From Thermosulfurimonas sp. F29 (GTDB lineage Bacteria; Desulfobacterota; Thermodesulfobacteria; Thermodesulfobacteriales; Thermodesulfobacteriaceae), in NCBI RefSeq assembly GCF_019688735.1, contig NZ_JAIFYA010000001.1, positions 682,001 through 746,000 of the forward strand: a DNA stretch of 64,000 bases, read 5' to 3'. The position numbers and the translations under genes are program-made. The notes beneath the pieces are model-generated. The model worked only from the letters and a program-made list of their open reading frames with translations. It was not told the origin of the DNA and ran no database searches. Below, in pieces: positions 1-64,000 of this stretch. How positions within the stretch are numbered: position 1 is the first letter of the stretch; every line of letters begins with the position of its first letter.

Positions 1-37
1 TCAAGTTTTAACAACTGGACGTCTTATTACAGGAAAA

Positions 38-1621
38 TTGCTTTCTATAAAAGAATTATGGCAAGGAGGGATGACATGTTTACACAATCTTTTTGAAATA
101 GAATACAAAACATTTCTTTTACAATTTTTTGTTTCGCATCGGGATCGGTGGGAATTCTTTTCCGGTTACTTCCGTCGAGTTTCTTCTTCCGCCTTCCCAT
201 TAGAAAGATTTTCCCATATTCCGGAGTTAGAAATTCTTGTAGGTTATCTTGATAAAGTCCTTCGGGAAAGGCGTCCCGGAGTAAATGTGCTTCTCTACGG
301 GCCTCCGGGGACTGGCAAGACCGAACTTTCCAAAGCCTTAGCTTCCCATCTCAAGGCCCATCTTTTTGAGGTGGCCTTTCTCAAGCCGGATCTCGAACCT
401 TTCACGCCTGCGGATCGCCTCAGGGCACTCTTTGTGGCTCAGCAGGTCCTCTCCTCCGGCCCGGAGCGTTCCATTATTCTTCTCGACGAAGCCGAGGACA
501 TTTTGGGAGGAATGAATTCGTTAGGCCCTTCCAAGAAAGATCTTCCGAGCAAAATCCAGGTCAACCGTTTCCTCGAAAGCAATCCGATTCCGGTGATCTG
601 GATAGTAAATGTCCTGAGAGGCATAGACCCGGCCCATCTGCGTCGTTTCGACCTTGTGGTTCCGGTGGAGAGCATGCCTGTGGAGATCCGCCTGCAGTTA
701 ATTCGGGAGGCCACGGAGAGGCTTCCGGTGAGCGAGGTCTGGCGGCAAACCCTGGCCCGGGAGGAGATCCCTCCGGCCCTCATCACCCGGGCCGCGCGGG
801 TGGTGGCCACGGTAAACTCCGGAGAGCCCGAGCGCGACCTGGAAAGACTCCTTTCCTCCACCCTCCAGGTTATGGGGAAAGGGCCCGTCTCTGCCCGTAA
901 GAGCCGGCCCCAGCTCCCCTTCCGAGCGGAGGTCCTGAACACCAGCCCGCCTATCGAGGAGATCTTCGCCCTGACCGAAAGCGACTATCCTGCCCGACTT
1001 CTTTTCTACGGGCCACCGGGAACCGGAAAGACCGAGCTTGCCCACCGCCTGGCCGAACGCCTGGGGCGTCCTCTCCTGGTGCGCCGGGCCTCGGATCTCT
1101 TCTCTCCCTATGTAGGCGAGACGGAAAGAGCCATCGCCGCCATGTTCCGGGAGGCCGAGCGGAAGGGGGCGGTTCTTCTCCTCGACGAGGTGGACAGCTT
1201 TCTGCGCACGCGCCGCGAGGCCCGTCACTCCTGGGAGATCACCTGGGTCAACGAGATGCTCACCGGGATGGAGAGATACGAGGGCTGGTTCATCTGCACC
1301 ACCAATTTTGCCGAGATACTGGATGAAGCCACGGCCCGGCGGTTTGACCTTCGGGTGGAATTTCGCCCCATGGAGCCGGAGCAGGCCTGGCGACTTTTCG
1401 TGGCCCTCTTTGGGGATGCGGCCCGAGAGGAACACCGCCGGCGCCTTTACACCCTGAGGCTCACCCCGGGAAACTTCGCCACCGTTTATCGCCGACTTTC
1501 TCTTCTTGGCGCGGAGAAAGATCCCGCCCGGTTTTTACGGGAACTGGAACGCGAGACTGAAGGCCTGCGTTCTCGACCTTCGATAGGGTTTGCCGTGGAC
1601 AAACCCGGTTTTTTAATTTAG
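38..1621 (+). CDS. Tandem AAA+ ATPase (two AAA domains)
   Basis: A protein of about 527 residues with two complete AAA+ modules. Module 1 has Walker A GPPGTGKT at residues 88-95 and Walker B IILLDEAE near 146-153. Module 2 has Walker A at 325-332, Walker B LLLDEVD at 380-386, a sensor-1-like FICTTNF near 418-424 and an arginine-finger-like ATARRFD near 431-437. Such proteins remodel other proteins or nucleic-acid complexes by ATP hydrolysis; the client is unknown. The start is uncertain: TTG at 38 is weak, ATG at 71 abuts an AAGGAGGG, and the frame stays open to the window edge, so the gene may begin further left. The first roughly 200 bases are AT-rich and the rest is GC-rich like the core genome, which suggests a composite history. 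It lies at the left of an integrated element. Confidence 0.75.
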   Translation: MLSIKELWQGGMTCLHNLFEIEYKTFLLQFFVSHRDRWEFFSGYFRRVSSSAFPLERFSHIPELEILVGYLDKVLRERRPGVNVLLYGPPGTGKTELSKALASHLKAHLFEVAFLKPDLEPFTPADRLRALFVAQQVLSSGPERSIILLDEAEDILGGMNSLGPSKKDLPSKIQVNRFLESNPIPVIWIVNVLRGIDPAHLRRFDLVVPVESMPVEIRLQLIREATERLPVSEVWRQTLAREEIPPALITRAARVVATVNSGEPERDLERLLSSTLQVMGKGPVSARKSRPQLPFRAEVLNTSPPIEEIFALTESDYPARLLFYGPPGTGKTELAHRLAERLGRPLLVRRASDLFSPYVGETERAIAAMFREAERKGAVLLLDEVDSFLRTRREARHSWEITWVNEMLTGMERYEGWFICTTNFAEILDEATARRFDLRVEFRPMEPEQAWRLFVALFGDAAREEHRRRLYTLRLTPGNFATVYRRLSLLGAEKDPARFLRELERETEGLRSRPSIGFAVDKPGFLI

Positions 1622-1633
1622 AAAATAGCCTAA

Positions 1634-1807
1634 ATGCGCTATTATTTCGAATGGGATCCACAAAAAGCGAAGCTCAACCTTCAAAAACATAAAGTTTCCT
1701 TTGAGAGAGCATGTACAATTTTTAAAGATCCTAACGCTTTATCCATTTACGATGAAGAACATAGTGAAAAAGAAGATCGTTGGATTACTTTAAGTGAAGG
1801 GCTTTGA
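1634..1807 (+). pseudogene. brnT: BrnT-family toxin, internally deleted
   Basis: A 57-codon frame opening MRYYFEWDPQKAKLNLQKHK and continuing through an EDRWITL segment, the recognisable N-terminal half of BrnT (DUF497) ribonuclease toxins, which are normally about 90 residues. After WITL the frame runs straight into SEGL and a TGA, so the C-terminal half carrying the remaining strands and the RISARK-type motif is missing. The stop overlaps the leader of the antitoxin gene, as in intact brnTA operons. The pattern suggests an internal deletion that kept the translational junction with the antitoxin. The product is probably inactive. The assignment rests on motif recognition only. Confidence 0.65.
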
Positions 1808-1808
1808 A

Positions 1809-2012
1809 ATGAAAAAAGAATACGATTTTTCCAAAGGAGAGAGGGGAAAATTTTACCGTCCTGATGCCGAATTCTATATTCCGATTTATTTAGAACGTGA
1901 AATTCTAGAAGAGCTTGAAAAGATTGCTTTAAAAAAGAATTTAGAAATAAATACTATCGTGAACCAATTTTTAAAGAAAGAATTAGAAATTATAAAATAT
2001 GTTGAAGAATAA
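1809..2012 (+). CDS. BrnA-like antitoxin
   Basis: A 67-residue protein starting MKKEYDFSKGERGKFYRPD, the opening typical of antitoxins that pair with BrnT toxins. It is followed by a ribbon-helix-helix-like segment (IPIYLEREILEELEKIA and the helix after it). The family binds DNA and the toxin and represses its own operon. ATG at 1809 is preferred over an upstream in-frame GTG at 1794 because GAAGG lies about 5 bases before it and the known family starts there. It sits directly after the broken toxin gene, so it is an orphaned antitoxin, perhaps now only a regulator or a neutraliser of another toxin. Codon use is AT-rich like the rest of this island. Confidence 0.65.
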   Translation: MKKEYDFSKGERGKFYRPDAEFYIPIYLEREILEELEKIALKKNLEINTIVNQFLKKELEIIKYVEE

Positions 2013-2046
2013 TTTTTAATAATTTAATTTTACAAAGATTTCAAAA

Positions 2047-3108
2047 ATGGATATGAATTGTGAATTTCGTGAGAGTTTTAATATTTTAAAATTTCTTCTT
2101 TCTAACGAAGATAGCGTATCTTCTTTTCTTAAAGGATTGATGTTTTTTAAACCTATCCGAGAGAGTTTGATTAGACTTTTTGTAGGTAAAGATCTTGGAA
2201 CTCAAGATGTAAAATTTGAAGATATTTATTTTCAATTTGTCTTAAATGAAAATCAATCTAGACCAGACTTGGCAATAATAAATGAAAAATTAAAAATGTT
2301 GATAGAAGTTAAAATAAGTCCTTATAGAAGATTAACCGAAAATCAACCTGAAAGTTATTTAGAATGGTTGGCCAATCAGCAGGGTGAAAATTTGTCTTTG
2401 CATTTTGTGGCAATAATTCCTCCTGATTATGATTATAAGAGTGATTTAGAAAGAAGATTATGCGAATTTAAAGATAAAAAGAAAAGCAAAGAAATTCACA
2501 TAAAAATAATAAATTGGCTAGAAATAAAAAAAGAATTGCAGGACAACAATTTACATTTATTAAGTCCATATATTGCTGATTTTTGTAATTTATTGTCCGA
2601 ATGGTATGAAAATTCAGTTATAAATTTCTCTTTAGAGGAGGTTAATGTGCTATACAGCCGAGAAACTTTTTGTGCTTTATCTAAACTTTTTAATATCATA
2701 GAAAAAACGGTACAGCAATTAGAAACTAAAGAAAAAATAGATGAAGTTTCTATTCATAAGGCTTTCAGAAATAAATGGTGGGAAGACGAATATGGAGTAT
2801 ATTTTAGTTTTAAAAATAATGTTTTACTTTGGTTTGGTATTTGGTCAAAAGCTTGGAGAAAATATGGTTCACCATTATGGATAGGTGTACATAAAGATTG
2901 TGATAAAAATATTATAGAGCTTTTTAAGTATAAAGCAAACAAAGAGAAAAGAGAATATTTTAAAGATTGTTGTGTGATAATAGAAAATTATATAGTATGT
3001 TCTTTTGCAGAAAAATTACTTCAAGACAAAGATAATTACCAAAAAATAATAAAATTCATTAGGAATTATTTAGAAAGTTGTTTGCAATTTGTTTACAATG
3101 AAGATTAA
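2047..3108 (+). CDS. PD-(D/E)XK nuclease-superfamily protein
   Basis: A 353-residue AT-rich gene. Residues about 70-90 contain RPDLAIINEKLKMLIEVKI, which fits the PD-(D/E)XK catalytic signature with D74, E87 and K89. The C-terminal third is rich in Trp and Tyr (an FGIWSKAW region, then a PLWIGVHKD strand) and resembles the substrate-reading half of several restriction-like or DNA-repair-like nucleases found in mobile regions. No methylase or helicase partner is visible, so I do not call it a restriction enzyme. ATG at 2047 follows an AT-rich 34-base gap after the antitoxin. Target and function are unknown. Confidence 0.55.
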   Translation: MDMNCEFRESFNILKFLLSNEDSVSSFLKGLMFFKPIRESLIRLFVGKDLGTQDVKFEDIYFQFVLNENQSRPDLAIINEKLKMLIEVKISPYRRLTENQPESYLEWLANQQGENLSLHFVAIIPPDYDYKSDLERRLCEFKDKKKSKEIHIKIINWLEIKKELQDNNLHLLSPYIADFCNLLSEWYENSVINFSLEEVNVLYSRETFCALSKLFNIIEKTVQQLETKEKIDEVSIHKAFRNKWWEDEYGVYFSFKNNVLLWFGIWSKAWRKYGSPLWIGVHKDCDKNIIELFKYKANKEKREYFKDCCVIIENYIVCSFAEKLLQDKDNYQKIIKFIRNYLESCLQFVYNED

Positions 3109-3110
3109 CT

Positions 3111-3392
3111 TTATTTAAACATTTTCCTTTCTTCAGGTGACAATTCTCTTTCAGATTTTACAACTCCCGGAAGATAAATCTCGATACGATCCAAAGTATT
3201 TTTGACCTGAATTACATAAAAAGTTCCTGTGCGGATGGTTGCTTTTCCGCAGAAATAACCTATAAAAATCGGCTCTTCCCGAAGGCGGACGATGTACATT
3301 TTGTCTCCATAACGGCAATCGCCATCTTCTCGACCGAGCTGCAGCCCTTGATATCCCATAAGGGTATCCCGCCCCTCCATACCTTTATCCAC
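3111..3392 (-). CDS. Hypothetical protein
   Basis: A small frame of up to 93 residues, convergent with the PD-(D/E)XK gene and ending 2 bases after it. The likely start is the GTG at 3392, or one of two in-frame ATG codons just inside; the second of these has GGAGGGG upstream. The C-terminal two thirds looks like a compact beta-rich domain (MYIVRLREEPIFIGYFCGK, then a TFYVIQV strand) with a charged tail. I recognise no family. Base composition lies between the AT-rich neighbours and the core genome. Confidence 0.4.
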   Translation of the reverse strand: MDKGMEGRDTLMGYQGLQLGREDGDCRYGDKMYIVRLREEPIFIGYFCGKATIRTGTFYVIQVKNTLDRIEIYLPGVVKSERELSPEERKMFK

Positions 3393-3467
3393 AAACGGAA
3401 TTTTTGCGTCTCAGGGTAACTTGCCTCGGTGACAGCGGTATATTAGGAATAAAAATGAAAATACCTC

Positions 3468-3577
3468 TGTCATAATGTTGTCATAATTTTGAAGGTAAAC
3501 TTTTCCAAGAATTTAAGGAGCTTAAAGTGGAGCTCGTAAAGATGTAGAGGGAAAATCTTTTTGACATAATGGTGTCA
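3468..3577. promoter_or_regulatory. Repeated 16-bp operator-like box upstream of the dnaE remnant
   Basis: TGTCATAATGTTGTCA at 3468-3483 and TGACATAATGGTGTCA at 3562-3577 agree at 14 of 16 positions. The second is an inverted repeat (TGACA, 6 bases, TGTCA). At the first box the half TGTCATAAT is repeated again 11 bases on (3479-3487). The second box overlaps a TTGACA hexamer at 3561-3566. The layout is that of a repressor binding two sites around a promoter for the gene starting at 3634. The bound protein is unknown. The rest of the gap 3393-3633 is AT-rich with no gene. Confidence 0.4.
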
Positions 3578-3633
3578 GAAAAAGACGATAAAGTAATTAT
3601 ACAGCGATAAATTTTTAAGTTGCGAGGAGCAAA

Positions 3634-4722
3634 ATGGCAAATTTTGTACATCTCCATTTGCATACAGAATGGAGTCTTTTTGATGGAATCATTCGGATTG
3701 ATGATCTTTTTCTTAAAGCTAAAGAATTTGGTTATGAAGCTGTTGCTATTACAGATCATGCTTCTCTTTTTGGGCTTATTTATTTCTACAAAAAAGCAAT
3801 TTCTTTAGGAATAAAACCTATTTTAGGGTGTGAAATTTTTGTTTCTAATGAGAATATTGATAAAAATACTGTTTATCACTTAGTATTGCTTTGCGAGAAC
3901 AATATAGGATATAAAAATCTTTTAAAACTATGTACGGAAGCTTATTTGAAAAGTTCAGGGAAAAAACCTATAGTAAACAAAGAACTTCTTTACAGATTTA
4001 ATGAAGGGTTAATTGCTCTTTCTGGATGTCTTTACGGAGAAATTCCTTCTGCTATTCTTAGAGGAAAATTAGATAAAGCGAGACATATTGCTAAAGAGTA
4101 TGCTCAAATTTTTTCAGGACGTTTTTATCTTGAAGTGCAGGAAAATGGTCTTGTAGAACAAAAAATTATTAATGATGGTCTACTAAAACTTGCTGAAGAA
4201 CTTAATATTCCACTTGTAGCAACTAATGATTGTCATTATCTTCTTCCGGAAGATGCCTATGCTCAAAAGATAAAAGTATGTATGCGATCCGATAAAACTT
4301 TCTCTAAAAAAGAAAATTCTAATTGTTTTACGGATAAGCTTTATTTTGCCCCTCCTGATGAAATGATCGGTCGATTTTCCTGGTGTAGAGAAGCAATAGA
4401 GAATACATTACGCATTGCAGATCGTTGTAATGTAAAACTAGAATTGAATGCGCCTATATATTTAAAATTTTCTCAAAAACACAACTATGAAGAAATTTTT
4501 GAAAAGAAATTATGGGAAAATTTTGAGAAACGCTTAAGCGAATTGAAGAATTTTGGGGATTTTTCTGCTCCGGAAAAAGAATATCGTAAACGTCTTGAAT
4601 ATGAAGCAGAAATTATCAAGAAAATAGGATTATGTGAATATTTTATTATCTCTGCAGAAATTGTAAATTGGGCAAAGGCTGAAGGAATTTTAAAGATATT
4701 AATGGGGTCATCAAACAGGTGA
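3634..4722 (+). pseudogene. dnaE: Truncated DNA polymerase III alpha subunit (PHP domain and start of polymerase)
   Basis: The 362-codon frame begins FVHLHLHTEWSLFDG and carries the PHP-domain landmarks of bacterial DnaE (HLHTEWS, ITDHASLFG, CHYLLPEDAYA). It then follows the DnaE order to YFIISAEIVNWAKAEGI near residue 352. In full-length DnaE (about 1,100 residues) the next segment is the GPGRGSAAGS active-site loop. Here the frame changes to ten unrelated residues and a stop. The polymerase catalytic aspartates are therefore absent. An inverted repeat lies exactly at the break. The gene is AT-rich and was presumably an accessory (element-borne) dnaE; the chromosomal replicase must be elsewhere. 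A residual PHP activity is possible but unsupported. Confidence 0.7.
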
Positions 4723-4768
4723 CATTTTCAGCCTCTAAAACCTTGGAATCATGAGGTCTGAGTGTCAC
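4719..4768. repeat. Imperfect inverted repeat at the deletion junction
   Basis: GTGACA (4719-4724) followed by TTTTCAGCCTC is mirrored by GAGGTCTGAG and TGTCAC (4763-4768), an imperfect inverted repeat of about 16-17 bases with a loop of about 17. It starts at the stop of the truncated dnaE and ends just inside the nuclease remnant. It could be the paired ends of an insertion sequence left after internal loss, or a small terminator-like hairpin. No transposase is present. Confidence 0.4.
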
Positions 4769-5011
4769 ATAAAAAGTGCTCCCAGTAATATCAAGCTTCG
4801 CGAAAAGGGCGAAGAAATCTACCTTCTTAAACCCGAAAAACTTGGAAAGTGTGCGTCTCTTTACGCAGAATGGTTTAAGACCAAATTTCCCGAACTCGTG
4901 AAGTATCTGATCATGCACATTATCGAAGCTCCCTACTGGTATCCGGCCACAAACGAATCTGCCTGCGAATATTGTGATCTTTGGAAGATGTGTAGGTATG
5001 GAGCCTTATAA
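4751..5011 (+). pseudogene. C-terminal remnant of a RecB/Cas4-like nuclease
   Basis: The last 86 codons of what looks like a larger protein. The end carries CEYCDLWKMC, a C-x2-C-x5-C cluster like the iron-sulfur-binding tail of Cas4, AddB and related PD-(D/E)XK nucleases. The catalytic part, which would lie upstream, is missing: the upstream sequence is the inverted repeat and the dnaE fragment. The ATG at 4751 is probably fortuitous. Composition is more GC-rich than the dnaE remnant, so the two fragments come from different sources. No CRISPR array or other cas gene is present in the window. Confidence 0.5.
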
Positions 5012-5117
5012 GTCCACCAAGTCTTTGTCCAGGGTCCAGAATCTGTAATGACTGGTTCTGCCGATCTTTTCCTATCTTTTTCTATTGCCTTAGACTATTG
5101 AAGTTATAAGAAATCTC

Positions 5118-5137
5118 TTGGGGACACTTTGGGGACA
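5118..5137 (+). repeat. Short direct repeats near the tRNA scar
   Basis: TTGGGGACA occurs at 5118-5126 and again at 5129-5137, an 11-base period, about 50 bases inside the tRNA 3' fragment. Tandem short repeats at this distance are common where tyrosine integrases bind arm-type sites, so this may be the inner part of an attachment region. The remaining sequence from 5012 to 5185 holds no gene that I can support. Confidence 0.35.
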
Positions 5138-5185
5138 GATACTACCTTGACATAGCTTTGAATTTCTTCTAATTTCTTATCGAAC

Positions 5186-5226
5186 GAGGGCGGTTAGTGC
5201 GGGTTCGAGTCCCGCCCTCGGCACCA
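5186..5226 (+). other. tRNA 3' fragment (attachment-site scar)
   Basis: The segment contains a complete T arm (GCGGG, loop TTCGAGT, CCCGC at 5199-5215), a 7-base acceptor strand CCTCGGC (5216-5222), discriminator A and CCA (5224-5226). The matching 5' acceptor would be GCCGAGG, typical of tRNA-Leu. No D arm, anticodon arm or 5' strand precedes it, so it is not a tRNA gene. Integrases often use the 3' end of a tRNA, rebuild it on one side and leave a copy of the 3' end on the other. This marks the right boundary of the accessory region; the intact tRNA should lie to the left, outside the window. Confidence 0.75.
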
Positions 5227-5237
5227 GGAAGCTTTCT

Positions 5238-5396
5238 TTAGCGCCGCCGGGAGCGTTTTTTCTTTTTACGGGCCCGCTGGTCCAGCGAGCAACTGTCCAT
5301 GGAGCCTCAGGTGGGGACCCCCAGGCGGGGAAGGATGAACCGGTTGAGGAGGACCCAGAATACGATAATGAGGGTGAGAACCAGGAGATCGTTCAT
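5238..5396 (-). CDS. Candidate selenoprotein: small membrane protein with in-frame UGA
   Basis: ATG at 5396 lies 5 bases after the gltX stop, with AGAGGT 7 bases upstream. It opens MNDLLVLTLIIVFWVLLNRF, one transmembrane helix (about residues 4-22), then ILPRLGVPT. Codon 30 (5309-5307) is TGA. The frame continues for 22 more codons, GSMDSCSLDQRARKKKK and a basic end, to TAA at 5240-5238. If UGA is read as selenocysteine the product has 52 residues with a redox-type pair U30/C36 on the side of the basic tail, presumably cytoplasmic. A hairpin at 5272-5290 has bacterial SECIS geometry. If UGA is a stop, the product is a 29-residue single-helix peptide. The selenocysteine machinery is not in this window, so the call is an inference. 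Confidence 0.5.
5272..5290 (-). promoter_or_regulatory. Putative bacterial SECIS hairpin
   Basis: Read on the minus strand this is GCTCGCTG, GAC, CAGCGGGC: an 8-bp stem (one T-G wobble) with a 3-base loop starting in G. The stem begins 16 bases after the in-frame TGA and the loop 24 bases after it. The published bacterial SECIS pattern asks for a short stem, a G among the first loop bases, and a loop about 16-37 bases after UGA; all three are met. It lies within the coding frame, as bacterial SECIS elements do. GC-rich DNA also makes hairpins by chance. Confidence 0.45.
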
Positions 5397-5401
5397 GATC
5401 G

Positions 5402-6799
5402 TTACCTCTTGCGGATGAATTCCAGAGCCCGTTGTAGCCGACGCAACACCCTCTCCCGTCCCAGAACGCGCATGACCTCGAAAAGCCCAGGACTCACCGT
5501 CTTTCCGGTAAGGGCCACCCGCACCGGCTGGGCGATCTTTTTGAGCTTTAGCCCCAATTCCTCGGAAAGACCCCGAAAGAGTCTCTCCAGGGCCTCGTCC
5601 GAAAATTCCACCCCGGCAAGCTCTCGCACCAGGCGCTCAAAGACCGGCTCCATCTCCGGGGTGAGAAACTTCTCCGCGGCCTTGGGGTCGTAGGTCACCT
5701 CCTCCACCAGATAGAAAGCGAGCATCTCGGCGGCCTCGAGGAGGGTGCGGGCCCGGGGTTTCACCGTCTCCAGGGCTTCCACCAGATAGGCCTTTTCCGG
5801 CACGGGAAGTCCCAGGCGGACCAGGAAGGGTTTGACCTCCTCGGCAAGCTCCGGAGTGGGGGTGGCCCGGAGCCAGTGGGCGTTTATGGCCAGGAGTTTG
5901 TCCGGATCAAAGCGGGCTGCGGACTTGTTGACCCTGGTGAGATCGAACTTTGCGATCATCTCCTCCAGGGTGAAGATCTCCTGATCTCCGTAGGACCAGC
6001 CCAGGCGCACCAGGTAATTCCGCAGGGCCTGGGGAAGATACCCTTCGTCCCGGTAAGCCAGGATGGAGAGGGCCCCGTGGCGCTTGGAGAGCCGGGTGCC
6101 GTCCGGCCCCAGGATCATGGGCACATGGGCGAAGTGCGGAGGCTCGGCCCCCAGGGCCTCGTAGAGGAGGATCTGTTTGGGGGTGTTGGAGAGGTGGTCG
6201 TCCCCCCGGATGACATGGGTTATGCCCATGGTGAGGTCGTCTACCACCACGGCGAATTGATAGGTGGGGGTGCCGTCGCTGCGCACCAGAATGAAGTCGT
6301 CTATCTCCCGGTGGTCGAAGGCCACCGCCCCCCGGATCAGGTCCTCCACCACCGTGGTTCCCGTCTCCGGCACCCGAAGCCGCAGGACCCGCCCCGGACC
6401 GGGGGGAAGATTCTTGTCCCGGCAGGTGCCGTCGTAGCCGGGTTTGCGGCCGGCGGCCAGGGCCTCACGGCGCTTTTGTTCCAGCTCCTCCGGGGAACAC
6501 TCGCAGTAATAGGCCTTGCCCTCCTCGTAAAGTCGGCGCGCGTACTCCCGGTATACCTCCAGCCTCTCGGACTGGAAGTAAGGCCCCTCATCCCAGTAAA
6601 GCCCCAGCCACTCCAGGGCCTCCCGGATGGAGTCCACATATTCCTGACGGGATCTCTCCCGATCGGTGTCCTCAAAGCGCAGAACGAAGGTGCCGCCGTG
6701 GTGCCGGGCAAAGAGCCAGTTGAAAAGTGCGGTACGGGCTCCTCCCAGATGGAGGTGTCCGGTGGGACTGGGGGGGAAACGGGTCTTTACGCTCTTCAT
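5402..6799 (-). CDS. gltX: Glutamyl-tRNA synthetase
   Basis: A 465-residue class I aminoacyl-tRNA synthetase that charges tRNA-Glu (and possibly tRNA-Gln, depending on discrimination). The HIGH-type motif HLGG is at residues 17-20 and the KMSKS-type motif RLSKR at 236-240. A zinc-binding pattern C99, C101, Y122, C126 is present. The C-terminal helical anticodon-binding half is complete. The gene follows memo by 6 bases and is followed after 5 bases by the small UGA-containing gene, so the three are probably one transcript. Length is normal for the family. Confidence 0.97.
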   Translation of the reverse strand: MKSVKTRFPPSPTGHLHLGGARTALFNWLFARHHGGTFVLRFEDTDRERSRQEYVDSIREALEWLGLYWDEGPYFQSERLEVYREYARRLYEEGKAYYCECSPEELEQKRREALAAGRKPGYDGTCRDKNLPPGPGRVLRLRVPETGTTVVEDLIRGAVAFDHREIDDFILVRSDGTPTYQFAVVVDDLTMGITHVIRGDDHLSNTPKQILLYEALGAEPPHFAHVPMILGPDGTRLSKRHGALSILAYRDEGYLPQALRNYLVRLGWSYGDQEIFTLEEMIAKFDLTRVNKSAARFDPDKLLAINAHWLRATPTPELAEEVKPFLVRLGLPVPEKAYLVEALETVKPRARTLLEAAEMLAFYLVEEVTYDPKAAEKFLTPEMEPVFERLVRELAGVEFSDEALERLFRGLSEELGLKLKKIAQPVRVALTGKTVSPGLFEVMRVLGRERVLRRLQRALEFIRKR

Positions 6800-6805
6800 G
6801 ATTCC

Positions 6806-7609
6806 TCACCAGATCAGTATTCCGGCGTATCCTACCACCTGAGCGTAGTCTCCCGAAACTTCGCCGGAGGTGGCGTATTTTACCAACTCTCCCCGGGAGG
6901 CTCCCAGGAGCCGGGCGGCCTCCAGAGCCACCGCCGTGGGAATTACCCCGCACATGCTGATGTCCTCCCGCCACACCACCTCCACCAGCCCCTGTGAATC
7001 CAGTTCCAGGATGCGTTCTATAGCCAGGCGATCTTTTTCGCGGGCCACCCGGTCGGGCACATAGTGGCTGAAGTCAGTGCTGGCCACCAGCAATACCCGT
7101 CGGGGATAGTGCCTCACCGCCTCGGCCAGCCCCCTTCCGAGGGCCAGAATCTCTTCCATGGAGAGTCGCGAAAGACACAGGGGCACCAGACTCAGCTCGG
7201 GCTGGATGTACTGGAGGAAGGGGAGCTGCACCTCCAGGGAATGCTCGTAGAGATGGGCCAGGGCGTCGTCTTTGACGAAATCCACGCGGGAGAGAACCTC
7301 TTCGGCGAGCTCGCTTTCAACGGGGACCTCACCCAGGGGGGTGAGGAAGGCCCCGTACGGCACGAGGGCGGCCCTGGTCCCCAGACCGGTGTGATTGGGC
7401 CCCAGGACCACCGCCACCTCCGGAGGCTCCAGCCGGCCGTAGACCGCCCCGGCCACCGCCCCCGAATACATGTACCCGGCGTGAGGGGAGACCACCATCC
7501 GGGCCTCTATCCGGGGCTCCGCGGGTTTTATAAGTCGGGCCACCTCGGCCCGGAGAACCGCGGGATCATCGGGATAGAATTGCCCGGCCACCGAAGGATT
7601 TCGAATCAT
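6806..7609 (-). CDS. MEMO family protein (AmmeMemoRadiSam system protein B)
   Basis: A 267-residue Memo-like protein, opening MIRNPSVAGQFYPDDP, with the conserved VSPHAGYMYSG segment and STDFSHYV near the middle. The fold is that of class III extradiol dioxygenases; bacterial members are predicted metal-binding enzymes whose reaction is not established, often found with AMMECR1 and a radical SAM partner. Neither partner is next to it here. ATG at 7609 lies just after a TATGTT hexamer, with TTTACG 17 bases further upstream, so the message may be nearly leaderless. It heads the operon with gltX. Confidence 0.9.
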   Translation of the reverse strand: MIRNPSVAGQFYPDDPAVLRAEVARLIKPAEPRIEARMVVSPHAGYMYSGAVAGAVYGRLEPPEVAVVLGPNHTGLGTRAALVPYGAFLTPLGEVPVESELAEEVLSRVDFVKDDALAHLYEHSLEVQLPFLQYIQPELSLVPLCLSRLSMEEILALGRGLAEAVRHYPRRVLLVASTDFSHYVPDRVAREKDRLAIERILELDSQGLVEVVWREDISMCGVIPTAVALEAARLLGASRGELVKYATSGEVSGDYAQVVGYAGILIW

Positions 7610-7638
7610 AGATATAACATAACCCCCCGAGGAGTTAG

Positions 7639-8721
<1,083 letters not shown>

Positions 8722-8724
8722 AGG

Positions 8725-9555
8725 GTGTCGCGGATCAGAATAAGGATCCTTTTGCCGCTTTTTTTGATTTTCGGTGTCGGGATTTTTTCCCTCTTTCTTA
8801 TTCTAGACCTTCATCCCCCTCGACTGGTTCTCGGCCTGTTAGGCCCGGTCTTAAAGGTAACCTCCTATCTCGGGAACACCTTTCGGGAGGGATTCGATCA
8901 CTATGTTTATCTGGTAAGGGTCAAGCAGGAGAACCGTATTCTGAGAAGCGAGAACGAACGCCTCAGGAACGAACTCGTACGCCTCAGAGAAGAAATGGCC
9001 ATTTGTCAGGGGCTTGAGGCCCTGGAGAAGGAGAAACTTTTTCGAAAGTATCCTTATGTGCCGGCCCGGGTGATTTACAATCCCCTGGATTCCTTTGAGG
9101 GGTATCTAATTATCGATCGGGGGGAGAAGGACCAGGTCAAGCCGGAGTCCCCGGTGGTCACGCTGGTGGGAGACACTCCCGGGGTTCTCGTGGGGCAGGT
9201 GGTGGAGGTGGCGGCTCACTACGCCCGGGTTCTCCCTATAGTGAGCCCCGAAAGCGGGGTAGAGGTCTATAGCCCTCGTTCCGGGGAAAGAGGTATCCTC
9301 AAAGGGCAGGGGCTCGGACGCCCCCTTCTTCTGGACTATGTGCCTTACGGAACGGATTTTCGTGAGGGGGATCTGTTGCTTACGGCCGGCACCGATGCCC
9401 TTTATCCGCCGGGAATAAGAGCGGGAAAAATTATCCGGATCCTTCCCCGGAAACGCCAGGGCTTTTTTCAGACCATAGAGGCTCGTCCTCTGGTAAATAT
9501 TCGGAAACTTCGTTATGTAGCCGTCTTGATCACGAGCCGGGAATATAAACCCTGA
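8725..9555 (+). CDS. mreC: Rod shape-determining protein MreC
   Basis: A 276-residue bitopic inner-membrane protein of the elongasome that links MreB to the periplasmic synthesis machinery. One transmembrane helix lies at about residues 8-27, followed by a coiled coil around 70-100 rich in Glu, Arg and Leu, then two beta domains typical of MreC (segments VIYNPLDSFEGYLIIDRG and LLLDYVPYGTDFREGD). It starts with GTG at 8725, 3 bases after the mreB stop, and overlaps mreD by one base, indicating translational coupling. Confidence 0.93.
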   Translation: MSRIRIRILLPLFLIFGVGIFSLFLILDLHPPRLVLGLLGPVLKVTSYLGNTFREGFDHYVYLVRVKQENRILRSENERLRNELVRLREEMAICQGLEALEKEKLFRKYPYVPARVIYNPLDSFEGYLIIDRGEKDQVKPESPVVTLVGDTPGVLVGQVVEVAAHYARVLPIVSPESGVEVYSPRSGERGILKGQGLGRPLLLDYVPYGTDFREGDLLLTAGTDALYPPGIRAGKIIRILPRKRQGFFQTIEARPLVNIRKLRYVAVLITSREYKP

Positions 9556-10007
9556 TGCGTGAACTGACCCTTCTCGTGGGAGTCTTTTTGCTACAGCACT
9601 GGCTGGAGACCCTTTTTTTGCGATCCTTTGGAGACTTCTTTCTGGCTCTGGGGCTTTACCTGGCCTTAAAGAATAGACCACCGGGGAGGGCCGGGCTTCT
9701 CCTTTTAACGGGGCTCTGGGAGGGATACTTCCGGTCCCCCGGGATCTTTTCCGGATTGCTGGCCGCTTCTGCGGTGTTCTGGGCCCAGAGATTCCTGGAA
9801 AAGCATCTGAACCTCGAAAGCCCCGGGCCGCTTGTCTTTACCCTGCTGTTTAGCCTTTTTCTTTTTCAGGCGTTCTTTTTTATCCTGATCCCTTACCTTT
9901 TAGAAAGGGGGCTTCCGGCCCTCTGGTGGAGGGCCTTTTTCTGGCAGAATCTTCTCACCACCCTGGCGCTTCTTTTGATCGTCGCCATTGGGGAGAGACG
10001 GCGATAG
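9555..10007 (+). CDS. mreD: Rod shape-determining protein MreD
   Basis: A 150-residue, very hydrophobic protein with about five predicted membrane helices, placed directly after mreC with an overlapping stop/start (TGATG). MreD proteins are poorly conserved in sequence; position and hydropathy carry the assignment. It is part of the membrane elongasome core. In many genomes mrdA follows at once, but here a toxin-antitoxin pair comes between. Confidence 0.85.
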   Translation: MRELTLLVGVFLLQHWLETLFLRSFGDFFLALGLYLALKNRPPGRAGLLLLTGLWEGYFRSPGIFSGLLAASAVFWAQRFLEKHLNLESPGPLVFTLLFSLFLFQAFFFILIPYLLERGLPALWWRAFFWQNLLTTLALLLIVAIGERRR

Positions 10008-10123
10008 AGGGAATCTTCAACGCCGTTAGCGGATCGGGGGAGGCTTTCGGACCGGTGGATGCTGAAGTTTAAGTGTTGTAAGATGGCAATAGCATGTATT
10101 ACAGATGCAGGAGGGATGCCAAA

Positions 10124-10357
10124 ATGAGAAAGACAAAACGAGTAACCCTGACCTTGCCGGAGGTGTTGATCGACCACCTGAAACGAGAAGCCGCGGAATT
10201 GGGTATCGGCTACCAGACGCTCATCAGAATAAAGCTGATGGAAGATTACAGGCGAAAGGTGCCGATCCGATGGGGAAAAGGAAAGCCCCGGGGGACAAAA
10301 ATAAAGCCGAAACCGGGCAGGCCAATTTCTGATTTTGTGGTGGAAGATCGAAGATGA
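10124..10357 (+). CDS. Antitoxin of a VapBC-like pair
   Basis: A 77-residue basic protein starting MRKTKRVTLTLPEVLIDHLK, with a ribbon-helix-helix-like first half and an Arg/Lys/Pro-rich tail, as in CopG-type or BrnA-type antitoxins. ATG at 10124 is chosen because CAGGAGGG lies 7 bases upstream; earlier in-frame ATG codons have no ribosome site. It overlaps the PIN toxin gene by four bases (ATGA), the usual coupling. It should neutralise the toxin and repress the pair. A weak promoter may lie in the 116-base gap after mreD. Confidence 0.75.
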   Translation: MRKTKRVTLTLPEVLIDHLKREAAELGIGYQTLIRIKLMEDYRRKVPIRWGKGKPRGTKIKPKPGRPISDFVVEDRR

Positions 10358-10773
10358 TTTTCTATTTGGATACCTCGGCAATGGTGAAGCTTTACATAGA
10401 TGAAGAACACAGCGAACGGGTGAAAAACTGGGTAAGACGCTCGGACATAATAGTTTCAAGCGATGTATCTTACGCGGAAATGGCTTCGGCTCTAACGAGA
10501 GCTTTTAAAGAGGGGAGGATCTCGGAAGGAGATCTGGATTCCCTGTGGAATGCATTTGTCGAAGACTGGAACTGTTATACCGTGGTGGAGGTTAGCCGGG
10601 AGGTTTTAGACCTGGCTGCAGAATTGATATTTCGGCATGGATTGAGAGTTTTTGACGGAATACATTTGGCCTCCGCGCTTATAGTGACCGGTGAGGGCGA
10701 AGTAGTGTTCGGGGCTTTTGACCAGCGATTGATCAAAGCGGCAGAAAAAGAGGGTTTAAAGTTGATGGAGTAA
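10354..10773 (+). CDS. vapC: PIN-domain toxin (VapC family)
   Basis: A 139-residue PIN-domain ribonuclease. The four acidic catalytic positions are visible: D6 (YLDTSAMVK), E42 (SYAEMASAL), D101 (RVFDGIHLA) and D123 (GAFDQRL). Proteins of this family cleave tRNA or other RNA when freed from their antitoxin. The gene is coupled to the antitoxin by a four-base overlap and ends 11 bases before mrdA. Its place inside the rod-shape operon is unusual. All active residues are present, so it is probably functional. Confidence 0.88.
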   Translation: MIFYLDTSAMVKLYIDEEHSERVKNWVRRSDIIVSSDVSYAEMASALTRAFKEGRISEGDLDSLWNAFVEDWNCYTVVEVSREVLDLAAELIFRHGLRVFDGIHLASALIVTGEGEVVFGAFDQRLIKAAEKEGLKLME

Positions 10774-10784
10774 AAAAGTCGAAA

Positions 10785-12590
10785 ATGACCTCCCGTAAGA
10801 CCGAGGAGATTTATCAGAGGAGGTTCGTGGCGGCGGGATACTTCGTTCTGTTTGCTTTATTGATCCTTTTGATCAAACTTTTCTATCTTCAAATTGTTAG
10901 ACACGATTACTTCTGGAAGCTGGCCCGGGCGAGGACCTTTTACCGGGTCTCCGTTCCGGCCCCCCGGGGGCGCATCTTCGATCGACGGGGGGTGCTTCTT
11001 GCCGGGGACCGTCCCTCCTTCAACCTTTATCTGGATCCCTTTTATCTTAGAGGCAAGGAGGACCGGGTCCTTCGGGTTCTGGCCCGGATCCTGGATGAGG
11101 ATTTCGTTGCGTTAAAGACCGAATACATCCTCAAGAAGAGAAAGTCTTACGGAGAGATACTTTTCCGCCGGGGGCTCGATTGGGAGAAGGTGGCCCGGCT
11201 TGAAGCCCGTCGATACTATCTGCCCGGGGTTCGGGTGGAGGCCCGCCCGGAACGCTTTTACCCCTTCGGAAGGAGTTTTTTTCACCTTTTGGGGTATGTT
11301 TCCACGGTGTCCCGTAAGGATCTTGCACGGCTCAAGGCCAGAGGATACGGACCGCAGGATGTGGTGGGAAGGACCGGTCTGGAAAGGGCCTTTGAGGAGG
11401 TGCTGCGCGGGAAAAAGGGGGAAAGGGAGGTCGAACGGGATGCCCTCGGGCGAACGGTGAGAATCGTGAGCGAGGTTCCGCCGCGTCCCGGAAAGGATCT
11501 CTTTCTCACGGTGGATGCCTCCCTGCAGAAGGCCATTTACGGCTTTTTAAAAGGGCGTTCCGGGGCGGTGGTGGTGATGGATCCGCGCACGGGGGCTCTT
11601 CTGGCGCTGGTGAGCGCCCCGGCACCGGATCCGGAAAAATTCCTGCGGGGTTTTTCCTCCCTGGAGTGGAAGGACCTCAATCGGGATCCCCTCCGTCCGC
11701 TTCTCAACAAGGCCCTTCTGGCCTATCATCCCGGCTCCACCTTTAAGCCGGTCACCCTCCTCGCGGCGCTTGAGGCCGGGGTCATATCACCTTCGGAAAA
11801 GATTTATTGCCCGGGTTTTTACCGTCTGGGACGCCGGGTCTTTCGCTGCTGGCGCAAGTGGGGGCACGGCAAGGTTTCTCTGGTTCAGGCCCTGGCGCAA
11901 TCCTGCGATGTGTACTTTTATGTGCTGGGAGAGAGGCTGGACATCGATTATCTGGCCAGGTTCGCCCGGGCCTGCGGTTTCGGAAGACCCTCGGGGCTCG
12001 GCCTTCCGGGGGAAAATCCCGGCCTGGTTCCGGATAGGGAGTGGAAGAGGCGGGCGTATCACGAGCCCTGGCAGAAGGGAGAGAATCTGGTAGTGGCCAT
12101 CGGCCAGGGGGCGCTTGAGGTGAACCTCCTCCAGCTGGTCAAGTTCTACGGAGCTATTGCGAACGGGGGACGACTGTGGAGGCCCTTTGTGGTTCGGGAG
12201 ATCGCCGATCCCTCCGGAAAAGAGGTGGATCTGTTTTCTCCTCAACAAGAGGGACGCCTGCCGGTTAAGTCCTCCAGTCTCAGGTGGGTCCTCGCGGGAC
12301 TTGTTGAGGCGGTTAACGGTAAATACGGTACCGGGAAGGCCGCCCGCCTTAAAGAGATCCTGGTGGCCGGTAAAACGGGGACCGCTCAGGTGGTGAGGAA
12401 GACGATGGAGGAAGGGAAGGAGGTCCCCTACGAAAAGAGGGATCACGCCTGGTTCGTGGCCTTCGCTCCGGCGCGGGATCCCCGGCTGGTGGTGGGAGTG
12501 CTGGTGGAACACGGAGGACACGGAGGGAGGGTCGCCGCCCCCATAGCGGCCAGAGTATTGCGTCTTTACTTCGGGGGAGAGAGTCCGTGA
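10785..12590 (+). CDS. mrdA: Penicillin-binding protein 2 (peptidoglycan transpeptidase)
   Basis: A 601-residue class B penicillin-binding protein for cell elongation. One membrane anchor lies at about residues 18-36, then a dimerisation domain, then the transpeptidase domain with STFK at 318-321 (catalytic serine 318), SCD at 373-375 and KTGT at 530-533. It acts with RodA, whose gene overlaps its stop codon by four bases. A cluster GRIFDRRGVLLA near 62-73 is typical of PBP2. The gene is complete. Confidence 0.97.
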   Translation: MTSRKTEEIYQRRFVAAGYFVLFALLILLIKLFYLQIVRHDYFWKLARARTFYRVSVPAPRGRIFDRRGVLLAGDRPSFNLYLDPFYLRGKEDRVLRVLARILDEDFVALKTEYILKKRKSYGEILFRRGLDWEKVARLEARRYYLPGVRVEARPERFYPFGRSFFHLLGYVSTVSRKDLARLKARGYGPQDVVGRTGLERAFEEVLRGKKGEREVERDALGRTVRIVSEVPPRPGKDLFLTVDASLQKAIYGFLKGRSGAVVVMDPRTGALLALVSAPAPDPEKFLRGFSSLEWKDLNRDPLRPLLNKALLAYHPGSTFKPVTLLAALEAGVISPSEKIYCPGFYRLGRRVFRCWRKWGHGKVSLVQALAQSCDVYFYVLGERLDIDYLARFARACGFGRPSGLGLPGENPGLVPDREWKRRAYHEPWQKGENLVVAIGQGALEVNLLQLVKFYGAIANGGRLWRPFVVREIADPSGKEVDLFSPQQEGRLPVKSSSLRWVLAGLVEAVNGKYGTGKAARLKEILVAGKTGTAQVVRKTMEEGKEVPYEKRDHAWFVAFAPARDPRLVVGVLVEHGGHGGRVAAPIAARVLRLYFGGESP

Positions 12591-13657
12591 GGATAAAGAT
12601 CTGGCTCGTGGAGTGGCCCTTTTTCCTGGCGCTCTTTGGGCTATTCGCCTGCGGCCTTCTCAATCAGTACAGCGCCGGTGGCTGGAGCCATTTTGTGCGT
12701 CAGGCCCTTTTTATGGGTACCGGGGTGGTGGTTTTCCTGGGGCTGTATTTCGTGGATTACCGGCGTCTCCTCACCTGGCCCAGGATTTTTTCGATCTACA
12801 TGATGTATGTGTTGCTTTTGCTCTACATGGCCGTTTCGGGTAAGAGATGGCTCGTCTTTGGTGGGTTCAGCGTACAGCCCTCCGAATTCGCCAAGCCCCT
12901 TCTGGTGGCCCTTCTGGCCCTCTTTTTCGCCCATCAGCACGAGCCCCGTTTGCGCTTTCCCCTTTTTGTGCTGGCCAACCTCCTGATAGGGGTGCCCATG
13001 GTGCTGATCGCGGTCACCGATCTGGATCAGGCTTTTTTGTTATTTTTGATCGGAGAGAGCCTGATCTTCATGGCCGGACTTTCCCGACGGTTGATCCTGG
13101 CTATCGCGGTGGCCGGGCTGGCCCTTTCCCTGATGGTGGGCCCCCCTTTCTGGAGACACCTGAAACCCTATCAAAGGGCGCGCATCCTGGCCTTCCTCAA
13201 ACCCGGTAAGACTCAGAAAAAGTGGTCCTATCAGACCAGGCAGGCCCTCATCGCCGTGGGCTCCGGCGGACTCCTGGGGCAGGGTTTCCGGAAGGGTCTT
13301 TCTTCCCGTCTTCATTATCTTCCGGCCAAGCACACCGATCTGGCCTTTGCCGTGTGGGCGGAGGAATGGGGATTCGTCGGCTCTATCCTGGTTCTGGCCC
13401 TTTACGCTCTGCTGGTCTTCTACGCTCTTAAGGCCGGGTATCTGGCCCGGGATCCCCTGGGGAGGTTTCTGGCCTTCGGAGCGGCGATGGGCCTTTTCTG
13501 GCAGGTTTTCGTCAATCTGGGTGGGGTGCTTCACATCCTTCCCGCCGCAAGCCTCCCTCTGCCCTTTCTCAGTTACGGGGGGTCTTCCATCCTTTCCACA
13601 TTGATTATGTTAGGAATGGTGGCTTCGGTGATGAGAAGGCGCTTTTCTTTTCTATAA
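12587..13657 (+). CDS. rodA: Rod shape-determining protein RodA (SEDS glycosyltransferase)
   Basis: A 356-residue polytopic membrane protein of the SEDS family that polymerises lipid II during elongation, in complex with PBP2. The signature region RLHYLPAKHTDLAFAVWAEE holds the aspartate shown to be essential in RodA homologues. The loop TDLDQAFLLFLIGES and the C-terminal PLPFLSYGGSSI are also typical. It starts with GTG at 12587, inside the mrdA stop. Its end, followed by a 94-base gap with a promoter, closes the cell-shape operon. Confidence 0.96.
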   Translation: MRIKIWLVEWPFFLALFGLFACGLLNQYSAGGWSHFVRQALFMGTGVVVFLGLYFVDYRRLLTWPRIFSIYMMYVLLLLYMAVSGKRWLVFGGFSVQPSEFAKPLLVALLALFFAHQHEPRLRFPLFVLANLLIGVPMVLIAVTDLDQAFLLFLIGESLIFMAGLSRRLILAIAVAGLALSLMVGPPFWRHLKPYQRARILAFLKPGKTQKKWSYQTRQALIAVGSGGLLGQGFRKGLSSRLHYLPAKHTDLAFAVWAEEWGFVGSILVLALYALLVFYALKAGYLARDPLGRFLAFGAAMGLFWQVFVNLGGVLHILPAASLPLPFLSYGGSSILSTLIMLGMVASVMRRRFSFL

Positions 13658-13683
13658 TTCGGAATTTTGGATCTAAACATTGC

Positions 13684-13712
13684 TTGACATAACATCCACT
13701 TTACGCTAAAAG
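13684..13712 (+). promoter_or_regulatory. Sigma-70-type promoter of the ATP synthase operon
   Basis: A perfect TTGACA at 13684-13689, a 17-base spacer, and TAAAAG at 13707-13712 as the -10 element (4 of 6 matches). It lies 40 bases before the first ATP synthase gene and after the end of rodA, so it probably drives the whole operon. Confidence 0.6.
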
Positions 13713-13751
13713 CGAACTTGGTCTGCAAAAGCTGGGGAGGCAGAGGAGGCC

Positions 13752-14177
13752 ATGCTTAATTTTGACATCACGCTGTGGCTTACCATCATTGAGGCCCTGA
13801 TCTTCACCTTTATTTTTAATGCCCTTCTCATCCGTCCGGTGATGCGCACCCTGGAGGAGCGCCGGAGCAGGTTTGAGGGGCTCAAGTCCGAGACGGAGAC
13901 CCTTCTGGCCAGGGCTGAGGAGAGTTTGCGGGCTTATGAGGAGGGTTTGGCCGAGGCCCGCAGTCGGGCTGCGGCCGAGCGGGAGGCTCTGCGGGCTAAG
14001 GCCCGGGAGGAGGAGCGTCGCATTCTGGAGGAGGCGGCCCGGGAGGCCGAGGCCTACAAGGAGAAAGTTTTTGCCGAGATCCAGGCTCAGATAGAGAGCG
14101 CCCGGAAGGCCCTTTCCGAGCAGGTAGAGGTCTTTTCGCGGGCCATGGCGGAGAAGATCCTGGGGAGGGCGCTATGA
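13752..14177 (+). CDS. atpF': ATP synthase F0 subunit b'
   Basis: A 141-residue b-type stator subunit with one N-terminal membrane helix (about residues 7-27) and a long charged alpha-helix of Glu, Ala and Arg. It is shorter than the next gene product and lacks its signal-like start, the usual picture for a b' and b pair, which form a heterodimeric peripheral stalk. It overlaps the next gene by four bases. Such doubled b subunits occur in photosynthetic bacteria and several Desulfobacterota-like lineages. Confidence 0.85.
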   Translation: MLNFDITLWLTIIEALIFTFIFNALLIRPVMRTLEERRSRFEGLKSETETLLARAEESLRAYEEGLAEARSRAAAEREALRAKAREEERRILEEAAREAEAYKEKVFAEIQAQIESARKALSEQVEVFSRAMAEKILGRAL

Positions 14178-14806
14178 GGAAGTGGGTAGGCGTTCTGGGG
14201 CTGGGGTTGCTGGTAGCGGTGGTGTGGTGTGTGCTGGGGCTGGCCGCGGGGGAAACGCTTATGCACGGGGCATCCGCTCCGCACGAGGCGGCGGTGCACG
14301 CCGGGGTGACCCGGGAGCAGCTTACCAATTTCATCTGGTGGCTGGTCAACTTTCTCCTTCTGGTGGCGATTCTTTACAAGTTTGGTAAGGATCCCATAGT
14401 TAACATGTTCCGTTCCCGGCGGGAGGCCATTCTTAACGAGTACGAGGACCTTATGGCCAAGAAGCGGGAGGCCGAGCAGCGTTACGCGGAGCTCCAGGAG
14501 AAGCTGAAGGGGCTTGAGGCCGAGGCGCAGCGGTTGCTCGAGTCCTTCCGCGAGCAGGGGGAGCACGAGGCCCAGAGGATCGTCGAGGAGGCCAGGAAGA
14601 ACGCCGAGCGCATCAAGCAGCAGGCCGAGCTTTACATACAGCAGGAGCTCGCCCGGGCCCGGGCTGAGCTTCAGCGGGAGGTGGCGGAGCTGGCGGTAAA
14701 GATGGCCGAAGAGATCCTCCGCAAGAACATCACCGAGGAGGATCAGAGGCGGCTCTTTGAGGAATTCGTGGAAAAGATAGAAACCGTGGAGAGGGTGGTC
14801 CATTGA
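14174..14806 (+). CDS. atpF: ATP synthase F0 subunit b
   Basis: A 210-residue stator subunit. It starts with a hydrophobic stretch at about residues 4-24 that looks like a cleavable signal or an extra helix, then a polar linker rich in His and Ala, then the standard membrane helix near 56-72 (FIWWLVNFLLLVAILYKFG) and a long coiled-coil region. The extra N-terminus is longer than in the textbook subunit. It overlaps atpH by four bases. Confidence 0.92.
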   Translation: MRKWVGVLGLGLLVAVVWCVLGLAAGETLMHGASAPHEAAVHAGVTREQLTNFIWWLVNFLLLVAILYKFGKDPIVNMFRSRREAILNEYEDLMAKKREAEQRYAELQEKLKGLEAEAQRLLESFREQGEHEAQRIVEEARKNAERIKQQAELYIQQELARARAELQREVAELAVKMAEEILRKNITEEDQRRLFEEFVEKIETVERVVH

Positions 14807-15354
14807 TTAGGACGATAGTTGCCCAGAAATACGCCAGGGGTCTTTTTGCGGCGGCCAGGGATCGCGGCAAGGTTAAGGAGTACGGGGAGGAGCTCAAGAA
14901 GGTGAGCGCCTTTCTGGCTTCCTCTCCGGAGGTGCTCGAGGCGCTGGAGAGCCCCATCTATCCTCCGGATCTCAAGATGGAGATCGTGGAGGACATCATT
15001 AAGGGGCTCGCGCTCGACGAGGAGGTGGCGCGCTTTCTGCGATTGCTGGTGGAGAAGAAGCGCATTCAGTACATCCAGGGGATTCTCGAGGCCTACGATC
15101 AGTTGCTGGACGAGGAGCTGGGTATCGTGCGGGCGGAGGTGCGGGCGGCCTTTGCGCTGGGTGAGGAGGAGAGGGGGCGGCTGGCCGAGGCCCTCAAGAA
15201 GATGACCGGCAAGGAGGTGAAGCTCCTCGTTCAGGAGGACCCCGACCTCATCGGGGGACTGGTGGTAAGAATTGGCGATCTGGTCCTGGACGGCAGCGTC
15301 CGGACCCAGCTTGAGGCCTTTAAAGAATCCATAATAAAGGGAGAGGTGGCCTGA
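14803..15354 (+). CDS. atpH: ATP synthase F1 subunit delta
   Basis: A 183-residue OSCP/delta subunit that joins the peripheral stalk to the top of the alpha3-beta3 head. It has the N-terminal helical domain ([20 protein letters not shown]) and the C-terminal conserved [18 protein letters not shown] segment. It starts with TTG at 14803 inside the atpF stop and ends one base before atpA, so the operon is tightly coupled. Confidence 0.95.
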
Positions 15355-15355
15355 T

Positions 15356-16900
15356 ATGCAGCAGGGAATTAGAGCCGAGGAAATTAGTGATCTGATCAAA
15401 AAGAGAATTGAGGAATACGAGAAGAAGGTAGACCTCAACGAGATGGGTGTGGTCATCTCCGTGGGAGACGGAGTGGCCCGGGTGTACGGTCTGCGCAACT
15501 GTCAGGCCATGGAGCTCGTTGAGTTCCCGGGCGGTGAGATGGGTATTGCGCTCAACCTGGAGTTCGACAATGTGGGTGTGCCCATTATGGGTGACGCCAC
15601 CAAGATTAAGGAGGGGGACATTGCCAAGCGCACCGGACGCATCGCCGAGGTGCCGGTGGGCGAGGCGGTGATCGGGCGCGTGGTGGATCCTCTGGGCCGT
15701 CCGCTGGATGGCAAGGGGCCCATCGAGGCCAAGGAATTCCGGCGAATTGAGGTAAAGGCGCCGGGGATCATTGCGCGGCGTCCGGTGCACGAGCCTATGT
15801 ACACCGGTCTCAAGGCCATCGACGCCATGACTCCCATCGGTCGGGGGCAGCGTGAGCTCATAATCGGAGACCGTCAGACCGGAAAGACGGCCATCTGCGT
15901 GGACGCCATCCTGGCGCAGAAAGACACCGATGTCTACTGCATTTATGTGGCCGTTGGGCAGAAGAAGTCCACGGTGGCGCAGATCGTGGAGACCCTGCGT
16001 AAGTACGGGGCCATGGAGTACACCACGGTGGTGGTGGCCTGTGCTTCGGATCCCGCCACGCTGCAGTACATTGCACCCTACGCCGGTTGCGCCATGGGGG
16101 AATACTTCCGGGACACGGGCCGGCACGCCCTCATCATTTACGACGACCTTTCCAAGCAGGCCAATGCTTACCGTGAGGTGTCGCTGCTTCTCAGGCGTCC
16201 GCCGGGGCGTGAGGCCTATCCCGGGGACATCTTTTACAACCACTCGCGGTTGCTGGAGCGGGCGGCCAAGCTCAACGAGAATTACGGTGGTGGGTCGCTC
16301 ACGGCGCTTCCCATTATTGAGACCCTGCAGGGAGATGTGTCGGCCTACATTCCCACCAATGTGATTTCCATTACCGACGGTCAGGTGTATCTGGAGCCGG
16401 GGCTCTTTTTCGCCGGAATTCGTCCGGCCATTAATGTGGGGCTTTCGGTGTCCCGGGTGGGAGGTGCGGCGCAGATCAAGGCCATGAAGCAGGTGGCCGG
16501 AAGGCTGCGTCTGGAGCTTGCGCAGTATCGGGAGCTTGCGGCCTTTGCCCAGTTCGGCTCCGAGCTCGACCGGGCCACCCAGCGGGTGCTCCACCGCGGG
16601 GCGCGGCTCACCGAGATCCTGAAACAGCCCCAGTATCAGCCGCTTCCGGTGGAGAAACAGGTCTGTATTCTCTTTGCGGGTACCAGGGGGTATCTGGACG
16701 AGATGCCTCTGGAGGTGCTCGCGGACTACGAGCGGGAGCTTTATCAATTCATTGAGAACCGTTATCCCGAGATTTACAAGGAGATTCGGGAGAAGCAGGA
16801 GATCAGTCCGGAGCTTGAGGAGAAGATGCACGCGGCCATGAAGGAGTTTAACGAGGAATTCAAGAAGAACTACAATGTAGAGCCCGTACCGGTGCCGTAA
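15356..16900 (+). CDS. atpA: ATP synthase F1 subunit alpha
   Basis: The 514-residue non-catalytic nucleotide-binding subunit. Walker [10 protein letters not shown] lies near residues 169-177 and the conserved [10 protein letters not shown] near 360-369. The C-terminal helical domain ends in Lys/Glu-rich sequence. It is normal in length and highly conserved, and sits second to delta in the canonical order delta-alpha-gamma-beta-epsilon. Confidence 0.99.
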
Positions 16901-16911
16901 GGGGTTGAGCG

Positions 16912-19283
<2,372 letters not shown>

Positions 19284-19286
19284 ACG

Positions 19287-19715
19287 ATGGCGCGCATTCT
19301 CCTGGAGATAGTTACGCCGGACAAGGTGGTGGTAAGCGAAGAGGTGGACATCGTGACCGCACCGGGCGTGGCCGGTGAGTTTGGAGTGATGGCCGGCCAC
19401 GCCCCCATGGTGGCGGGGATAAAGATCGGTCCTCTTCACTACCGGGTGGGGGACAAGGAAGAGTGGGTGGCGGTGAGCGGTGGTTTCTGTGAGGTTACCG
19501 GCAAGAAGGTGACCTTCCTGGTGGAGGCGGCGGAGAGGGCTTACGAAATCGATGTGGAGCGGGCCCTCCGGGCCAAGGAAAGGGCGGAGAAGCGCCTGCA
19601 GGAGGCTCAGGCCAGGGGCGATCGGGTGGCCGAGGCCCGGGCCCGGGCGGCTCTACAGAGGGCACTTACGAGGATTGCTCTTGCGGAGAGAGTTAAGGCC
19701 GGGCACCCCCGTTAA
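19287..19715 (+). CDS. atpC: ATP synthase F1 subunit epsilon
   Basis: The 142-residue epsilon subunit: an N-terminal beta barrel (ILLEIVTPDKVVVSEEVD, then GEFGVMAGHAPM) and a C-terminal two-helix arm that can inhibit ATP hydrolysis. It is the last gene of the operon. The genes for the membrane subunits a and c are not in the window, as in several lineages where they sit in a separate locus. No clear hairpin terminator follows in the 44-base gap. Confidence 0.96.
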   Translation: MARILLEIVTPDKVVVSEEVDIVTAPGVAGEFGVMAGHAPMVAGIKIGPLHYRVGDKEEWVAVSGGFCEVTGKKVTFLVEAAERAYEIDVERALRAKERAEKRLQEAQARGDRVAEARARAALQRALTRIALAERVKAGHPR

Positions 19716-19759
19716 TTTCCTCTCTTGTAGTTCGTCTCTTTTCTACTTATCATTTAAGC

Positions 19760-20296
19760 ATGAGGTGGTGGTCTCTTTTCGGGGCCTTAGTCTTGTTTGT
19801 GATCCTTTTTAACGGCAGGGGGGTGGCCATGAGGATATGGTCTCCGGAGATTCCCGACGAAGGGAAGATACCGAAAAAGTATGTGATGCCCGCGGCCGGG
19901 GGGGAGAACCTTTCTCCTCCTCTCAGGTGGGAAGGGGTGCCGAAGGAGGCCCGGTCTCTGGTCCTGATTTGCGTGGACACGCATCCCGTGGCGCGAAACT
20001 GGATGCACTGGGTGGTGATCAACATTCCTCCCACGGTTACGGAGTTGCCGGAGGGGGCTTCGGGGAAGGGTCTGCCGGCCGGGGCGCGAGAGCTCGTAAA
20101 TTCCTACGGTTTTACCGGATACGGTGGGCCCCAGCCTCCGCCGGGCACGGGCCCCCATCCGTACCACTTCATCCTCTACGCCCTGGATGTGGAGAGGGTG
20201 AATCTGCCGGAAAGACCTTCCTTTGCCGAGGTGGAGCGTTATCTGGCCGGGCACATTCTGGAGAAGGCGTCCTTCGTGGGCTACTATGAAAGATAG
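19760..20296 (+). CDS. YbhB/YbcL family PEBP-like protein
   Basis: A 178-residue protein of the phosphatidylethanolamine-binding/Raf kinase inhibitor-like family. The ligand-pocket motifs are seen: CVDTHPVARNWMHWVVINIP and GPQPPPGTGPHPYHFILYAL. A hydrophobic N-terminus (about residues 4-18) suggests secretion to the periplasm. Bacterial members have no settled role. It is the first gene of an overlapping run with a zinc ribbon protein and an ATP-grasp enzyme. Confidence 0.88.
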   Translation: MRWWSLFGALVLFVILFNGRGVAMRIWSPEIPDEGKIPKKYVMPAAGGENLSPPLRWEGVPKEARSLVLICVDTHPVARNWMHWVVINIPPTVTELPEGASGKGLPAGARELVNSYGFTGYGGPQPPPGTGPHPYHFILYALDVERVNLPERPSFAEVERYLAGHILEKASFVGYYER

Positions 20297-20309
20297 GGAG
20301 GCCGCAAAG

Positions 20310-20585
20310 ATGACCAAGAACGCCAATTCTCCGGAGAGGCGCCATCGCATCGTGGCCCGCAAGCCGGTCACGGTCCTGGTGCGGGAGAAGGTGGTCTGTC
20401 CCTACTGCGGAAACGACGAGGAGTTTTACGAGGTGGCGGAAAACGCCTATGTAATAGTGCATTTTCTCCAGAACGAGGACGGGACCTTCGTCCCGGTGGA
20501 GGAGAACATGGAGGTGGCCGGTCTGGTCAGATTTTATTGCGGGAGGTGTCAGGCGGACCTCAGTCATCTTCGGGACAAGTTTTGA
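20310..20585 (+). CDS. Small zinc-ribbon protein, function unknown
   Basis: A 91-residue protein starting MTKNANSPERRHRIVARKP; ATG at 20310 has GGAGG 8 bases upstream, but an in-frame ATG at 20286 that overlaps the previous stop is also possible. Two pairs of cysteines, CPYCGN near residues 31-36 and CGRCQ near 79-83, flank a beta-rich middle and should hold one zinc ion. The stop overlaps the start of the ATP-grasp gene by one base (TGATG). I do not recognise the family. The coupling suggests that it works with, or is modified by, the ATP-grasp protein. Confidence 0.8.
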   Translation: MTKNANSPERRHRIVARKPVTVLVREKVVCPYCGNDEEFYEVAENAYVIVHFLQNEDGTFVPVEENMEVAGLVRFYCGRCQADLSHLRDKF

Positions 20586-21373
20586 TGCGCCCTCCCTGGG
20601 TAATTACCTCCAACCGCACCCTGCGGGAGCGGTACGAGGAGCTCGGGGCCGGAGATCTGATCCTTACGCGAATCAGCCTTAAGCCCGGAGAGGAGGGACT
20701 TCTTCTGGATCTGGCGACACGGGGAGTGCGGGCCTTCCCCTCGCTTCTTTCCCAGGCCCTTTCCCGTTCCAAGGCCCTTCAGGCCACCGTGCTCGGCAGC
20801 TTCATGCCCCCGGGGACCCGGGTGATCCGGGATCGCCACGATGTCATTCGGGCGCTTACCGAATACGCGGAGCTCGGGGTGGAGGAGGTGGTGACCAAGG
20901 AAGATCGGGCGAACTGCGGACTGGGGGTACACCTCTGGAGAAGTGTGGAGGAGATTTTTAACCACGCCGGTCGCGAGCCCCTGCGGTTCCCCTTCGTGTT
21001 GCAACCCCGTTTTCGGGAACTGCGGGACATCCGGGTGGTGATCCTGGGAGATTATGTGGAGGCTTACGAGAGGTGCCATCCTTACAGTTTCAGGCATAAT
21101 CTTTATTTCGGCGGGCACTCGAGACCCTATGAGTTGTCGGAGGGGGAGCTGGAGTTCTGTCGTCGGGTCATGCGGCGCGGGGATTTCCCCTATGCGCATC
21201 TGGACATGGTCTACACTCGGGAGGGCGGCCCCTACCTCATGGAGATAAATCTTCGTGGCGGACTTAAGGGATCCCGGTTAACTCAGGAGGAGTACCAGAA
21301 ACGCCTGGCCGCTATTACGGAGTCCTTTCTGGAAAGCTGGCTTGAGACCCATCCGGGGGCCCGGGTGTTTTGA
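20585..21373 (+). CDS. ATP-grasp domain protein (RimK-like)
   Basis: A 262-residue protein with the order of an ATP-grasp ligase: a short N-terminal part, a lysine-containing strand VTKEDRANCGLGVHLW, the strand FPFVLQPRFRELRDIRVVILG, and the metal-binding end HLDMVYTREGGPYLMEINLRGG, where the Glu and Asn would bind magnesium. Family members join a carboxylate to an amine using ATP, often adding amino acids to proteins or peptides. The substrate is not known. ATG at 20585 overlaps the zinc-ribbon stop. The next gene's reading frame begins just after it. Confidence 0.8.
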   Translation: MRPPWVITSNRTLRERYEELGAGDLILTRISLKPGEEGLLLDLATRGVRAFPSLLSQALSRSKALQATVLGSFMPPGTRVIRDRHDVIRALTEYAELGVEEVVTKEDRANCGLGVHLWRSVEEIFNHAGREPLRFPFVLQPRFRELRDIRVVILGDYVEAYERCHPYSFRHNLYFGGHSRPYELSEGELEFCRRVMRRGDFPYAHLDMVYTREGGPYLMEINLRGGLKGSRLTQEEYQKRLAAITESFLESWLETHPGARVF

Positions 21374-21402
21374 TTCTTCGCTTGGCAAAGGGAAGAGTTT
21401 CT

Positions 21403-22593
21403 GTGCGAACGGAGATGCTGAATTTTACTTTCTGGAGGACCGTCTGGCGACGCTTTTCCGCGGATCGCTGTTTCACCGAGGCCCAGGCCCTCACCTATAC
21501 CACCCTTTTTTCCCTGGTGCCGCTCCTGGCCCTGGCCTTCGCCATAGCCAGGCTCTTCATCCAGGCCGAGGACATCGTAGCCGTAAGTGAACAATTCCTC
21601 ACCCGCTTCCTGAATCCCGCCGCCATCGAGACCGTTCAGGAGACTCTTCTCCGGCTGCTGGCCAAGGCCCAGCAGGCCCCTCTGGGACGGGCCAGCATGC
21701 TCATCTTCTTCGTCATGATTCTTGGACTGCTGATGGAAACCGAAGGGGTGCTGAACCGAATCTTTCGAGTGAAAAAGGGCCGAAGTTTTCCTCAGAAGAT
21801 CGCGGCTTACTGGATGATCCTTACGCTGGGGCCCATCTTTCTGCTACTTCCTCCGGCCGGGGCCTTCTACCTTTCCCACTTCGCCAAAAAGTTCGTGGCG
21901 ACCCTCCTGCTGAAGGTGCTCTATGTGCTCACGGTGGTCCTTTTCTTCACCGGGCTTTACCTCTACCTCCCCAACCGACGCATTCCCCTCCGGGCGGCCC
22001 TTTTCGGAGGAGGGGTGGCCGGGCTGATGTGGCTCCTTACCGCCTACCTTTACACCTTTTACACCTCCAAGGCGGTGGCCTACTCCAAGCTTTACGGTTC
22101 CCTTTCGGCGCTGCCCTTCTTCCTGCTATGGCTCTTTCTCTCCTGGGCGGTGACCCTCTTCGGAGCCGAAGCGGCGGGGGTTTACGAGGAAAAGGACTGG
22201 CTGGGAAACGGCTATCGCCTGCCCCCCGCGATGCTGTCCGTGGCGGTGATGCTGGAGCTCGTTGAGGCCTACACCCGGGGGGAGACCCCCCTTTCCCTGG
22301 TGACCCTATCTCAAACCCTTCGGGTGCCCCCCGGGGAGGTGGAGAGGGTGATCGAGGAGTTCGAGGTCCGGGGTCTCGTGCTCGTAACCGAAGAGGGGGT
22401 GATTCCGACGCGGTCCCCTTCGGCCATCTCCCTCCGGGAGCTGGTCGTCCCCTTCGAGGGAGACCTCCCCGAGACTCCTCCGGAACCCCCGAACTTGAAA
22501 AGGGCCTATTTTCTGTTTAAACATCGGGAAGCTCCCCTGGAGATCACCCTGGAGGCGCTGAGGAATGGCCAGGTGTCGTTTGTGCCGAAGTGA
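21403..22593 (+). CDS. YihY/BrkB family membrane protein
   Basis: About 396 residues: six predicted membrane helices of the YihY (formerly misnamed RNase BN) family, then a cytoplasmic C-terminal part of about 120 residues with a winged-helix-like pattern (VTLSQTLRVPPGEVERVIEEF). GTG at 21403 is preferred because GGGAAG lies 7 bases upstream; a TTG at 21370 overlaps the previous stop without a ribosome site. The family's transport role is unsettled. The 3' end overlaps the ttuA start by 29 bases. Confidence 0.87.
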   Translation: MRTEMLNFTFWRTVWRRFSADRCFTEAQALTYTTLFSLVPLLALAFAIARLFIQAEDIVAVSEQFLTRFLNPAAIETVQETLLRLLAKAQQAPLGRASMLIFFVMILGLLMETEGVLNRIFRVKKGRSFPQKIAAYWMILTLGPIFLLLPPAGAFYLSHFAKKFVATLLLKVLYVLTVVLFFTGLYLYLPNRRIPLRAALFGGGVAGLMWLLTAYLYTFYTSKAVAYSKLYGSLSALPFFLLWLFLSWAVTLFGAEAAGVYEEKDWLGNGYRLPPAMLSVAVMLELVEAYTRGETPLSLVTLSQTLRVPPGEVERVIEEFEVRGLVLVTEEGVIPTRSPSAISLRELVVPFEGDLPETPPEPPNLKRAYFLFKHREAPLEITLEALRNGQVSFVPK

Positions 22594-23500
22594 GAGAGAG
22601 CGCACCCCGGCCGAGATATACCTTCCGGCCCACCGGCTTCCCCTGTGCCGCAAACACTTTCTTTCCTGGTTCGAACGGTATCTGGAGCGCACCATACGGA
22701 CCTTCAGGATGTTCACCCGCCGCGAAAGGATCCTGGTGGCCGTCTCCGGGGGAAAGGACAGCCTCACCCTCTGGCAGGCCCTGGTCAACCTGGGCTACGA
22801 GGCCGACGGGCTTTTCGTCTATCTCGGCATAGAGGAGAATTCCTTTTCCCTCCTTTCCCGGAGGGCGGTGGAGGCCATGGCCGAAAGGCTCGGCCGACCG
22901 CTTCATGTGGTGGACATGAAAAGCGAGCTCGGCTTCACCATTCCGGATCTCCGTCGCAAGACGCGCAAGTACTGTTCCATGTGCGGAACGGTGAAGCGCC
23001 ACTACCTGAACTCGCTTGCCAAGCGACTGGGCTACTCCGTGATCGTCACCGGTCACAACCTGGACGACGAGGCCTCCTCCCTGCTGGGCAACCTCCTCAA
23101 CTGGAACCTCAAGTACCTTTCCCGTAAGTATCCGGTGCTTCCGGCGGAACGCGGTTTCGTGCGCAAGGCCAAACCCCTGTGTCGCCATTACGAAAGGGAC
23201 ATCCGTCTTTACGCCGAACTTCGCCGGTTGCCCTATCTTGCCGAAAGCTGTCCCCTCTCCGAGGAGGCCATCCGGCCCTTTTACGCGGAGCTCATGGACC
23301 GGCTGGAGGAGCGGGCTCCGGGCACGAAACTGCGTTTCTATCTGGATTACCTCCGTAAAGCCCTTCCCCTCTTTGCCGAGCACAAAGAGGAATTCATGGA
23401 ACGGGATCTCGTCGTGTGCGAACGCTGCGGGGAGCCGGCGGTGGGAAGTCCGTGTCTGGTGTGCCGTTTGCGGGAGGAGTTCGGCGGTGCGGGTACCTAA
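22565..23500 (+). CDS. ttuA: tRNA 2-thiolation enzyme, TtuA/TtcA family
   Basis: A 311-residue PP-loop ATPase. SGGKDS is at residues 61-66. Cysteines C137, C140 (KYCSMCG) and C229 (ESCP) match the three iron-sulfur ligands of TtuA. N-terminal (C4, C7, C28, H31) and C-terminal (CERCG and CLVC) zinc fingers are present, which is characteristic of the TtuA branch. TtuA makes 2-thioribothymidine at tRNA position 54, a heat-stabilising modification, which fits a thermophile. The sulfur carrier TtuB is not in this window. Confidence 0.88.
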   Translation: MARCRLCRSERERTPAEIYLPAHRLPLCRKHFLSWFERYLERTIRTFRMFTRRERILVAVSGGKDSLTLWQALVNLGYEADGLFVYLGIEENSFSLLSRRAVEAMAERLGRPLHVVDMKSELGFTIPDLRRKTRKYCSMCGTVKRHYLNSLAKRLGYSVIVTGHNLDDEASSLLGNLLNWNLKYLSRKYPVLPAERGFVRKAKPLCRHYERDIRLYAELRRLPYLAESCPLSEEAIRPFYAELMDRLEERAPGTKLRFYLDYLRKALPLFAEHKEEFMERDLVVCERCGEPAVGSPCLVCRLREEFGGAGT

Positions 23501-23894
23501 ACGCTACCTTCCTTTCGTGGCCGGGGGGTTGTGGCTGGCCGTGGGCACGGGGCTGGCCCTGCGAGGGCTTTTCTGGTGGCGGCCCTGGCGCTCTCCCGGG
23601 GCCGAGCTCCTGGCCGTGGTCCTCCTTCCGGTGGCCTTCCTGTTCGCCACCCGTATTCTCTTCCGCGTGGCCCGGCGCAACCTGGCCTACATCGCCACCC
23701 TCCCGGAACGGGTCTCCTTCTGGTCCTTCCAGCCCCCGCGGAGCTGGCTCCTCATGGGCGGCATGATCCTTCTGGGCCTAACCCTCCGCCGCTCGGCCCT
23801 CCCCCGGGAGTGGCTGGGGATCCTTTACTTCGTCATGGGCACGGCCCTGATCCTTACCGGCCCCCGCTTCTGGGTGGCTCCCAAAATGCGATAA
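23487..23894 (+). CDS. Small membrane protein, function unknown
   Basis: A 135-residue protein starting at GTG 23487 (GGAGG about 10 bases upstream), overlapping the ttuA end by 14 bases. It has four predicted membrane helices (about residues 7-27, 38-58, 80-100, 110-128) separated by short Arg/Trp-rich loops, and ends in GPRFWVAPKMR. I recognise no family. The overlap suggests co-expression with ttuA. The following 133 bases up to the convergent peptide-binding protein gene hold nothing I can identify. Confidence 0.7.
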   Translation: MRVPKRYLPFVAGGLWLAVGTGLALRGLFWWRPWRSPGAELLAVVLLPVAFLFATRILFRVARRNLAYIATLPERVSFWSFQPPRSWLLMGGMILLGLTLRRSALPREWLGILYFVMGTALILTGPRFWVAPKMR

Positions 23895-24027
23895 ATCCCC
23901 CCACCCGTCCGGACTTCCGGAACCGGCCAAACCGAGAACCGGATCGTCCCGGGGACATTTCCGGCCCGGTGGTGATGGGATCGGCGGACCGGGAAGAGGA
24001 GACTCAGGATGAATCGGTGGAGGCGTC

Positions 24028-25617
24028 CTAGGGCGTAAGATACTTCTGGAGCCCCCGGGGCACCCACCAGCGTTCCAGATTGTAGGAAATGCCGATGGGG
24101 GCGGGCTTTATCCCCCGAAAGCGTCTGTGAATGCAGGGGAGGGCCATGGGCACATAGAGAAAGGTGTAGGGCTGATCCTCGGCCAGGATCTCCTGGAAGC
24201 GATCGTAAATCTCCTTGCGCTTTCTGCGGTCGAAGGTCCGGCGTCCCTCCTCAAGCAACCGATCCACCTCCGGATTGGCGTAGCCCACGAAGTTGAGCCC
24301 CGGAGGCGGGATCTTGCTCGAGTGCCAGATGTCGTAAAGGTCGGGCTCGGGACCGGTGGTCCAGCCCAGGATCACCGCCTCGAAACGCCGTTTGTCGATG
24401 AACTCGTGGATGAAGGCCGTCCACTCCACGGTGCGGATGTGGACCCGGATGCCGATCTCGGAAAGCCTGCGCTGGATAATCTGGGCGGTAAGAAGCCGGG
24501 AGAGATTCCCCTGATTGGTGAGGATGGTGAACTCAAAGGGGCGTCCGTCCTTGTCCAGGATCCCGTCGCCGTCGGTGTCGCGCCATCCGGCCTCGGCAAG
24601 AAGCCTCCTGGCCCGTTCCGGATCGTAGGGATACCGTTTCACGCGGGGGTTGTACCAGTAGGTGTCCGGTTTGTAGGGCCCGGTGGCCGGAACTCCCAGT
24701 CCGAAGAGCACCCCCTCCACGATCTCCCGTTTGTCGATGGCGTAGGACAGGGCCTGGCGCACCCTGCGGTCCCGGAAAAGGGGATGCCGGAGGTTGTAGC
24801 CCAGGTAGGTGTAAGAGAAGGCCAGGTACCTGTACTTGCGGAAGTGTTTGCGGAAAAACGGGGTGTCGGTCTCCCGGGCGTACTGAAGGGGAGTGAGATC
24901 CATCCAGTCCAGGCCTCCGGCCTTGAGTTCCATGAACATGGTGGCCGGGTCGGGAATGACCCGGAAGATGATCCAGTTGAGATAAGGCCGGCCGGCGAAG
25001 TAGTCCGGATTGGCGGAAAGGACGATCTTTTCCTGGCTGCGCCATTCCCTGAAGCGGAAGGGGCCGGTGCCCACGGGGTGGCGTCCGAAGTCGGTCCGGG
25101 TGATGTCTTTGCCCTCAAGGAGGTGCTTGGGGAGCACCACCAGATTCCCCCAGGAGGAAAGGGCCGGGGCGAAGGGCTCCCGGTAGTGCACCCTAAAGGT
25201 GTAGCGGTCCACCACCTCGGCCCGGTCCACCTCCAGGAAGTCCCCGGCGTAGGCCGTGGGGGTCTTCGGATCGGTGATGAGCCGGAAGCCGAACAGCACA
25301 TCCTCGGCGGTAAACTCCACTCCGTCGTGCCACCGCACCCCCCGGCGGAGGTAGAAGGTGATGGTGCGACCGTCGGGGGAGATCTCGTAGCGTTCGGCCA
25401 GATCCCCCACGATGTTGAGGTTGGGATCGTACTTCACCAGGCCGTTAAAGATGAGTCCGGCCACCTCGTGACTGGCCGCATCCGTGGCGAGCATCGGAAT
25501 CAGGGTGCTCGCGTCCCCGATGGTACCGACGACCAGGGCGTCGCCGTAGTCCTCGGCCCGGAGCACCGGAGGAAACAGGGAAAGAAGGGAAAGGAGGAGA
25601 AAGGTCCGCCGGGTCAT
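24028..25617 (-). CDS. ABC transporter substrate-binding protein, family 5 (peptide/nickel type)
   Basis: A 529-residue periplasmic solute-binding protein with a signal peptide (about residues 1-21, ending PPVLRA). The family-5 pattern is clear: ISPDGRTITFYLRRGVRWHDG, then GTGPFRFREW and RQALSYAIDKREI. It would bind oligopeptides or a related ligand and hand it to a permease; no permease or ATPase genes are adjacent, so the partner is elsewhere. The start abuts the stop of the small nuclease-like gene upstream on the minus strand. Confidence 0.93.
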   Translation of the reverse strand: MTRRTFLLLSLLSLFPPVLRAEDYGDALVVGTIGDASTLIPMLATDAASHEVAGLIFNGLVKYDPNLNIVGDLAERYEISPDGRTITFYLRRGVRWHDGVEFTAEDVLFGFRLITDPKTPTAYAGDFLEVDRAEVVDRYTFRVHYREPFAPALSSWGNLVVLPKHLLEGKDITRTDFGRHPVGTGPFRFREWRSQEKIVLSANPDYFAGRPYLNWIIFRVIPDPATMFMELKAGGLDWMDLTPLQYARETDTPFFRKHFRKYRYLAFSYTYLGYNLRHPLFRDRRVRQALSYAIDKREIVEGVLFGLGVPATGPYKPDTYWYNPRVKRYPYDPERARRLLAEAGWRDTDGDGILDKDGRPFEFTILTNQGNLSRLLTAQIIQRRLSEIGIRVHIRTVEWTAFIHEFIDKRRFEAVILGWTTGPEPDLYDIWHSSKIPPPGLNFVGYANPEVDRLLEEGRRTFDRRKRKEIYDRFQEILAEDQPYTFLYVPMALPCIHRRFRGIKPAPIGISYNLERWWVPRGLQKYLTP

Positions 25618-26013
25618 CTAAAAGGGACCGCTTACCAGGGGAAACTGGTAGGAAAAGTAAAGCCGTAGGCCTTTCTTCCTTACATACTGCCGGACCTGGG
25701 GAGAGGTCTGATAGGTCACCAGAAGGGGAAGAATTTTCTTTCCCATGAGCCACCTTTCCACCTCTTTCAGATAGCGTAGAAACCGGTCCACATCCCGTTT
25801 CTTGAGCTGGGTCTTGGCCTCACCAATGACATAAAACTTCTCCCCGGCCCTGCGAACCACCCCGTAAATGTTCACCTCCAGCCAGCGTTCGTGCCCCACC
25901 TCCAGATACTCCCGTCGAAAGGGCTCCTCCACCGTAAATCCTTCCTCCCGGAGAAGCTTGGGAAGTCCCACAAAGGCGCGATCCTCCAGAAGGTATCCCA
26001 CCGCGTGGGCCAC
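25618..26013 (-). CDS. PD-(D/E)XK nuclease-like protein (DUF3782-type)
   Basis: A protein of about 131 residues. The segment WLEVNIYGVVRRAGEKFYVIGEAKTQ contains the core strand pair of a restriction-endonuclease-like fold with the G-E-A-K half of the catalytic motif. It resembles short nuclease-like proteins common in thermophiles. GTG at 26013 is used; the frame extends upstream without a better start codon and the residues before it (SYERNV) look protein-like, so the true start is uncertain. The stop touches the peptide-binding protein start codon. Confidence 0.65.
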   Translation of the reverse strand: MAHAVGYLLEDRAFVGLPKLLREEGFTVEEPFRREYLEVGHERWLEVNIYGVVRRAGEKFYVIGEAKTQLKKRDVDRFLRYLKEVERWLMGKKILPLLVTYQTSPQVRQYVRKKGLRLYFSYQFPLVSGPF

Positions 26014-26059
26014 ATTTCTCTCATAAGAAGGCGCAGACTTTCCAGCATTTTTTAAAATC

Positions 26060-26647
26060 TTATTCCCCTTCCCCTCTCAGGGCAACCTCCCTGAGAGCCG
26101 TGTACACGGCCCCGTCGGGGCGAAGTTCGCTCCGGAAAAAGGTAAGGCGTTCCACCCTAAAGGCGTGCTCGGGGATCCGGAGATTAGCGGTTCGACGACG
26201 CAACTCCTCCGCACCGCGGGGTGTCTTCACCCGGCCCAGGGTGAGGTGCGGATGAAAGGGGCGCCGCTCCGGGGGGAATCCCACCCTTTCGAAGGCCCGT
26301 TCCAGGCGCCGGTGAAGTTCCAGGAGGGGGTCTAGATCTCCGGAAAGTCCCACCCACACCACCCGCGGCGTTCCGCGGGGCGGGAAAAAGCCTGCGCCCT
26401 TAAGGGATAGGACGAAGGGACGCAGGCCGGAGGCGGCCCTCTCCGCGGCCTTCACCAGCTCCTCAAGCTTCCCCTCGGGAATGGAACCGAAAAACTTGAG
26501 GGTCAGATGGAAACCCTCCGGACGCACCCACCGCACATCGGCTCCGGCGGCCCGAAGTTCCCGTTGCAGGCCGGCCAGGACCTCCTTCGTTTCCCCGGGG
26601 AGATCAACGGCCAGAAAACACCGGATCGTGACCTTCCTTTTCGACAC
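26060..26647 (-). CDS. thpR: RNA 2',3'-cyclic phosphodiesterase
   Basis: A 195-residue protein of the 2H phosphoesterase family with both catalytic motifs: HLTLKFFG (HxT number 1) and HPHLTLGR (HxT number 2). It opens cyclic phosphate ends of RNA and was once named 2'-5' RNA ligase. It starts with GTG at 26647 and follows cinA on the same strand after about 30 bases, a pairing often seen in bacteria (cinA, thpR, recA neighbourhoods), though recA is not here. Confidence 0.93.
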   Translation of the reverse strand: MSKRKVTIRCFLAVDLPGETKEVLAGLQRELRAAGADVRWVRPEGFHLTLKFFGSIPEGKLEELVKAAERAASGLRPFVLSLKGAGFFPPRGTPRVVWVGLSGDLDPLLELHRRLERAFERVGFPPERRPFHPHLTLGRVKTPRGAEELRRRTANLRIPEHAFRVERLTFFRSELRPDGAVYTALREVALRGEGE

Positions 26648-26678
26648 CCTATCCGGATAACCGAGAATTCGCGTCGTG

Positions 26679-27953
26679 TCAAAGGGTATCGTCCCGGGCG
26701 AATCGGTAGCCGGGAAAGAGGTTTCCGGTGAGGAGGTAGCGTCGCAGCCAGTCGAGGGCAGTGTAGGCGGAAAGGAGCTGGATCTCGTGGCGGGTTCCGG
26801 GGAAGAGGAATCGTCGGGCCACGGTTTCGGTGGGAGTGGAAAGTCCGATCCAGACCGTGCCCACGGGTTTTTCCGGGCTTCCTCCGGTGGGACCGGCGAT
26901 CCCGGTAAGGGAAAGGGCGTAGGTGGCCTTAAGGTACCGTCGGATCCCCTCGGCCATGGCGCAGGCCACCTCCCGGGAGACCGCTCCGAAAAGGGAGAGG
27001 AAACGCTCCGGCACCCCGAGCACCTCCCTTTTGACCTCGTTAGCGTAGGTCACCGCCCCGCCCAGGAAGTACTCCGAGGAACCGGGTACGCGGGTCACCA
27101 GGGAGGAGGCCAGCCCTCCGGTGCAGGATTCCGCCAGGGCAAGGGTGGCCCCTCTTTCCCGGAGAAGGTCCCCGAGGGCCCGGGCCAGTTCCCGGTCGTC
27201 CTCCCCGAAGAGGTGCTCGGGGAAACGGTGCCGCAGGGCGCGGGCCACCTCCTCCACCCGGGCCTCGGCCTCGCGGCTGCTTTTCGCCCGGGCCGAAAGC
27301 GTTACCCACACCTCCGGGAAAACGGGGTAAAACCCCACTTCCACCCCCGAAGGACCGATCTCCCGCACGGCCCGGTTGATCTCCGCCTCGCGCAGATCGA
27401 AAAAGCGCAGGGTGCGCACGAAGACCTTCTCCCCCGGCGGAAGGGCGTCGAGCAGTATGGGGATCACCCGATCCACCAGGAGCCTTTCGAACTGTTCCGG
27501 CACCCCCGGCAGGAAAAAGAGAAGCCTTCCCCGGTGGCTCAGAAAATAGCCGGCCACGGAGAGGTCGGGGGATAAGGGTTCGGCCCCGCGGGGAAGGTAG
27601 GCCATCCTGTCGCGCAGGGGATTGGGGGAAAGGCCCTGTTCCCTTTCGTTTTCCCGGATTCGGGAAAGGATCGCCTCGTTGAGTTCAAGGGGAAGACCCA
27701 GGGCCTCGGCCGCGGCCTCGGTGGTGAGGTCGTCCTCCGTGGGCCCGAGACCACCGCTCACCAGGAGGAAACGCACCTCCTCGAGGAGACGCCGCAGGTG
27801 TCGGACAATCCGGCTCTTCTCGTCGCCGACGGTGACGATTTCCCCGATCCGATATCCGTAACGGGAAAGGAGGTCCGCAGCGCGATAACTGGTGACATTG
27901 CGGATGCGGCCCGAGGTGAGCTCGTCCCCTACGGCCAGAATGGCTCCCTTCAT
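26679..27953 (-). CDS. cinA: CinA-like protein (nicotinamide-nucleotide amidohydrolase)
   Basis: A 424-residue two-domain protein. The N-terminal MoaB/Mog-like domain has VGDELTSG and GGLGPTEDDLTTEA (pyrophosphatase-type). The C-terminal CinA domain has LALAESCTGGL and ALSLTGIAGPTGGSPEKPVG (NMN deamidase). ATG at 27953 gives the family's usual MKGAILAVGDE start; a TTG at 27989 would add twelve unusual residues. The protein recycles pyridine nucleotide by-products. Confidence 0.93.
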   Translation of the reverse strand: MKGAILAVGDELTSGRIRNVTSYRAADLLSRYGYRIGEIVTVGDEKSRIVRHLRRLLEEVRFLLVSGGLGPTEDDLTTEAAAEALGLPLELNEAILSRIRENEREQGLSPNPLRDRMAYLPRGAEPLSPDLSVAGYFLSHRGRLLFFLPGVPEQFERLLVDRVIPILLDALPPGEKVFVRTLRFFDLREAEINRAVREIGPSGVEVGFYPVFPEVWVTLSARAKSSREAEARVEEVARALRHRFPEHLFGEDDRELARALGDLLRERGATLALAESCTGGLASSLVTRVPGSSEYFLGGAVTYANEVKREVLGVPERFLSLFGAVSREVACAMAEGIRRYLKATYALSLTGIAGPTGGSPEKPVGTVWIGLSTPTETVARRFLFPGTRHEIQLLSAYTALDWLRRYLLTGNLFPGYRFARDDTL

Positions 27954-27989
27954 CCCCAAAAGATTAGCACGAAGGAGGCTTTTCTTCAA

Positions 27990-30428
27990 TCACAGATACT
28001 TATTCCTGATCACCTCAATAGGTTCGGGTTTCCCGACGAAATAGCCCTGAGAATAGTCGATGCCGAGCTCCCGCACCAGGTTGAAGATCCTCTCGTCGGA
28101 AACGAATTCGGCGATGGTGCGAATGCCCACCCGCCGGGCGAATTGCAGAATGGCCTCCACCAGAAGCCTTACCGTCTCGTCCCCGGGAAGGCGCCTGATG
28201 AGGGAGGCGTCGATCTTGAGGTAGTCCACCCGCAACTCGATGAGACGCTCCAGGTTGGAGTAGCCGGTTCCGAAATCGTCTATGGCGATACGGCAGCCCC
28301 GTTCCTTGAGCTGTTTCAGGAAGTCCACCACCATCTCGTAGTTGCGAATGTGCTCGGTCTCCACCACCTCGAAGACCAGCTTTTGGGGTTCCACCAGGAG
28401 CCTCTCCACCGGGCTCTTCATCAGCTGGTGGAGGAGAAATTCCTTCACCTCCTGAGATTCGAAGTCCTCGAAGGAGAGGTTGATGGAGACCGCAAAGGGC
28501 AGATCGCGGAAGTCCCGGAGGGCCTTCTCGATGACCCTTCGGGTGATTTCCGGATAAAGCCCCATCTTCTGGGAGACCTCCAGGAACCTGGAGGGAGGGA
28601 TAACGGTTTCGTCCTCGTCGATCAGGCGTACCAGGGCCTCGAATTTTTCGACTTTTCCGGTGCGGTTGTTGAGGATGGGCTGGTAGAAGGGCAGGATCCG
28701 GTCCTCGCGCAGGGCCACCCGGGTCTTGCGGATCCAGATCATGCGTTCCTCGTAGAGGGGGCGGCGTTTTTCCACGGGGGAGGCCACCCTGACGAGTTTT
28801 GTGCGACTTTCCTTGGCCTCCTTGAGGGCGTCGTAGGCGAAGATGAGGAGCTTTTCCGGATGCACGCATTCGCACACCGCCGCCCCGAAGAAAGAGAGGT
28901 AGACCTCTTCCCCCTGCCAGAGGAAGGGTCGGCCTTCCAGCTCCCGGAGTCCTTTTTCCGCCAGGGCAAAGAACTCCTCCCGCGAAAGCTCCCTGCGGGC
29001 CAGATCGAAGACCACGGCGAACTCATCCGGCCCGATGCGATAGACCGGGGTGGGAAAGATTTCCCTGAGCCGGAGGGCCAGATCCCGAAGGATCAGGTCC
29101 CCGCATTCCTCCCCGCACACGAAGTTCAGGTCCTTGAAGTTGTGAATGTCCAGGAGGATAAGGGCAGGGGCCTCGAGTCCCCTGAGATCTTCTAAAAGTT
29201 TGTCCCGATTGGGAAGTTCCGTAAGGCGATCGTAATAGTGAAGGAAGTAGATCTCCTGGAGGTTCTTACGGAGTTTCTCCACCGATTGGTTGAGGACCTG
29301 GGCCACCTGGCCGATCTCATCGGTGGGCGAGAGGTCTATGCGGGTGGAGAGGTCCCCCTGGGCGATTCGCTGGACCCCTTCCATGATGATGGAGAGTTTT
29401 CGGATGATGCTGCGGTAAGAGAGGTAGAAGCCCAGGCTGAGAAGGGTAAACACCAGTGAGAAAATCAAACTCGAGAGCAACCATTCCCGGAACAGTCTTT
29501 CCTGTTTCCGTTTGAGTCGGATCATGAGCTCCCGGGTGAGCTGAAGATAGATCTCGTAAAAGATTTCTATGACCTGTGTGGCCATTTCGAAATATCCCCG
29601 GGCGCTGAATCCCTTCAGGGATTTGCTGGTGATCAGATCCTCGCTTCGATCTAGAAAGGCTTCCAGTTCCCGGGAGCCGGTCTGGAGGAGGCTTATGGTT
29701 TCCTGAGGGAGCCGGATGTTCTTAACGGTCCACTCCAGGGCCCCGGCGTAGCCGTGGGCCACGGCGTAGAGACGCAGGAGCTGGCGGCGCTCCGCGGGGT
29801 TGATGCTTCCCCGGGCCAGGTATCCGCTTCCGAGCCCCCGGATGCGTCCCAGGATCTCGGCCAGCTTGGGAATCTCGATGAGGGCCACCTCGGCCAGAGT
29901 TCGCACATAGATATCCGGATCCGAAAAGAGTCCGTGCCGATGTCCCTCCGTTTCGGTGAGGACCAGCAGGCGTTCAATGAGACGGGTGTGTCTCCAGAAG
30001 CTTTCCTCCGGATCCCCGGAAAAGGTCTTCAGTCCAAGAGAGGAAAAGGACTCCCTTAGTCCGGAAATCTCTTTTATACGGTGATGATCCTCCTGAAGGA
30101 TCATCTCCTCCAGCCTGTTCGCGGATTTTTCGAATTCTTCCTCTAGGGCAAGAAGGGCCTTTTTCAGAGAGGGGTCTCTGGCCTCCTTGGGAAGATTGGC
30201 ATAGAGGAAATAAAGCCCCCGGTGCCTCTGCAGGAGATTGATCAGCTGGATATAAGGGCCGAGATGTCTGGTTCCCTGGATCTCGTTTCGGAGTATACGG
30301 ATCTCGGGCCAGCTACGCCACACCAGATATCCCAGCCCCAGAAACCAGGGAATCAGGGCCAGGATCTCTAACACGAGAAGTTTTTGTTTTAAAGTGAGGA
30401 AATATCTTCTCAAACCGACTTTCCGCAA
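27990..30428 (-). CDS. Sensor with NIT-like domain, HAMP, degenerate GGDEF and EAL domains
   Basis: An 812-residue membrane protein. TM1 is at about 16-37 and TM2 at 316-337. Between them is a helical sensor whose opening (LINLLQRHRGLYFLYANL) resembles NIT nitrate/nitrite-sensing domains. HAMP covers about 340-395. In the GGDEF domain the active loop reads GPDEF (466-470), so diguanylate cyclase activity is doubtful. The EAL domain keeps EAL (597-599), N650, DDFG (717-720), K738 and GYFVGKP (795-801), so cyclic-di-GMP phosphodiesterase activity is likely. It is divergent from a chemoreceptor gene across a poly-A run. Confidence 0.9.
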   Translation of the reverse strand: MRKVGLRRYFLTLKQKLLVLEILALIPWFLGLGYLVWRSWPEIRILRNEIQGTRHLGPYIQLINLLQRHRGLYFLYANLPKEARDPSLKKALLALEEEFEKSANRLEEMILQEDHHRIKEISGLRESFSSLGLKTFSGDPEESFWRHTRLIERLLVLTETEGHRHGLFSDPDIYVRTLAEVALIEIPKLAEILGRIRGLGSGYLARGSINPAERRQLLRLYAVAHGYAGALEWTVKNIRLPQETISLLQTGSRELEAFLDRSEDLITSKSLKGFSARGYFEMATQVIEIFYEIYLQLTRELMIRLKRKQERLFREWLLSSLIFSLVFTLLSLGFYLSYRSIIRKLSIIMEGVQRIAQGDLSTRIDLSPTDEIGQVAQVLNQSVEKLRKNLQEIYFLHYYDRLTELPNRDKLLEDLRGLEAPALILLDIHNFKDLNFVCGEECGDLILRDLALRLREIFPTPVYRIGPDEFAVVFDLARRELSREEFFALAEKGLRELEGRPFLWQGEEVYLSFFGAAVCECVHPEKLLIFAYDALKEAKESRTKLVRVASPVEKRRPLYEERMIWIRKTRVALREDRILPFYQPILNNRTGKVEKFEALVRLIDEDETVIPPSRFLEVSQKMGLYPEITRRVIEKALRDFRDLPFAVSINLSFEDFESQEVKEFLLHQLMKSPVERLLVEPQKLVFEVVETEHIRNYEMVVDFLKQLKERGCRIAIDDFGTGYSNLERLIELRVDYLKIDASLIRRLPGDETVRLLVEAILQFARRVGIRTIAEFVSDERIFNLVRELGIDYSQGYFVGKPEPIEVIRNKYL

Positions 30429-30500
30429 GGTTTGGTAGCCATTAAAGCCGCTTTTTCCAGATTAGGCAAGTTAAATAAGCGTTAAATTTTTTAAGAAATT

Positions 30501-30591
<91 letters not shown>

Positions 30592-30658
30592 ATATCGGTG
30601 GGAGTTAATATATAGTTAAAAGCAATATGTTCAAATATATTAAATAAGGGAGGCGAAG

Positions 30659-32599
30659 ATGAAAAAGGTGCACTTTTCTATTCAAAATCTTTTAATTTTA
30701 TTCATATTCTTAACCATACTCCTTCAATTCTTTTCGATGGGGGCGGTCTGGCACCTTTTTCGTTATCAGGGGGAGCTGGCCCGGCTTATCAACCTTTCCG
30801 GGCGCCAGCGCATGCTCACCCAGCGGATGACCAAGGAACTGCTGGAATTTCTCCGGGAGCCCTCCGGCAAGATGCGGGAGAGGTTGGAGGCCACGGTGGC
30901 CCTTTACGACGAGACCCTGAAAAAACTTTCCGGACATCCGGCGCTTCGCGGGGACGAGGCCGTCCGGAGGGCCCTTTCCGAAAACCTGGCCTTCTGGAAG
31001 AGATTCCGGGGAGAGCTGGAGACCCTTCTTACCCTTTCCCCGGAGGATCCCTCGTTTGAGGAGCACCTGCGGTTTGTAAAGGAAAACAATCTCCATCTCC
31101 TGGAGCTTTCCCACCAGGTGGTAAGAAACATCGAAGGCCTGGCCCTCAGGAGACAGGTTCAGACGAGGTGGGCCCTGGGGGGGACCACGGTGGCATTTTT
31201 GGTGCTGCTGGTTTTTCTCTTCCTTTTCGCCCGTAGGGCGGTAATCCGTCCCCTTTCCGAGATCACGGAGGTGTTCCGGCACCTTGGGGCGGGGGACCTT
31301 TCGGTGGAGATACCGCGGGCGCGACTTTACGAGGTGAGGGTTCTGGCCGAGGCGGCCCGGGGGATGGCCAATTTCGTTTCCCGCACCCTTCAGGCCGTAG
31401 GGGTCCAGAACGAGCTTCAGCAGGCCTCGGAGGAGGTTGTCCGCACCACCGGGGAAAGGCTGAATACCGGTTCCCGGGAACTGGAGGACTTTGCCGAGGA
31501 GATAGGCCGGGCCATAGTGAACGCCAGAGAATCGGTGGAGGCGGTGAATCGGTCCTCCCGGGAGCTCACGCAGGCCATAAACGAGATCTCGGAAAGCGTG
31601 ACCCGCACCGCCACCGCCACTGGTGAGGCCCGGACGAAGGCCGAGGCCACCGACGCGGTGGTCAAGCGCCTGGGGGAGCAGGCGCAGGAGATCGGCTCCA
31701 TCGTGGAGACCATACGCCAGATCGCCGAACAGACCAATCTTCTGGCCCTTAACGCCACCATCGAGGCGGCCCGGGCCGGGGAGGCCGGAAAGGGATTCGC
31801 CGTGGTGGCGGGTGAGGTGAAGGAACTCGCCCGGCAGACCGCCGAAGCCACCGAACGCATTACCGAGACCATCCAGCGCATTCGCCAGGGGGTGGAGGAG
31901 GCCGTGGCCTCCACCGACGAGATCACCCGCACGGTGATCGAACTCAACGAACACGCCAACACCATAGCCAGTGCCGTGGAGGAACAGACCGCGGTGGTTT
32001 CGGAAATATCCCGCAGTCTGGAAGGGGTGGCGCGGGAGGTGGAGGGACTCTCCGGTCGTTCGGAACAGTTGACCCGGATGGCCTCGGAATTCACGGAAAT
32101 GGCCACGGAACTGGCCGGTTCCCTGCGCGGCGTTCGGGAAAGCGTGGAGGAATTGGGACGCATTAATCGCCTTTTCAGATCCCGTGAGGTTTCGCTTGAG
32201 GTCCGGGGGGTGTCCTCCACCCTGGCCCTTCAGGAGGCCGTGCTGGCACACATCATGTGGCGCTGCCGGGTGATCGAAGCGGTGCTCAAAAACGAAAGCC
32301 CTCAGGTGCAGAGGGATCCCACCAAGTGTTACCTGGGACGCGTATTGCAGACCTGGCATCCGGAGGATTCCCGGGCCGCGGATCTGCTGGAAAAGGTGCG
32401 CGAACCCCATCGCCGTCTCCACGCCCTGGTGGATGAGTACGATGCCTGGGCCGGAGAGGCCGAGCGAAGCGTTGAGGAACGACTCTCCTGGCTGGAGGAA
32501 AATCTCTATCCGGTCTTCCAGGAGGTAATAGGAATCCTTCTGGAACTCCTGGATTATTGCCGTCGTCGCTATATGGCCGGGGTGGACGAGGTGATTTAG
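30659..32599 (+). CDS. Methyl-accepting chemotaxis protein with PilJ-type sensor and CZB domain
   Basis: A 646-residue chemoreceptor. TM1 is at about 10-29. The periplasmic part starts with [15 protein letters not shown], the P-box-like helix of PilJ and NarX-type nitrate sensors. TM2 is at about 172-191, then a HAMP domain and the signalling helices, whose hairpin tip lies in 344-391 ([18 protein letters not shown]). The C-terminus is a chemoreceptor zinc-binding (CZB) domain with ligands H531, C557, H584 and H588. GGGAGG lies 6 bases before the ATG. No other chemotaxis gene is nearby. The first 20 codons are AT-rich, the rest GC-rich. Confidence 0.93.
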
Positions 32600-32604
32600 G
32601 CCCC

Positions 32605-32632
32605 TTGACAAGTTTACAAAGCCTCATAAAAA
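32605..32632 (+). promoter_or_regulatory. Promoter of the rplU-rpmA operon
   Basis: A perfect TTGACA at 32605-32610, a 16-base spacer and TAAAAA at 32627-32632 (4 of 6). It starts 6 bases after the chemoreceptor stop codon and 62 bases before the rplU start, as expected for a strong ribosomal promoter. Confidence 0.55.
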
Positions 32633-32666
32633 TGCGGTGATACTCGGTTCAAGGGAGGAGGTAGCG

Positions 32667-32978
32667 GTGTTTGCGGTGATCAAGACCGGTGGAAAACAGT
32701 ACAAGGTGGCGCCGGGGGATACCCTGCGGGTGGAGAAGCTTCCGGGCGAGCCCGGGGAGACCGTGGAACTTTCCGAAGTGTTGCTCGTGGCCGGCGAGGG
32801 AGATCTCCGGATCGGCACTCCCGTGGTGGAAGGGGCCCGGGTACGGGCCACCATCCTGGAGCAGGGGCGCAGCAGGAAGATTATCGTTTTCAAGAAAAAG
32901 CGGCGCAAAAACTACAAACGCAAGCGCGGCCATCGGCAGTACTTCACCGTGCTGAAGATTGAGGAGATCGTGGTATAA
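32667..32978 (+). CDS. rplU: 50S ribosomal protein L21
   Basis: The 103-residue L21 protein, opening [18 protein letters not shown] and ending with the conserved [14 protein letters not shown] basic stretch that contacts 23S rRNA. GTG at 32667 is chosen because GGAGGAGG lies just upstream and the family starts here; the longer frame from 32637 is not supported. It precedes rpmA by 39 bases, the near-universal bacterial pair. Confidence 0.97.
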
Positions 32979-33017
32979 GGGCCGGCGCATCCCGGAATAA
33001 CTTCAGGAGGTGAAATC

Positions 33018-33287
33018 ATGGCCCACAAAAAGTCCGGCGGGGCCTCGAGAAACGGCCGGGACAGTCACAGTAAGCGACTGGGGGTCAAGCGCTACGACGG
33101 TCAGGTGGTACGGGCCGGGAACATTCTGGTGCGCCAGCGGGGAACCAGGATCCGTCCCGGGTTCAATGTGGGTATGGGGCGGGACTTCACCCTTTTTGCC
33201 AGGATCGACGGGGTGGTGCGGTACGAGACCCGCGGCGGACACAAGGTGGTGAGCGTATATCCCCTGGAGTCCGCACGGGCGGCCTAA
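33018..33287 (+). CDS. rpmA: 50S ribosomal protein L27
   Basis: The 89-residue L27 protein, [20 protein letters not shown], with the canonical N-terminal tail that reaches the peptidyl-transferase centre and the conserved [12 protein letters not shown]. No cleavable N-terminal extension (as in Firmicutes) is present. AGGAGGTG lies upstream of the ATG. The mfd gene follows after 12 bases, so it is probably read from the same promoter. The GTPase gene obgE, which often follows, is absent here. Confidence 0.98.
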
Positions 33288-33299
33288 GCGCGCCTTTTT

Positions 33300-36200
33300 G
33301 TGGAGCTTCCGCAAGAGCTAAGGAATCTTGAAGACTTCCTTTCGCAGGGCCGGGGGGATTTCAGATTAGGGGGATTGCGTCCGGTCTCCCTGGCCTTTCT
33401 TTTTTCGAGAATTTCCCTTCCCCCGTCTCTGTTGCTGATCTTTCCCGGGGAAAAGGAGGGCCACGAGTTCGCCAGGGCCTTTCGTTTCTTCTCCGGGGAG
33501 GAGGTGGAGGAATTCCCGGCGGTGGAGCACCCTCCTTTCGCCGAGGTCCTGGCCTCCCCGGAGGAGGGAGCGGCCCGCATGGGGGTCCTCTCCAGGCTCC
33601 TTCTGGGGAAGGGGCGTCTCCTCGCCCTTTCCGTGGAGGCCCTTTTCCGGAGACTCCCCCCTCCGGAACTCCTCAGAGAGGTCTACGAATACCTCATCCC
33701 CGGCGAGGAGTTCCCGCGGGAGGAATTGCTGGAAAAGCTCGTGGGATTCGGCTACGAACGCGTGGGAGTGGTCCAGAGGAGGGGAGAGTTTGCGGTCCGG
33801 GGTTCGGTGATCGACCTCTGGCCGCCGGGTTACGAGAAACCCTTGCGGTTTGACTTTTTCGGGGATCAGCTGGAAAGGATCAAGGTCTTCGACCCCGACT
33901 CCCAGCGCACCGAGGCGAGCCTGGAGGAGGCCTATGTCTTTCCGGTAAGAGAGGCCTTTTTTTCCGGGGATAGTGCCCGGATTTACGAGAAGCTTTTACG
34001 CCGGGCCGAAAGGTACAGGGTCCCCTCGGAAAGGCTCGAGGGACTGCGTGAGGAAGTGGCCCTCAGGCAATTTTTTGATCCGGAGGAGTTCTGGCTTCCC
34101 GTGCTTTTCGAAAGGCTCGTTACCCTGTTCGACTATCTTCCCCCGGAGACCCCGGTGGTGCTCTTTGAGCCGGAAAGGATCCACCGGAGGGCCGAGGCCT
34201 TCCGGGAGAGGGTGCTTTCGGGTGCCCGGAGGGCCGCGCGTCGGCTCCTTTCCGAGCCCGAGGAGGTCTTCCTCACCCCGGAGGAGCTACGGGAGATTCT
34301 TTCCGGATTTCGAGGGCGTCTTCTGGTGCGCGAACTTCCCCTCTCCGGGGATCTCGATCCGGGGATCAGGCCCCCCGCGGCCCTCGAGGCTCCGGGAACC
34401 CCGGGGCGGGGGCTCGAACGGGGCCTATCCCTGGTGCGAACCGTGCTCGATCAGGGGGAACACCTGGTGCTCGCGGTGTCCCGTGAGATGGCGGCCCGAA
34501 AACTGGCCGAGCTACTGGTCCGGGAGGGGCTGATCCGGAACACCCCCGTCGTGAAAGGGGCTCCTTTCCGGGAGGAAGACCGGCGGGTACCACTCGAGAT
34601 CGTGATCGGGGATCTGCCGGAGGGCCTTTTCTGGCCGAGGCTGGCCCTGGTGGTGCTCTCCGAGGCCGAGCTCTTCGGGAAACCCCCTTCGACGGAGCGG
34701 GCCCGGAGGTGGCCGTCCGCCCTCCGGTTCGAGGAGCTCAAACCCGGAGACTATGTGGTGCACCGGGAACACGGGATCGGGATCTACCGGGGTCTCGTAA
34801 GGCTAGAGGTCGGTGGGGTGCCGGGTGAGTTTCTCCTGGTGGAATACGCGGAGGGCGACAAACTCTACCTTCCCGTGGATCGGCTCGGAGAGATCCACCG
34901 GTATGTGGGAGTTGACGAAAGGCCTCCCAGGCTTGACCGTCTCGGCGGACGATCCTTCGCCCGTCGCAAGGAGAAGGTCAAAAAGGCCGTCCGTGAGATC
35001 GCCCAGGAACTGGTGGCCCTCTACGCGGCCCGCAAGGTGGCCCGCGGGCACGCTTTTTCTCCGCCGGACCTGGTCTTCCGGGAGTTCGAGGCGTCCTTTC
35101 CCTACGAGGAGACCCCGGATCAGGAGGCCGCCATTCAGGAAGTGCTTTCCGACATGCAGAGCCCCCGGCCCATGGATCGGTTGCTCGCCGGGGATGTGGG
35201 TTACGGGAAGACCGAGGTGGCCCTGCGGGCGACGATGCTGGCCGTGCGGGACGGAAAACAGGTGGCGGTGCTGGTTCCCACCACGGTGCTGGCCGAACAG
35301 CACTATCGCACCTTTACCGAGCGATTGGGGCCCTTCGGGGTCAGAGTGGGCGTGCTTTCCAGACTCAGGCCCCCCGCCGAACAGCGGGAGACCCTGCGCG
35401 GACTCGCCTCCGGGGAGATCCAGGTGGTTATCGGCACCCACCGGCTTCTTTCCACGGATGTGCGTTTCCGGGATCTGGGGCTTCTCATAATCGACGAGGA
35501 ACATCGCTTCGGCGTCCGGCACAAGGAACGCCTCAAGGAACTCAAAAAGACCGTGGATGTCCTGGCGCTTTCGGCCACGCCCATTCCCCGGACGCTTCAG
35601 ATGTCGCTGCTAGGGATCCGGGACCTCTCGGTGATCGAGACCCCTCCGCCGGGCCGTCTCCCGGTGAAAACGGTGCTGGCCAAGATGGAGGCCGAGGTGG
35701 TGAAGGAGGCCATCGAACGGGAGCTCTCCCGGGGGGGACAGGTCTTCTTCGTCTATCCCAGGGTGAGAGGGCTTTCGGCGCTGGCCGGCTGGATCCGGAA
35801 ACTGGTCCCCCGGGCCCGGGTGGAGGTGGCCCACGGCCAGATGCCGGCCCGGGATCTGGAAACCATCATGGCCCGTTTCGTGCGTCGGGAGATCGATGTC
35901 CTGGTCTGTACCACCATCATCGAAAGCGGACTGGACATCCCCACCGCCAACACTATCATCATCTGTCGGGCCGACCGTTTCGGTCTTTCCGAAATCTATC
36001 AGCTACGGGGCCGGGTGGGACGCGGTCGGGTTCAGGCCTACGCCTACCTGCTGGTCCCCTCGCTTTCCGGCCTAACGGAGGAGGCCCGTAAGAGGCTCAA
36101 AGCCCTCCTGCAGTTCACCGACCTGGGATCCGGATTCCGGCTGGCCCTGAGCGATCTCAAGATCCGAGGAGCGGGAAATCTCCTGGGCACCACCCAGTCC

Positions 36201-36740
36201 GGACACATCGCCGCGGTGGGCTACGACCTCTACCTGGAGATTCTGGAAAAGACCGTGCGGGAGATGAAGGGAGAAAGGATCGAGGAGGCCCCGGAACCGG
36301 AGGTAAGGCTCAACCTTCCGGCCTACTTCCCCGAGACCTATGTGCCGGATGTGGAGCAGAGACTGCATCTCTACCGGGAACTTTCGCTGATCCGGAACGA
36401 GAAGGACCTGGCCGATTTCCGGGAATCCCTCCTCGACCGTTTCGGGGAACCTCCCCCGGAGGGAGAGAACCTTCTGGCCCTCACCGAGCTCAAGATAAAG
36501 CTGAGACGGCTCAGGGTGTTGGCCCTCGAAGCCCGGGGGGAAGAACTGGTCTTCCACCTGGGAGAGGATCCGACCTTTTACGAACGGGGGGTGCGTAGAG
36601 TTAGCCAGACCTTCCGCTTCGTGCGCCTCACCCGCAAGGGGCAGCTGCGGGTCAAGCCCGAGGGAGAAATTCTTAAAGAAGCCCTGCGGATCTGTGCTAT
36701 CATGGAAGAAGGGAAAACGGAAAAGGAGGTCTCCAAATAA
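33300..36740 (+). CDS. mfd: Transcription-repair coupling factor
   Basis: A 1,146-residue DNA translocase that removes stalled RNA polymerase and recruits UvrA. In order: a UvrB-like N-terminal region, the polymerase-interacting domain (LKPGDYVVHREHGIGIYRG), the RecG-like helicase with Walker A GDVGYGKTE and DEEH box IIDEEHRFGVRHKERL, the motif QLRGRVGRGRVQAYAYLL, and the C-terminal autoinhibitory domain. Translation begins at GTG 33300 with no clear ribosome site, so coupling to rpmA is possible. The stop overlaps the next start by one base. Confidence 0.97.
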   Translation: MELPQELRNLEDFLSQGRGDFRLGGLRPVSLAFLFSRISLPPSLLLIFPGEKEGHEFARAFRFFSGEEVEEFPAVEHPPFAEVLASPEEGAARMGVLSRLLLGKGRLLALSVEALFRRLPPPELLREVYEYLIPGEEFPREELLEKLVGFGYERVGVVQRRGEFAVRGSVIDLWPPGYEKPLRFDFFGDQLERIKVFDPDSQRTEASLEEAYVFPVREAFFSGDSARIYEKLLRRAERYRVPSERLEGLREEVALRQFFDPEEFWLPVLFERLVTLFDYLPPETPVVLFEPERIHRRAEAFRERVLSGARRAARRLLSEPEEVFLTPEELREILSGFRGRLLVRELPLSGDLDPGIRPPAALEAPGTPGRGLERGLSLVRTVLDQGEHLVLAVSREMAARKLAELLVREGLIRNTPVVKGAPFREEDRRVPLEIVIGDLPEGLFWPRLALVVLSEAELFGKPPSTERARRWPSALRFEELKPGDYVVHREHGIGIYRGLVRLEVGGVPGEFLLVEYAEGDKLYLPVDRLGEIHRYVGVDERPPRLDRLGGRSFARRKEKVKKAVREIAQELVALYAARKVARGHAFSPPDLVFREFEASFPYEETPDQEAAIQEVLSDMQSPRPMDRLLAGDVGYGKTEVALRATMLAVRDGKQVAVLVPTTVLAEQHYRTFTERLGPFGVRVGVLSRLRPPAEQRETLRGLASGEIQVVIGTHRLLSTDVRFRDLGLLIIDEEHRFGVRHKERLKELKKTVDVLALSATPIPRTLQMSLLGIRDLSVIETPPPGRLPVKTVLAKMEAEVVKEAIERELSRGGQVFFVYPRVRGLSALAGWIRKLVPRARVEVAHGQMPARDLETIMARFVRREIDVLVCTTIIESGLDIPTANTIIICRADRFGLSEIYQLRGRVGRGRVQAYAYLLVPSLSGLTEEARKRLKALLQFTDLGSGFRLALSDLKIRGAGNLLGTTQSGHIAAVGYDLYLEILEKTVREMKGERIEEAPEPEVRLNLPAYFPETYVPDVEQRLHLYRELSLIRNEKDLADFRESLLDRFGEPPPEGENLLALTELKIKLRRLRVLALEARGEELVFHLGEDPTFYERGVRRVSQTFRFVRLTRKGQLRVKPEGEILKEALRICAIMEEGKTEKEVSK

Positions 36741-37663
36741 TGGGATGGCGCCGGGTTTTCGTCCTGATTTTACTGTTTGTTTTTCCGGTGGCAGGAGTTA
36801 CGAAAGGAAAGATTCTGGATCGCATAGCCGCGGTGGTCAACGACGAGGTCATCACCCTCTCCGAGGTGGACGAGGCCGCGCTTCCTCTCTACAGGAAATA
36901 TCTCCGCGGAGTAACCGATCCCCTTGAGGAGGAAAAATTAGTTCACAGGATCCGGCGGGAGGTTCTGAATCAGCTCATCGAAGAGAAGCTTATCGAGCAG
37001 GAGGTAAAGAAGTACAAGATCACCGTGAGTGACGAGGAGGTGGAGGCCTTCCTGAAGGAGGTGGTGTCCCGGGTAGGGGGGGAGGAGGCCTTCCGGCGTT
37101 TTCTGGCCGAGCAGGGCCTTACCCCGGAGGAGTATCGGCAGAGGATCCGGGATCAGTTGCGGAAGATCAAGTTGATACGGGGAAGCGTTCAGGCCCGGAT
37201 AGTCATAACCGACGAAGACATCGAACGGTACTATCGCGAGCATTATCTCTCCGCCAAAAATCGGGTGTATCACCTGGCCGCCATCGTCACCACGGAGGAA
37301 TCCCGCATCCGCAAGGCCTGGAAGGCCCTGCAGAAAGGGGCGGATTTTGCGGAGGTGGCCCGCAGGTACTCCGAAATTCCGGGGAGCGGAAGCGACCTCG
37401 GTCGCTTCAAGCTGGAGGAGCTGGCTCCGGAGGCCCGCAAAGCCCTGGCCGGGGCCAAAGCCGGACAGGTCCTCCCTCCGCTAAAGGCTTCCGGACGCTG
37501 GTACATATTCAAGGTCCTTTCCGTGGAGTCCCCGGCGACGAGACCCCTGGCGGAGGTACGGGAGGAGATTCGTCAGAAACTCTATCAGAAGGCCCTTGAC
37601 GAATACTTTCAAAAGTGGTTGAAAGAGCTGAAAGAAAGGGCTTTCATTAAGGTTTTTATTTGA
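36740..37663 (+). CDS. SurA-like periplasmic peptidyl-prolyl isomerase
   Basis: A 307-residue protein with a signal peptide (about residues 1-21), a SurA N-terminal chaperone region (RIAAVVNDEVITLSEVDE, then LIEEKLIEQEVKKYKITVSD) and one parvulin domain (VTTEESRIRKAWKALQKGAD, then GSGSDLGRF). It should assist outer-membrane protein folding in the periplasm. It starts in the mfd stop codon (TAATG) and is followed one base later by the RodZ-like gene. Confidence 0.9.
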   Translation: MGWRRVFVLILLFVFPVAGVTKGKILDRIAAVVNDEVITLSEVDEAALPLYRKYLRGVTDPLEEEKLVHRIRREVLNQLIEEKLIEQEVKKYKITVSDEEVEAFLKEVVSRVGGEEAFRRFLAEQGLTPEEYRQRIRDQLRKIKLIRGSVQARIVITDEDIERYYREHYLSAKNRVYHLAAIVTTEESRIRKAWKALQKGADFAEVARRYSEIPGSGSDLGRFKLEELAPEARKALAGAKAGQVLPPLKASGRWYIFKVLSVESPATRPLAEVREEIRQKLYQKALDEYFQKWLKELKERAFIKVFI

Positions 37664-37664
37664 C

Positions 37665-38033
37665 ATGACGGAAAAATTCGGTCTAGGAGCGTATTTGCGG
37701 GAAATCCGGGAGCGCCAGGGGCTTACCCTGGAGGAAATCGCCGAGGAGACCAAGATAAACTGCCGGTTCCTGCGCGCCATAGAGGAAGAGGCCTGGGAGG
37801 ATCTCCCGGGGGAGGTCTATGTGAGGGGATATCTCAGGGCCTATGCCGAGGCCGTGGGACTCGATCCCGGGGAGGTTCTGGCCCGGTATTCCGAGAGGCG
37901 TCTCCGTCCCGAAAACGAGTGCGGAACGGCCACTCACCATCGCCGGCTGACCGTTTCCGGGTATCTTATCGGGGCGGTTATCCTCCTGATTCTGGCGATG
38001 GTATTTTACCTCATGGTCTCACACTGGCACTGA
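37665..38033 (+). CDS. RodZ-like helix-turn-helix membrane protein
   Basis: A 122-residue protein: an N-terminal Cro/C1-type helix-turn-helix (LGAYLREIRERQGLTLEEIAE, then LPGEVYVRGYLRAYAEAVGL) and one membrane helix at about residues 95-117. This is the layout of RodZ-type cytoskeletal adaptors without the large periplasmic domain. It may contact MreB or may act as a membrane-tethered regulator. It lies between the SurA-like gene and recO, with 1 and 3 bases between the genes. Confidence 0.85.
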   Translation: MTEKFGLGAYLREIRERQGLTLEEIAEETKINCRFLRAIEEEAWEDLPGEVYVRGYLRAYAEAVGLDPGEVLARYSERRLRPENECGTATHHRRLTVSGYLIGAVILLILAMVFYLMVSHWH

Positions 38034-38036
38034 GAG

Positions 38037-38774
38037 GTGAAGACCCCTTTTGAGGCCCTGGTTTTATCCACGCACGAAATTTCCGAGAGCGATCTCCTGG
38101 TGAGTTTCCTTTCGGCCGCGCGGGGGCGTTTTTCCGCGGTGGCCAAGGGGGCCCGGCGCAGCCGGCGGCGTTTCGTAAACAAGCTCGAATCCGGGCACCT
38201 TCTTCGGATCCACCTGCGTCGATCCCGACGGGGTCTGGCCCCTATTATCGAGGCCGCAGACCTTCTGTGGGCTCCCGAAAGACTCCGAAGCCATCCCCGG
38301 GCTTTTGTCCTGATGCACTACTTTCTGGAGACATGCGAGCGTTCCTCCCCCCCGGCGGAGGGTCGCGAGGTCTTTCCCCTCCTTAAAAAGGCTCTGGAGG
38401 TTCTCGAGGAGAGTCCGGATCTCCCTCCGCTCAAGTCTTACTTCGAATTCCGTCTGATGGGGCTTCTGGGCTGGGCCCCGGAGTTCTCCCTCTGCCTGGG
38501 TTGCGGAAGGGAACTTCCCGGGGGAGCCTTTTTCTCCTTTACCAGAGGCGGAGCGGTGTGCGGGGACTGTGCCCTTGAGGGAGACCGAAGGCTTTCGGCC
38601 CGGGCCCGGGGACTTCTCCGTTCCTTTTCGCGTCTTTCCTTTGCGGGACTTTTCCGTGTTTCCGTCCCCGGAAAGGTGCTCAAAGAGGTGGAGGAGGTGC
38701 TGGAGGCCTTCTTGTTAAAGGTGCTCGATCAGGATATAAAAGCCCTTAAAGTTCTGCGGGAGTTTGAGGCATGA
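38037..38774 (+). CDS. recO: DNA repair protein RecO
   Basis: A 245-residue RecO. The N-terminal OB fold is seen in LVLSTHEISESDLLVSFLS and VAKGARRSRRRFVNKLE. The C-terminal zinc site uses CLGCGRELPGG and AVCGDC. It helps load RecA on gapped DNA with RecF and RecR. GTG at 38037 follows GAG with little spacing, so translation is probably coupled to the upstream gene. It overlaps the next gene by four bases. Confidence 0.93.
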   Translation: MKTPFEALVLSTHEISESDLLVSFLSAARGRFSAVAKGARRSRRRFVNKLESGHLLRIHLRRSRRGLAPIIEAADLLWAPERLRSHPRAFVLMHYFLETCERSSPPAEGREVFPLLKKALEVLEESPDLPPLKSYFEFRLMGLLGWAPEFSLCLGCGRELPGGAFFSFTRGGAVCGDCALEGDRRLSARARGLLRSFSRLSFAGLFRVSVPGKVLKEVEEVLEAFLLKVLDQDIKALKVLREFEA

Positions 38775-39442
38775 AGAGGGACCTCGAGGACAAACAGTAT
38801 GTATTGAACGGACTGGCCGCCCGGGAGTCCTGGCGTCTTTTCAGGATCATGGCGGAATTCGTGGAGGGGTTTGAGGAGCTCCCCAGAGTCTATCCCGCGG
38901 TGACCATCTTCGGTTCCACCCGGGTCCGGCCCGGGGATCCCTGTTACGCCAAGGCCGAGGAGGTGGCCCGGGAGCTGGTCCGGGCCGGTTTTTCGGTAAT
39001 CACCGGGGGAGGTCCCGGGGTCATGGAGGCGGCCAACAAGGGTGCCGCCGAGGAAGGCGGCTGGTCCGTGGGGATAAACATAAAACTTCCCCTGGAGCAG
39101 GAGCCCAATCCTTACGCCAACCTGCGCCTCGAGGTGCGTTACTTCTTCGTACGGAAGGTCCTTATGGCCAAGTATGCGGTGGGCTTCGTGTTTCTCCCCG
39201 GAGGTTACGGGACTCTGGACGAACTCTTCGAGGTTATCACCCTGGTGCAGACCCGAAAGATAAGACCCGTGCCGGTGGTGCTGGTGGGAGAGGACTACTG
39301 GCACGGGCTCGTCGAGTGGCTGCGGGGAACGGTCCTTGCCGGAGGCAAGATCTCCGAAAGCGACCTGGAACTCTTCACCGTGCTCGACGACCCCGGGGAG
39401 GTAGTGGACTACATTAAAGAGAAGGTGCGGTTGAGGGCTTGA
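38771..39442 (+). CDS. LOG family protein (TIGR00730, nucleotide phosphoribohydrolase-like)
   Basis: A 223-residue Rossmann-fold protein. The signature GGGPGVMEAANKGA and the second motif PGGYGTLDELFE are both present; these bind nucleotide monophosphates in the lonely-guy family, which releases bases from 5'-monophosphates. The bacterial substrate is not certain. ATG at 38771 lies inside the recO stop. Confidence 0.92.
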   Translation: MKRDLEDKQYVLNGLAARESWRLFRIMAEFVEGFEELPRVYPAVTIFGSTRVRPGDPCYAKAEEVARELVRAGFSVITGGGPGVMEAANKGAAEEGGWSVGINIKLPLEQEPNPYANLRLEVRYFFVRKVLMAKYAVGFVFLPGGYGTLDELFEVITLVQTRKIRPVPVVLVGEDYWHGLVEWLRGTVLAGGKISESDLELFTVLDDPGEVVDYIKEKVRLRA

Positions 39443-39446
39443 GTGG

Positions 39447-41042
39447 ATGAGTGGACGGACCCTGATTCTCGTCGCGGTGGGGATCTTCGGGATCGGATAC
39501 CTCTTTTACGGAAGGTTGCTTTCCCGCTGGTTCGGGGTGGACGACCGGCGCATCACCCCGGCCCATCGATTCCGGGACGGTCTCGACTTCGTGCCCACCT
39601 CCACGCCGGTTCTCTTCGGTCACCACTTTGCCTCCATAGCCGGGGCCGGTCCCATCGTGGGGCCCATCCTGGCCGCCTCGTACGGCTGGCTGGGGGTGTT
39701 TCTCTGGCTGATCCTGGGGGCGGTACTGGCCGGAGGGGTGCACGACATGGGGGCCATCATGGCCTCCCTGCGTCACGACGGCCGCTCCATAGGGGAAATC
39801 CTGAGGCAGTATCTCGGCCCCACGGCCCAGCGTCTCTTCCTCCTTTTTGCCACCGCCACCCTGATCCTGGTGGTGGCCGCCTTCGATGTCATCGTGGCCA
39901 AGACCTTCGTGGCCTCCCCTCCCGTGGCCACGGCCTCCGCGGGCTTTCTGGTCCTGGCAATCCTTTTCGGAATACTTTACTACAGGGCCGGAGTTTCTCT
40001 TCCCTTCCTTACCTTCCTGGGTATTCTCGGTCTTCTTTTCTCCATCTGGATAGGGTTCAGGTTTCCCCTGCGCCTTCCGGAGAATACCTGGCGCCTCGTC
40101 CTTTTCGGGTATGTCTTCCTGGCCGCGACCTTTCCCGTATGGCTCCTCCTGCAACCCCGGGACTACCTCAACGCCTTTCTCCTGTACGGGCTGCTTTTCG
40201 GGGCCTTTCTGGGATTGCTGCTAAGCCATCCCCCGGTGCGTCTTCCGGCCTATACCGGTTTCACGAACGAGCTCGGCCCCCTCTTTCCCATCCTGTTCGT
40301 GATCACTTCCTGCGGGGCCATCTCGGGGTTTCACTCCCTGGTGGGTTCCGGAACCACGGCCCGCCAGGTGGCCCGCGAGTCCCAGGCCCGTTCGGTGGGC
40401 TACGGAGCCATGCTTCTTGAGGGCGTTCTGGGAGTGATCGCCCTGTGTGCGGTGGTGGGCCTGAGCCTTCCGGAATATCGGGAACTCCTCAAAACCCGGG
40501 GGCCCATCGCCACCTTCGCCTCCGGAGTGGCCGGCTTTTTCGCCGCCCTGGGTATTTCTCCACCCAAGGGCCGGGCCTTTGCCGCGCTCGCGGTTTCGGC
40601 CTTTGCCCTCACCTCCCTGGATACCGCCACGCGGGTGGCCCGGTTCATGCTCGAGGAGCTGTTTTCTCCGGGGAGTTCCCATGTGTCCACCCCCCGCAGT
40701 CGCGTGGTGTTTACCCTTGCGGTGGTGGGACTTTCGGCGGGCCTGGCCTTTTCCGGGGCCTGGCAACGGATCTGGCCCCTCATGGGCACGGCCAATCAGC
40801 TGCTGGCGGCCCTGGCCCTTCTGGCCCTCTCCGTGTGGTTAACCTCCTCCCGGCGGTTCTCCCTCTTCGTTAAGGTTCCGGCCCTTTTCATGCTCGCGGT
40901 AACCCTCACGGCCCTGGTCCTTCTCGTGCGGCGCAATGTTCTTTCCGCAAACTGGCTGCTCGCCACCCTGGGGGCCGGACTCCTGGCCCTCACCGTGCTC
41001 CTCCTGCGCCTGGCCCTCCGCAGACTCAGAGGAGCCGCCTGA
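39447..41042 (+). CDS. cstA: Carbon starvation protein A-like transporter
   Basis: A 531-residue membrane protein with about 14 helices. The CstA family landmarks GIGYLFYGRLLSRWFGVDD, FGHHFASIAGAGPIVGPILA and GAVLAGGVHDMGA are present. CstA-type proteins carry pyruvate or peptides. It is shorter than the E. coli protein (about 700) but complete for the short branch of the family. It ends 31 bases before the convergent queE. Confidence 0.93.
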   Translation: MSGRTLILVAVGIFGIGYLFYGRLLSRWFGVDDRRITPAHRFRDGLDFVPTSTPVLFGHHFASIAGAGPIVGPILAASYGWLGVFLWLILGAVLAGGVHDMGAIMASLRHDGRSIGEILRQYLGPTAQRLFLLFATATLILVVAAFDVIVAKTFVASPPVATASAGFLVLAILFGILYYRAGVSLPFLTFLGILGLLFSIWIGFRFPLRLPENTWRLVLFGYVFLAATFPVWLLLQPRDYLNAFLLYGLLFGAFLGLLLSHPPVRLPAYTGFTNELGPLFPILFVITSCGAISGFHSLVGSGTTARQVARESQARSVGYGAMLLEGVLGVIALCAVVGLSLPEYRELLKTRGPIATFASGVAGFFAALGISPPKGRAFAALAVSAFALTSLDTATRVARFMLEELFSPGSSHVSTPRSRVVFTLAVVGLSAGLAFSGAWQRIWPLMGTANQLLAALALLALSVWLTSSRRFSLFVKVPALFMLAVTLTALVLLVRRNVLSANWLLATLGAGLLALTVLLLRLALRRLRGAA

Positions 41043-41073
41043 ACCGGTGTGGACCCGGCTCATCGCCCCCCTT

Positions 41074-41730
41074 TCAGGGGAGCCCCAGAAGTTTGTGTAG
41101 CTGGATTTGGAGGCGCACCGGAAGACGGTCCGCAAGGATCAGCCGGGCCAGTTTCTCCGGGGGCATCTCCTCCCATACCGGCGAGAAAAGGACCTCCACG
41201 AAGCGGAAAAGACCCCGGGAGAGGACCTCCCTCTTCGCCCAGAGGTAGTCTTCCTCGTCAGCAATGACGAACTTGATTTGATCGGGGTAGCGAAGATACC
41301 GGAGGTTTTCGGGATTCATGCGGTTGCTCATCCCCGAGGAGGGGGGCTTCCAGTCCACGATCTTGATCACCTCCCGGGGGACGCGCCTTAAGGAGAGGCT
41401 CCCGTTGGTCTCGAGATACACCCGCACCCCTTCGGCGAGAAGGGCCTCCATGAGGGTGTAGACCGCCTCCTGAAGCAGCGGTTCTCCTCCGGTGATGAGC
41501 ACCTCGGAAAGTCCCGAACGGCGTCTTCGCTCCAGGATTTCGTTTACGGGAAGCGGGGTGCCGGAGCCCGGGAGTCGGCTTTCAGGGGTGTCGCACCATC
41601 GGCAGGAGAGATTGCATCCGGAGAGTCTCACGAAAAAGGCCGGACGCCCCGCCGCCGTTCCCTCACCCTGAAGGCTCACGAAGGTTTCCCGGACCCTCAG
41701 AACGCCCTCAGTGGCCGAGGAAGGAGGCAC
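41074..41730 (-). CDS. queE: 7-carboxy-7-deazaguanine synthase
   Basis: A 218-residue radical SAM enzyme of queuosine/7-deazaguanine synthesis. The iron-sulfur ligands are C39, C43 and C46 in SGCNLSCRWCDT, the CX3CX2C form seen in QueE. ETFVSLQGEG at the N-terminus is also diagnostic. The GTG start at 41730 overlaps the queD end by 23 bases. Together with queD it turns 6-carboxytetrahydropterin into CDG; queC and queF are not in the window. Confidence 0.95.
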   Translation of the reverse strand: MPPSSATEGVLRVRETFVSLQGEGTAAGRPAFFVRLSGCNLSCRWCDTPESRLPGSGTPLPVNEILERRRRSGLSEVLITGGEPLLQEAVYTLMEALLAEGVRVYLETNGSLSLRRVPREVIKIVDWKPPSSGMSNRMNPENLRYLRYPDQIKFVIADEEDYLWAKREVLSRGLFRFVEVLFSPVWEEMPPEKLARLILADRLPVRLQIQLHKLLGLP

Positions 41731-42085
41731 AGGACCTTTCCGTTTCGCAGACCGTGACCCGAAAGACCCGCACCGGTTTGCCGGAGAGTTTTTCCGAGAG
41801 TCTCTCGAAGATGTAACGGGCCAGGTTTTCGGAGGAAGGATTTTTCTCCCGAAAGGCCGGAAGCTCGTTCAGATGGCGATGATCCAGTTCGGAGAGCACC
41901 TCCCGCAGGGCCGCCTTAAGTTCCCTGAAATCGATGAGAAAACCTGTTTCGTCTAATTCCTCTCCGCGCACGGCCACCTCCACCCTCCAGTTGTGGCCGT
42001 GGAGGTTCTCGCAGGACCCCCGGTAGCCCCGGAGTTGATGCGCCGCGGAAAATTCGTCCCTTACCGTGAGCTCAAACATGGCCAT
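41708..42085 (-). CDS. queD: 6-carboxy-5,6,7,8-tetrahydropterin synthase
   Basis: A 125-residue QueD. The zinc ligands are in SAAHQL and LHGHNW, the catalytic cysteine in RGSCENLHGH, and the C-terminal ETERSCASFLGH follows. The start is set at ATG 42085 (MAMFELTVRDEF); a longer reading frame would run back into the tRNA-Cys gene and is rejected. It acts before QueE on the same pathway and overlaps it. Confidence 0.93.
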   Translation of the reverse strand: MAMFELTVRDEFSAAHQLRGYRGSCENLHGHNWRVEVAVRGEELDETGFLIDFRELKAALREVLSELDHRHLNELPAFREKNPSSENLARYIFERLSEKLSGKPVRVFRVTVCETERSCASFLGH

Positions 42086-42098
42086 CGAAGGCGAAAAA

Positions 42099-42173
42099 TG
42101 GAGGCGGCGCGGGGATTCGAACCCCGGATTCACGGCTTTGCAGGCCGTCGCCTTACCACTTGGCTACGCCGCC
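42099..42173 (-). tRNA. tRNA-Cys (GCA)
   Basis: On the minus strand, acceptor GGCGGCG pairs with CGCCGCC, a D arm AGCCAAGTGGTAAGGC follows, the anticodon loop CTGCAAA gives GCA, and the T arm is CCGGGGTTCGAATCCCCG. CCA is encoded at the 3' end (42099-42101). It lies just upstream of queD. Confidence 0.95.
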
Positions 42174-42206
42174 GGCCTCGTCCTTTGATTATATCCCAGT
42201 TTACCA

Positions 42207-42278
42207 TGGCGGCGGAGGGACTCGAACCCCCGACCTAGGACTTATGAGATCCCCGCTCTACCGCTGAGCTACGCCGCC
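42207..42278 (-). tRNA. tRNA-Met (CAT)
   Basis: On the minus strand, the acceptor strands GGCGGCG and CGCCGCC pair, the anticodon loop CTCATAA gives CAT, and the T arm holds GGTTCGAGTCC. The 3' CCA is not encoded (TGG follows). It has the look of an elongator methionine tRNA; a lysidine-modified tRNA-Ile(CAT) cannot be excluded from sequence alone. Confidence 0.9.
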
Positions 42279-42313
42279 ACCGTTCTATATTAATCTTTCA
42301 GGGGTTGCCCTCT

Positions 42314-42341
42314 TTGTCAAGGGCCCATCCCCCTATAAAAT
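42314..42341 (+). promoter_or_regulatory. Promoter of the Crp/Fnr-type gene
   Basis: TTGTCA at 42314-42319, a 16-base spacer and TAAAAT at 42336-42341. The expected transcription start is only about 5 bases before the ATG at 42353, and no ribosome site is visible, so the message may be nearly leaderless. Confidence 0.55.
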
Positions 42342-42352
42342 TAGACCCGGAT

Positions 42353-43018
42353 ATGGATACCCGGAGCGCGCTCAGAAAGGCCTCCCTTTTCAGGGGGCTT
42401 CCCGAGCAGGATCTCCTGCGTCTGGCCGAGATAGCGCTTCCCAGGCGCTACGGTAAGGGCGAGGTCATCTTCTCTGCCGGCGAGGAGGCCAGGGGCTTCT
42501 ACCTGGTGGCCGAGGGAATGGTGAAGATCTATCGTCTCTCCTCCCGGGGGCGCCAGCAGATCCTTCATGTCTTCGGACCGGGAGAGGTCTTTGCCGAAGC
42601 GGCCCTCTTTTCCGGATCCCGGTATCCGGCCTGGGCCGAGACCCTGGCCCCCTCCGTGGTGTTGTTTTTCCCCCGTCAGAGCTTCCTCGATCTAGTGCGC
42701 CGGCGACCGGAATTAGCCCTGAACATGCTGGCCGTTCTTTCCCTCCGTCTCCGCTCCCTTGCTGCCCTGGTGGATTCCCTTTCCCTGAAGGAGGTGCCGG
42801 AACGGCTGGCTGCTTACCTCCTCTATCTCGCCGAAAACCACGGTCCGGAGTTCGAGCTGGAGATCCCCAAGGGGGAACTGGCCGCCCTCCTCGGGACCGT
42901 CCCGGAGACCCTTTCCCGGGTCCTGAGCAGGCTTTCCGAGGAGGGTCTGATCGAGGTTTCCGGTCGCCGGATCCGGATCCTCAACGAGGAGGGATTGCGA
43001 AGCCTTGGCCGTCAATAA
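42353..43018 (+). CDS. Crp/Fnr family transcriptional regulator
   Basis: A 221-residue regulator: a cyclic-nucleotide-binding-type beta roll at about residues 10-125 (GEVIFSAGEEARGFYLVAEG) and a C-terminal winged helix (LAALLGTVPETLSRVLSRLSE). No cysteines suited to an Fnr iron-sulfur cluster or a haem-type ligand set stand out, so the signal is unknown. Its gene overlaps trmH by 14 bases. ATG at 42353 is preferred to a frame start at 42305 that would lie upstream of the promoter. Confidence 0.9.
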   Translation: MDTRSALRKASLFRGLPEQDLLRLAEIALPRRYGKGEVIFSAGEEARGFYLVAEGMVKIYRLSSRGRQQILHVFGPGEVFAEAALFSGSRYPAWAETLAPSVVLFFPRQSFLDLVRRRPELALNMLAVLSLRLRSLAALVDSLSLKEVPERLAAYLLYLAENHGPEFELEIPKGELAALLGTVPETLSRVLSRLSEEGLIEVSGRRIRILNEEGLRSLGRQ

Positions 43019-43634
43019 CCGGGAGTATCTGGTCCTCCCCCGCCGACTCTCCCGGATGCGGGAGGTGCTGGCTCGCCGCCAGAAGGACCTGGTCCTCTTT
43101 ATGGATCGGGTCCGAAACGAACACAACTTTTCGGCCCTGATTCGCACCGCCGAGGCCGTCGGCGTGTTGCGCATCATTTACGGTCTCGTGGAGGGGGATA
43201 GGGTCCCCATCAATGAGGCCGTCACCCAGGGAGCGCACCGCTGGGTCTTTCTGGAGGAGACCCGTAATCCCGCGGAAAGCCTTCGACGCTTACGCGAGGA
43301 GGGCTTTCAGGTGGTGGTGACCTGGCTCGGGGCCGGGACGCTGGACTTTCGGGAGGTGGACTACACCCGTCCCACGGTCATCGTGGTGGGAAACGAGGCC
43401 GAGGGGGTCTCCCCGGAGCTCCTGCCGATGGCCACCCATCGTATCCGGATCCCCATGGTGGGAATGGTGCGCAGTCTGAATGTTTCCGTGGCCACGGGCA
43501 TCATCCTTTACGAGGCCTTTCGACAGAGGGAGGCCGCCGGCCTCTACGAAGAATCCCGTCTCTCCGGAAGCGAAATGGAAGAAATCCTGAGACGCTGGGC
43601 CTACGAGGATGTCATCCGGGAGCGCAGACGCTAG
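43005..43634 (+). CDS. trmH: TrmH-family tRNA/rRNA 2'-O-methyltransferase
   Basis: A 209-residue SPOUT methyltransferase. NEHNFSALIRTAEAVGV (motif 1, with the catalytic Arg), VVGNEAEGVS (motif 2) and IRIPMVGMVRSLNVSVATGI (motif 3, knot) are all present. The order and the N-terminal RMREVLARRQKDLVLFMD match TrmH, which methylates G18 of tRNA. It starts with TTG at 43005 within the regulator gene. Confidence 0.92.
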   Translation: MAVNNREYLVLPRRLSRMREVLARRQKDLVLFMDRVRNEHNFSALIRTAEAVGVLRIIYGLVEGDRVPINEAVTQGAHRWVFLEETRNPAESLRRLREEGFQVVVTWLGAGTLDFREVDYTRPTVIVVGNEAEGVSPELLPMATHRIRIPMVGMVRSLNVSVATGIILYEAFRQREAAGLYEESRLSGSEMEEILRRWAYEDVIRERRR

Positions 43635-43912
43635 GGTCCCGGATCGTCTCTTTCCCCGAGATCGTCGGCATAGAAGACCTCGAGCTCGATCCCGGTGGCG
43701 GCGAGTTCCTCCACCAGGAGATCCACCTGATGGACCCGGATGAGGTTCCCCTCCGAGTGAGCCGGGATAAAAAGCGCGGCCCGGGGCGGACGCACCGAAA
43801 GCACCTTCGCCTCGATCCGGAATTCCGGGGGAAGCCCGCGAAGGTGTTCCCGAAAGAACCAACGGAGGAAAAGACGCAGGTCTTTGGCGGAACGGAAACC
43901 CCTTTTCTGCAC
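43631..43912 (-). CDS. Small hypothetical protein
   Basis: A 93-residue protein, MQKRGFRSAKDLRLFLRWFF at the start and acidic at the end (ADDLGERDDPGP), convergent with trmH with a four-base overlap. The start is GTG at 43912 and no ribosome site is evident. Base use resembles the core genome. I recognise no domain. It is divergent from the ArsB/NhaD permease gene, with a shared 82-base gap. Confidence 0.5.
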   Translation of the reverse strand: MQKRGFRSAKDLRLFLRWFFREHLRGLPPEFRIEAKVLSVRPPRAALFIPAHSEGNLIRVHQVDLLVEELAATGIELEVFYADDLGERDDPGP

Positions 43913-43923
43913 CGTTTAAGGGA

Positions 43924-43952
43924 TTTACAGGAAAAGAAAAATTTAGTAAAGC
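43924..43952 (+). promoter_or_regulatory. Weak promoter before the permease gene
   Basis: TTTACA at 43924-43929 (5 of 6), a 17-base A-rich spacer and TAAAGC at 43947-43952 (3 of 6), 43 bases before the permease ATG. Confidence 0.35.
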
Positions 43953-43994
43953 CAGAAAGGGCTTCAAGAAAACACCGCCGGAGGGAGAGCGATC

Positions 43995-45731
43995 ATGAGA
44001 AAGGGCTGGTTCGTCTTTATCGTGCTGGCTGTCCTCCTGGGAAGAGGAGCGGTCGGGGCTATGGCCGCTCAATCGCTCGTCAATCTCCATGTTTCCGGAC
44101 GCGTGCTGGATTCGCACAAGGAACCGGTGGACGAGGCCGAGATCAAAATCCTCCTCAACGGAAAACCCCTGACCTTCCGGAAGGGCGAACACGGGCACCA
44201 CGAATTAACCAGCATTGAGACCGAGGCCGACGGTTCCTTCCAGGTGGTGGCCCAGGTCCCCGGAGAGGCCCTGCGAAACGGAAGGCTCGAGATCGAGGTC
44301 TTCAAGAGCAGCTTTCGCCCGGTAACGCTTCCCGTCGATCCTTCGGAAGTGGCCTTCCACGGCGAGGATGCCTTCGTGGTGAAGAATGTCCTGCTTGAGC
44401 GTTACCTGGGGCCGGCCTTCTGGATCGCCACGGTGATCTTTATCCTGGCCTATGTGCTCATCAGTTTCGAGCTTCTGCACCGCACCGTGGCGGCCATGCT
44501 GGGAGCGGCGATCATGCTCGCGGTAACCTATACCCTGGGGGCGTGGGATCCGGCCTTCCGGATCATCTCCTACGAACGGGCCATCGCGGCCATCGACATG
44601 AATGTGATCTTTCTCCTCATGGGCATGATGATCATCGTGGGGGTGCTCAAGCGCACCGGAGTATTTCAGTGGTGTGCCTACAAGAGCTACCAGCTGGCCC
44701 GGGGAAATGTGTTCCTCCTCTGCGTGATCCTTTCCGCCTTTACCGCGGTAACCTCGGCCTTTCTGGACAATGTCACCACCATGCTGCTCCTTACCCCGGT
44801 TACCATCGAGATCGCCCTATCTCTAGGGCTTTCTCCTCTGGTTCTCCTCATTCCCGAAATCCTGGCCTCCAACATCGGGGGCACCGCCACCCTCATCGGG
44901 GACCCCCCCAACATAATGATCGGTTCCTATGCCGGTCTTACCTTCATGGACTTCGTGGAGAACCTGGGGCCGGTGGTGGCCCTTTCCATGGTGGCGCTAT
45001 TCGTCTTTTCGCGTCTGGTTTACGGGAAGGACTATGCCCGGGCCAGAGTAGAAGATGTGGAAGCCTTCATCGCCAAACTTCGGGAGGAATACCGCATCAC
45101 CGACGGCACGCTTCTCACCGTGGGCCTCATCATCATGACCATCGTCATTTTCTTCTTCGTGACCCACGGGATATTCCACATGGAGGTCTCGGTGGCGGCC
45201 CTTTTCGGAGCCTCCCTTCTCTTCACTTACGCCCTGGTCACCAAGAAGGTGGATCTCCTGGAGGTGGTGGAAAAGGACATCGAATGGACCACCCTTCTCT
45301 TTTTTATGTTTCTATTCATACTGGTGGGGGCGGTGGAGGAAACGGGGTTGCTGGCCATCGTGGCTGACGGGGTGTACAAACTTTCACACGGCTCCCTTAC
45401 CGCAGCGATCTGTCTTATTTTGTGGGTAGCGGCCATAATGAGTGCTTTCGTAGACAACATTCCTTTCACCGCCACCATGCTTCCCATTACCGCCTATCTC
45501 ACCCGGGTCATCCCCGGGGCGGAGAGCAATGTCCTGTGGTGGGCTCTGGCCCTGGGGGCCTGTTTCGGCGGAAACGGCACCATGATCGGAGCCAGTGCCA
45601 ATGTGGTTACGCTGGGGATTGCCGAGGCCGCGGGACACCGGGTGAAGTTCTTTGAGTACATGAAGGTGGGTTTCGTGTACATGGTCATAAGCGTAGCCAT
45701 AGCCAATATCTGGCTTTTGATCTTTTATTAG
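43995..45731 (+). CDS. ArsB/NhaD-type permease with periplasmic N-terminal domain
   Basis: A 578-residue protein. Residues 1-24 form a signal peptide and about 27-130 a beta-rich domain like carboxypeptidase regulatory (CNA-B-like) folds (LHVSGRVLDSHKEPVDEAEI). The remaining part is a permease with about 11 helices of the ion transporter superfamily, with SAFLDNVTTMLLLTPV and SAFVDNIPFTATMLPI as the paired motifs. Substrate may be sodium/proton or an anion. The gene is followed after 9 bases by a universal stress protein gene. Confidence 0.88.
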   Translation: MRKGWFVFIVLAVLLGRGAVGAMAAQSLVNLHVSGRVLDSHKEPVDEAEIKILLNGKPLTFRKGEHGHHELTSIETEADGSFQVVAQVPGEALRNGRLEIEVFKSSFRPVTLPVDPSEVAFHGEDAFVVKNVLLERYLGPAFWIATVIFILAYVLISFELLHRTVAAMLGAAIMLAVTYTLGAWDPAFRIISYERAIAAIDMNVIFLLMGMMIIVGVLKRTGVFQWCAYKSYQLARGNVFLLCVILSAFTAVTSAFLDNVTTMLLLTPVTIEIALSLGLSPLVLLIPEILASNIGGTATLIGDPPNIMIGSYAGLTFMDFVENLGPVVALSMVALFVFSRLVYGKDYARARVEDVEAFIAKLREEYRITDGTLLTVGLIIMTIVIFFFVTHGIFHMEVSVAALFGASLLFTYALVTKKVDLLEVVEKDIEWTTLLFFMFLFILVGAVEETGLLAIVADGVYKLSHGSLTAAICLILWVAAIMSAFVDNIPFTATMLPITAYLTRVIPGAESNVLWWALALGACFGGNGTMIGASANVVTLGIAEAAGHRVKFFEYMKVGFVYMVISVAIANIWLLIFY

Positions 45732-45740
45732 GAGGTGGAG

Positions 45741-46679
45741 ATGCCGGTAAGATTTTTTCCACACCTGGAAAAGATAATGGTTCCCCTGGGGAAGGACGGG
45801 GCCTCGGAGGCCCTCCTTAACTTTTTGACCTGTCTTCTGCGGGGGCTTCCCGAGGATCTGGTGAAGGTGGTGTATCTGGTGCATGTGGTTTCCTCCGACG
45901 CTCTCAAAAGGGCCTCCCGGAGGGATCTGCGGCTGGAGGCCCTCTTTGAGGAGGAGGACCTACTGCGCCGTCTCTATCAGGAATATCTCAAGCGGGAGGC
46001 CGAACCCTTTCTGGCGGAGGCCCGAGACAAGCTCCGTGAGGTCCTGCCGAACTTGCCGGTAAAGGAAGTGATTCTCAGCGGAAATCCCCCGCGGGTTCTT
46101 TCCAGGTTTGCCTACGAGGAGGGGTGCGGCGCGGAGATCATCGCCCGGCGGGGGCGTTCACACATCGCGGAACTCGTTCTGGGGAGCTGTACTCACGCCC
46201 TTCTGCATCGTCCGGGCGAACACTCCACCTATGTGGTGGGGAGAAAATTCGTGGAGAGTGGAGCCTGTCGGCAGCCGCGATTTCTGGTGTGTCTGGACGG
46301 ATCGAAGGCGAGCTGGAAGGCTCTCGAGGAGGCTGCGGGGCTGGCTATGCTCTGGAAGGCCCTGGAGGTGGTACTCTTTCATGTGGTAGACCTCTTGCCC
46401 GAGGAGGAGGACCGTAAGGGTGCCGTGGCGGACGAGATTCTGCGCACGGCGGAGGGCTTTCTGCGGGAGAGCGGGGTGCAGAGCCGGATTTCCGCCCGGG
46501 CCGTGGTCGGGGATCCCGCCGAAGAAATCGTTAAGGAGGCTGAAGAGGGAGATTACGACCTGGTGTTTCTGGGGAGGCGGCCCCGAAGCCCCTTTGAGGA
46601 GTTCTTCCTGGGGAGCGTTTCCGAAAAGGTGATGCACAGGTTGACCTTCCCCACCCTGGTGGTGGCCACCCGCGGTTGA
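45741..46679 (+). CDS. Tandem universal stress protein
   Basis: A 312-residue protein with two UspA-like domains. The second (from about residue 180, FLVCLDGSKASWKALEEAAG) keeps the typical beginning, and its end LGSVSEKVMHRLTFPTLVV is the UspA ATP-loop pattern. The first is more diverged. ATG at 45741 follows GGAGG by 5 bases. Position after the permease and before the TauE/SafE exporter suggests a regulatory link with transport. Confidence 0.88.
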   Translation: MPVRFFPHLEKIMVPLGKDGASEALLNFLTCLLRGLPEDLVKVVYLVHVVSSDALKRASRRDLRLEALFEEEDLLRRLYQEYLKREAEPFLAEARDKLREVLPNLPVKEVILSGNPPRVLSRFAYEEGCGAEIIARRGRSHIAELVLGSCTHALLHRPGEHSTYVVGRKFVESGACRQPRFLVCLDGSKASWKALEEAAGLAMLWKALEVVLFHVVDLLPEEEDRKGAVADEILRTAEGFLRESGVQSRISARAVVGDPAEEIVKEAEEGDYDLVFLGRRPRSPFEEFFLGSVSEKVMHRLTFPTLVVATRG

Positions 46680-46741
46680 GGCTTGCAAAAAGGATTAAAA
46701 GCGTTAAAGAGGGTCAAAAAGTTATGTTAAGGAGGGAGGGG

Positions 46742-47716
46742 ATGAGGTTAATTAAAAGATTGTGGTTTCCGGCATTGGTTGTGGGTACTCTGGTATGGCT
46801 TTATTTTAGCAGGGACACCCTGGCGGCCGAGGTGCCGGCCAAGCCCGGGTGGCCCTGGTGGGTTTGGCCCACCATCCTTTTCCTTTTCACCTTCACCATC
46901 GGCATCATTTCTCCCATGTCCGGGGTGGGGGGAGGAGTGCTCTTCGTGCCCCTTTCCACGGCTTTCTTTCCCTTTAGCGTGGACTTCATCCGGGGGGCCG
47001 GTCTCATCATGGCCGTGACCAGCGCCTATTCCTCGGTGCCCAGCTTCGCCCGCACGGGCCTGGCCAACATCCGGCTGATGGCCGCGGTGGGCTGGGTGGT
47101 CATGGTCTCCTCCATTATCGGGGGATTTGTGGGGCTCTGGGTGAGTAACGCCTTCCCCAACGGGAAGTGGTACATCATCTTCGCCCTGGGCCTCATCCTT
47201 CTGGCCGTTTTCATCATCATGATCACCTCCAAGCGGGTGGAATATCCGGAGGTGAAGGAACAGGACGGAATCTCCAAGGCCCTGGGGCTTAAGGGGAGCT
47301 GGTTCGAACCCACCCTGGGGCGGGTAGTGGAATACAAAATCACCCGTTTTACCCTTTCTCTTTTTCTCTTTGCCGGGGTGGGATTCATAGCGGGTATGTT
47401 CGGTTTGGGGGCCGGCTGGGCCAATGTGCCGGTGCTGAACCTGGTGATGGGCTGTCCCATTAAGGTGGCCGTGGCCACCAGTATGGCCATCATAATGGTA
47501 AACGCGGCAGCCATCTGGGTTTACATGGCCAAGGGGGCCACGCTTCCCCTCATCGTGGTCCCGGCGGTGCTGGGGATCACCATCGGGGCTCGCGTGGGGG
47601 CCTGGCTCACCGTGCGGGTGAAACCGGCCTTCATCAAGTACCTGGTTCTGGGGATCATGTTGCTGGCCGCAATACTCAATGTCATCAAGGCCCTGAAAGG
47701 GCTCCATGTGATTTAA
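46742..47716 (+). CDS. Sulfite exporter TauE/SafE family protein
   Basis: A 324-residue membrane protein. The N-terminal helix is followed by a short periplasmic stretch and about eight helices of the TSUP family, with SPMSGVGGGVLFVPL and FIAGMFGLGAGWANVPVL as the two repeated glycine-rich motifs. Family members export sulfite, sulfoacetate or related sulfur anions. ATG at 46742 has GGAGGGAGGGG upstream. Probably co-transcribed with the small membrane gene after it. Confidence 0.92.
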   Translation: MRLIKRLWFPALVVGTLVWLYFSRDTLAAEVPAKPGWPWWVWPTILFLFTFTIGIISPMSGVGGGVLFVPLSTAFFPFSVDFIRGAGLIMAVTSAYSSVPSFARTGLANIRLMAAVGWVVMVSSIIGGFVGLWVSNAFPNGKWYIIFALGLILLAVFIIMITSKRVEYPEVKEQDGISKALGLKGSWFEPTLGRVVEYKITRFTLSLFLFAGVGFIAGMFGLGAGWANVPVLNLVMGCPIKVAVATSMAIIMVNAAAIWVYMAKGATLPLIVVPAVLGITIGARVGAWLTVRVKPAFIKYLVLGIMLLAAILNVIKALKGLHVI

Positions 47717-47739
47717 AATTCCTTTAAGGAGGGAGGATC

Positions 47740-48150
47740 ATGGAAAATAAGGTACAGATTGATCCGGTAAACGAGGCCTTCGCCAAGGCCACGGAGATTT
47801 TTACCTATCTGGGAATCGCGGTGATGATCGTTTTCGGTTTGCTTTACCTGGTAGGGCTTCCGGGCTTCGTGGACATGAAGCAGGCGGTGGCCCACTGGCA
47901 GCTTTCGGTGGACGAGTTCTGGCGGCAGATCAAGGGAGCTCCTCTCTACGGATATTCCTGGTTCCTCTCGCACCTCAACAAGATGGATTGTCTGAGCATG
48001 ATCGGGATCGCCATCCTTTCCTTCGTGCCGGTGTTCGGGTTTCTGGCCGCCATTCCCAAGAGCCGCTCCAAGGCCTACACCATCTTCTTCCTCATCCTGG
48101 TGGCCGGTTTCGTGTTTGCGGTGATTCAGCCCATAGTGATGCCCAAGTAG
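47740..48150 (+). CDS. DUF1634-like membrane protein
   Basis: A 136-residue protein with three predicted membrane helices (about 20-40, 83-103, 111-131) following the TauE/SafE exporter by 23 bases. DUF1634 proteins are often found beside this exporter family, presumably as an accessory subunit. The assignment is by context and hydropathy. A strong terminator begins 35 bases after the stop. Confidence 0.7.
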   Translation: MENKVQIDPVNEAFAKATEIFTYLGIAVMIVFGLLYLVGLPGFVDMKQAVAHWQLSVDEFWRQIKGAPLYGYSWFLSHLNKMDCLSMIGIAILSFVPVFGFLAAIPKSRSKAYTIFFLILVAGFVFAVIQPIVMPK

Positions 48151-48184
48151 AGTTTCTTACGGGCCTTTGAGGAGGATTTTCACC

Positions 48185-48222
48185 GGGGCGATCCGGTACG
48201 GATCGCCCCTTCTTTATTTTTG
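48185..48222 (+). terminator. Intrinsic terminator
   Basis: A perfect 11-bp stem (48185-48195 with 48199-48209) around a GTA loop, followed by a T-rich tail at 48210-48222. It ends the permease-USP-TauE-DUF1634 transcript. Confidence 0.85.
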
Positions 48223-48247
48223 GAGACGGGGCGGGCATAATAGGGGT

Positions 48248-49978
48248 ATGCCCTGGTGGCTCCGTCGGCTTTCCCGCATCAACGAACATGTGATTAATGC
48301 GGCCCTGGCCATTTTGATCGGATTCGTAGGCGGGGTCGGGGCCATTGCCTTCCGTTTCATGATCAAGTTTTTCCAGGCCCTCTTCTATCATGACACCCGG
48401 GACTTTCTCCTCTTCTATCATAAGGTATCCCCCTGGGCCAAACTCTTTCTCCCGGCTCTGGGCGGGCTCATCGTGGGGCCCATTATTTTCTTCTGGGTGC
48501 GGGAGGCCAAGGGGCACGGAGTGCCGGAGATAATGGAGGCCCTGGTGGTGCGGGGCGGGCGCCTTCGGCCCAGGCTCACCTTTTTTCAGATGCTGGTTTC
48601 GGCCATCTGTATCGGCTCCGGTAGTTCCGTGGGCCGCGAGGGTCCCATCGTAATGATCGGTTCCTCGGCCGGCTCTGCGGTGGGACAGCTCCTGCGGGCC
48701 CCGGAGGAACGCCTGCGCACCTTCGTGGGTTGTGGTGCCGCGGCGGGAATCGCCGCCACCTTCAATGCCCCCATCGCCGGGGTCCTTTTTGCCGTGGAAA
48801 TACTCCTCAACGACTTCCGCCTGGAGAAGTTCAGTCCCATCGTGCTATCCTCGGTGGTGGCCACCGCGGTGGCCCGAAAGTATTACGGGGATTTCCCCGC
48901 CCTCCAGGCCCCGCCCTACCACCTGGTGAGCCTTCAGGAATTCGTCTTTTACGGGTTCCTCGGAATAGCCGCGGGGCTTGCCGCGGTTCTCTTTATTCAG
49001 GTCCTCTACTGGTGTGAGGATTTTTTCGACCGCTTGCCCTTCCCCGAATACCTTAAACCGGTCCTCGGCGGTCTCATCATGGGACTTTTCCTGCTGAAGA
49101 TCCCTCACCTCTTCGGGGTGGGCTACGGAGCCGTCAACCGGGCCCTTCACGGGGAGCTTCCGGCAAGGCTCCTCCTTCTTCTCATCTTTGCCAAGATCCT
49201 GGCCACTTCCATCGTGCTCGGTTCCGGACACTCCGGAGGGGTCTTCGCCCCTTCGCTTTTCATAGGGGCCATGACCGGTGGACTGGTGGGTTGGATAGTG
49301 CACTCCATGTTCCCGGCTTTAACCGCCTCTCCCGGAGCTTACGCCCTGGTGGGGATGGGGGCGGTGGTGGCCGCCGCCACTCACGGCCCCATTACGGCCA
49401 TACTCATCATCTTCGAGCTTACCGGAGACTACAGCATCATCCTTCCCCTGATGCTCTCCTGCATAGTGAGTACCTTCGTGAGCACTTTCCTCAAGGAGGG
49501 CTCTATCTATACCATCAAGCTTCTCCGTCGGGGACTTACCTTAAGACGGGGCTGGGAACAGAGTGTCCTTGCCGGAACCCTGGTGAAAGAAGTTATGGAT
49601 TCTCACTTTCAGACCGTTCCCGAAGACGCTTCCCTTTCCAGGGTGATCGAGGCCCTGGGGCGCAGCCCGCATTCTTACCTCCTAGTAGTGGACGAGCGGG
49701 GGGAGCTTTCCGGAATCATATCCTTTCACGATGTGCGGCTGGCCCTCCTTAAGGGACGGGAAGAAGCCGCCAGGCTTACCGCCGGGGACATAGCCACCAG
49801 GGAGGTGATCACCATCACCCCTGAAGACACCCTCCTTGAGGCGCAGCATCGCCTGGCCCGCCTGGGGGTCTCCCAGCTTCCGGTGGTGGACCCGCGGAAT
49901 CCACGCCGCATCGTGGGAATGATCTCCATGCGGGACATCTTGAGCTTCCACGAAAGGGCCCTGCTGAAACACCTCTAG
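48248..49978 (+). CDS. ClC-type chloride channel with CBS domains
   Basis: A 576-residue membrane protein. ClC motifs GSGSSVGREGPIVMIGSS and GIAATFNAPIAGVLFAVE are intact; the Glu of GREGP is the gating residue of ClC antiporters. GSGHSGGVFAPSLFIGA is the third. Two CBS domains (about residues 440-570) at the C-terminus probably bind nucleotides. ATG at 48248 follows AGGGG. It is convergent with trkA with a 4-base overlap. Confidence 0.94.
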   Translation: MPWWLRRLSRINEHVINAALAILIGFVGGVGAIAFRFMIKFFQALFYHDTRDFLLFYHKVSPWAKLFLPALGGLIVGPIIFFWVREAKGHGVPEIMEALVVRGGRLRPRLTFFQMLVSAICIGSGSSVGREGPIVMIGSSAGSAVGQLLRAPEERLRTFVGCGAAAGIAATFNAPIAGVLFAVEILLNDFRLEKFSPIVLSSVVATAVARKYYGDFPALQAPPYHLVSLQEFVFYGFLGIAAGLAAVLFIQVLYWCEDFFDRLPFPEYLKPVLGGLIMGLFLLKIPHLFGVGYGAVNRALHGELPARLLLLLIFAKILATSIVLGSGHSGGVFAPSLFIGAMTGGLVGWIVHSMFPALTASPGAYALVGMGAVVAAATHGPITAILIIFELTGDYSIILPLMLSCIVSTFVSTFLKEGSIYTIKLLRRGLTLRRGWEQSVLAGTLVKEVMDSHFQTVPEDASLSRVIEALGRSPHSYLLVVDERGELSGIISFHDVRLALLKGREEAARLTAGDIATREVITITPEDTLLEAQHRLARLGVSQLPVVDPRNPRRIVGMISMRDILSFHERALLKHL

Positions 49979-50634
49979 CTTTCGGAGGTGAAGAAGGAGA
50001 GATCCTTCTGGTGGCCAACGAGGTACAGCAGATCGTCCCTTTCGATTACATAGTCCGCCGGGGGAAGGAGCTGAATTTGATCGGAAAAGGCCCTTTTCAC
50101 CCCTATGACATAGACCCGGTGTTTGCGCCGCAGATCCAGTTCCTTGAGACTCTTGCCCACGAAATCCGGGGGAGGCTTGACCTCGGTAATGTAGAAGTCC
50201 GGAAGAAGGGGCAGGAAGTCCAGGAAATTGGGCATGACCAGAGATCGGGCCAGCCGGATGGCCGAATCCCGTTCCGGAATGATGACCCGGTGGGCCCCGA
50301 TCAGGGAAAGGATCTTGGCCCCTTCCTCGTTGAGGGCCTTGGCGATGATGTTCCGGGTTCCCAGTTCCTTGAGAAATAGGGTGACCAGGACACTCTGGGC
50401 CAGGGACCCGATGGCCACCACCACCGTATCCATCTGATCGAAGCCCAGATGTTCGAGGGTTTCCCGCCGGGTGGCGTCAGCCACCACCGCCTGAGATACG
50501 AAGGGACTTATCTCCTCCACCGCCTTCTCCGAACGGTCCACCGCCACCACTTCCTGTCCCTGTTCCGCAAGGGTGCGGGCCAGGTAGCTTCCGAATCTTC
50601 CCAGACCGATTATGCCGAACTGTTTCTTGCCCAT
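49975..50634 (-). CDS. trkA: Potassium uptake regulatory subunit TrkA/KtrA
   Basis: A 219-residue RCK protein: an NAD(H)-binding Rossmann half (FGIIGLGRFGSYLARTLAEQG) and a C-terminal TrkA-C half (KELDLRRKHRVYVIGVKR). It forms the cytoplasmic gating ring of the Trk/Ktr potassium channel encoded upstream. ATG at 50634 overlaps the trkH stop by one base. Confidence 0.93.
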   Translation of the reverse strand: MGKKQFGIIGLGRFGSYLARTLAEQGQEVVAVDRSEKAVEEISPFVSQAVVADATRRETLEHLGFDQMDTVVVAIGSLAQSVLVTLFLKELGTRNIIAKALNEEGAKILSLIGAHRVIIPERDSAIRLARSLVMPNFLDFLPLLPDFYITEVKPPPDFVGKSLKELDLRRKHRVYVIGVKRAFSDQIQLLPPADYVIERDDLLYLVGHQKDLSFFTSES

Positions 50635-51986
50635 CAGCCCAGCAGGACCTCCTCCTTAGGATAATAAAACTCTTTAGGCCGGGAGGAAAGCCCGGTGAGG
50701 AGGACCGCCAGGGAGAGCACCCCCACCCGTCCGGCGTACATGGTGAAGATCAATACCACTTTGGACCAGGGGGAAAGTTGGGGGGTTATTCCCGTGGAAA
50801 GCCCCACCGTTCCCAGGGCGGAAACGGTTTCAAAGAGGCGGGCCAGGAATTCCGTGCCGGAGGAGGCGAAGGTGTGTCCGGGGGCCGAGAGGATCAGGAG
50901 GAACTGAGCCAGAAAGATGGTAAAGGCGTAGAGGGACACCAGGGTCAGGGCTTTGAAGACGATGTCCTGGGGTATGGTGCGCCGGAACACCGTGGCCCGG
51001 CTGTAGCCCCGCAGTCTACTCCACACCGAGGCCACCAGAACCCCGAAGGTGGTGGTTTTTACCCCTCCTCCGGTGGAACCGGGACAGGCACCTACGAACA
51101 TGAGGAAGATGAGTACATAAAGACTTACCTCCCCGAAGCGGGAAAGATCGATGAGATTGAAACCGGCGGTGCGGGCACTCACGCTGAGGAAAAAGGCGTT
51201 GAGGATCTTCTCCGGGAGGGAAAGCCCGGTAAAGGCTCGATTTTTTTCGAAGATCAGAAAGAGAAGACCCCCCATCAGAATGAGAATCAGGTGCGTGGTC
51301 AGGGTCAGCCGGGTGTGGAGCGACCACTTCCGTATTCCCCTGGAGCGGAGACGCTGGACGGCTTCGAATACTATCGGGAAGCCGGTGTTCCCCGCCAGGA
51401 TGGCCAAAGCGATCACTGTCGGGAGGTAGAGGTTGCGGCTGTAAGAGGTGAGCCCGGCAGGGAGATCCGAAAATCCCGCGTTACAGAAGGCGGAAACCGC
51501 GTGAAAGAGGGCGTGGAAGAGGCCCTCGCCGGGGTTCGAGCTCCAGAAGGCCGGGATCAGGAGGAGGGTAAGGACGAGCTCCGTACCGAGGGTATAGATC
51601 ACGATGGTGAGGATGAGAGAACCCAGGTGGACACCGTGATAGGGGGCGAAACTCTCCTTCAGGGAGAGACTTTCGATTACGGGGACGGAGCGTCCCATCA
51701 GGATGAAAAACAGGGTGGAGAAGGTCATGATCCCCAGACCTCCCAGCTGGATGAGAGCCAGGATGACCAGTTTCCCGGGCAGGGTAAAGGTGGTGGCGGT
51801 ATTGACCACGGTGAGCCCGGTGACGCATACGGCGGAGGTGGAGGTGAAGAGGGCGTCCAGAAAGGAGAGCTTTTCCCCGTGCATCCAGGGGAGCCACAGA
51901 AGGATGCCTCCGATCAGGGCCGTTACGGCGAAGGAAAGGGCCAGGTAAAGGGCGGAGCGCAGGGGCGGACGGTTGGCGGATTTCAT
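50634..51986 (-). CDS. trkH: Potassium uptake channel subunit TrkH/KtrB
   Basis: A 450-residue membrane protein with the fourfold pore repeat of the SKT family. The first filter is in FTSTSAVCVTGLTVVNTATT, and later repeats have AVSAFCNAGFSDLPAGL, SARTAGFNLIDLSRFG and TVSALGTVGLSTG. It pairs with the TrkA gene downstream. It follows trpD with a four-base overlap, which is an odd pairing for a metabolic gene. Confidence 0.95.
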   Translation of the reverse strand: MKSANRPPLRSALYLALSFAVTALIGGILLWLPWMHGEKLSFLDALFTSTSAVCVTGLTVVNTATTFTLPGKLVILALIQLGGLGIMTFSTLFFILMGRSVPVIESLSLKESFAPYHGVHLGSLILTIVIYTLGTELVLTLLLIPAFWSSNPGEGLFHALFHAVSAFCNAGFSDLPAGLTSYSRNLYLPTVIALAILAGNTGFPIVFEAVQRLRSRGIRKWSLHTRLTLTTHLILILMGGLLFLIFEKNRAFTGLSLPEKILNAFFLSVSARTAGFNLIDLSRFGEVSLYVLIFLMFVGACPGSTGGGVKTTTFGVLVASVWSRLRGYSRATVFRRTIPQDIVFKALTLVSLYAFTIFLAQFLLILSAPGHTFASSGTEFLARLFETVSALGTVGLSTGITPQLSPWSKVVLIFTMYAGRVGVLSLAVLLTGLSSRPKEFYYPKEEVLLG

Positions 51987-53023
51987 TGACGGACGAGCTT
52001 AAAGAAGTGTCGGATCTCCTCGAGTTTCCGGAGGGCCGCTCCGGAGGAAAGGATTTCCCGGGCCAGGGCCACCCCTCCCCTGAGATCCAGGGTCTTTTCG
52101 GCGGCGTAGAGGGCCGCCCCGGCATTGAGCAACACCATGTCCCGTTTGGGGCCTTCCTCCTTCCCGGAGAGGATGGCCTCGATGAGGCGGGCGTTTTCCT
52201 CCGCGTCCCCTCCCTTGAGTTCTTCGGGATCCTCACAGAGCTCGAGCCCCACATCCTCGGGATCCACATAGTAGGTGGTGATCCGGCCCTCCCGCAGTTC
52301 GGAGACCTTGGTGGAGCCGGTTACGGTGAATTCGTCGTAGCCGCCCTCCCCGAAGACCACCAGTGCTCTCCGACACCCCAGCGCGTCCAGGGCGTAGGCC
52401 ATTTTTTCGGTCAGACGGAAGTCGAAGACCCCCAGGACCTGGGTGTTGGCCCCGGCGGGATTGGCCAGAGGCCCGAGAAGGTTGAATATGGTGCGGAAAC
52501 CGAGCTCCCGCCGGGGGCCCATGACCGCCTTTACCGCCGGATGATAGGCCGGGGCGTAAAGGAAGCAAAATCCCACCTCTTCCAGCGCGCGGGCGGAAAC
52601 CTCCGGGGGGACCTCCAGGGGAATCCCCAGGGCCTCCACCACATCGGCGCTTCCGGAGCGGCTGGTCACGGAACGGTTCCCGTGTTTGGCCACCGGTACC
52701 CCCGCCGCGGCCACCACGAAAGCGGCGGCAGTGGAGACATTGAAGGTGCCCTTGGCGTCGCCACCGGTACCGCAGGTGTCCACCAGGGGGCTCTTATCGG
52801 AGAGGCCGTGAGGCACCCTCACCATACGTTCCCGCAGGGCCCGTGCGGCTCCGGCCACCTCCTGCCAGGTCTCTCCGCGCATACGCCAGGCGGTAAGCAA
52901 GGCCCCGATCTGGGCCGGACTGGCCTGGCCGTCCATGATCAGCCCTACCACCTGCGCGGCCTCCTCCTCGGAAAGCTCCTTCCCCTCTGCCAGGGCGGCG
53001 AGATAAGGTTTAAGCCGCTCCAC
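51983..53023 (-). CDS. trpD: Anthranilate phosphoribosyltransferase
   Basis: A 346-residue TrpD. The PRPP-binding motif CGTGGDAKGTFNVST and KHGNRSVTSRSGSADV are intact. It makes phosphoribosyl anthranilate in tryptophan synthesis. GTG at 53023 is preferred to a longer frame, because GGGGAGGG lies upstream and family length fits. No other trp gene is adjacent; it is coupled to trkH. Confidence 0.95.
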   Translation of the reverse strand: MERLKPYLAALAEGKELSEEEAAQVVGLIMDGQASPAQIGALLTAWRMRGETWQEVAGAARALRERMVRVPHGLSDKSPLVDTCGTGGDAKGTFNVSTAAAFVVAAAGVPVAKHGNRSVTSRSGSADVVEALGIPLEVPPEVSARALEEVGFCFLYAPAYHPAVKAVMGPRRELGFRTIFNLLGPLANPAGANTQVLGVFDFRLTEKMAYALDALGCRRALVVFGEGGYDEFTVTGSTKVSELREGRITTYYVDPEDVGLELCEDPEELKGGDAEENARLIEAILSGKEEGPKRDMVLLNAGAALYAAEKTLDLRGGVALAREILSSGAALRKLEEIRHFFKLVRQ

Positions 53024-53169
53024 CGAACCCTCCCCTTCCGGAAAATTTTTTCCATAACTTACCCTCTTCCCGGCACTTATTAAACCCTCGATTCCGCTAA
53101 ATTGAGGATGGTTTGCGCAATCCCCGAGACGGTGATAAGAAAGGGGAGAAGCCAGAAGGGAGGTGCGCA

Positions 53170-54873
53170 ATGGGCAAGAGGATCGTGGTAATAGGTGCGG
53201 TGGCTTGCGGCCCCAAGGCGGCCTGCCGGGCCAAACGACTCATGCCCGAGGCGGAAATCACCCTCATCGACAAGGACGATCTCATCTCCTACGGAGGCTG
53301 CGGAATCCCCTATTACATCTCTGGGGACATTCCCGACGAAAATCAGCTCCGGGAGACCTCCTTTCACATGCTCCGGGACGAATACTTTTTCGAAAACGCC
53401 AAGGGAATCGACCGGGTGCTTACCCGCACGCTTGCCACGGACATAGACCGGGAGCGAAAGGTGGTGAGGGTCAAACACCTCGATTCCGGGGAGGAAGAGG
53501 AGATCCCTTACGACAATCTGGTTCTGGCCACGGGGTCCACTCCTTTTATTCCTCCCATTCCGGGCCGGGACCTCGATGGGGTTTACGCCATCGCGAATCT
53601 TCACAAGGCCATAGAGATCAAGAACCGCCTGGCCCGGGGGCAGGTGGAACGCGCCGTTATTATCGGAGCCGGTCCCATAGGGCTTGAGATGGCCGAGGCC
53701 TTTGCCGACCTCTGGGGGGTGGAGACCACGGTGCTGGAATACTTCGACCAGGTGCTGCCCAGGCTGATCGATCCACCGCTCGCCCGGATGGTGGAGCATC
53801 ATCTCCGGGAGAAGGGCGTTCGGGTGGTGGTGAACGCCCGTATCAAGGAAATTCGCGGAAAGGACGGCCGGGTTGTCGAGGTGGTGGAGGAACGGGGGAG
53901 TTATCCCGCCGACATAGTGGTCTTCGCCACCGGGGTGCGTCCCAATGTTGACCTGGCCCGGCGGGCCGGTCTCCTGGTGGACCGGGGCATCGTGGTGAAC
54001 GATCGCCTCCAGACCTCGGACCCCAACATATACGCCGGGGGCGACTGCATCGAGACCGTGCATCTGGTCACCGGAAAGAGGGTGGTGCTTCCCCTGGGAT
54101 CGCTGGCCAACCGTCAGGGCCGGGTCATCGGGGACAATCTGGCCGGGCGTCCCACGCGTTTCCCGGGCGTGGTGGGAGCCTTTATCATGAAGTGTTTCGA
54201 TCTGGCCATCGGAGCCTGCGGGCTTTCCCTCTCCGTGGCCCGCGCCGAGGGATTCGACGCCGATTACGCCCTGGGGAATCAGACCGAACGGGCGCACTAC
54301 TATCCGGAGGCCGAGTTCATCTTCGTGGAGCTGGTGTTCGACCGGAGAACCCGACGGGTGCTGGGCTTCCAGGCCGTAGGTCCCAAAACGGACGGAACGC
54401 TCGCCCGGATCCACGCCGTCTCCTCCGTCCTGCCCCATCGCCCCACGGTGGAGGACCTCATCTCCCTCGAGCTGGCCTACGCTCCTCCCTTCAATTCCGC
54501 CCTGGATCCCATTCACGATGTGGCCCACACCGCGGAGAACCTCCTTGACGGGATCCTGGTCCAGATGGACTGGGAGGAGGTCCTGCGGAGACTCCGGGAG
54601 GGGGATCCCGATACCGTTTTCGTGGATACCCGTCATCCCCGGGAGGCCGAGCCCCTGGTCAGGAAGTATCCCGGCCGCTGGATCCATGTGGAATACGACA
54701 AGGTGCGCCGCGAGATGGATCGCATCCCCCGGGACAAGGATGTGATCCTCATCTGTAATTCCAGCCGCCGGGCCTACGAGGCCCAGAGGTGGTTGACCGC
54801 CGCCGGCTATACCCGGACCTTCGTACCTCCGGGGGGACTCAACTTCCTGCGACGCTGGGGAGTGGAGCTTTAA
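53170..54873 (+). CDS. CoA-disulfide reductase/rhodanese fusion (NADH-dependent persulfide reductase type)
   Basis: A 567-residue flavoprotein. The N-terminus is an FAD/NAD(P) oxidoreductase with C44 in SYGGCGIPYYIS, the CoA-disulfide reductase active cysteine. The NAD-binding GAGPIGLEMAEAF lies near the middle. The C-terminal rhodanese domain has its catalytic cysteine C529 in LICNSSRRAYEAQ. Such fusions reduce CoA-persulfide, polysulfide or elemental sulfur. It is divergent from trpD across 146 bases. GGGAGGTG lies 5 bases before ATG at 53170. Confidence 0.9.
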   Translation: MGKRIVVIGAVACGPKAACRAKRLMPEAEITLIDKDDLISYGGCGIPYYISGDIPDENQLRETSFHMLRDEYFFENAKGIDRVLTRTLATDIDRERKVVRVKHLDSGEEEEIPYDNLVLATGSTPFIPPIPGRDLDGVYAIANLHKAIEIKNRLARGQVERAVIIGAGPIGLEMAEAFADLWGVETTVLEYFDQVLPRLIDPPLARMVEHHLREKGVRVVVNARIKEIRGKDGRVVEVVEERGSYPADIVVFATGVRPNVDLARRAGLLVDRGIVVNDRLQTSDPNIYAGGDCIETVHLVTGKRVVLPLGSLANRQGRVIGDNLAGRPTRFPGVVGAFIMKCFDLAIGACGLSLSVARAEGFDADYALGNQTERAHYYPEAEFIFVELVFDRRTRRVLGFQAVGPKTDGTLARIHAVSSVLPHRPTVEDLISLELAYAPPFNSALDPIHDVAHTAENLLDGILVQMDWEEVLRRLREGDPDTVFVDTRHPREAEPLVRKYPGRWIHVEYDKVRREMDRIPRDKDVILICNSSRRAYEAQRWLTAAGYTRTFVPPGGLNFLRRWGVEL

Positions 54874-54875
54874 AA

Positions 54876-55250
54876 GTGAAATTTCTTTACATTGCGCTGG
54901 GCGGAAGCCTGGGGGCGGTCTGTCGTTATCTGGTTAGCGGCTGGTTCCTGCGCTTCGGAGCCGATTTCCCCCTGGGAACGTTGGTGGTTAACCTGCTGGG
55001 GGCACTCCTTCTGGGGTTTTTTATGGAACTGTCCACCCGGACCCTCCTTATACCCCCGGAAATCAGGCTGCTGGTGGCGGTGGGATTCCTGGGCTCCTTT
55101 ACCACCTTTTCCACTTTTGCCTACGAGACCGGAGAGCTCCTCAAGGAAGGGGAATGGATTTTCTTCGTCCTTAATGTAAGTCTGAGTGTGGGGCTGGGGC
55201 TTTTCGGAGTAAAATTGGGGGAAGCTCTGGCCCGGGTTCTGGTGCGATGA
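54876..55250 (+). CDS. crcB: Fluoride channel CrcB/Fluc
   Basis: A 124-residue small membrane protein with four helices. GSLGAVCRYLVSG, TLVVNLLGALLLGF and FLGSFTTFSTF are the Fluc signatures. It starts with GTG at 54876, with GGAG about 8 bases upstream, and overlaps the next gene by four bases. It removes fluoride from the cytoplasm. Confidence 0.94.
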   Translation: MKFLYIALGGSLGAVCRYLVSGWFLRFGADFPLGTLVVNLLGALLLGFFMELSTRTLLIPPEIRLLVAVGFLGSFTTFSTFAYETGELLKEGEWIFFVLNVSLSVGLGLFGVKLGEALARVLVR

Positions 55251-55588
55251 ACGGCCGCTGCGTACTCCTTTCCATATACCTGGACGAGGACGAGAAGGTG
55301 GGGCGCAAGCCCCTTTACCGGGCCATTTTGGATTTCCTCTGGGAAAAGGATATTCACGGCTTGACCATGTTTAAGGGGGTTTACGGTTACGGACCGGACA
55401 AGAAGGTCCACTCGGCAAGGCTCCTGCGAGCCTCGGAGAATCTGCCCCTGAAGATTGAAGTGGTGGAAACCTGGGAAAAGGTGGAGAGTCTTCTTCCGGA
55501 ACTCGAGAAATTGATTACCCGAGGGATGATCACCGTAACCGAACTTTATACCATCTGTCACAAGAGGCCTCCCTGCGGCGATGATTAA
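55247..55588 (+). CDS. DUF190 domain protein
   Basis: A 113-residue protein with a PII-like fold pattern (LLSIYLDEDEKVGRKPLYRAI, LEKLITRGMITVTELYTI). DUF190 proteins are very often next to crcB, where they are thought to be regulatory, although the ligand is unknown. It overlaps crcB by four bases and hisS by eight. Confidence 0.9.
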   Translation: MNGRCVLLSIYLDEDEKVGRKPLYRAILDFLWEKDIHGLTMFKGVYGYGPDKKVHSARLLRASENLPLKIEVVETWEKVESLLPELEKLITRGMITVTELYTICHKRPPCGDD

Positions 55589-56843
55589 GGGGATAAGGGG
55601 ATTCAAGGACATCCTGCCGGAGGAGACCCCGGCCTGGAGCTGGCTTGAGAGCCGGGCCCGGGAACTCCTGCTTCGCTACGGTTTTTCCGAGGTGCGACTT
55701 CCCATTCTCGAACGCACGGAACTCTTTGCCCGAAGTATTGGGGAGGCCACCGACATCGTGGAAAAGGAGATGTACACCTTCGTGGATCGCAGCGGTGAGA
55801 GTCTCACCCTGCGTCCGGAGGCCACGGCGGGCATGGTGAGGGCCTTTATCGAACACGGTCTCCATGTGCGTCCCCGACCGCTCAGGCTCTTCACCATAGG
55901 GCCCATGTTTCGGCACGAGCGTCCCCAGAAGGGACGCCTGCGCCAGTTCCATCAGGTCGATGTGGAGGTGTTCGGGGAGGCCTCTGCCGGGGTAGATGCC
56001 GAGCTGGTGGCTCTCGCCCTGGAGATTCTCTCCGCCGGGGGAGCCCGGGATCTTCGCCTGGAGATCAATTCTCTGGGGTGTCCGGAGTGCCGGAAGCCTT
56101 ACCGGGACGAACTGAGGAAGTTTCTTCTGGCCCGAAGGGACCGTCTCTGCGAGGACTGTCAGCGGCGGGCCGAACGAAATCCCCTGAGGGCGCTCGACTG
56201 TAAAAAGGAGTCCTGTCAGGCGGAATTCCGGGAGGCCCCCGGTCTTTCCAGTTTCCTTTGCGAGGACTGCCGGGAGCACTATCAGGCCTTCAGGGAGTAT
56301 CTGCGGGAAGCCGGAATTCGTTTCGAGGAGAACATCCGTCTGGTTCGGGGGCTCGACTACTACACCAGGACCATTTTTGAGATTAAGGCTCCGGGCCTCG
56401 GGGCTCAGGATACGGTGGCCGCCGGGGGGCGTTACGATGGTCTGGTTTCCGCTCTGGGAGGACCGGAGACCCCGGCGGTGGGCTTTGCCATCGGCATGGA
56501 AAGATGGTTGCTTACGGCAAGACCGCCGCAGGATCTCCGTCCCGCTCCGGAACTTTTCATCGCCCCCCTGGGAGAGGAGGCCCTGCGCCGGGCCCTGTGG
56601 CTGGCCCTCCACCTGCGCAGGAAAGGTCTTCGCGTCGAAACCGATTACGGAGGAAGAAGCCTTAAGGCCCTCCTGCGTCAGGCCGACCGTCTGGGGGCCC
56701 GAATGGTGCTGATCCTGGGCGAGGAGGAACTCCGCAGCGGGCGGGCCATCCTCAAGGATCTTTCGAGCGGGTTTCAGCAGGTGCTCCCCTTTTCCGACCT
56801 TCGTGATCTGTCCAATCGGATTCTCATCGAGATCCTTTTCTGA
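55581..56843 (+). CDS. hisS: Histidyl-tRNA synthetase
   Basis: A 420-residue class II synthetase. Motif 2 is FRHERPQKGRLRQFHQVDVE, the histidine motif LVRGLDYYTRTIFEI, and motif 3 GGRYDGL, then VGFAIGMERW. The C-terminal anticodon domain is complete. It overlaps the DUF190 gene and touches the next gene at its stop. Confidence 0.97.
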   Translation: MIKGIRGFKDILPEETPAWSWLESRARELLLRYGFSEVRLPILERTELFARSIGEATDIVEKEMYTFVDRSGESLTLRPEATAGMVRAFIEHGLHVRPRPLRLFTIGPMFRHERPQKGRLRQFHQVDVEVFGEASAGVDAELVALALEILSAGGARDLRLEINSLGCPECRKPYRDELRKFLLARRDRLCEDCQRRAERNPLRALDCKKESCQAEFREAPGLSSFLCEDCREHYQAFREYLREAGIRFEENIRLVRGLDYYTRTIFEIKAPGLGAQDTVAAGGRYDGLVSALGGPETPAVGFAIGMERWLLTARPPQDLRPAPELFIAPLGEEALRRALWLALHLRRKGLRVETDYGGRSLKALLRQADRLGARMVLILGEEELRSGRAILKDLSSGFQQVLPFSDLRDLSNRILIEILF

Positions 56844-57556
56844 TGCTCGAGGCCTTGGTTCTCTTTCTGGCCGCTTTCGTTCAGGGACTGGCCGGTTTCG
56901 CCTTTGCGCTTCTCGCCGTTCCTCTTCTTTCCCTGGAATGGCCTCTTTTGCGCGTGGTGCCCCTGGTGGCCCTCTGCGGATTCACCCTCAATGTGCTCAT
57001 GTTATGGCTCCTTCGGCGGAGTTTCCACTGGCGTCCGGTGGCGGGACTGGTGCTTGCCGCGATTCCGGGAGTTTTCGTGGGAGCTAAGGCTCTGGGGTTT
57101 TTCCCGGAGAAGGTCCTGCGCTGGGTGCTTTTTGTGGCGGTTTCGGGGTACGCTCTGTGGGAAACGCTGAACCCTGGGGCCCGCAGGATAAGGCTTTCTC
57201 CCCGCTGGGGCCCCCTTTTCGGCTTTGCCGCCGGCTTCCTGGGAGGAATGCTCAATACCCCCGGACCCCCGGTGGTTGTTTATGTGAGTCTTTTGCGCAT
57301 GGATAAGGACACCCTGAAAAGCGCCCTTCAGGGCGCCTTCCTTTGCATCGCCGCCTTTATGGTGGCGGCCCACGGTCTTTACGGACGCCTGAGCCCGGAA
57401 ATTTTAAGACTTTACGCCACTTACCTCCCCTTCATCGTGGGAGGAATGTTCCTCGGGCAATGGATCTATCTCCGCCTGGGGGAAAGGTCCTACCACCGGC
57501 TCGTTCACCTCTTTCTGGTGCTTTCGGCCCTGGCCTCCCTTCTCAAGGTCTTTTAA
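56843..57556 (+). CDS. TauE/SafE (TSUP) family membrane protein
   Basis: A 237-residue membrane protein with eight predicted helices, opening LEALVLFLAAFVQGLAGFAF (first glycine motif) and repeating it at FGFAAGFLGGMLNTPGPPVVVY. This second TSUP protein is shorter than the one at 46742 and sits one base after hisS, 67 bases before the CBS-ACT gene. A sulfur-anion exporter is likely. Confidence 0.88.
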   Translation: MLEALVLFLAAFVQGLAGFAFALLAVPLLSLEWPLLRVVPLVALCGFTLNVLMLWLLRRSFHWRPVAGLVLAAIPGVFVGAKALGFFPEKVLRWVLFVAVSGYALWETLNPGARRIRLSPRWGPLFGFAAGFLGGMLNTPGPPVVVYVSLLRMDKDTLKSALQGAFLCIAAFMVAAHGLYGRLSPEILRLYATYLPFIVGGMFLGQWIYLRLGERSYHRLVHLFLVLSALASLLKVF

Positions 57557-57623
57557 GGTCTTTTCCCTTGCCGAAAGGATTTAACCGGAATAGATTGATG
57601 GGAAAACGCCGAGGGGAGGGGTT

Positions 57624-58220
57624 TTGAAGGTCAAGCACTGGATGGTCAAGGAGGTCATCACCGTTTCCCCGGAGGAGAGCCTGGAGGAAGCGGTAAGGCT
57701 CATGGAGCGGCACGCCATCCGGCATCTTCCCGTAACCGAGGGGGATCGTCTTCTCGGCTTTCTCACCGAGAGCACCATTCGCCAGTACACCAGGCCCGGA
57801 GAACTCTCGCGTCCGGTACGGGAGGTGATGATTCAGAATCCCATTACCGTATCCCCGGAGGCCACCATCGACGAGGCCGCCCGCATCATCTATCGCCACA
57901 AGATCGGAGGACTTCCGGTGGTGGAAAAGGGCCGTTTGGTGGGTATAATTACCATTACGGATTTGTTGGAGGCCTTTATAGAGCTTATGGGCCTCTTACG
58001 GTCGAGTTCGCGGGTGGATGTGATTCCGAAGGAACCGGAGGGGCTGGACGGGGTGCTGGAGATCATTCGGGCCCACGGGGGGCGGGTTATTTCCATAGGC
58101 ATGGATGTGGATCCCTGCGGGGAGCGGGTATATTACATCAGGCTGGAAAAGATGCCGGTGGAACCCCTGGCTTCGGCCCTGGAGGTGGCCGGCCATCGGG
58201 TGATCGCCGTAGTAGACTGA
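57624..58220 (+). CDS. CBS-ACT domain protein
   Basis: A 198-residue soluble protein. Two CBS domains cover about residues 5-120 (MVKEVITVSPEESLEEAVRL, then VMIQNPITVSPEATIDEAAR) and an ACT-like domain about 130-198. CBS domains bind adenosyl compounds and ACT domains often bind amino acids. TTG at 57624 has GAGGGGAGGGG just upstream. Together with the next gene it hints at allosteric control of sulfur amino acid synthesis. Confidence 0.85.
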   Translation: MKVKHWMVKEVITVSPEESLEEAVRLMERHAIRHLPVTEGDRLLGFLTESTIRQYTRPGELSRPVREVMIQNPITVSPEATIDEAARIIYRHKIGGLPVVEKGRLVGIITITDLLEAFIELMGLLRSSSRVDVIPKEPEGLDGVLEIIRAHGGRVISIGMDVDPCGERVYYIRLEKMPVEPLASALEVAGHRVIAVVD

Positions 58221-58235
58221 GAAAGGAGGGGCATC

Positions 58236-59435
58236 ATGGGAGAGTTTAAGGTGCGTAAGACCATCGACGAGATCAACGAGCGGATTCGGCGGGGTGAGGC
58301 CGTGGTGGTCACGGCCGAGGAGATGGTCAGAATCGTTCGCGAGGTGGGTCCGGAGGAGGCCGCCCGCGAGGTGGATGTGGTGACCACCGGGACCTTCTCT
58401 CCCATGTGTTCCTCCGGGGCCTTCATCAACTTCGGGCACACCGTGCCCACCATAAAGGCCTATCGGGTGTGGCTGAACGGAGTGCCGGCCTACGCGGGAC
58501 TCGCCGCGGTGGACATCTACATAGGGGCCACGGAGCCTGCCGAGGACGACCCTCTGAACAAGGTCTTTCCGGGTGAGTTCCGCTACGGCGGGGGGCATGT
58601 GATTCACGATCTTGTGGCCGGAAAGAAGGTTCACCTTCGGGCCATCGCTTACGGCACGCATTGCTATCCCCGCAAGGAGTACGAGGCCGAGATTACGCTT
58701 GCGGATCTGCCCTATGCGGTGCTCTGCAATCCCCGTAACGCCTATCAGAACTACAACTGCGCCATAAATCTTTCCGAAAAGACCCTTTACACCTACATGG
58801 GGGTGTTGCGTCCGCACGCCGGAAACGCCAATTATGCCACCGCGGGGCAACTTTCCCCGCTTCTTAAGGATCCCTATCTCAAGACCATAGGGATCGGGAC
58901 CCGGATCTTTCTGGGGGGAGCCAAGGGATATGTGGTGTGGGCCGGGACCCAGCACAATATGGAGGTAAAACGCACCGAGAAGGGGGTTCCTCTTACCCCG
59001 GCGGCCACCCTCATGGTGCTCGGCAACCTCAAGGATATGGATCCCCGGTGGGTGGTGGGCACCAGTCATATCGGCTACGGCTGCTCCATGGCGGTGGGGC
59101 TGGGGATACCCATCCCCGTCTTGAACGAGGAGGTGGCCCGCTGGACCGGTCTCGGGGACGACGAGCTCTTCACTCAGGTGGTGGACTACGCTTACGATTA
59201 CCCCAACGGGATCAAGCGCAATTACGGAATCGTGAGCTATGCCGAGCTCAAGAGCGGCAAGATCAAGGTCCTGGACAAGGAGGTACCCACCGTCCCCATC
59301 TCCAGTTATGTCCGGGCCAGGGAGATAGCCGAGATTCTCAAGGGGTGGATAAAACGCGGGGAGATGCTTCTTACCGAACCGGTGGCCCCGATTCCGGGGG
59401 CGGAGCTCTTCCCCTTCCGTCCTCGCGGCGGGTGA
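58236..59435 (+). CDS. Homocysteine biosynthesis protein (DUF39 family)
   Basis: A 399-residue DUF39 protein. The family is linked by genetics in methanogens to making homocysteine from aspartate semialdehyde with sulfide-derived sulfur. Conserved cysteines appear in FSPMCSSGAFINFGHT and later in AYGTHCYPRKEY and AVLCNPRNAYQNYNCAINL. No C-terminal CBS pair is fused, unlike one methanogen form; a CBS-ACT protein is encoded next door. AAAGGAGGGG precedes the ATG. Confidence 0.85.
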   Translation: MGEFKVRKTIDEINERIRRGEAVVVTAEEMVRIVREVGPEEAAREVDVVTTGTFSPMCSSGAFINFGHTVPTIKAYRVWLNGVPAYAGLAAVDIYIGATEPAEDDPLNKVFPGEFRYGGGHVIHDLVAGKKVHLRAIAYGTHCYPRKEYEAEITLADLPYAVLCNPRNAYQNYNCAINLSEKTLYTYMGVLRPHAGNANYATAGQLSPLLKDPYLKTIGIGTRIFLGGAKGYVVWAGTQHNMEVKRTEKGVPLTPAATLMVLGNLKDMDPRWVVGTSHIGYGCSMAVGLGIPIPVLNEEVARWTGLGDDELFTQVVDYAYDYPNGIKRNYGIVSYAELKSGKIKVLDKEVPTVPISSYVRAREIAEILKGWIKRGEMLLTEPVAPIPGAELFPFRPRGG

Positions 59436-60232
59436 TCCCGGAGGCCCTGGAGAGTATTCTGCGCCCCCTGGAGAGGGTGGCGGTGGCCCTTTCCGGGGGG
59501 GTGGACAGTGCCGTGCTGGCGGCGGCCGCCGCCCGGATTCTGGGGCCGGAGCGGGTCCTGGCCCTGACCGCCACGGGACCTATTTTCCCTCCCGGCGAAG
59601 CGGAACTGGCCCGGGAAACGGCCCGGATCCTGAAAGTCGAGCACAAAGAAGTATTTTTTGACGCCTTATCTCTTCCGGAATTTCGGGAAAACCCTCCGGA
59701 TCGCTGTTATCACTGCAAGAAGACCCTTTTTGAATTATTCCTGAGAGAAGTACGGAATTTCGGAGCGAAAGCCCTTCTTGATGGAACCCAGGCGGACGAC
59801 CTCCTGGAGGATCGTCCCGGGCTTCGCGCCCTTTCGGAACTCGGGGTGAGGAGTCCCCTTGCGGAGGCTGGATTGACCAAGGGAGAGGTAAGGGAACTTG
59901 CCCGCGGCCTGGGGCTCCTCCAGGCCGAGAGGCCCTCCTCCCCCTGTCTGGCCACCCGGTTTCCCCCGGGGGAGCCTGTCACCCGGGAAGGACTTGAACG
60001 GGTGCTGAGGGCCGAGGATTTTCTCCTGAAGCACCTGAACCTGGCCCCCATCCGGGTGCGTCTGGTGCGCGGCGAGGCGCGGATCGAAGCCCCCCCGGAG
60101 GCCCTGGATCAGTTATTTGCCGCACGGGAGAAGATAATCCCTGTTCTCAAAAGACTGGGGTTCAAGCGGGTGGCCCTCGATCTCGAGGGTTATCGGACCG
60201 GTTCGCTTGTGATTCGGGAAAAATTAAGGTAA
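59432..60232 (+). CDS. larE: LarE-like ATP-dependent sulfur transferase
   Basis: A 266-residue PP-loop enzyme, with SGGVDS at residues 21-26. RCYHCKK (C92, C95) and SSPCLATRF (C172) match the LarE family; the last cysteine corresponds to the sulfur donor of sacrificial LarE. The presence of more than one cysteine may suggest a catalytic, cluster-based type. GTG at 59432 overlaps the previous stop. larB and larC are not here, so it may serve sulfur transfer other than the nickel-pincer cofactor. Confidence 0.8.
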   Translation: MIPEALESILRPLERVAVALSGGVDSAVLAAAAARILGPERVLALTATGPIFPPGEAELARETARILKVEHKEVFFDALSLPEFRENPPDRCYHCKKTLFELFLREVRNFGAKALLDGTQADDLLEDRPGLRALSELGVRSPLAEAGLTKGEVRELARGLGLLQAERPSSPCLATRFPPGEPVTREGLERVLRAEDFLLKHLNLAPIRVRLVRGEARIEAPPEALDQLFAAREKIIPVLKRLGFKRVALDLEGYRTGSLVIREKLR

Positions 60233-60321
60233 TTTTCACAAAAAGATCCCGGATTGTTTTCAATTTGGTCCTTGTAAAGGATTAAAGAAATCCGTGAGAA
60301 TTTTTGATAAGGAGAGAGGAA

Positions 60322-61644
60322 ATGAGCACCCTCGTGGATAGGGATCTTCAGGAGATTCGCAATCATCTTCTGGAGATGTGTCGTCTGGTGGTGGAGATGG
60401 TGCGATCCGCGGTGACCGCCTTTGAGAAACGGGATCCCCGGCTGGCCGAAAGGGTCATAGAGCAGGATTCCCGCATCGACGCCCTGGATCTGGCCATAGA
60501 CCGGATCTGTCTGGAGACCATCGCCCTTAAACACCCCGTGGCCAGCGATCTGCGCTTCGTGGTCTCCACCCTGGACATGATCCGGGATCTGGAACGCCTC
60601 GGGGATCAGGCGGTGAACATCGCCGAGCGGGTTCCCCGACTGCTCGCCCTGCCCCATGTGTTTACCTGTCCGGTGGACCTTTCCGAGATGGCCAGAAAGG
60701 CCCTGCGCATGCTCGAGGAGGTGATCAACGCCTTTGTGGCCCGGGATACCCGAAAGGCCAGAGAGATCAAGACCTGGGACGATGAGGTGGATCGGTACAA
60801 GAAGCTGGTCATCGACAGGATAGTGGATTGTATGGAGAAGAAACTGGAGGTGGTCCGGGTGGGGGTGGAATACATTATCGTGGCCCAGAATCTGGAACGG
60901 GTGGCGGATCTGGCCACGAACATCGCCGAGGAGATCATCTACATCGTGGAGGGTAAACTGGTCAAACACGAAGAGATCTGGCCGGAACTGCCTCCGGTGG
61001 AAAGGCCGGATCTCTTCGGATTGCTTGAGCGACACGCCCGTCTGGTGATTGAATGTACGGAGCGTTTGCCCCTGGCCCTTGAGGCCTATTTTCAGCGTGA
61101 TTCCGGGAGACTTCGGGAGATTTCCGAAGACATCATAGCCATCGAAAGGGAGGCGGACCGGCTCAAACAGAACATCCGGGGGCATCTTCCCTACGGGATC
61201 ATCACTCCGGTGGACAAGTTCGAGCTCTTTCTGTTTCTCAAGGAACAGGACGCCGTGGCCGACGCCGCCGAGGACATCCTCAAGTGGCTTACCTTCAAGC
61301 AGGTGGAGGTGCCGGAGGATATCGCCGGGGAAATCCTCGGGCTTCTCGAGGAAAATGTAAAGACGGCGGAATATCTGGTGCCGCTCATCGAAAAGTCCAA
61401 GAGCTACATCGAGAGGGGGGACGATGTTTCCCGGCAGGATGCCAAAGAAATTGTGAGAGACATCCGGCGTCGGGAGCATGAAAACGACCTTCTGGCCACC
61501 GAGATAAAGCGGAAGGTCTTCGCCCTTGATTCCGATTTCCTGCAGGTTTATTTTCTATTAAAACTTTTGGATTATATTGGAGAGATCTCCGGACGGACTG
61601 AAAATGCGGCGGATCTGATGCGTGCAATGATTGCCAAAGCGTAG
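60322..61644 (+). CDS. PhoU-DUF47 (TIGR00153-like) fusion protein
   Basis: A 440-residue all-helical protein. Residues 1-220 follow PhoU (STLVDRDLQEIRNHLLEM, with DRICLETIALKHPVASDLR and MIRDLERLGDQAVNIAER, then a second repeat ending ARNLERVADLATNIAEE-like). Residues about 225-440 resemble the DUF47/TIGR00153 partner of phosphate transporters. Both parts bind metals through ExxxD-type sites. No pst or pit gene is next to it. ATG at 60322 has AAGGAGAGAGG upstream. The 89-base gap before it is AT-rich and may hold a promoter. Confidence 0.8.
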   Translation: MSTLVDRDLQEIRNHLLEMCRLVVEMVRSAVTAFEKRDPRLAERVIEQDSRIDALDLAIDRICLETIALKHPVASDLRFVVSTLDMIRDLERLGDQAVNIAERVPRLLALPHVFTCPVDLSEMARKALRMLEEVINAFVARDTRKAREIKTWDDEVDRYKKLVIDRIVDCMEKKLEVVRVGVEYIIVAQNLERVADLATNIAEEIIYIVEGKLVKHEEIWPELPPVERPDLFGLLERHARLVIECTERLPLALEAYFQRDSGRLREISEDIIAIEREADRLKQNIRGHLPYGIITPVDKFELFLFLKEQDAVADAAEDILKWLTFKQVEVPEDIAGEILGLLEENVKTAEYLVPLIEKSKSYIERGDDVSRQDAKEIVRDIRRREHENDLLATEIKRKVFALDSDFLQVYFLLKLLDYIGEISGRTENAADLMRAMIAKA

Positions 61645-61654
61645 GAGGAGGCGT

Positions 61655-62852
61655 ATGAGACCGGTGACCCTGCAACCCTCGGAGGTAAAGGCCGAACTCG
61701 AACGGCTTGAGGATAGACTCTTCGAGTTAAGGAGGTGTCTTTGACCCGGATCGAGTTAAGGCTCGTCTGGAGGTTCTGGAAAAGGAGATAGTCAATCCGG
61801 GATTCTGGGAGTCTCCCGAATCCCGGGAGATTTTGAAGGAACGCTCCCGTCTGATGGACCTCCTATCCCGCTGGAAGGAACTCTCGCGGCGAATGGATGA
61901 TCTGCGGGTTCTTTTTGAACTTGCGGTGGAGGAGGACGACGAGGAGACCCTGAGGGAGGTGAAATCCGAGCTTTCCGAGCTCGAAAAGATCCTTTCCGAG
62001 GAGGAATTGAGGGTACTTCTTTCCGGGGAGCACGATGCCTCCAACGCCATCGTTACCATTCACGCCGGGGCCGGGGGAACCGAGGCCCAGGACTGGGTGG
62101 AGATGCTTCTGCGCATGTATACCCGCTGGGCCGAGCGCAAGGGCTTCCGGGTTCGGGTGGTGGATTTGCTGGCCGGGGAGGAGGCCGGTCTAAAGTATGT
62201 GACTTTTGTGGTGGAGGGTCCTTACGCCTACGGGTACTTAAAGGCCGAGAAAGGGGTCCATCGGCTGGTGCGGATTTCTCCCTTTGACGCGAGCGGTCGC
62301 CGGCACACCTCCTTTGCCTCGGTCACCGTGATCCCGGAGATTGAGGAAAACATAGAGATCGAAATCCGTCCCGAGGATTTGCGCATAGAGACCATGCGGG
62401 CCTCCGGGCACGGCGGACAACATGTGAACAAGACCGAGACCGCGGTGCGGATAACCCATCTTCCCACCGGTATCGTGGTGACCTGTCAGAACGAACGCAG
62501 CCAGCATCTTAACAAGGCCATGGCGCTGAAGATCCTAAAGGCCCGGCTCTACGAATTAGAAAGACGCAAACTGGAGGAAAAGAAGGCCCAGCTCATGGGG
62601 GAGAAGAAGGAGATCGCCTGGGGCAGTCAGATCCGTTCCTATGTGTTACAACCTTACCGTCTGGTCAAGGATCACCGAACCGGGTACGAGACCGGGAATG
62701 TAGAGGCGGTGCTTGACGGAGAGATCGATCCCTTTATCCGGGCCTATCTTCTGGCGCGGGTTCGCACGGAAAGGGGATCTTCCGGTGAGACTCCTCCGGA
62801 GGTGCCCGCATCCGGAAAGACTACCGAAGAGGGGGTCAGAGTTGGCGCGTAA
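61655..62852 (+). CDS. prfB: Peptide chain release factor 2 (programmed +1 frameshift)
   Basis: RF2 is encoded by two frames: 61655-61744 (29 codons then TGA) and, in the +1 frame, from 61743 to 62852. The join is at CTT TGA C with AGGAGG three bases before CTT, the classic autoregulatory site. SPF in RISPFDASG and GGQ in [13 protein letters not shown] are intact. The total is about 398 residues, longer than usual because of a tail of about 30 residues rich in Ser, Thr, Glu and Pro. Not a pseudogene: frameshift is normal for prfB. The end overlaps carA by 11 bases. Confidence 0.97.
61730..61745 (+). promoter_or_regulatory. prfB programmed frameshift site
   Basis: AGGAGG (61730-61735), TGT, then CTT TGA C: the internal ribosome-binding sequence, the slippery CUU and the in-frame UGA. 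Low RF2 raises frameshifting and so restores RF2. Confidence 0.95.
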
Positions 62853-63969
62853 AAAAGGTCCCAGGGTTCTTCTGATGCTTGAGGACGGCACTCACTTCTG
62901 GGGCCGGTCCTTTACCGGTCCCGGGGAGGCTTTCGGAGAGATGGTCTTCAACACCGCCATCACCGGCTATCAGGAGATCCTTACCGATCCCTCCTACAAA
63001 GGCCAGATCGTGGCCATGACCTACCCTTTAATCGGAAACTACGGGGTGAACTCCGAGGATTCCGAGAGCCTGGGCATCCATGTGGAGGCCTTCGTGGTGC
63101 GGGAATATCAGCCCCGCTACAGCAACTGGCGGGCGGAGAAGTCTCTGGCGGAGTGGCTCATCGAAAACGGAGTGCTGGGCGTGGAGGGGATCGACACCCG
63201 GGCTCTCACCCGACACCTTCGCCTTTACGGGGCCATGAAGGCCGGTCTCACCACCGAGGACCTTGATCCCAAGCGTTTCCTGGAGAGGGTGAAGGAGAGT
63301 CCGGGGCTGGTGGGACGGGATCTGGTGAAGGAGGTGACCTGTCGGCGTCCGTATCGCTGGCGCAATGGGCGCCTGGAAGAGGCTTCGGAGTTTTCGGGGG
63401 ACGGGCGTTTGCGCATTGCGGTACTCGATTGCGGCCTCAAACTGAACCAGCTTCGTCTTTTCGAGGAGAGGGGCTGTGAATGCCTGGTTTTCCCGGCCCA
63501 CACCCCGGCCGAGGAGATCCTGCGCCGGGATCCGGACGGAATTTTTCTCTCCAACGGTCCCGGGGATCCGGCGGCGGTACCTTATGTGGTGGCCACGGTG
63601 CGGGAACTTCTGGGGCGCAGGCCTCTCTTCGGGATCTGTCTGGGGCATCAAATGCTGGGACAGGCCCTGGGGGCCTCCACCTACAAACTGAAGTTCGGTC
63701 ATCGAGGGGCCAATCACCCGGTCAAGGACCTCACCACCGGCCGAATCGAAATCACCTCCCAGAATCACGGTTTCTGCGTGAGGGCCGAGGAACTGCCCCC
63801 CGAGGTGGAGGTTACTCACATTAACCTCAACGACGAGACCCTGGAGGGAATTCGTCATCGGGAGATCCCGGCTTTTTCGGTTCAGTATCATCCGGAAAAC
63901 GCTCCGGGTCCGCATGACGCCGTGTATCTTTTCGACCGCTTCGTGGAGACCATTAAGGCCTATCTTTAA
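62842..63969 (+). CDS. carA: Carbamoyl-phosphate synthase small subunit
   Basis: A 375-residue glutaminase subunit that supplies ammonia to CarB. The class I amidotransferase triad is visible: Cys in [11 protein letters not shown], His and Glu in [13 protein letters not shown]. The N-terminal domain is typical ([19 protein letters not shown]). TTG at 62842 is the best start; it overlaps prfB. carB is not in the window; another gene begins at once after the stop. Confidence 0.95.
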
Positions 63970-64000
63970 ATGAGACTCTATTATCCCCGGGATTTTCCTT
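63970..64000 (+). CDS. Start of an unidentified gene, cut by the window end
   Basis: ATG at 63970 directly after the carA stop opens MRLYYPRDFP; the window ends after ten codons. Too short to identify. It may share the carA transcript. Confidence 0.3.
   Translation, partial: MRLYYPRDFP

Follow-up and report, generated by a model that had tools for sequence, protein, structure and literature searches.

A putative 52-residue membrane selenoprotein encoded next to gltX in Thermosulfurimonas sp. F29, and its family

The gene downstream of gltX

The window analysed here is a 64,000-nucleotide stretch of DNA from Thermosulfurimonas sp. F29, in which gltX (glutamyl-tRNA synthetase) occupies positions 6799 to 5402 of the minus strand. 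It is followed on the same strand, at 5396-5238, by a gene of 52 codons including one UGA, with an ATG at 5396-5394 that lies 5 nt past the gltX stop codon, the sequence AAGAGG just 5′ of this ATG, and a TAA at 5240-5238. When TGA is read as U, the gene translates to MNDLLVLTLIIVFWVLLNRFILPRLGVPT-U-GSMDSCSLDQRARKKKKRSRRR-stop, and the UGA at 5309-5307 specifies residue 30, a predicted selenocysteine (Sec30). A first-pass annotation of this DNA had described a start codon with a ribosome site 5 nt after gltX, one membrane helix, and an in-frame UGA followed by an open frame to a TAA, all of which agree with what we found; its coordinates, 5238-5396, were right in position, but it did not state the strand, which is the minus strand. 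It is probable that gltX and the selenoprotein gene are co-transcribed.

The predicted protein contains a single membrane helix formed by residues 2 to 24 (5393-5325), which was modelled by AlphaFold2 with pLDDT values of 86 to 89 over residues 1 to 20 and is supported by the flanking charge; past residue 24 the model is of low confidence (pLDDT 54 to 68). The motif LPRLGVPT (5333-5310), for which the family consensus is [LF]P[KR]xG[VI]xT, directly precedes Sec30, and a cysteine, Cys36 (5291-5289), is the candidate partner of Sec30. The protein ends in a basic C-terminal tail, RARKKKKRSRRR (5276-5241), and the tails of other family members are likewise charged or basic, varying in composition and usually charged.

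The median net charge in 117 distinct members collected for residue statistics was -1 before the helix and +3 after it, and the segment after the helix was more positive than the segment before it in 108 of the 117. The positive flank of a membrane helix is cytoplasmic according to the positive-inside rule. Therefore, the charge asymmetry indicates a bitopic peptide in the N-out/C-in orientation with Sec at the inner (cytoplasmic) surface of the membrane, a topology that is probable but inferred from charge and hydropathy only.

Distribution of the family and decoding of the UGA

A read-through search yielded homologues in 46 of 99 near-relative genomes, and nearly all of these homologues have one in-frame TGA in the same place. 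For wider searches we used as the profile query an alignment of 27 members (A1) in which C was written for U. With this query the family was found in 173 of the 395 genomes of the window's own phylum (about 44%; E <= 0.01), and in 26 of the 296 genomes of a second phylum, Spirochaetota (including locus L049); the sets of 99, 395 and 296 genomes overlap in part. Among the matches listed, the Sec codon is TGA in every genuine member found, including all those listed from the second phylum, and for the 395 genomes of the own phylum this statement does not extend to the weakest 20 or so matches, which lie outside those listed. Fifteen genomes with weak or second matches were re-examined for TGA. 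Locus L086 is a genuine member whose TGA lies just outside the aligned range, and the matches without TGA at L091-L093 and L095, considered as possible Cys-type members, were rejected as chance matches to other proteins.

The residues that precede Sec are strongly conserved in the 117 members, with proline at U-7 and glycine at U-4 each found in 97% and threonine at U-1 in 91%. A cysteine is located at U+5 in 89 members and at U+6 in 12, or 101 of 117 (86%), so that about 14% have no cysteine at either position. The Sec-Cys pair (U30/C36) put forward in the first-pass annotation is thus supported as to the nearness of a cysteine in these 101 members but is not universal, and because this cysteine is not universal it is Sec itself that is the constant feature. 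That annotation had also suggested, tentatively, that related bacteria have Cys-containing homologues, and these did not materialize: no clear Cys-for-Sec form was seen in the 99, 395 and 296 (partly overlapping) genomes, even though the query carried C. In these genomes the family occurs with Sec alone, except that two genomes of a single genus (G057 and G094) also have a diverged paralogue without Sec. This paralogue of about 35 residues (PRLKPPTSFGCPT / MEDVLIIILVIAFFVALFKWVVPRLKPPTSFGCPT, at L156/L157) is the only candidate Cys relative seen, and the Sec form is present beside it in both genomes.

Two Sec-containing copies, one more diverged than the other, are present in each of six genomes of the second phylum (G538, G564, G587, G591, G616 and G637). 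Diverged members that keep the UGA without the preceding threonine and the close cysteine were seen at L089 (G010) and L090 (G012), the latter having a cysteine directly before Sec (PC-U) and a Cys-containing end after it. No plasmid-borne copies of the family were found.

The open frame and the hairpin were evaluated in 98 of the members. In every one of the 98, no stop codon interrupts the frame over at least the first 13 codons past the UGA, for which the chance probability is 1.7e-26 if independence is assumed. The value of pN/pS pooled over close pairs was 0.25 after the UGA and 0.16 before it, indicating purifying selection, and synonymous change after the UGA was also reduced, as is expected where a SECIS element overlaps coding sequence. 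Neither these selection statistics nor the pairing statistics given below were corrected for phylogeny.

The genome of Thermosulfurimonas sp. F29 encodes SelA (606 bits), SelB (375 bits), SelD (364 bits) and a tRNA-Sec with a TCA anticodon (83.9 bits). The SelD gene itself contains an in-frame TGA (AAGUAAK), making SelD a selenocysteine-containing protein, and therefore UGA recoding is in use in this organism, which provides an internal positive control. The first-pass annotation had held that the codons after the UGA are meaningful, a view borne out by their conservation, by the purifying selection on them and by the charged or basic tails that they encode. It had also named two observations that would refute it, the absence of selA, selB and selC from the genome, and homologues that all stop at the UGA with nothing conserved after it; neither was made, given the complete set of genes above, the frame open in 98 of 98 members and the pN/pS of 0.25.

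SelB is nearly universal in genomes of the own phylum. In the second phylum it is present in 75 of the 296 genomes, and these include every one of the 26 in which the family occurs (hypergeometric probability 7e-18, uncorrected for relatedness). Four family-positive genomes of the own phylum without a SelB match were considered as counter-evidence and set aside, because all four have SelA at more than 618 bits. A genome without SelA, G073, gave only marginal, non-family matches and no true member.

The putative bSECIS hairpin, GCUCGCUG-GAC-CAGCGGGC, is located at 5290-5272 on the minus strand and consists of 8 bp closed by a GAC loop (5282-5280) that lies 24 nt after the UGA. This geometry is as the first-pass annotation gave it, but as a single sequence the hairpin is unremarkable: its energy alone is -12.4 kcal/mol (z = -1.73), 13 of 200 shuffled sequences fold equally well, and a 48-nt stretch prefers a competing fold. 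Therefore, the weight of the observation comes only from comparison. The published rule for bSECIS elements calls for a G among the first two loop nucleotides and a loop 16 to 37 nt after the UGA (PMC13188914). Of the 98 members, 97 satisfy this rule, having such a G and a hairpin 16 to 28 nt after the UGA. The median hairpin energy was -11.7 kcal/mol, compared to -5.05 kcal/mol in synonymous recodings that keep the peptide, and -8 kcal/mol was reached by 84% of members compared to 30% of the recodings. When a fixed pairing register was set by the position of the cysteine and not by folding, 66% of cells paired over the seven innermost pairs, whereas the maximum in 1000 permutations was 55%; the eight-pair register gave 62%, and shifted registers gave 31 to 41%. 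Compensatory changes are evident in that single stem positions show C-G, A-U, G-C and G-U in turn.

On this evidence, which is comparative and not experimental, recoding of the UGA by a SECIS element within the coding region is near-certain for the family, and for the UGA at 5309-5307 we predict decoding as selenocysteine with very high confidence, in the absence of expression, mass-spectrometry or selenium-labelling data.

Role of the peptide and its relation to known selenoproteins

In the mechanism that we propose, SelA, SelB, SelD and tRNA-Sec would decode the UGA at 5309-5307 as Sec by means of the SECIS hairpin in the gene, and the product would be a bitopic membrane peptide with a short acidic N terminus outside and one helix. 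The inferred arrangement would place LPRLGVPT-U at the inner membrane surface, followed by the nearby cysteine and the basic cytoplasmic tail. Sec30 could then attack an oxidant, or a disulfide or persulfide of a membrane partner, and form a selenylsulfide with Cys36, or with a thiol of the partner where the cysteine is missing, which thioredoxin might reduce. An internal selenylsulfide is not general, because about 14% of members have no cysteine at U+5 or U+6, and thioredoxin as the reductant is a tentative inference. The peptide is too short to form an enzyme fold, so a membrane-tethered redox group is its likely role. The best explanation overall, to which we assign a probability of roughly 0.65, is that the locus encodes a 52-residue membrane selenoprotein that serves as such a group; thiol/selenol redox activity at the membrane is itself inferred, and we consider it likely without biochemical data. 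The main puzzle is that Sec is universal and the cysteine dispensable.

The gene neighbourhood was also considered. gltX is the upstream neighbour only within the window's order, the neighbours elsewhere vary, and the upstream neighbours in seven relatives match PF00749. No constant gene neighbour that might be an operon partner was found across the family, and the same is true of a constantly linked regulator or selenium gene; a conserved operon partner as a functional clue was rejected because gltX is constant only in that order. Genes for Trx, TlpA, CcdA or ArsR (named by sequence comparison) are located near about 15 of 72 loci and in some cases abut the selenoprotein gene: the selenoprotein start lies no more than about 20 nt from the end of a thioredoxin gene at L127, L128 and L167, and at L114 a thioredoxin gene lies downstream. 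The link to thioredoxin is weak, because the genes around the family differ greatly between loci and several of the loci with redox genes share a neighbourhood, probably representing one lineage, and the proximity of redox genes is a hint of function and not proof.

The alternative that survives best, although we think it unlikely, is that the peptide belongs to a larger membrane complex as a small subunit or adaptor, with Sec acting there as a contact or as a ligand for a metal or cofactor and not as a redox thiol. It would accommodate a length of 52 residues that leaves no room for an enzyme fold, the Asn/Gln and Pro-Lys-x-Gly conserved near the end of the helix, which resemble protein contacts, and a Sec-only family in which the cysteine is sometimes lost, but no constant gene neighbour is available to be the complex, and redox pairs typically have a cysteine at a set distance. 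Rather improbable is a selenium-gated switch, in which the selenium supply would determine whether a 29- or a 52-residue product is made, the long form gaining a charged cytoplasmic tail. A universal Sec with a partner cysteine that is not universal, a tail of variable composition that is usually charged, and the lack of any Cys form seen that would abolish the switch are all compatible with it, whereas a pure switch would have no need of the cysteine near Sec (86%) or the threonine before it (91%), and neither a regulator nor a selenium gene accompanies the locus consistently.

We give very little credence to an ordinary stop codon, by which the UGA would end a 29-residue membrane peptide (...VPT) and the downstream sequence would be non-coding. 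The conserved block LPRLGVPT does end exactly at the UGA, and the hairpin is unremarkable on the window alone, but TAA or TAG was found at the Sec codon in no member seen, the open frame in 98 of 98 members retains the cysteine in most and has a pN/pS of 0.25, and in the second phylum SelB accompanies the family in 26 of 26 genomes and is otherwise found in a quarter. The proximity of the hairpin to the 3′ end of the gltX transcript and its high GC content in the window would suit a terminator or other regulatory RNA that is not a SECIS, but this reading is scarcely tenable, since no U-run follows the hairpin, its place relative to the UGA and its G-first loop persist although the stem varies through compensatory substitutions, and the hairpin is retained where gltX is not the neighbour.

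None of the 27 members of the alignment matched an NCBIfam (June 2026) or Pfam model above the curated cut-off. The families named in Haft and Tolstoy 2025 and in Zhang and Gladyshev 2007 are reportedly included in a 2026 table of prokaryotic selenoprotein families, and many are said to have NCBIfam models. No evident entry of the present description is contained in that table, which covers 119 families (PMC13188914), and our literature searches returned no matching description of the family, although mention under another name is not excluded. The family may have been missed because the part before the UGA is only 29 codons long and no Cys orthologue was found that could seed searches for Cys/Sec pairs. 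Nearly all selenoproteins have Cys homologues (PMC13188914), whereas a Cys-containing orthologue was not found for this family.

In overall layout the predicted protein is comparable to SELENOK and SELENOS of the eukaryotic ER membrane (PMC10650576), which likewise have a single N-terminal membrane helix, a short unstructured part and no thioredoxin fold, and whose N-out/C-in orientation with Sec on the cytoplasmic side would be matched if the topology inferred here from charge is right. However, Sec is 2 to 3 residues from the C terminus of SELENOK and SELENOS (PMC10650576), whereas in the window protein it is 22 residues from the end and predicted to lie right at the membrane surface, and it is never second or third from the C terminus in the family, as at least 13 residues follow it in all 98 members. 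SELENOK and SELENOS also contain a glycine-rich basic segment (PMC10650576), whereas the family tail is rich in charged residues and not in glycine. Because the position of Sec and the glycine-rich segment do not fit, we place the family outside SELENOK/SELENOS; the family's bacterial SECIS is in the coding region, unlike in those proteins, and no sequence relation was noted. The resemblance may be taken as one of layout, by analogy, and not of homology.

The family shares with the UxxC/CxxU thiol-redox selenoproteins of bacteria (PMC13188914) the same Sec machinery, a bSECIS in the coding region and a Sec near a Cys, but differs from them in its UxxxxC or UxxxxxC spacing and in the lack of a thioredoxin fold. 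It is also like the LULAXC-motif TsoA (NF045695), CC/Se-motif (NF041239) and dual-CXXC (NF041197) families (PMC13188914) in being defined by a motif and of unknown function, the difference being that the 27 members match none of the NCBIfam selenoprotein models. On balance we favour the view that this is a large, uncatalogued, Sec-only family of bitopic membrane microproteins that spans two or more phyla, apparently cannot have its selenium replaced by sulfur, and corresponds in layout, on the bacterial side, to SELENOK/SELENOS. The family enlarges the bacterial selenoproteome and is a case in which Sec seems not to be replaceable by Cys, where why Sec is kept at all is a general open question. 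A membrane selenopeptide of about 50 residues is a tractable test object, and the case suggests that other tiny selenoproteins are hidden likewise.

Flanking sequences in the window

Two further tRNA-like sequences were noted. At 54727-54817 on the minus strand ARAGORN called a 91-nt tRNA-Thr(CGT) that was unconfirmed by the Rfam tRNA model; most probably the call is spurious or the tRNA is of an unusual type. At 5184-5226 on the plus strand, convergent with the selenoprotein gene, only the 3′ end of a tRNA is present (T-arm and acceptor, ending GCCCTCGGCACCA). An intact tRNA-Arg(CCG) occupies the same site in three relatives (L019, L020 and L021), and an intact tRNA-Leu(CAA) at G000:C1:675000 has the same last 17 bases as this piece, which looks like what remains of the attachment site of an island integrated to its left. 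The candidate island, 38-5011, adjoins the remnant, and its ORFs (named by sequence reading only) include one at 38-1621 resembling a double-AAA ATPase, a small BrnT-like ORF followed by its partner at 1634-2012, and at 3634-4722 a PHP fragment like that of DNA polymerase III alpha, which stops early.
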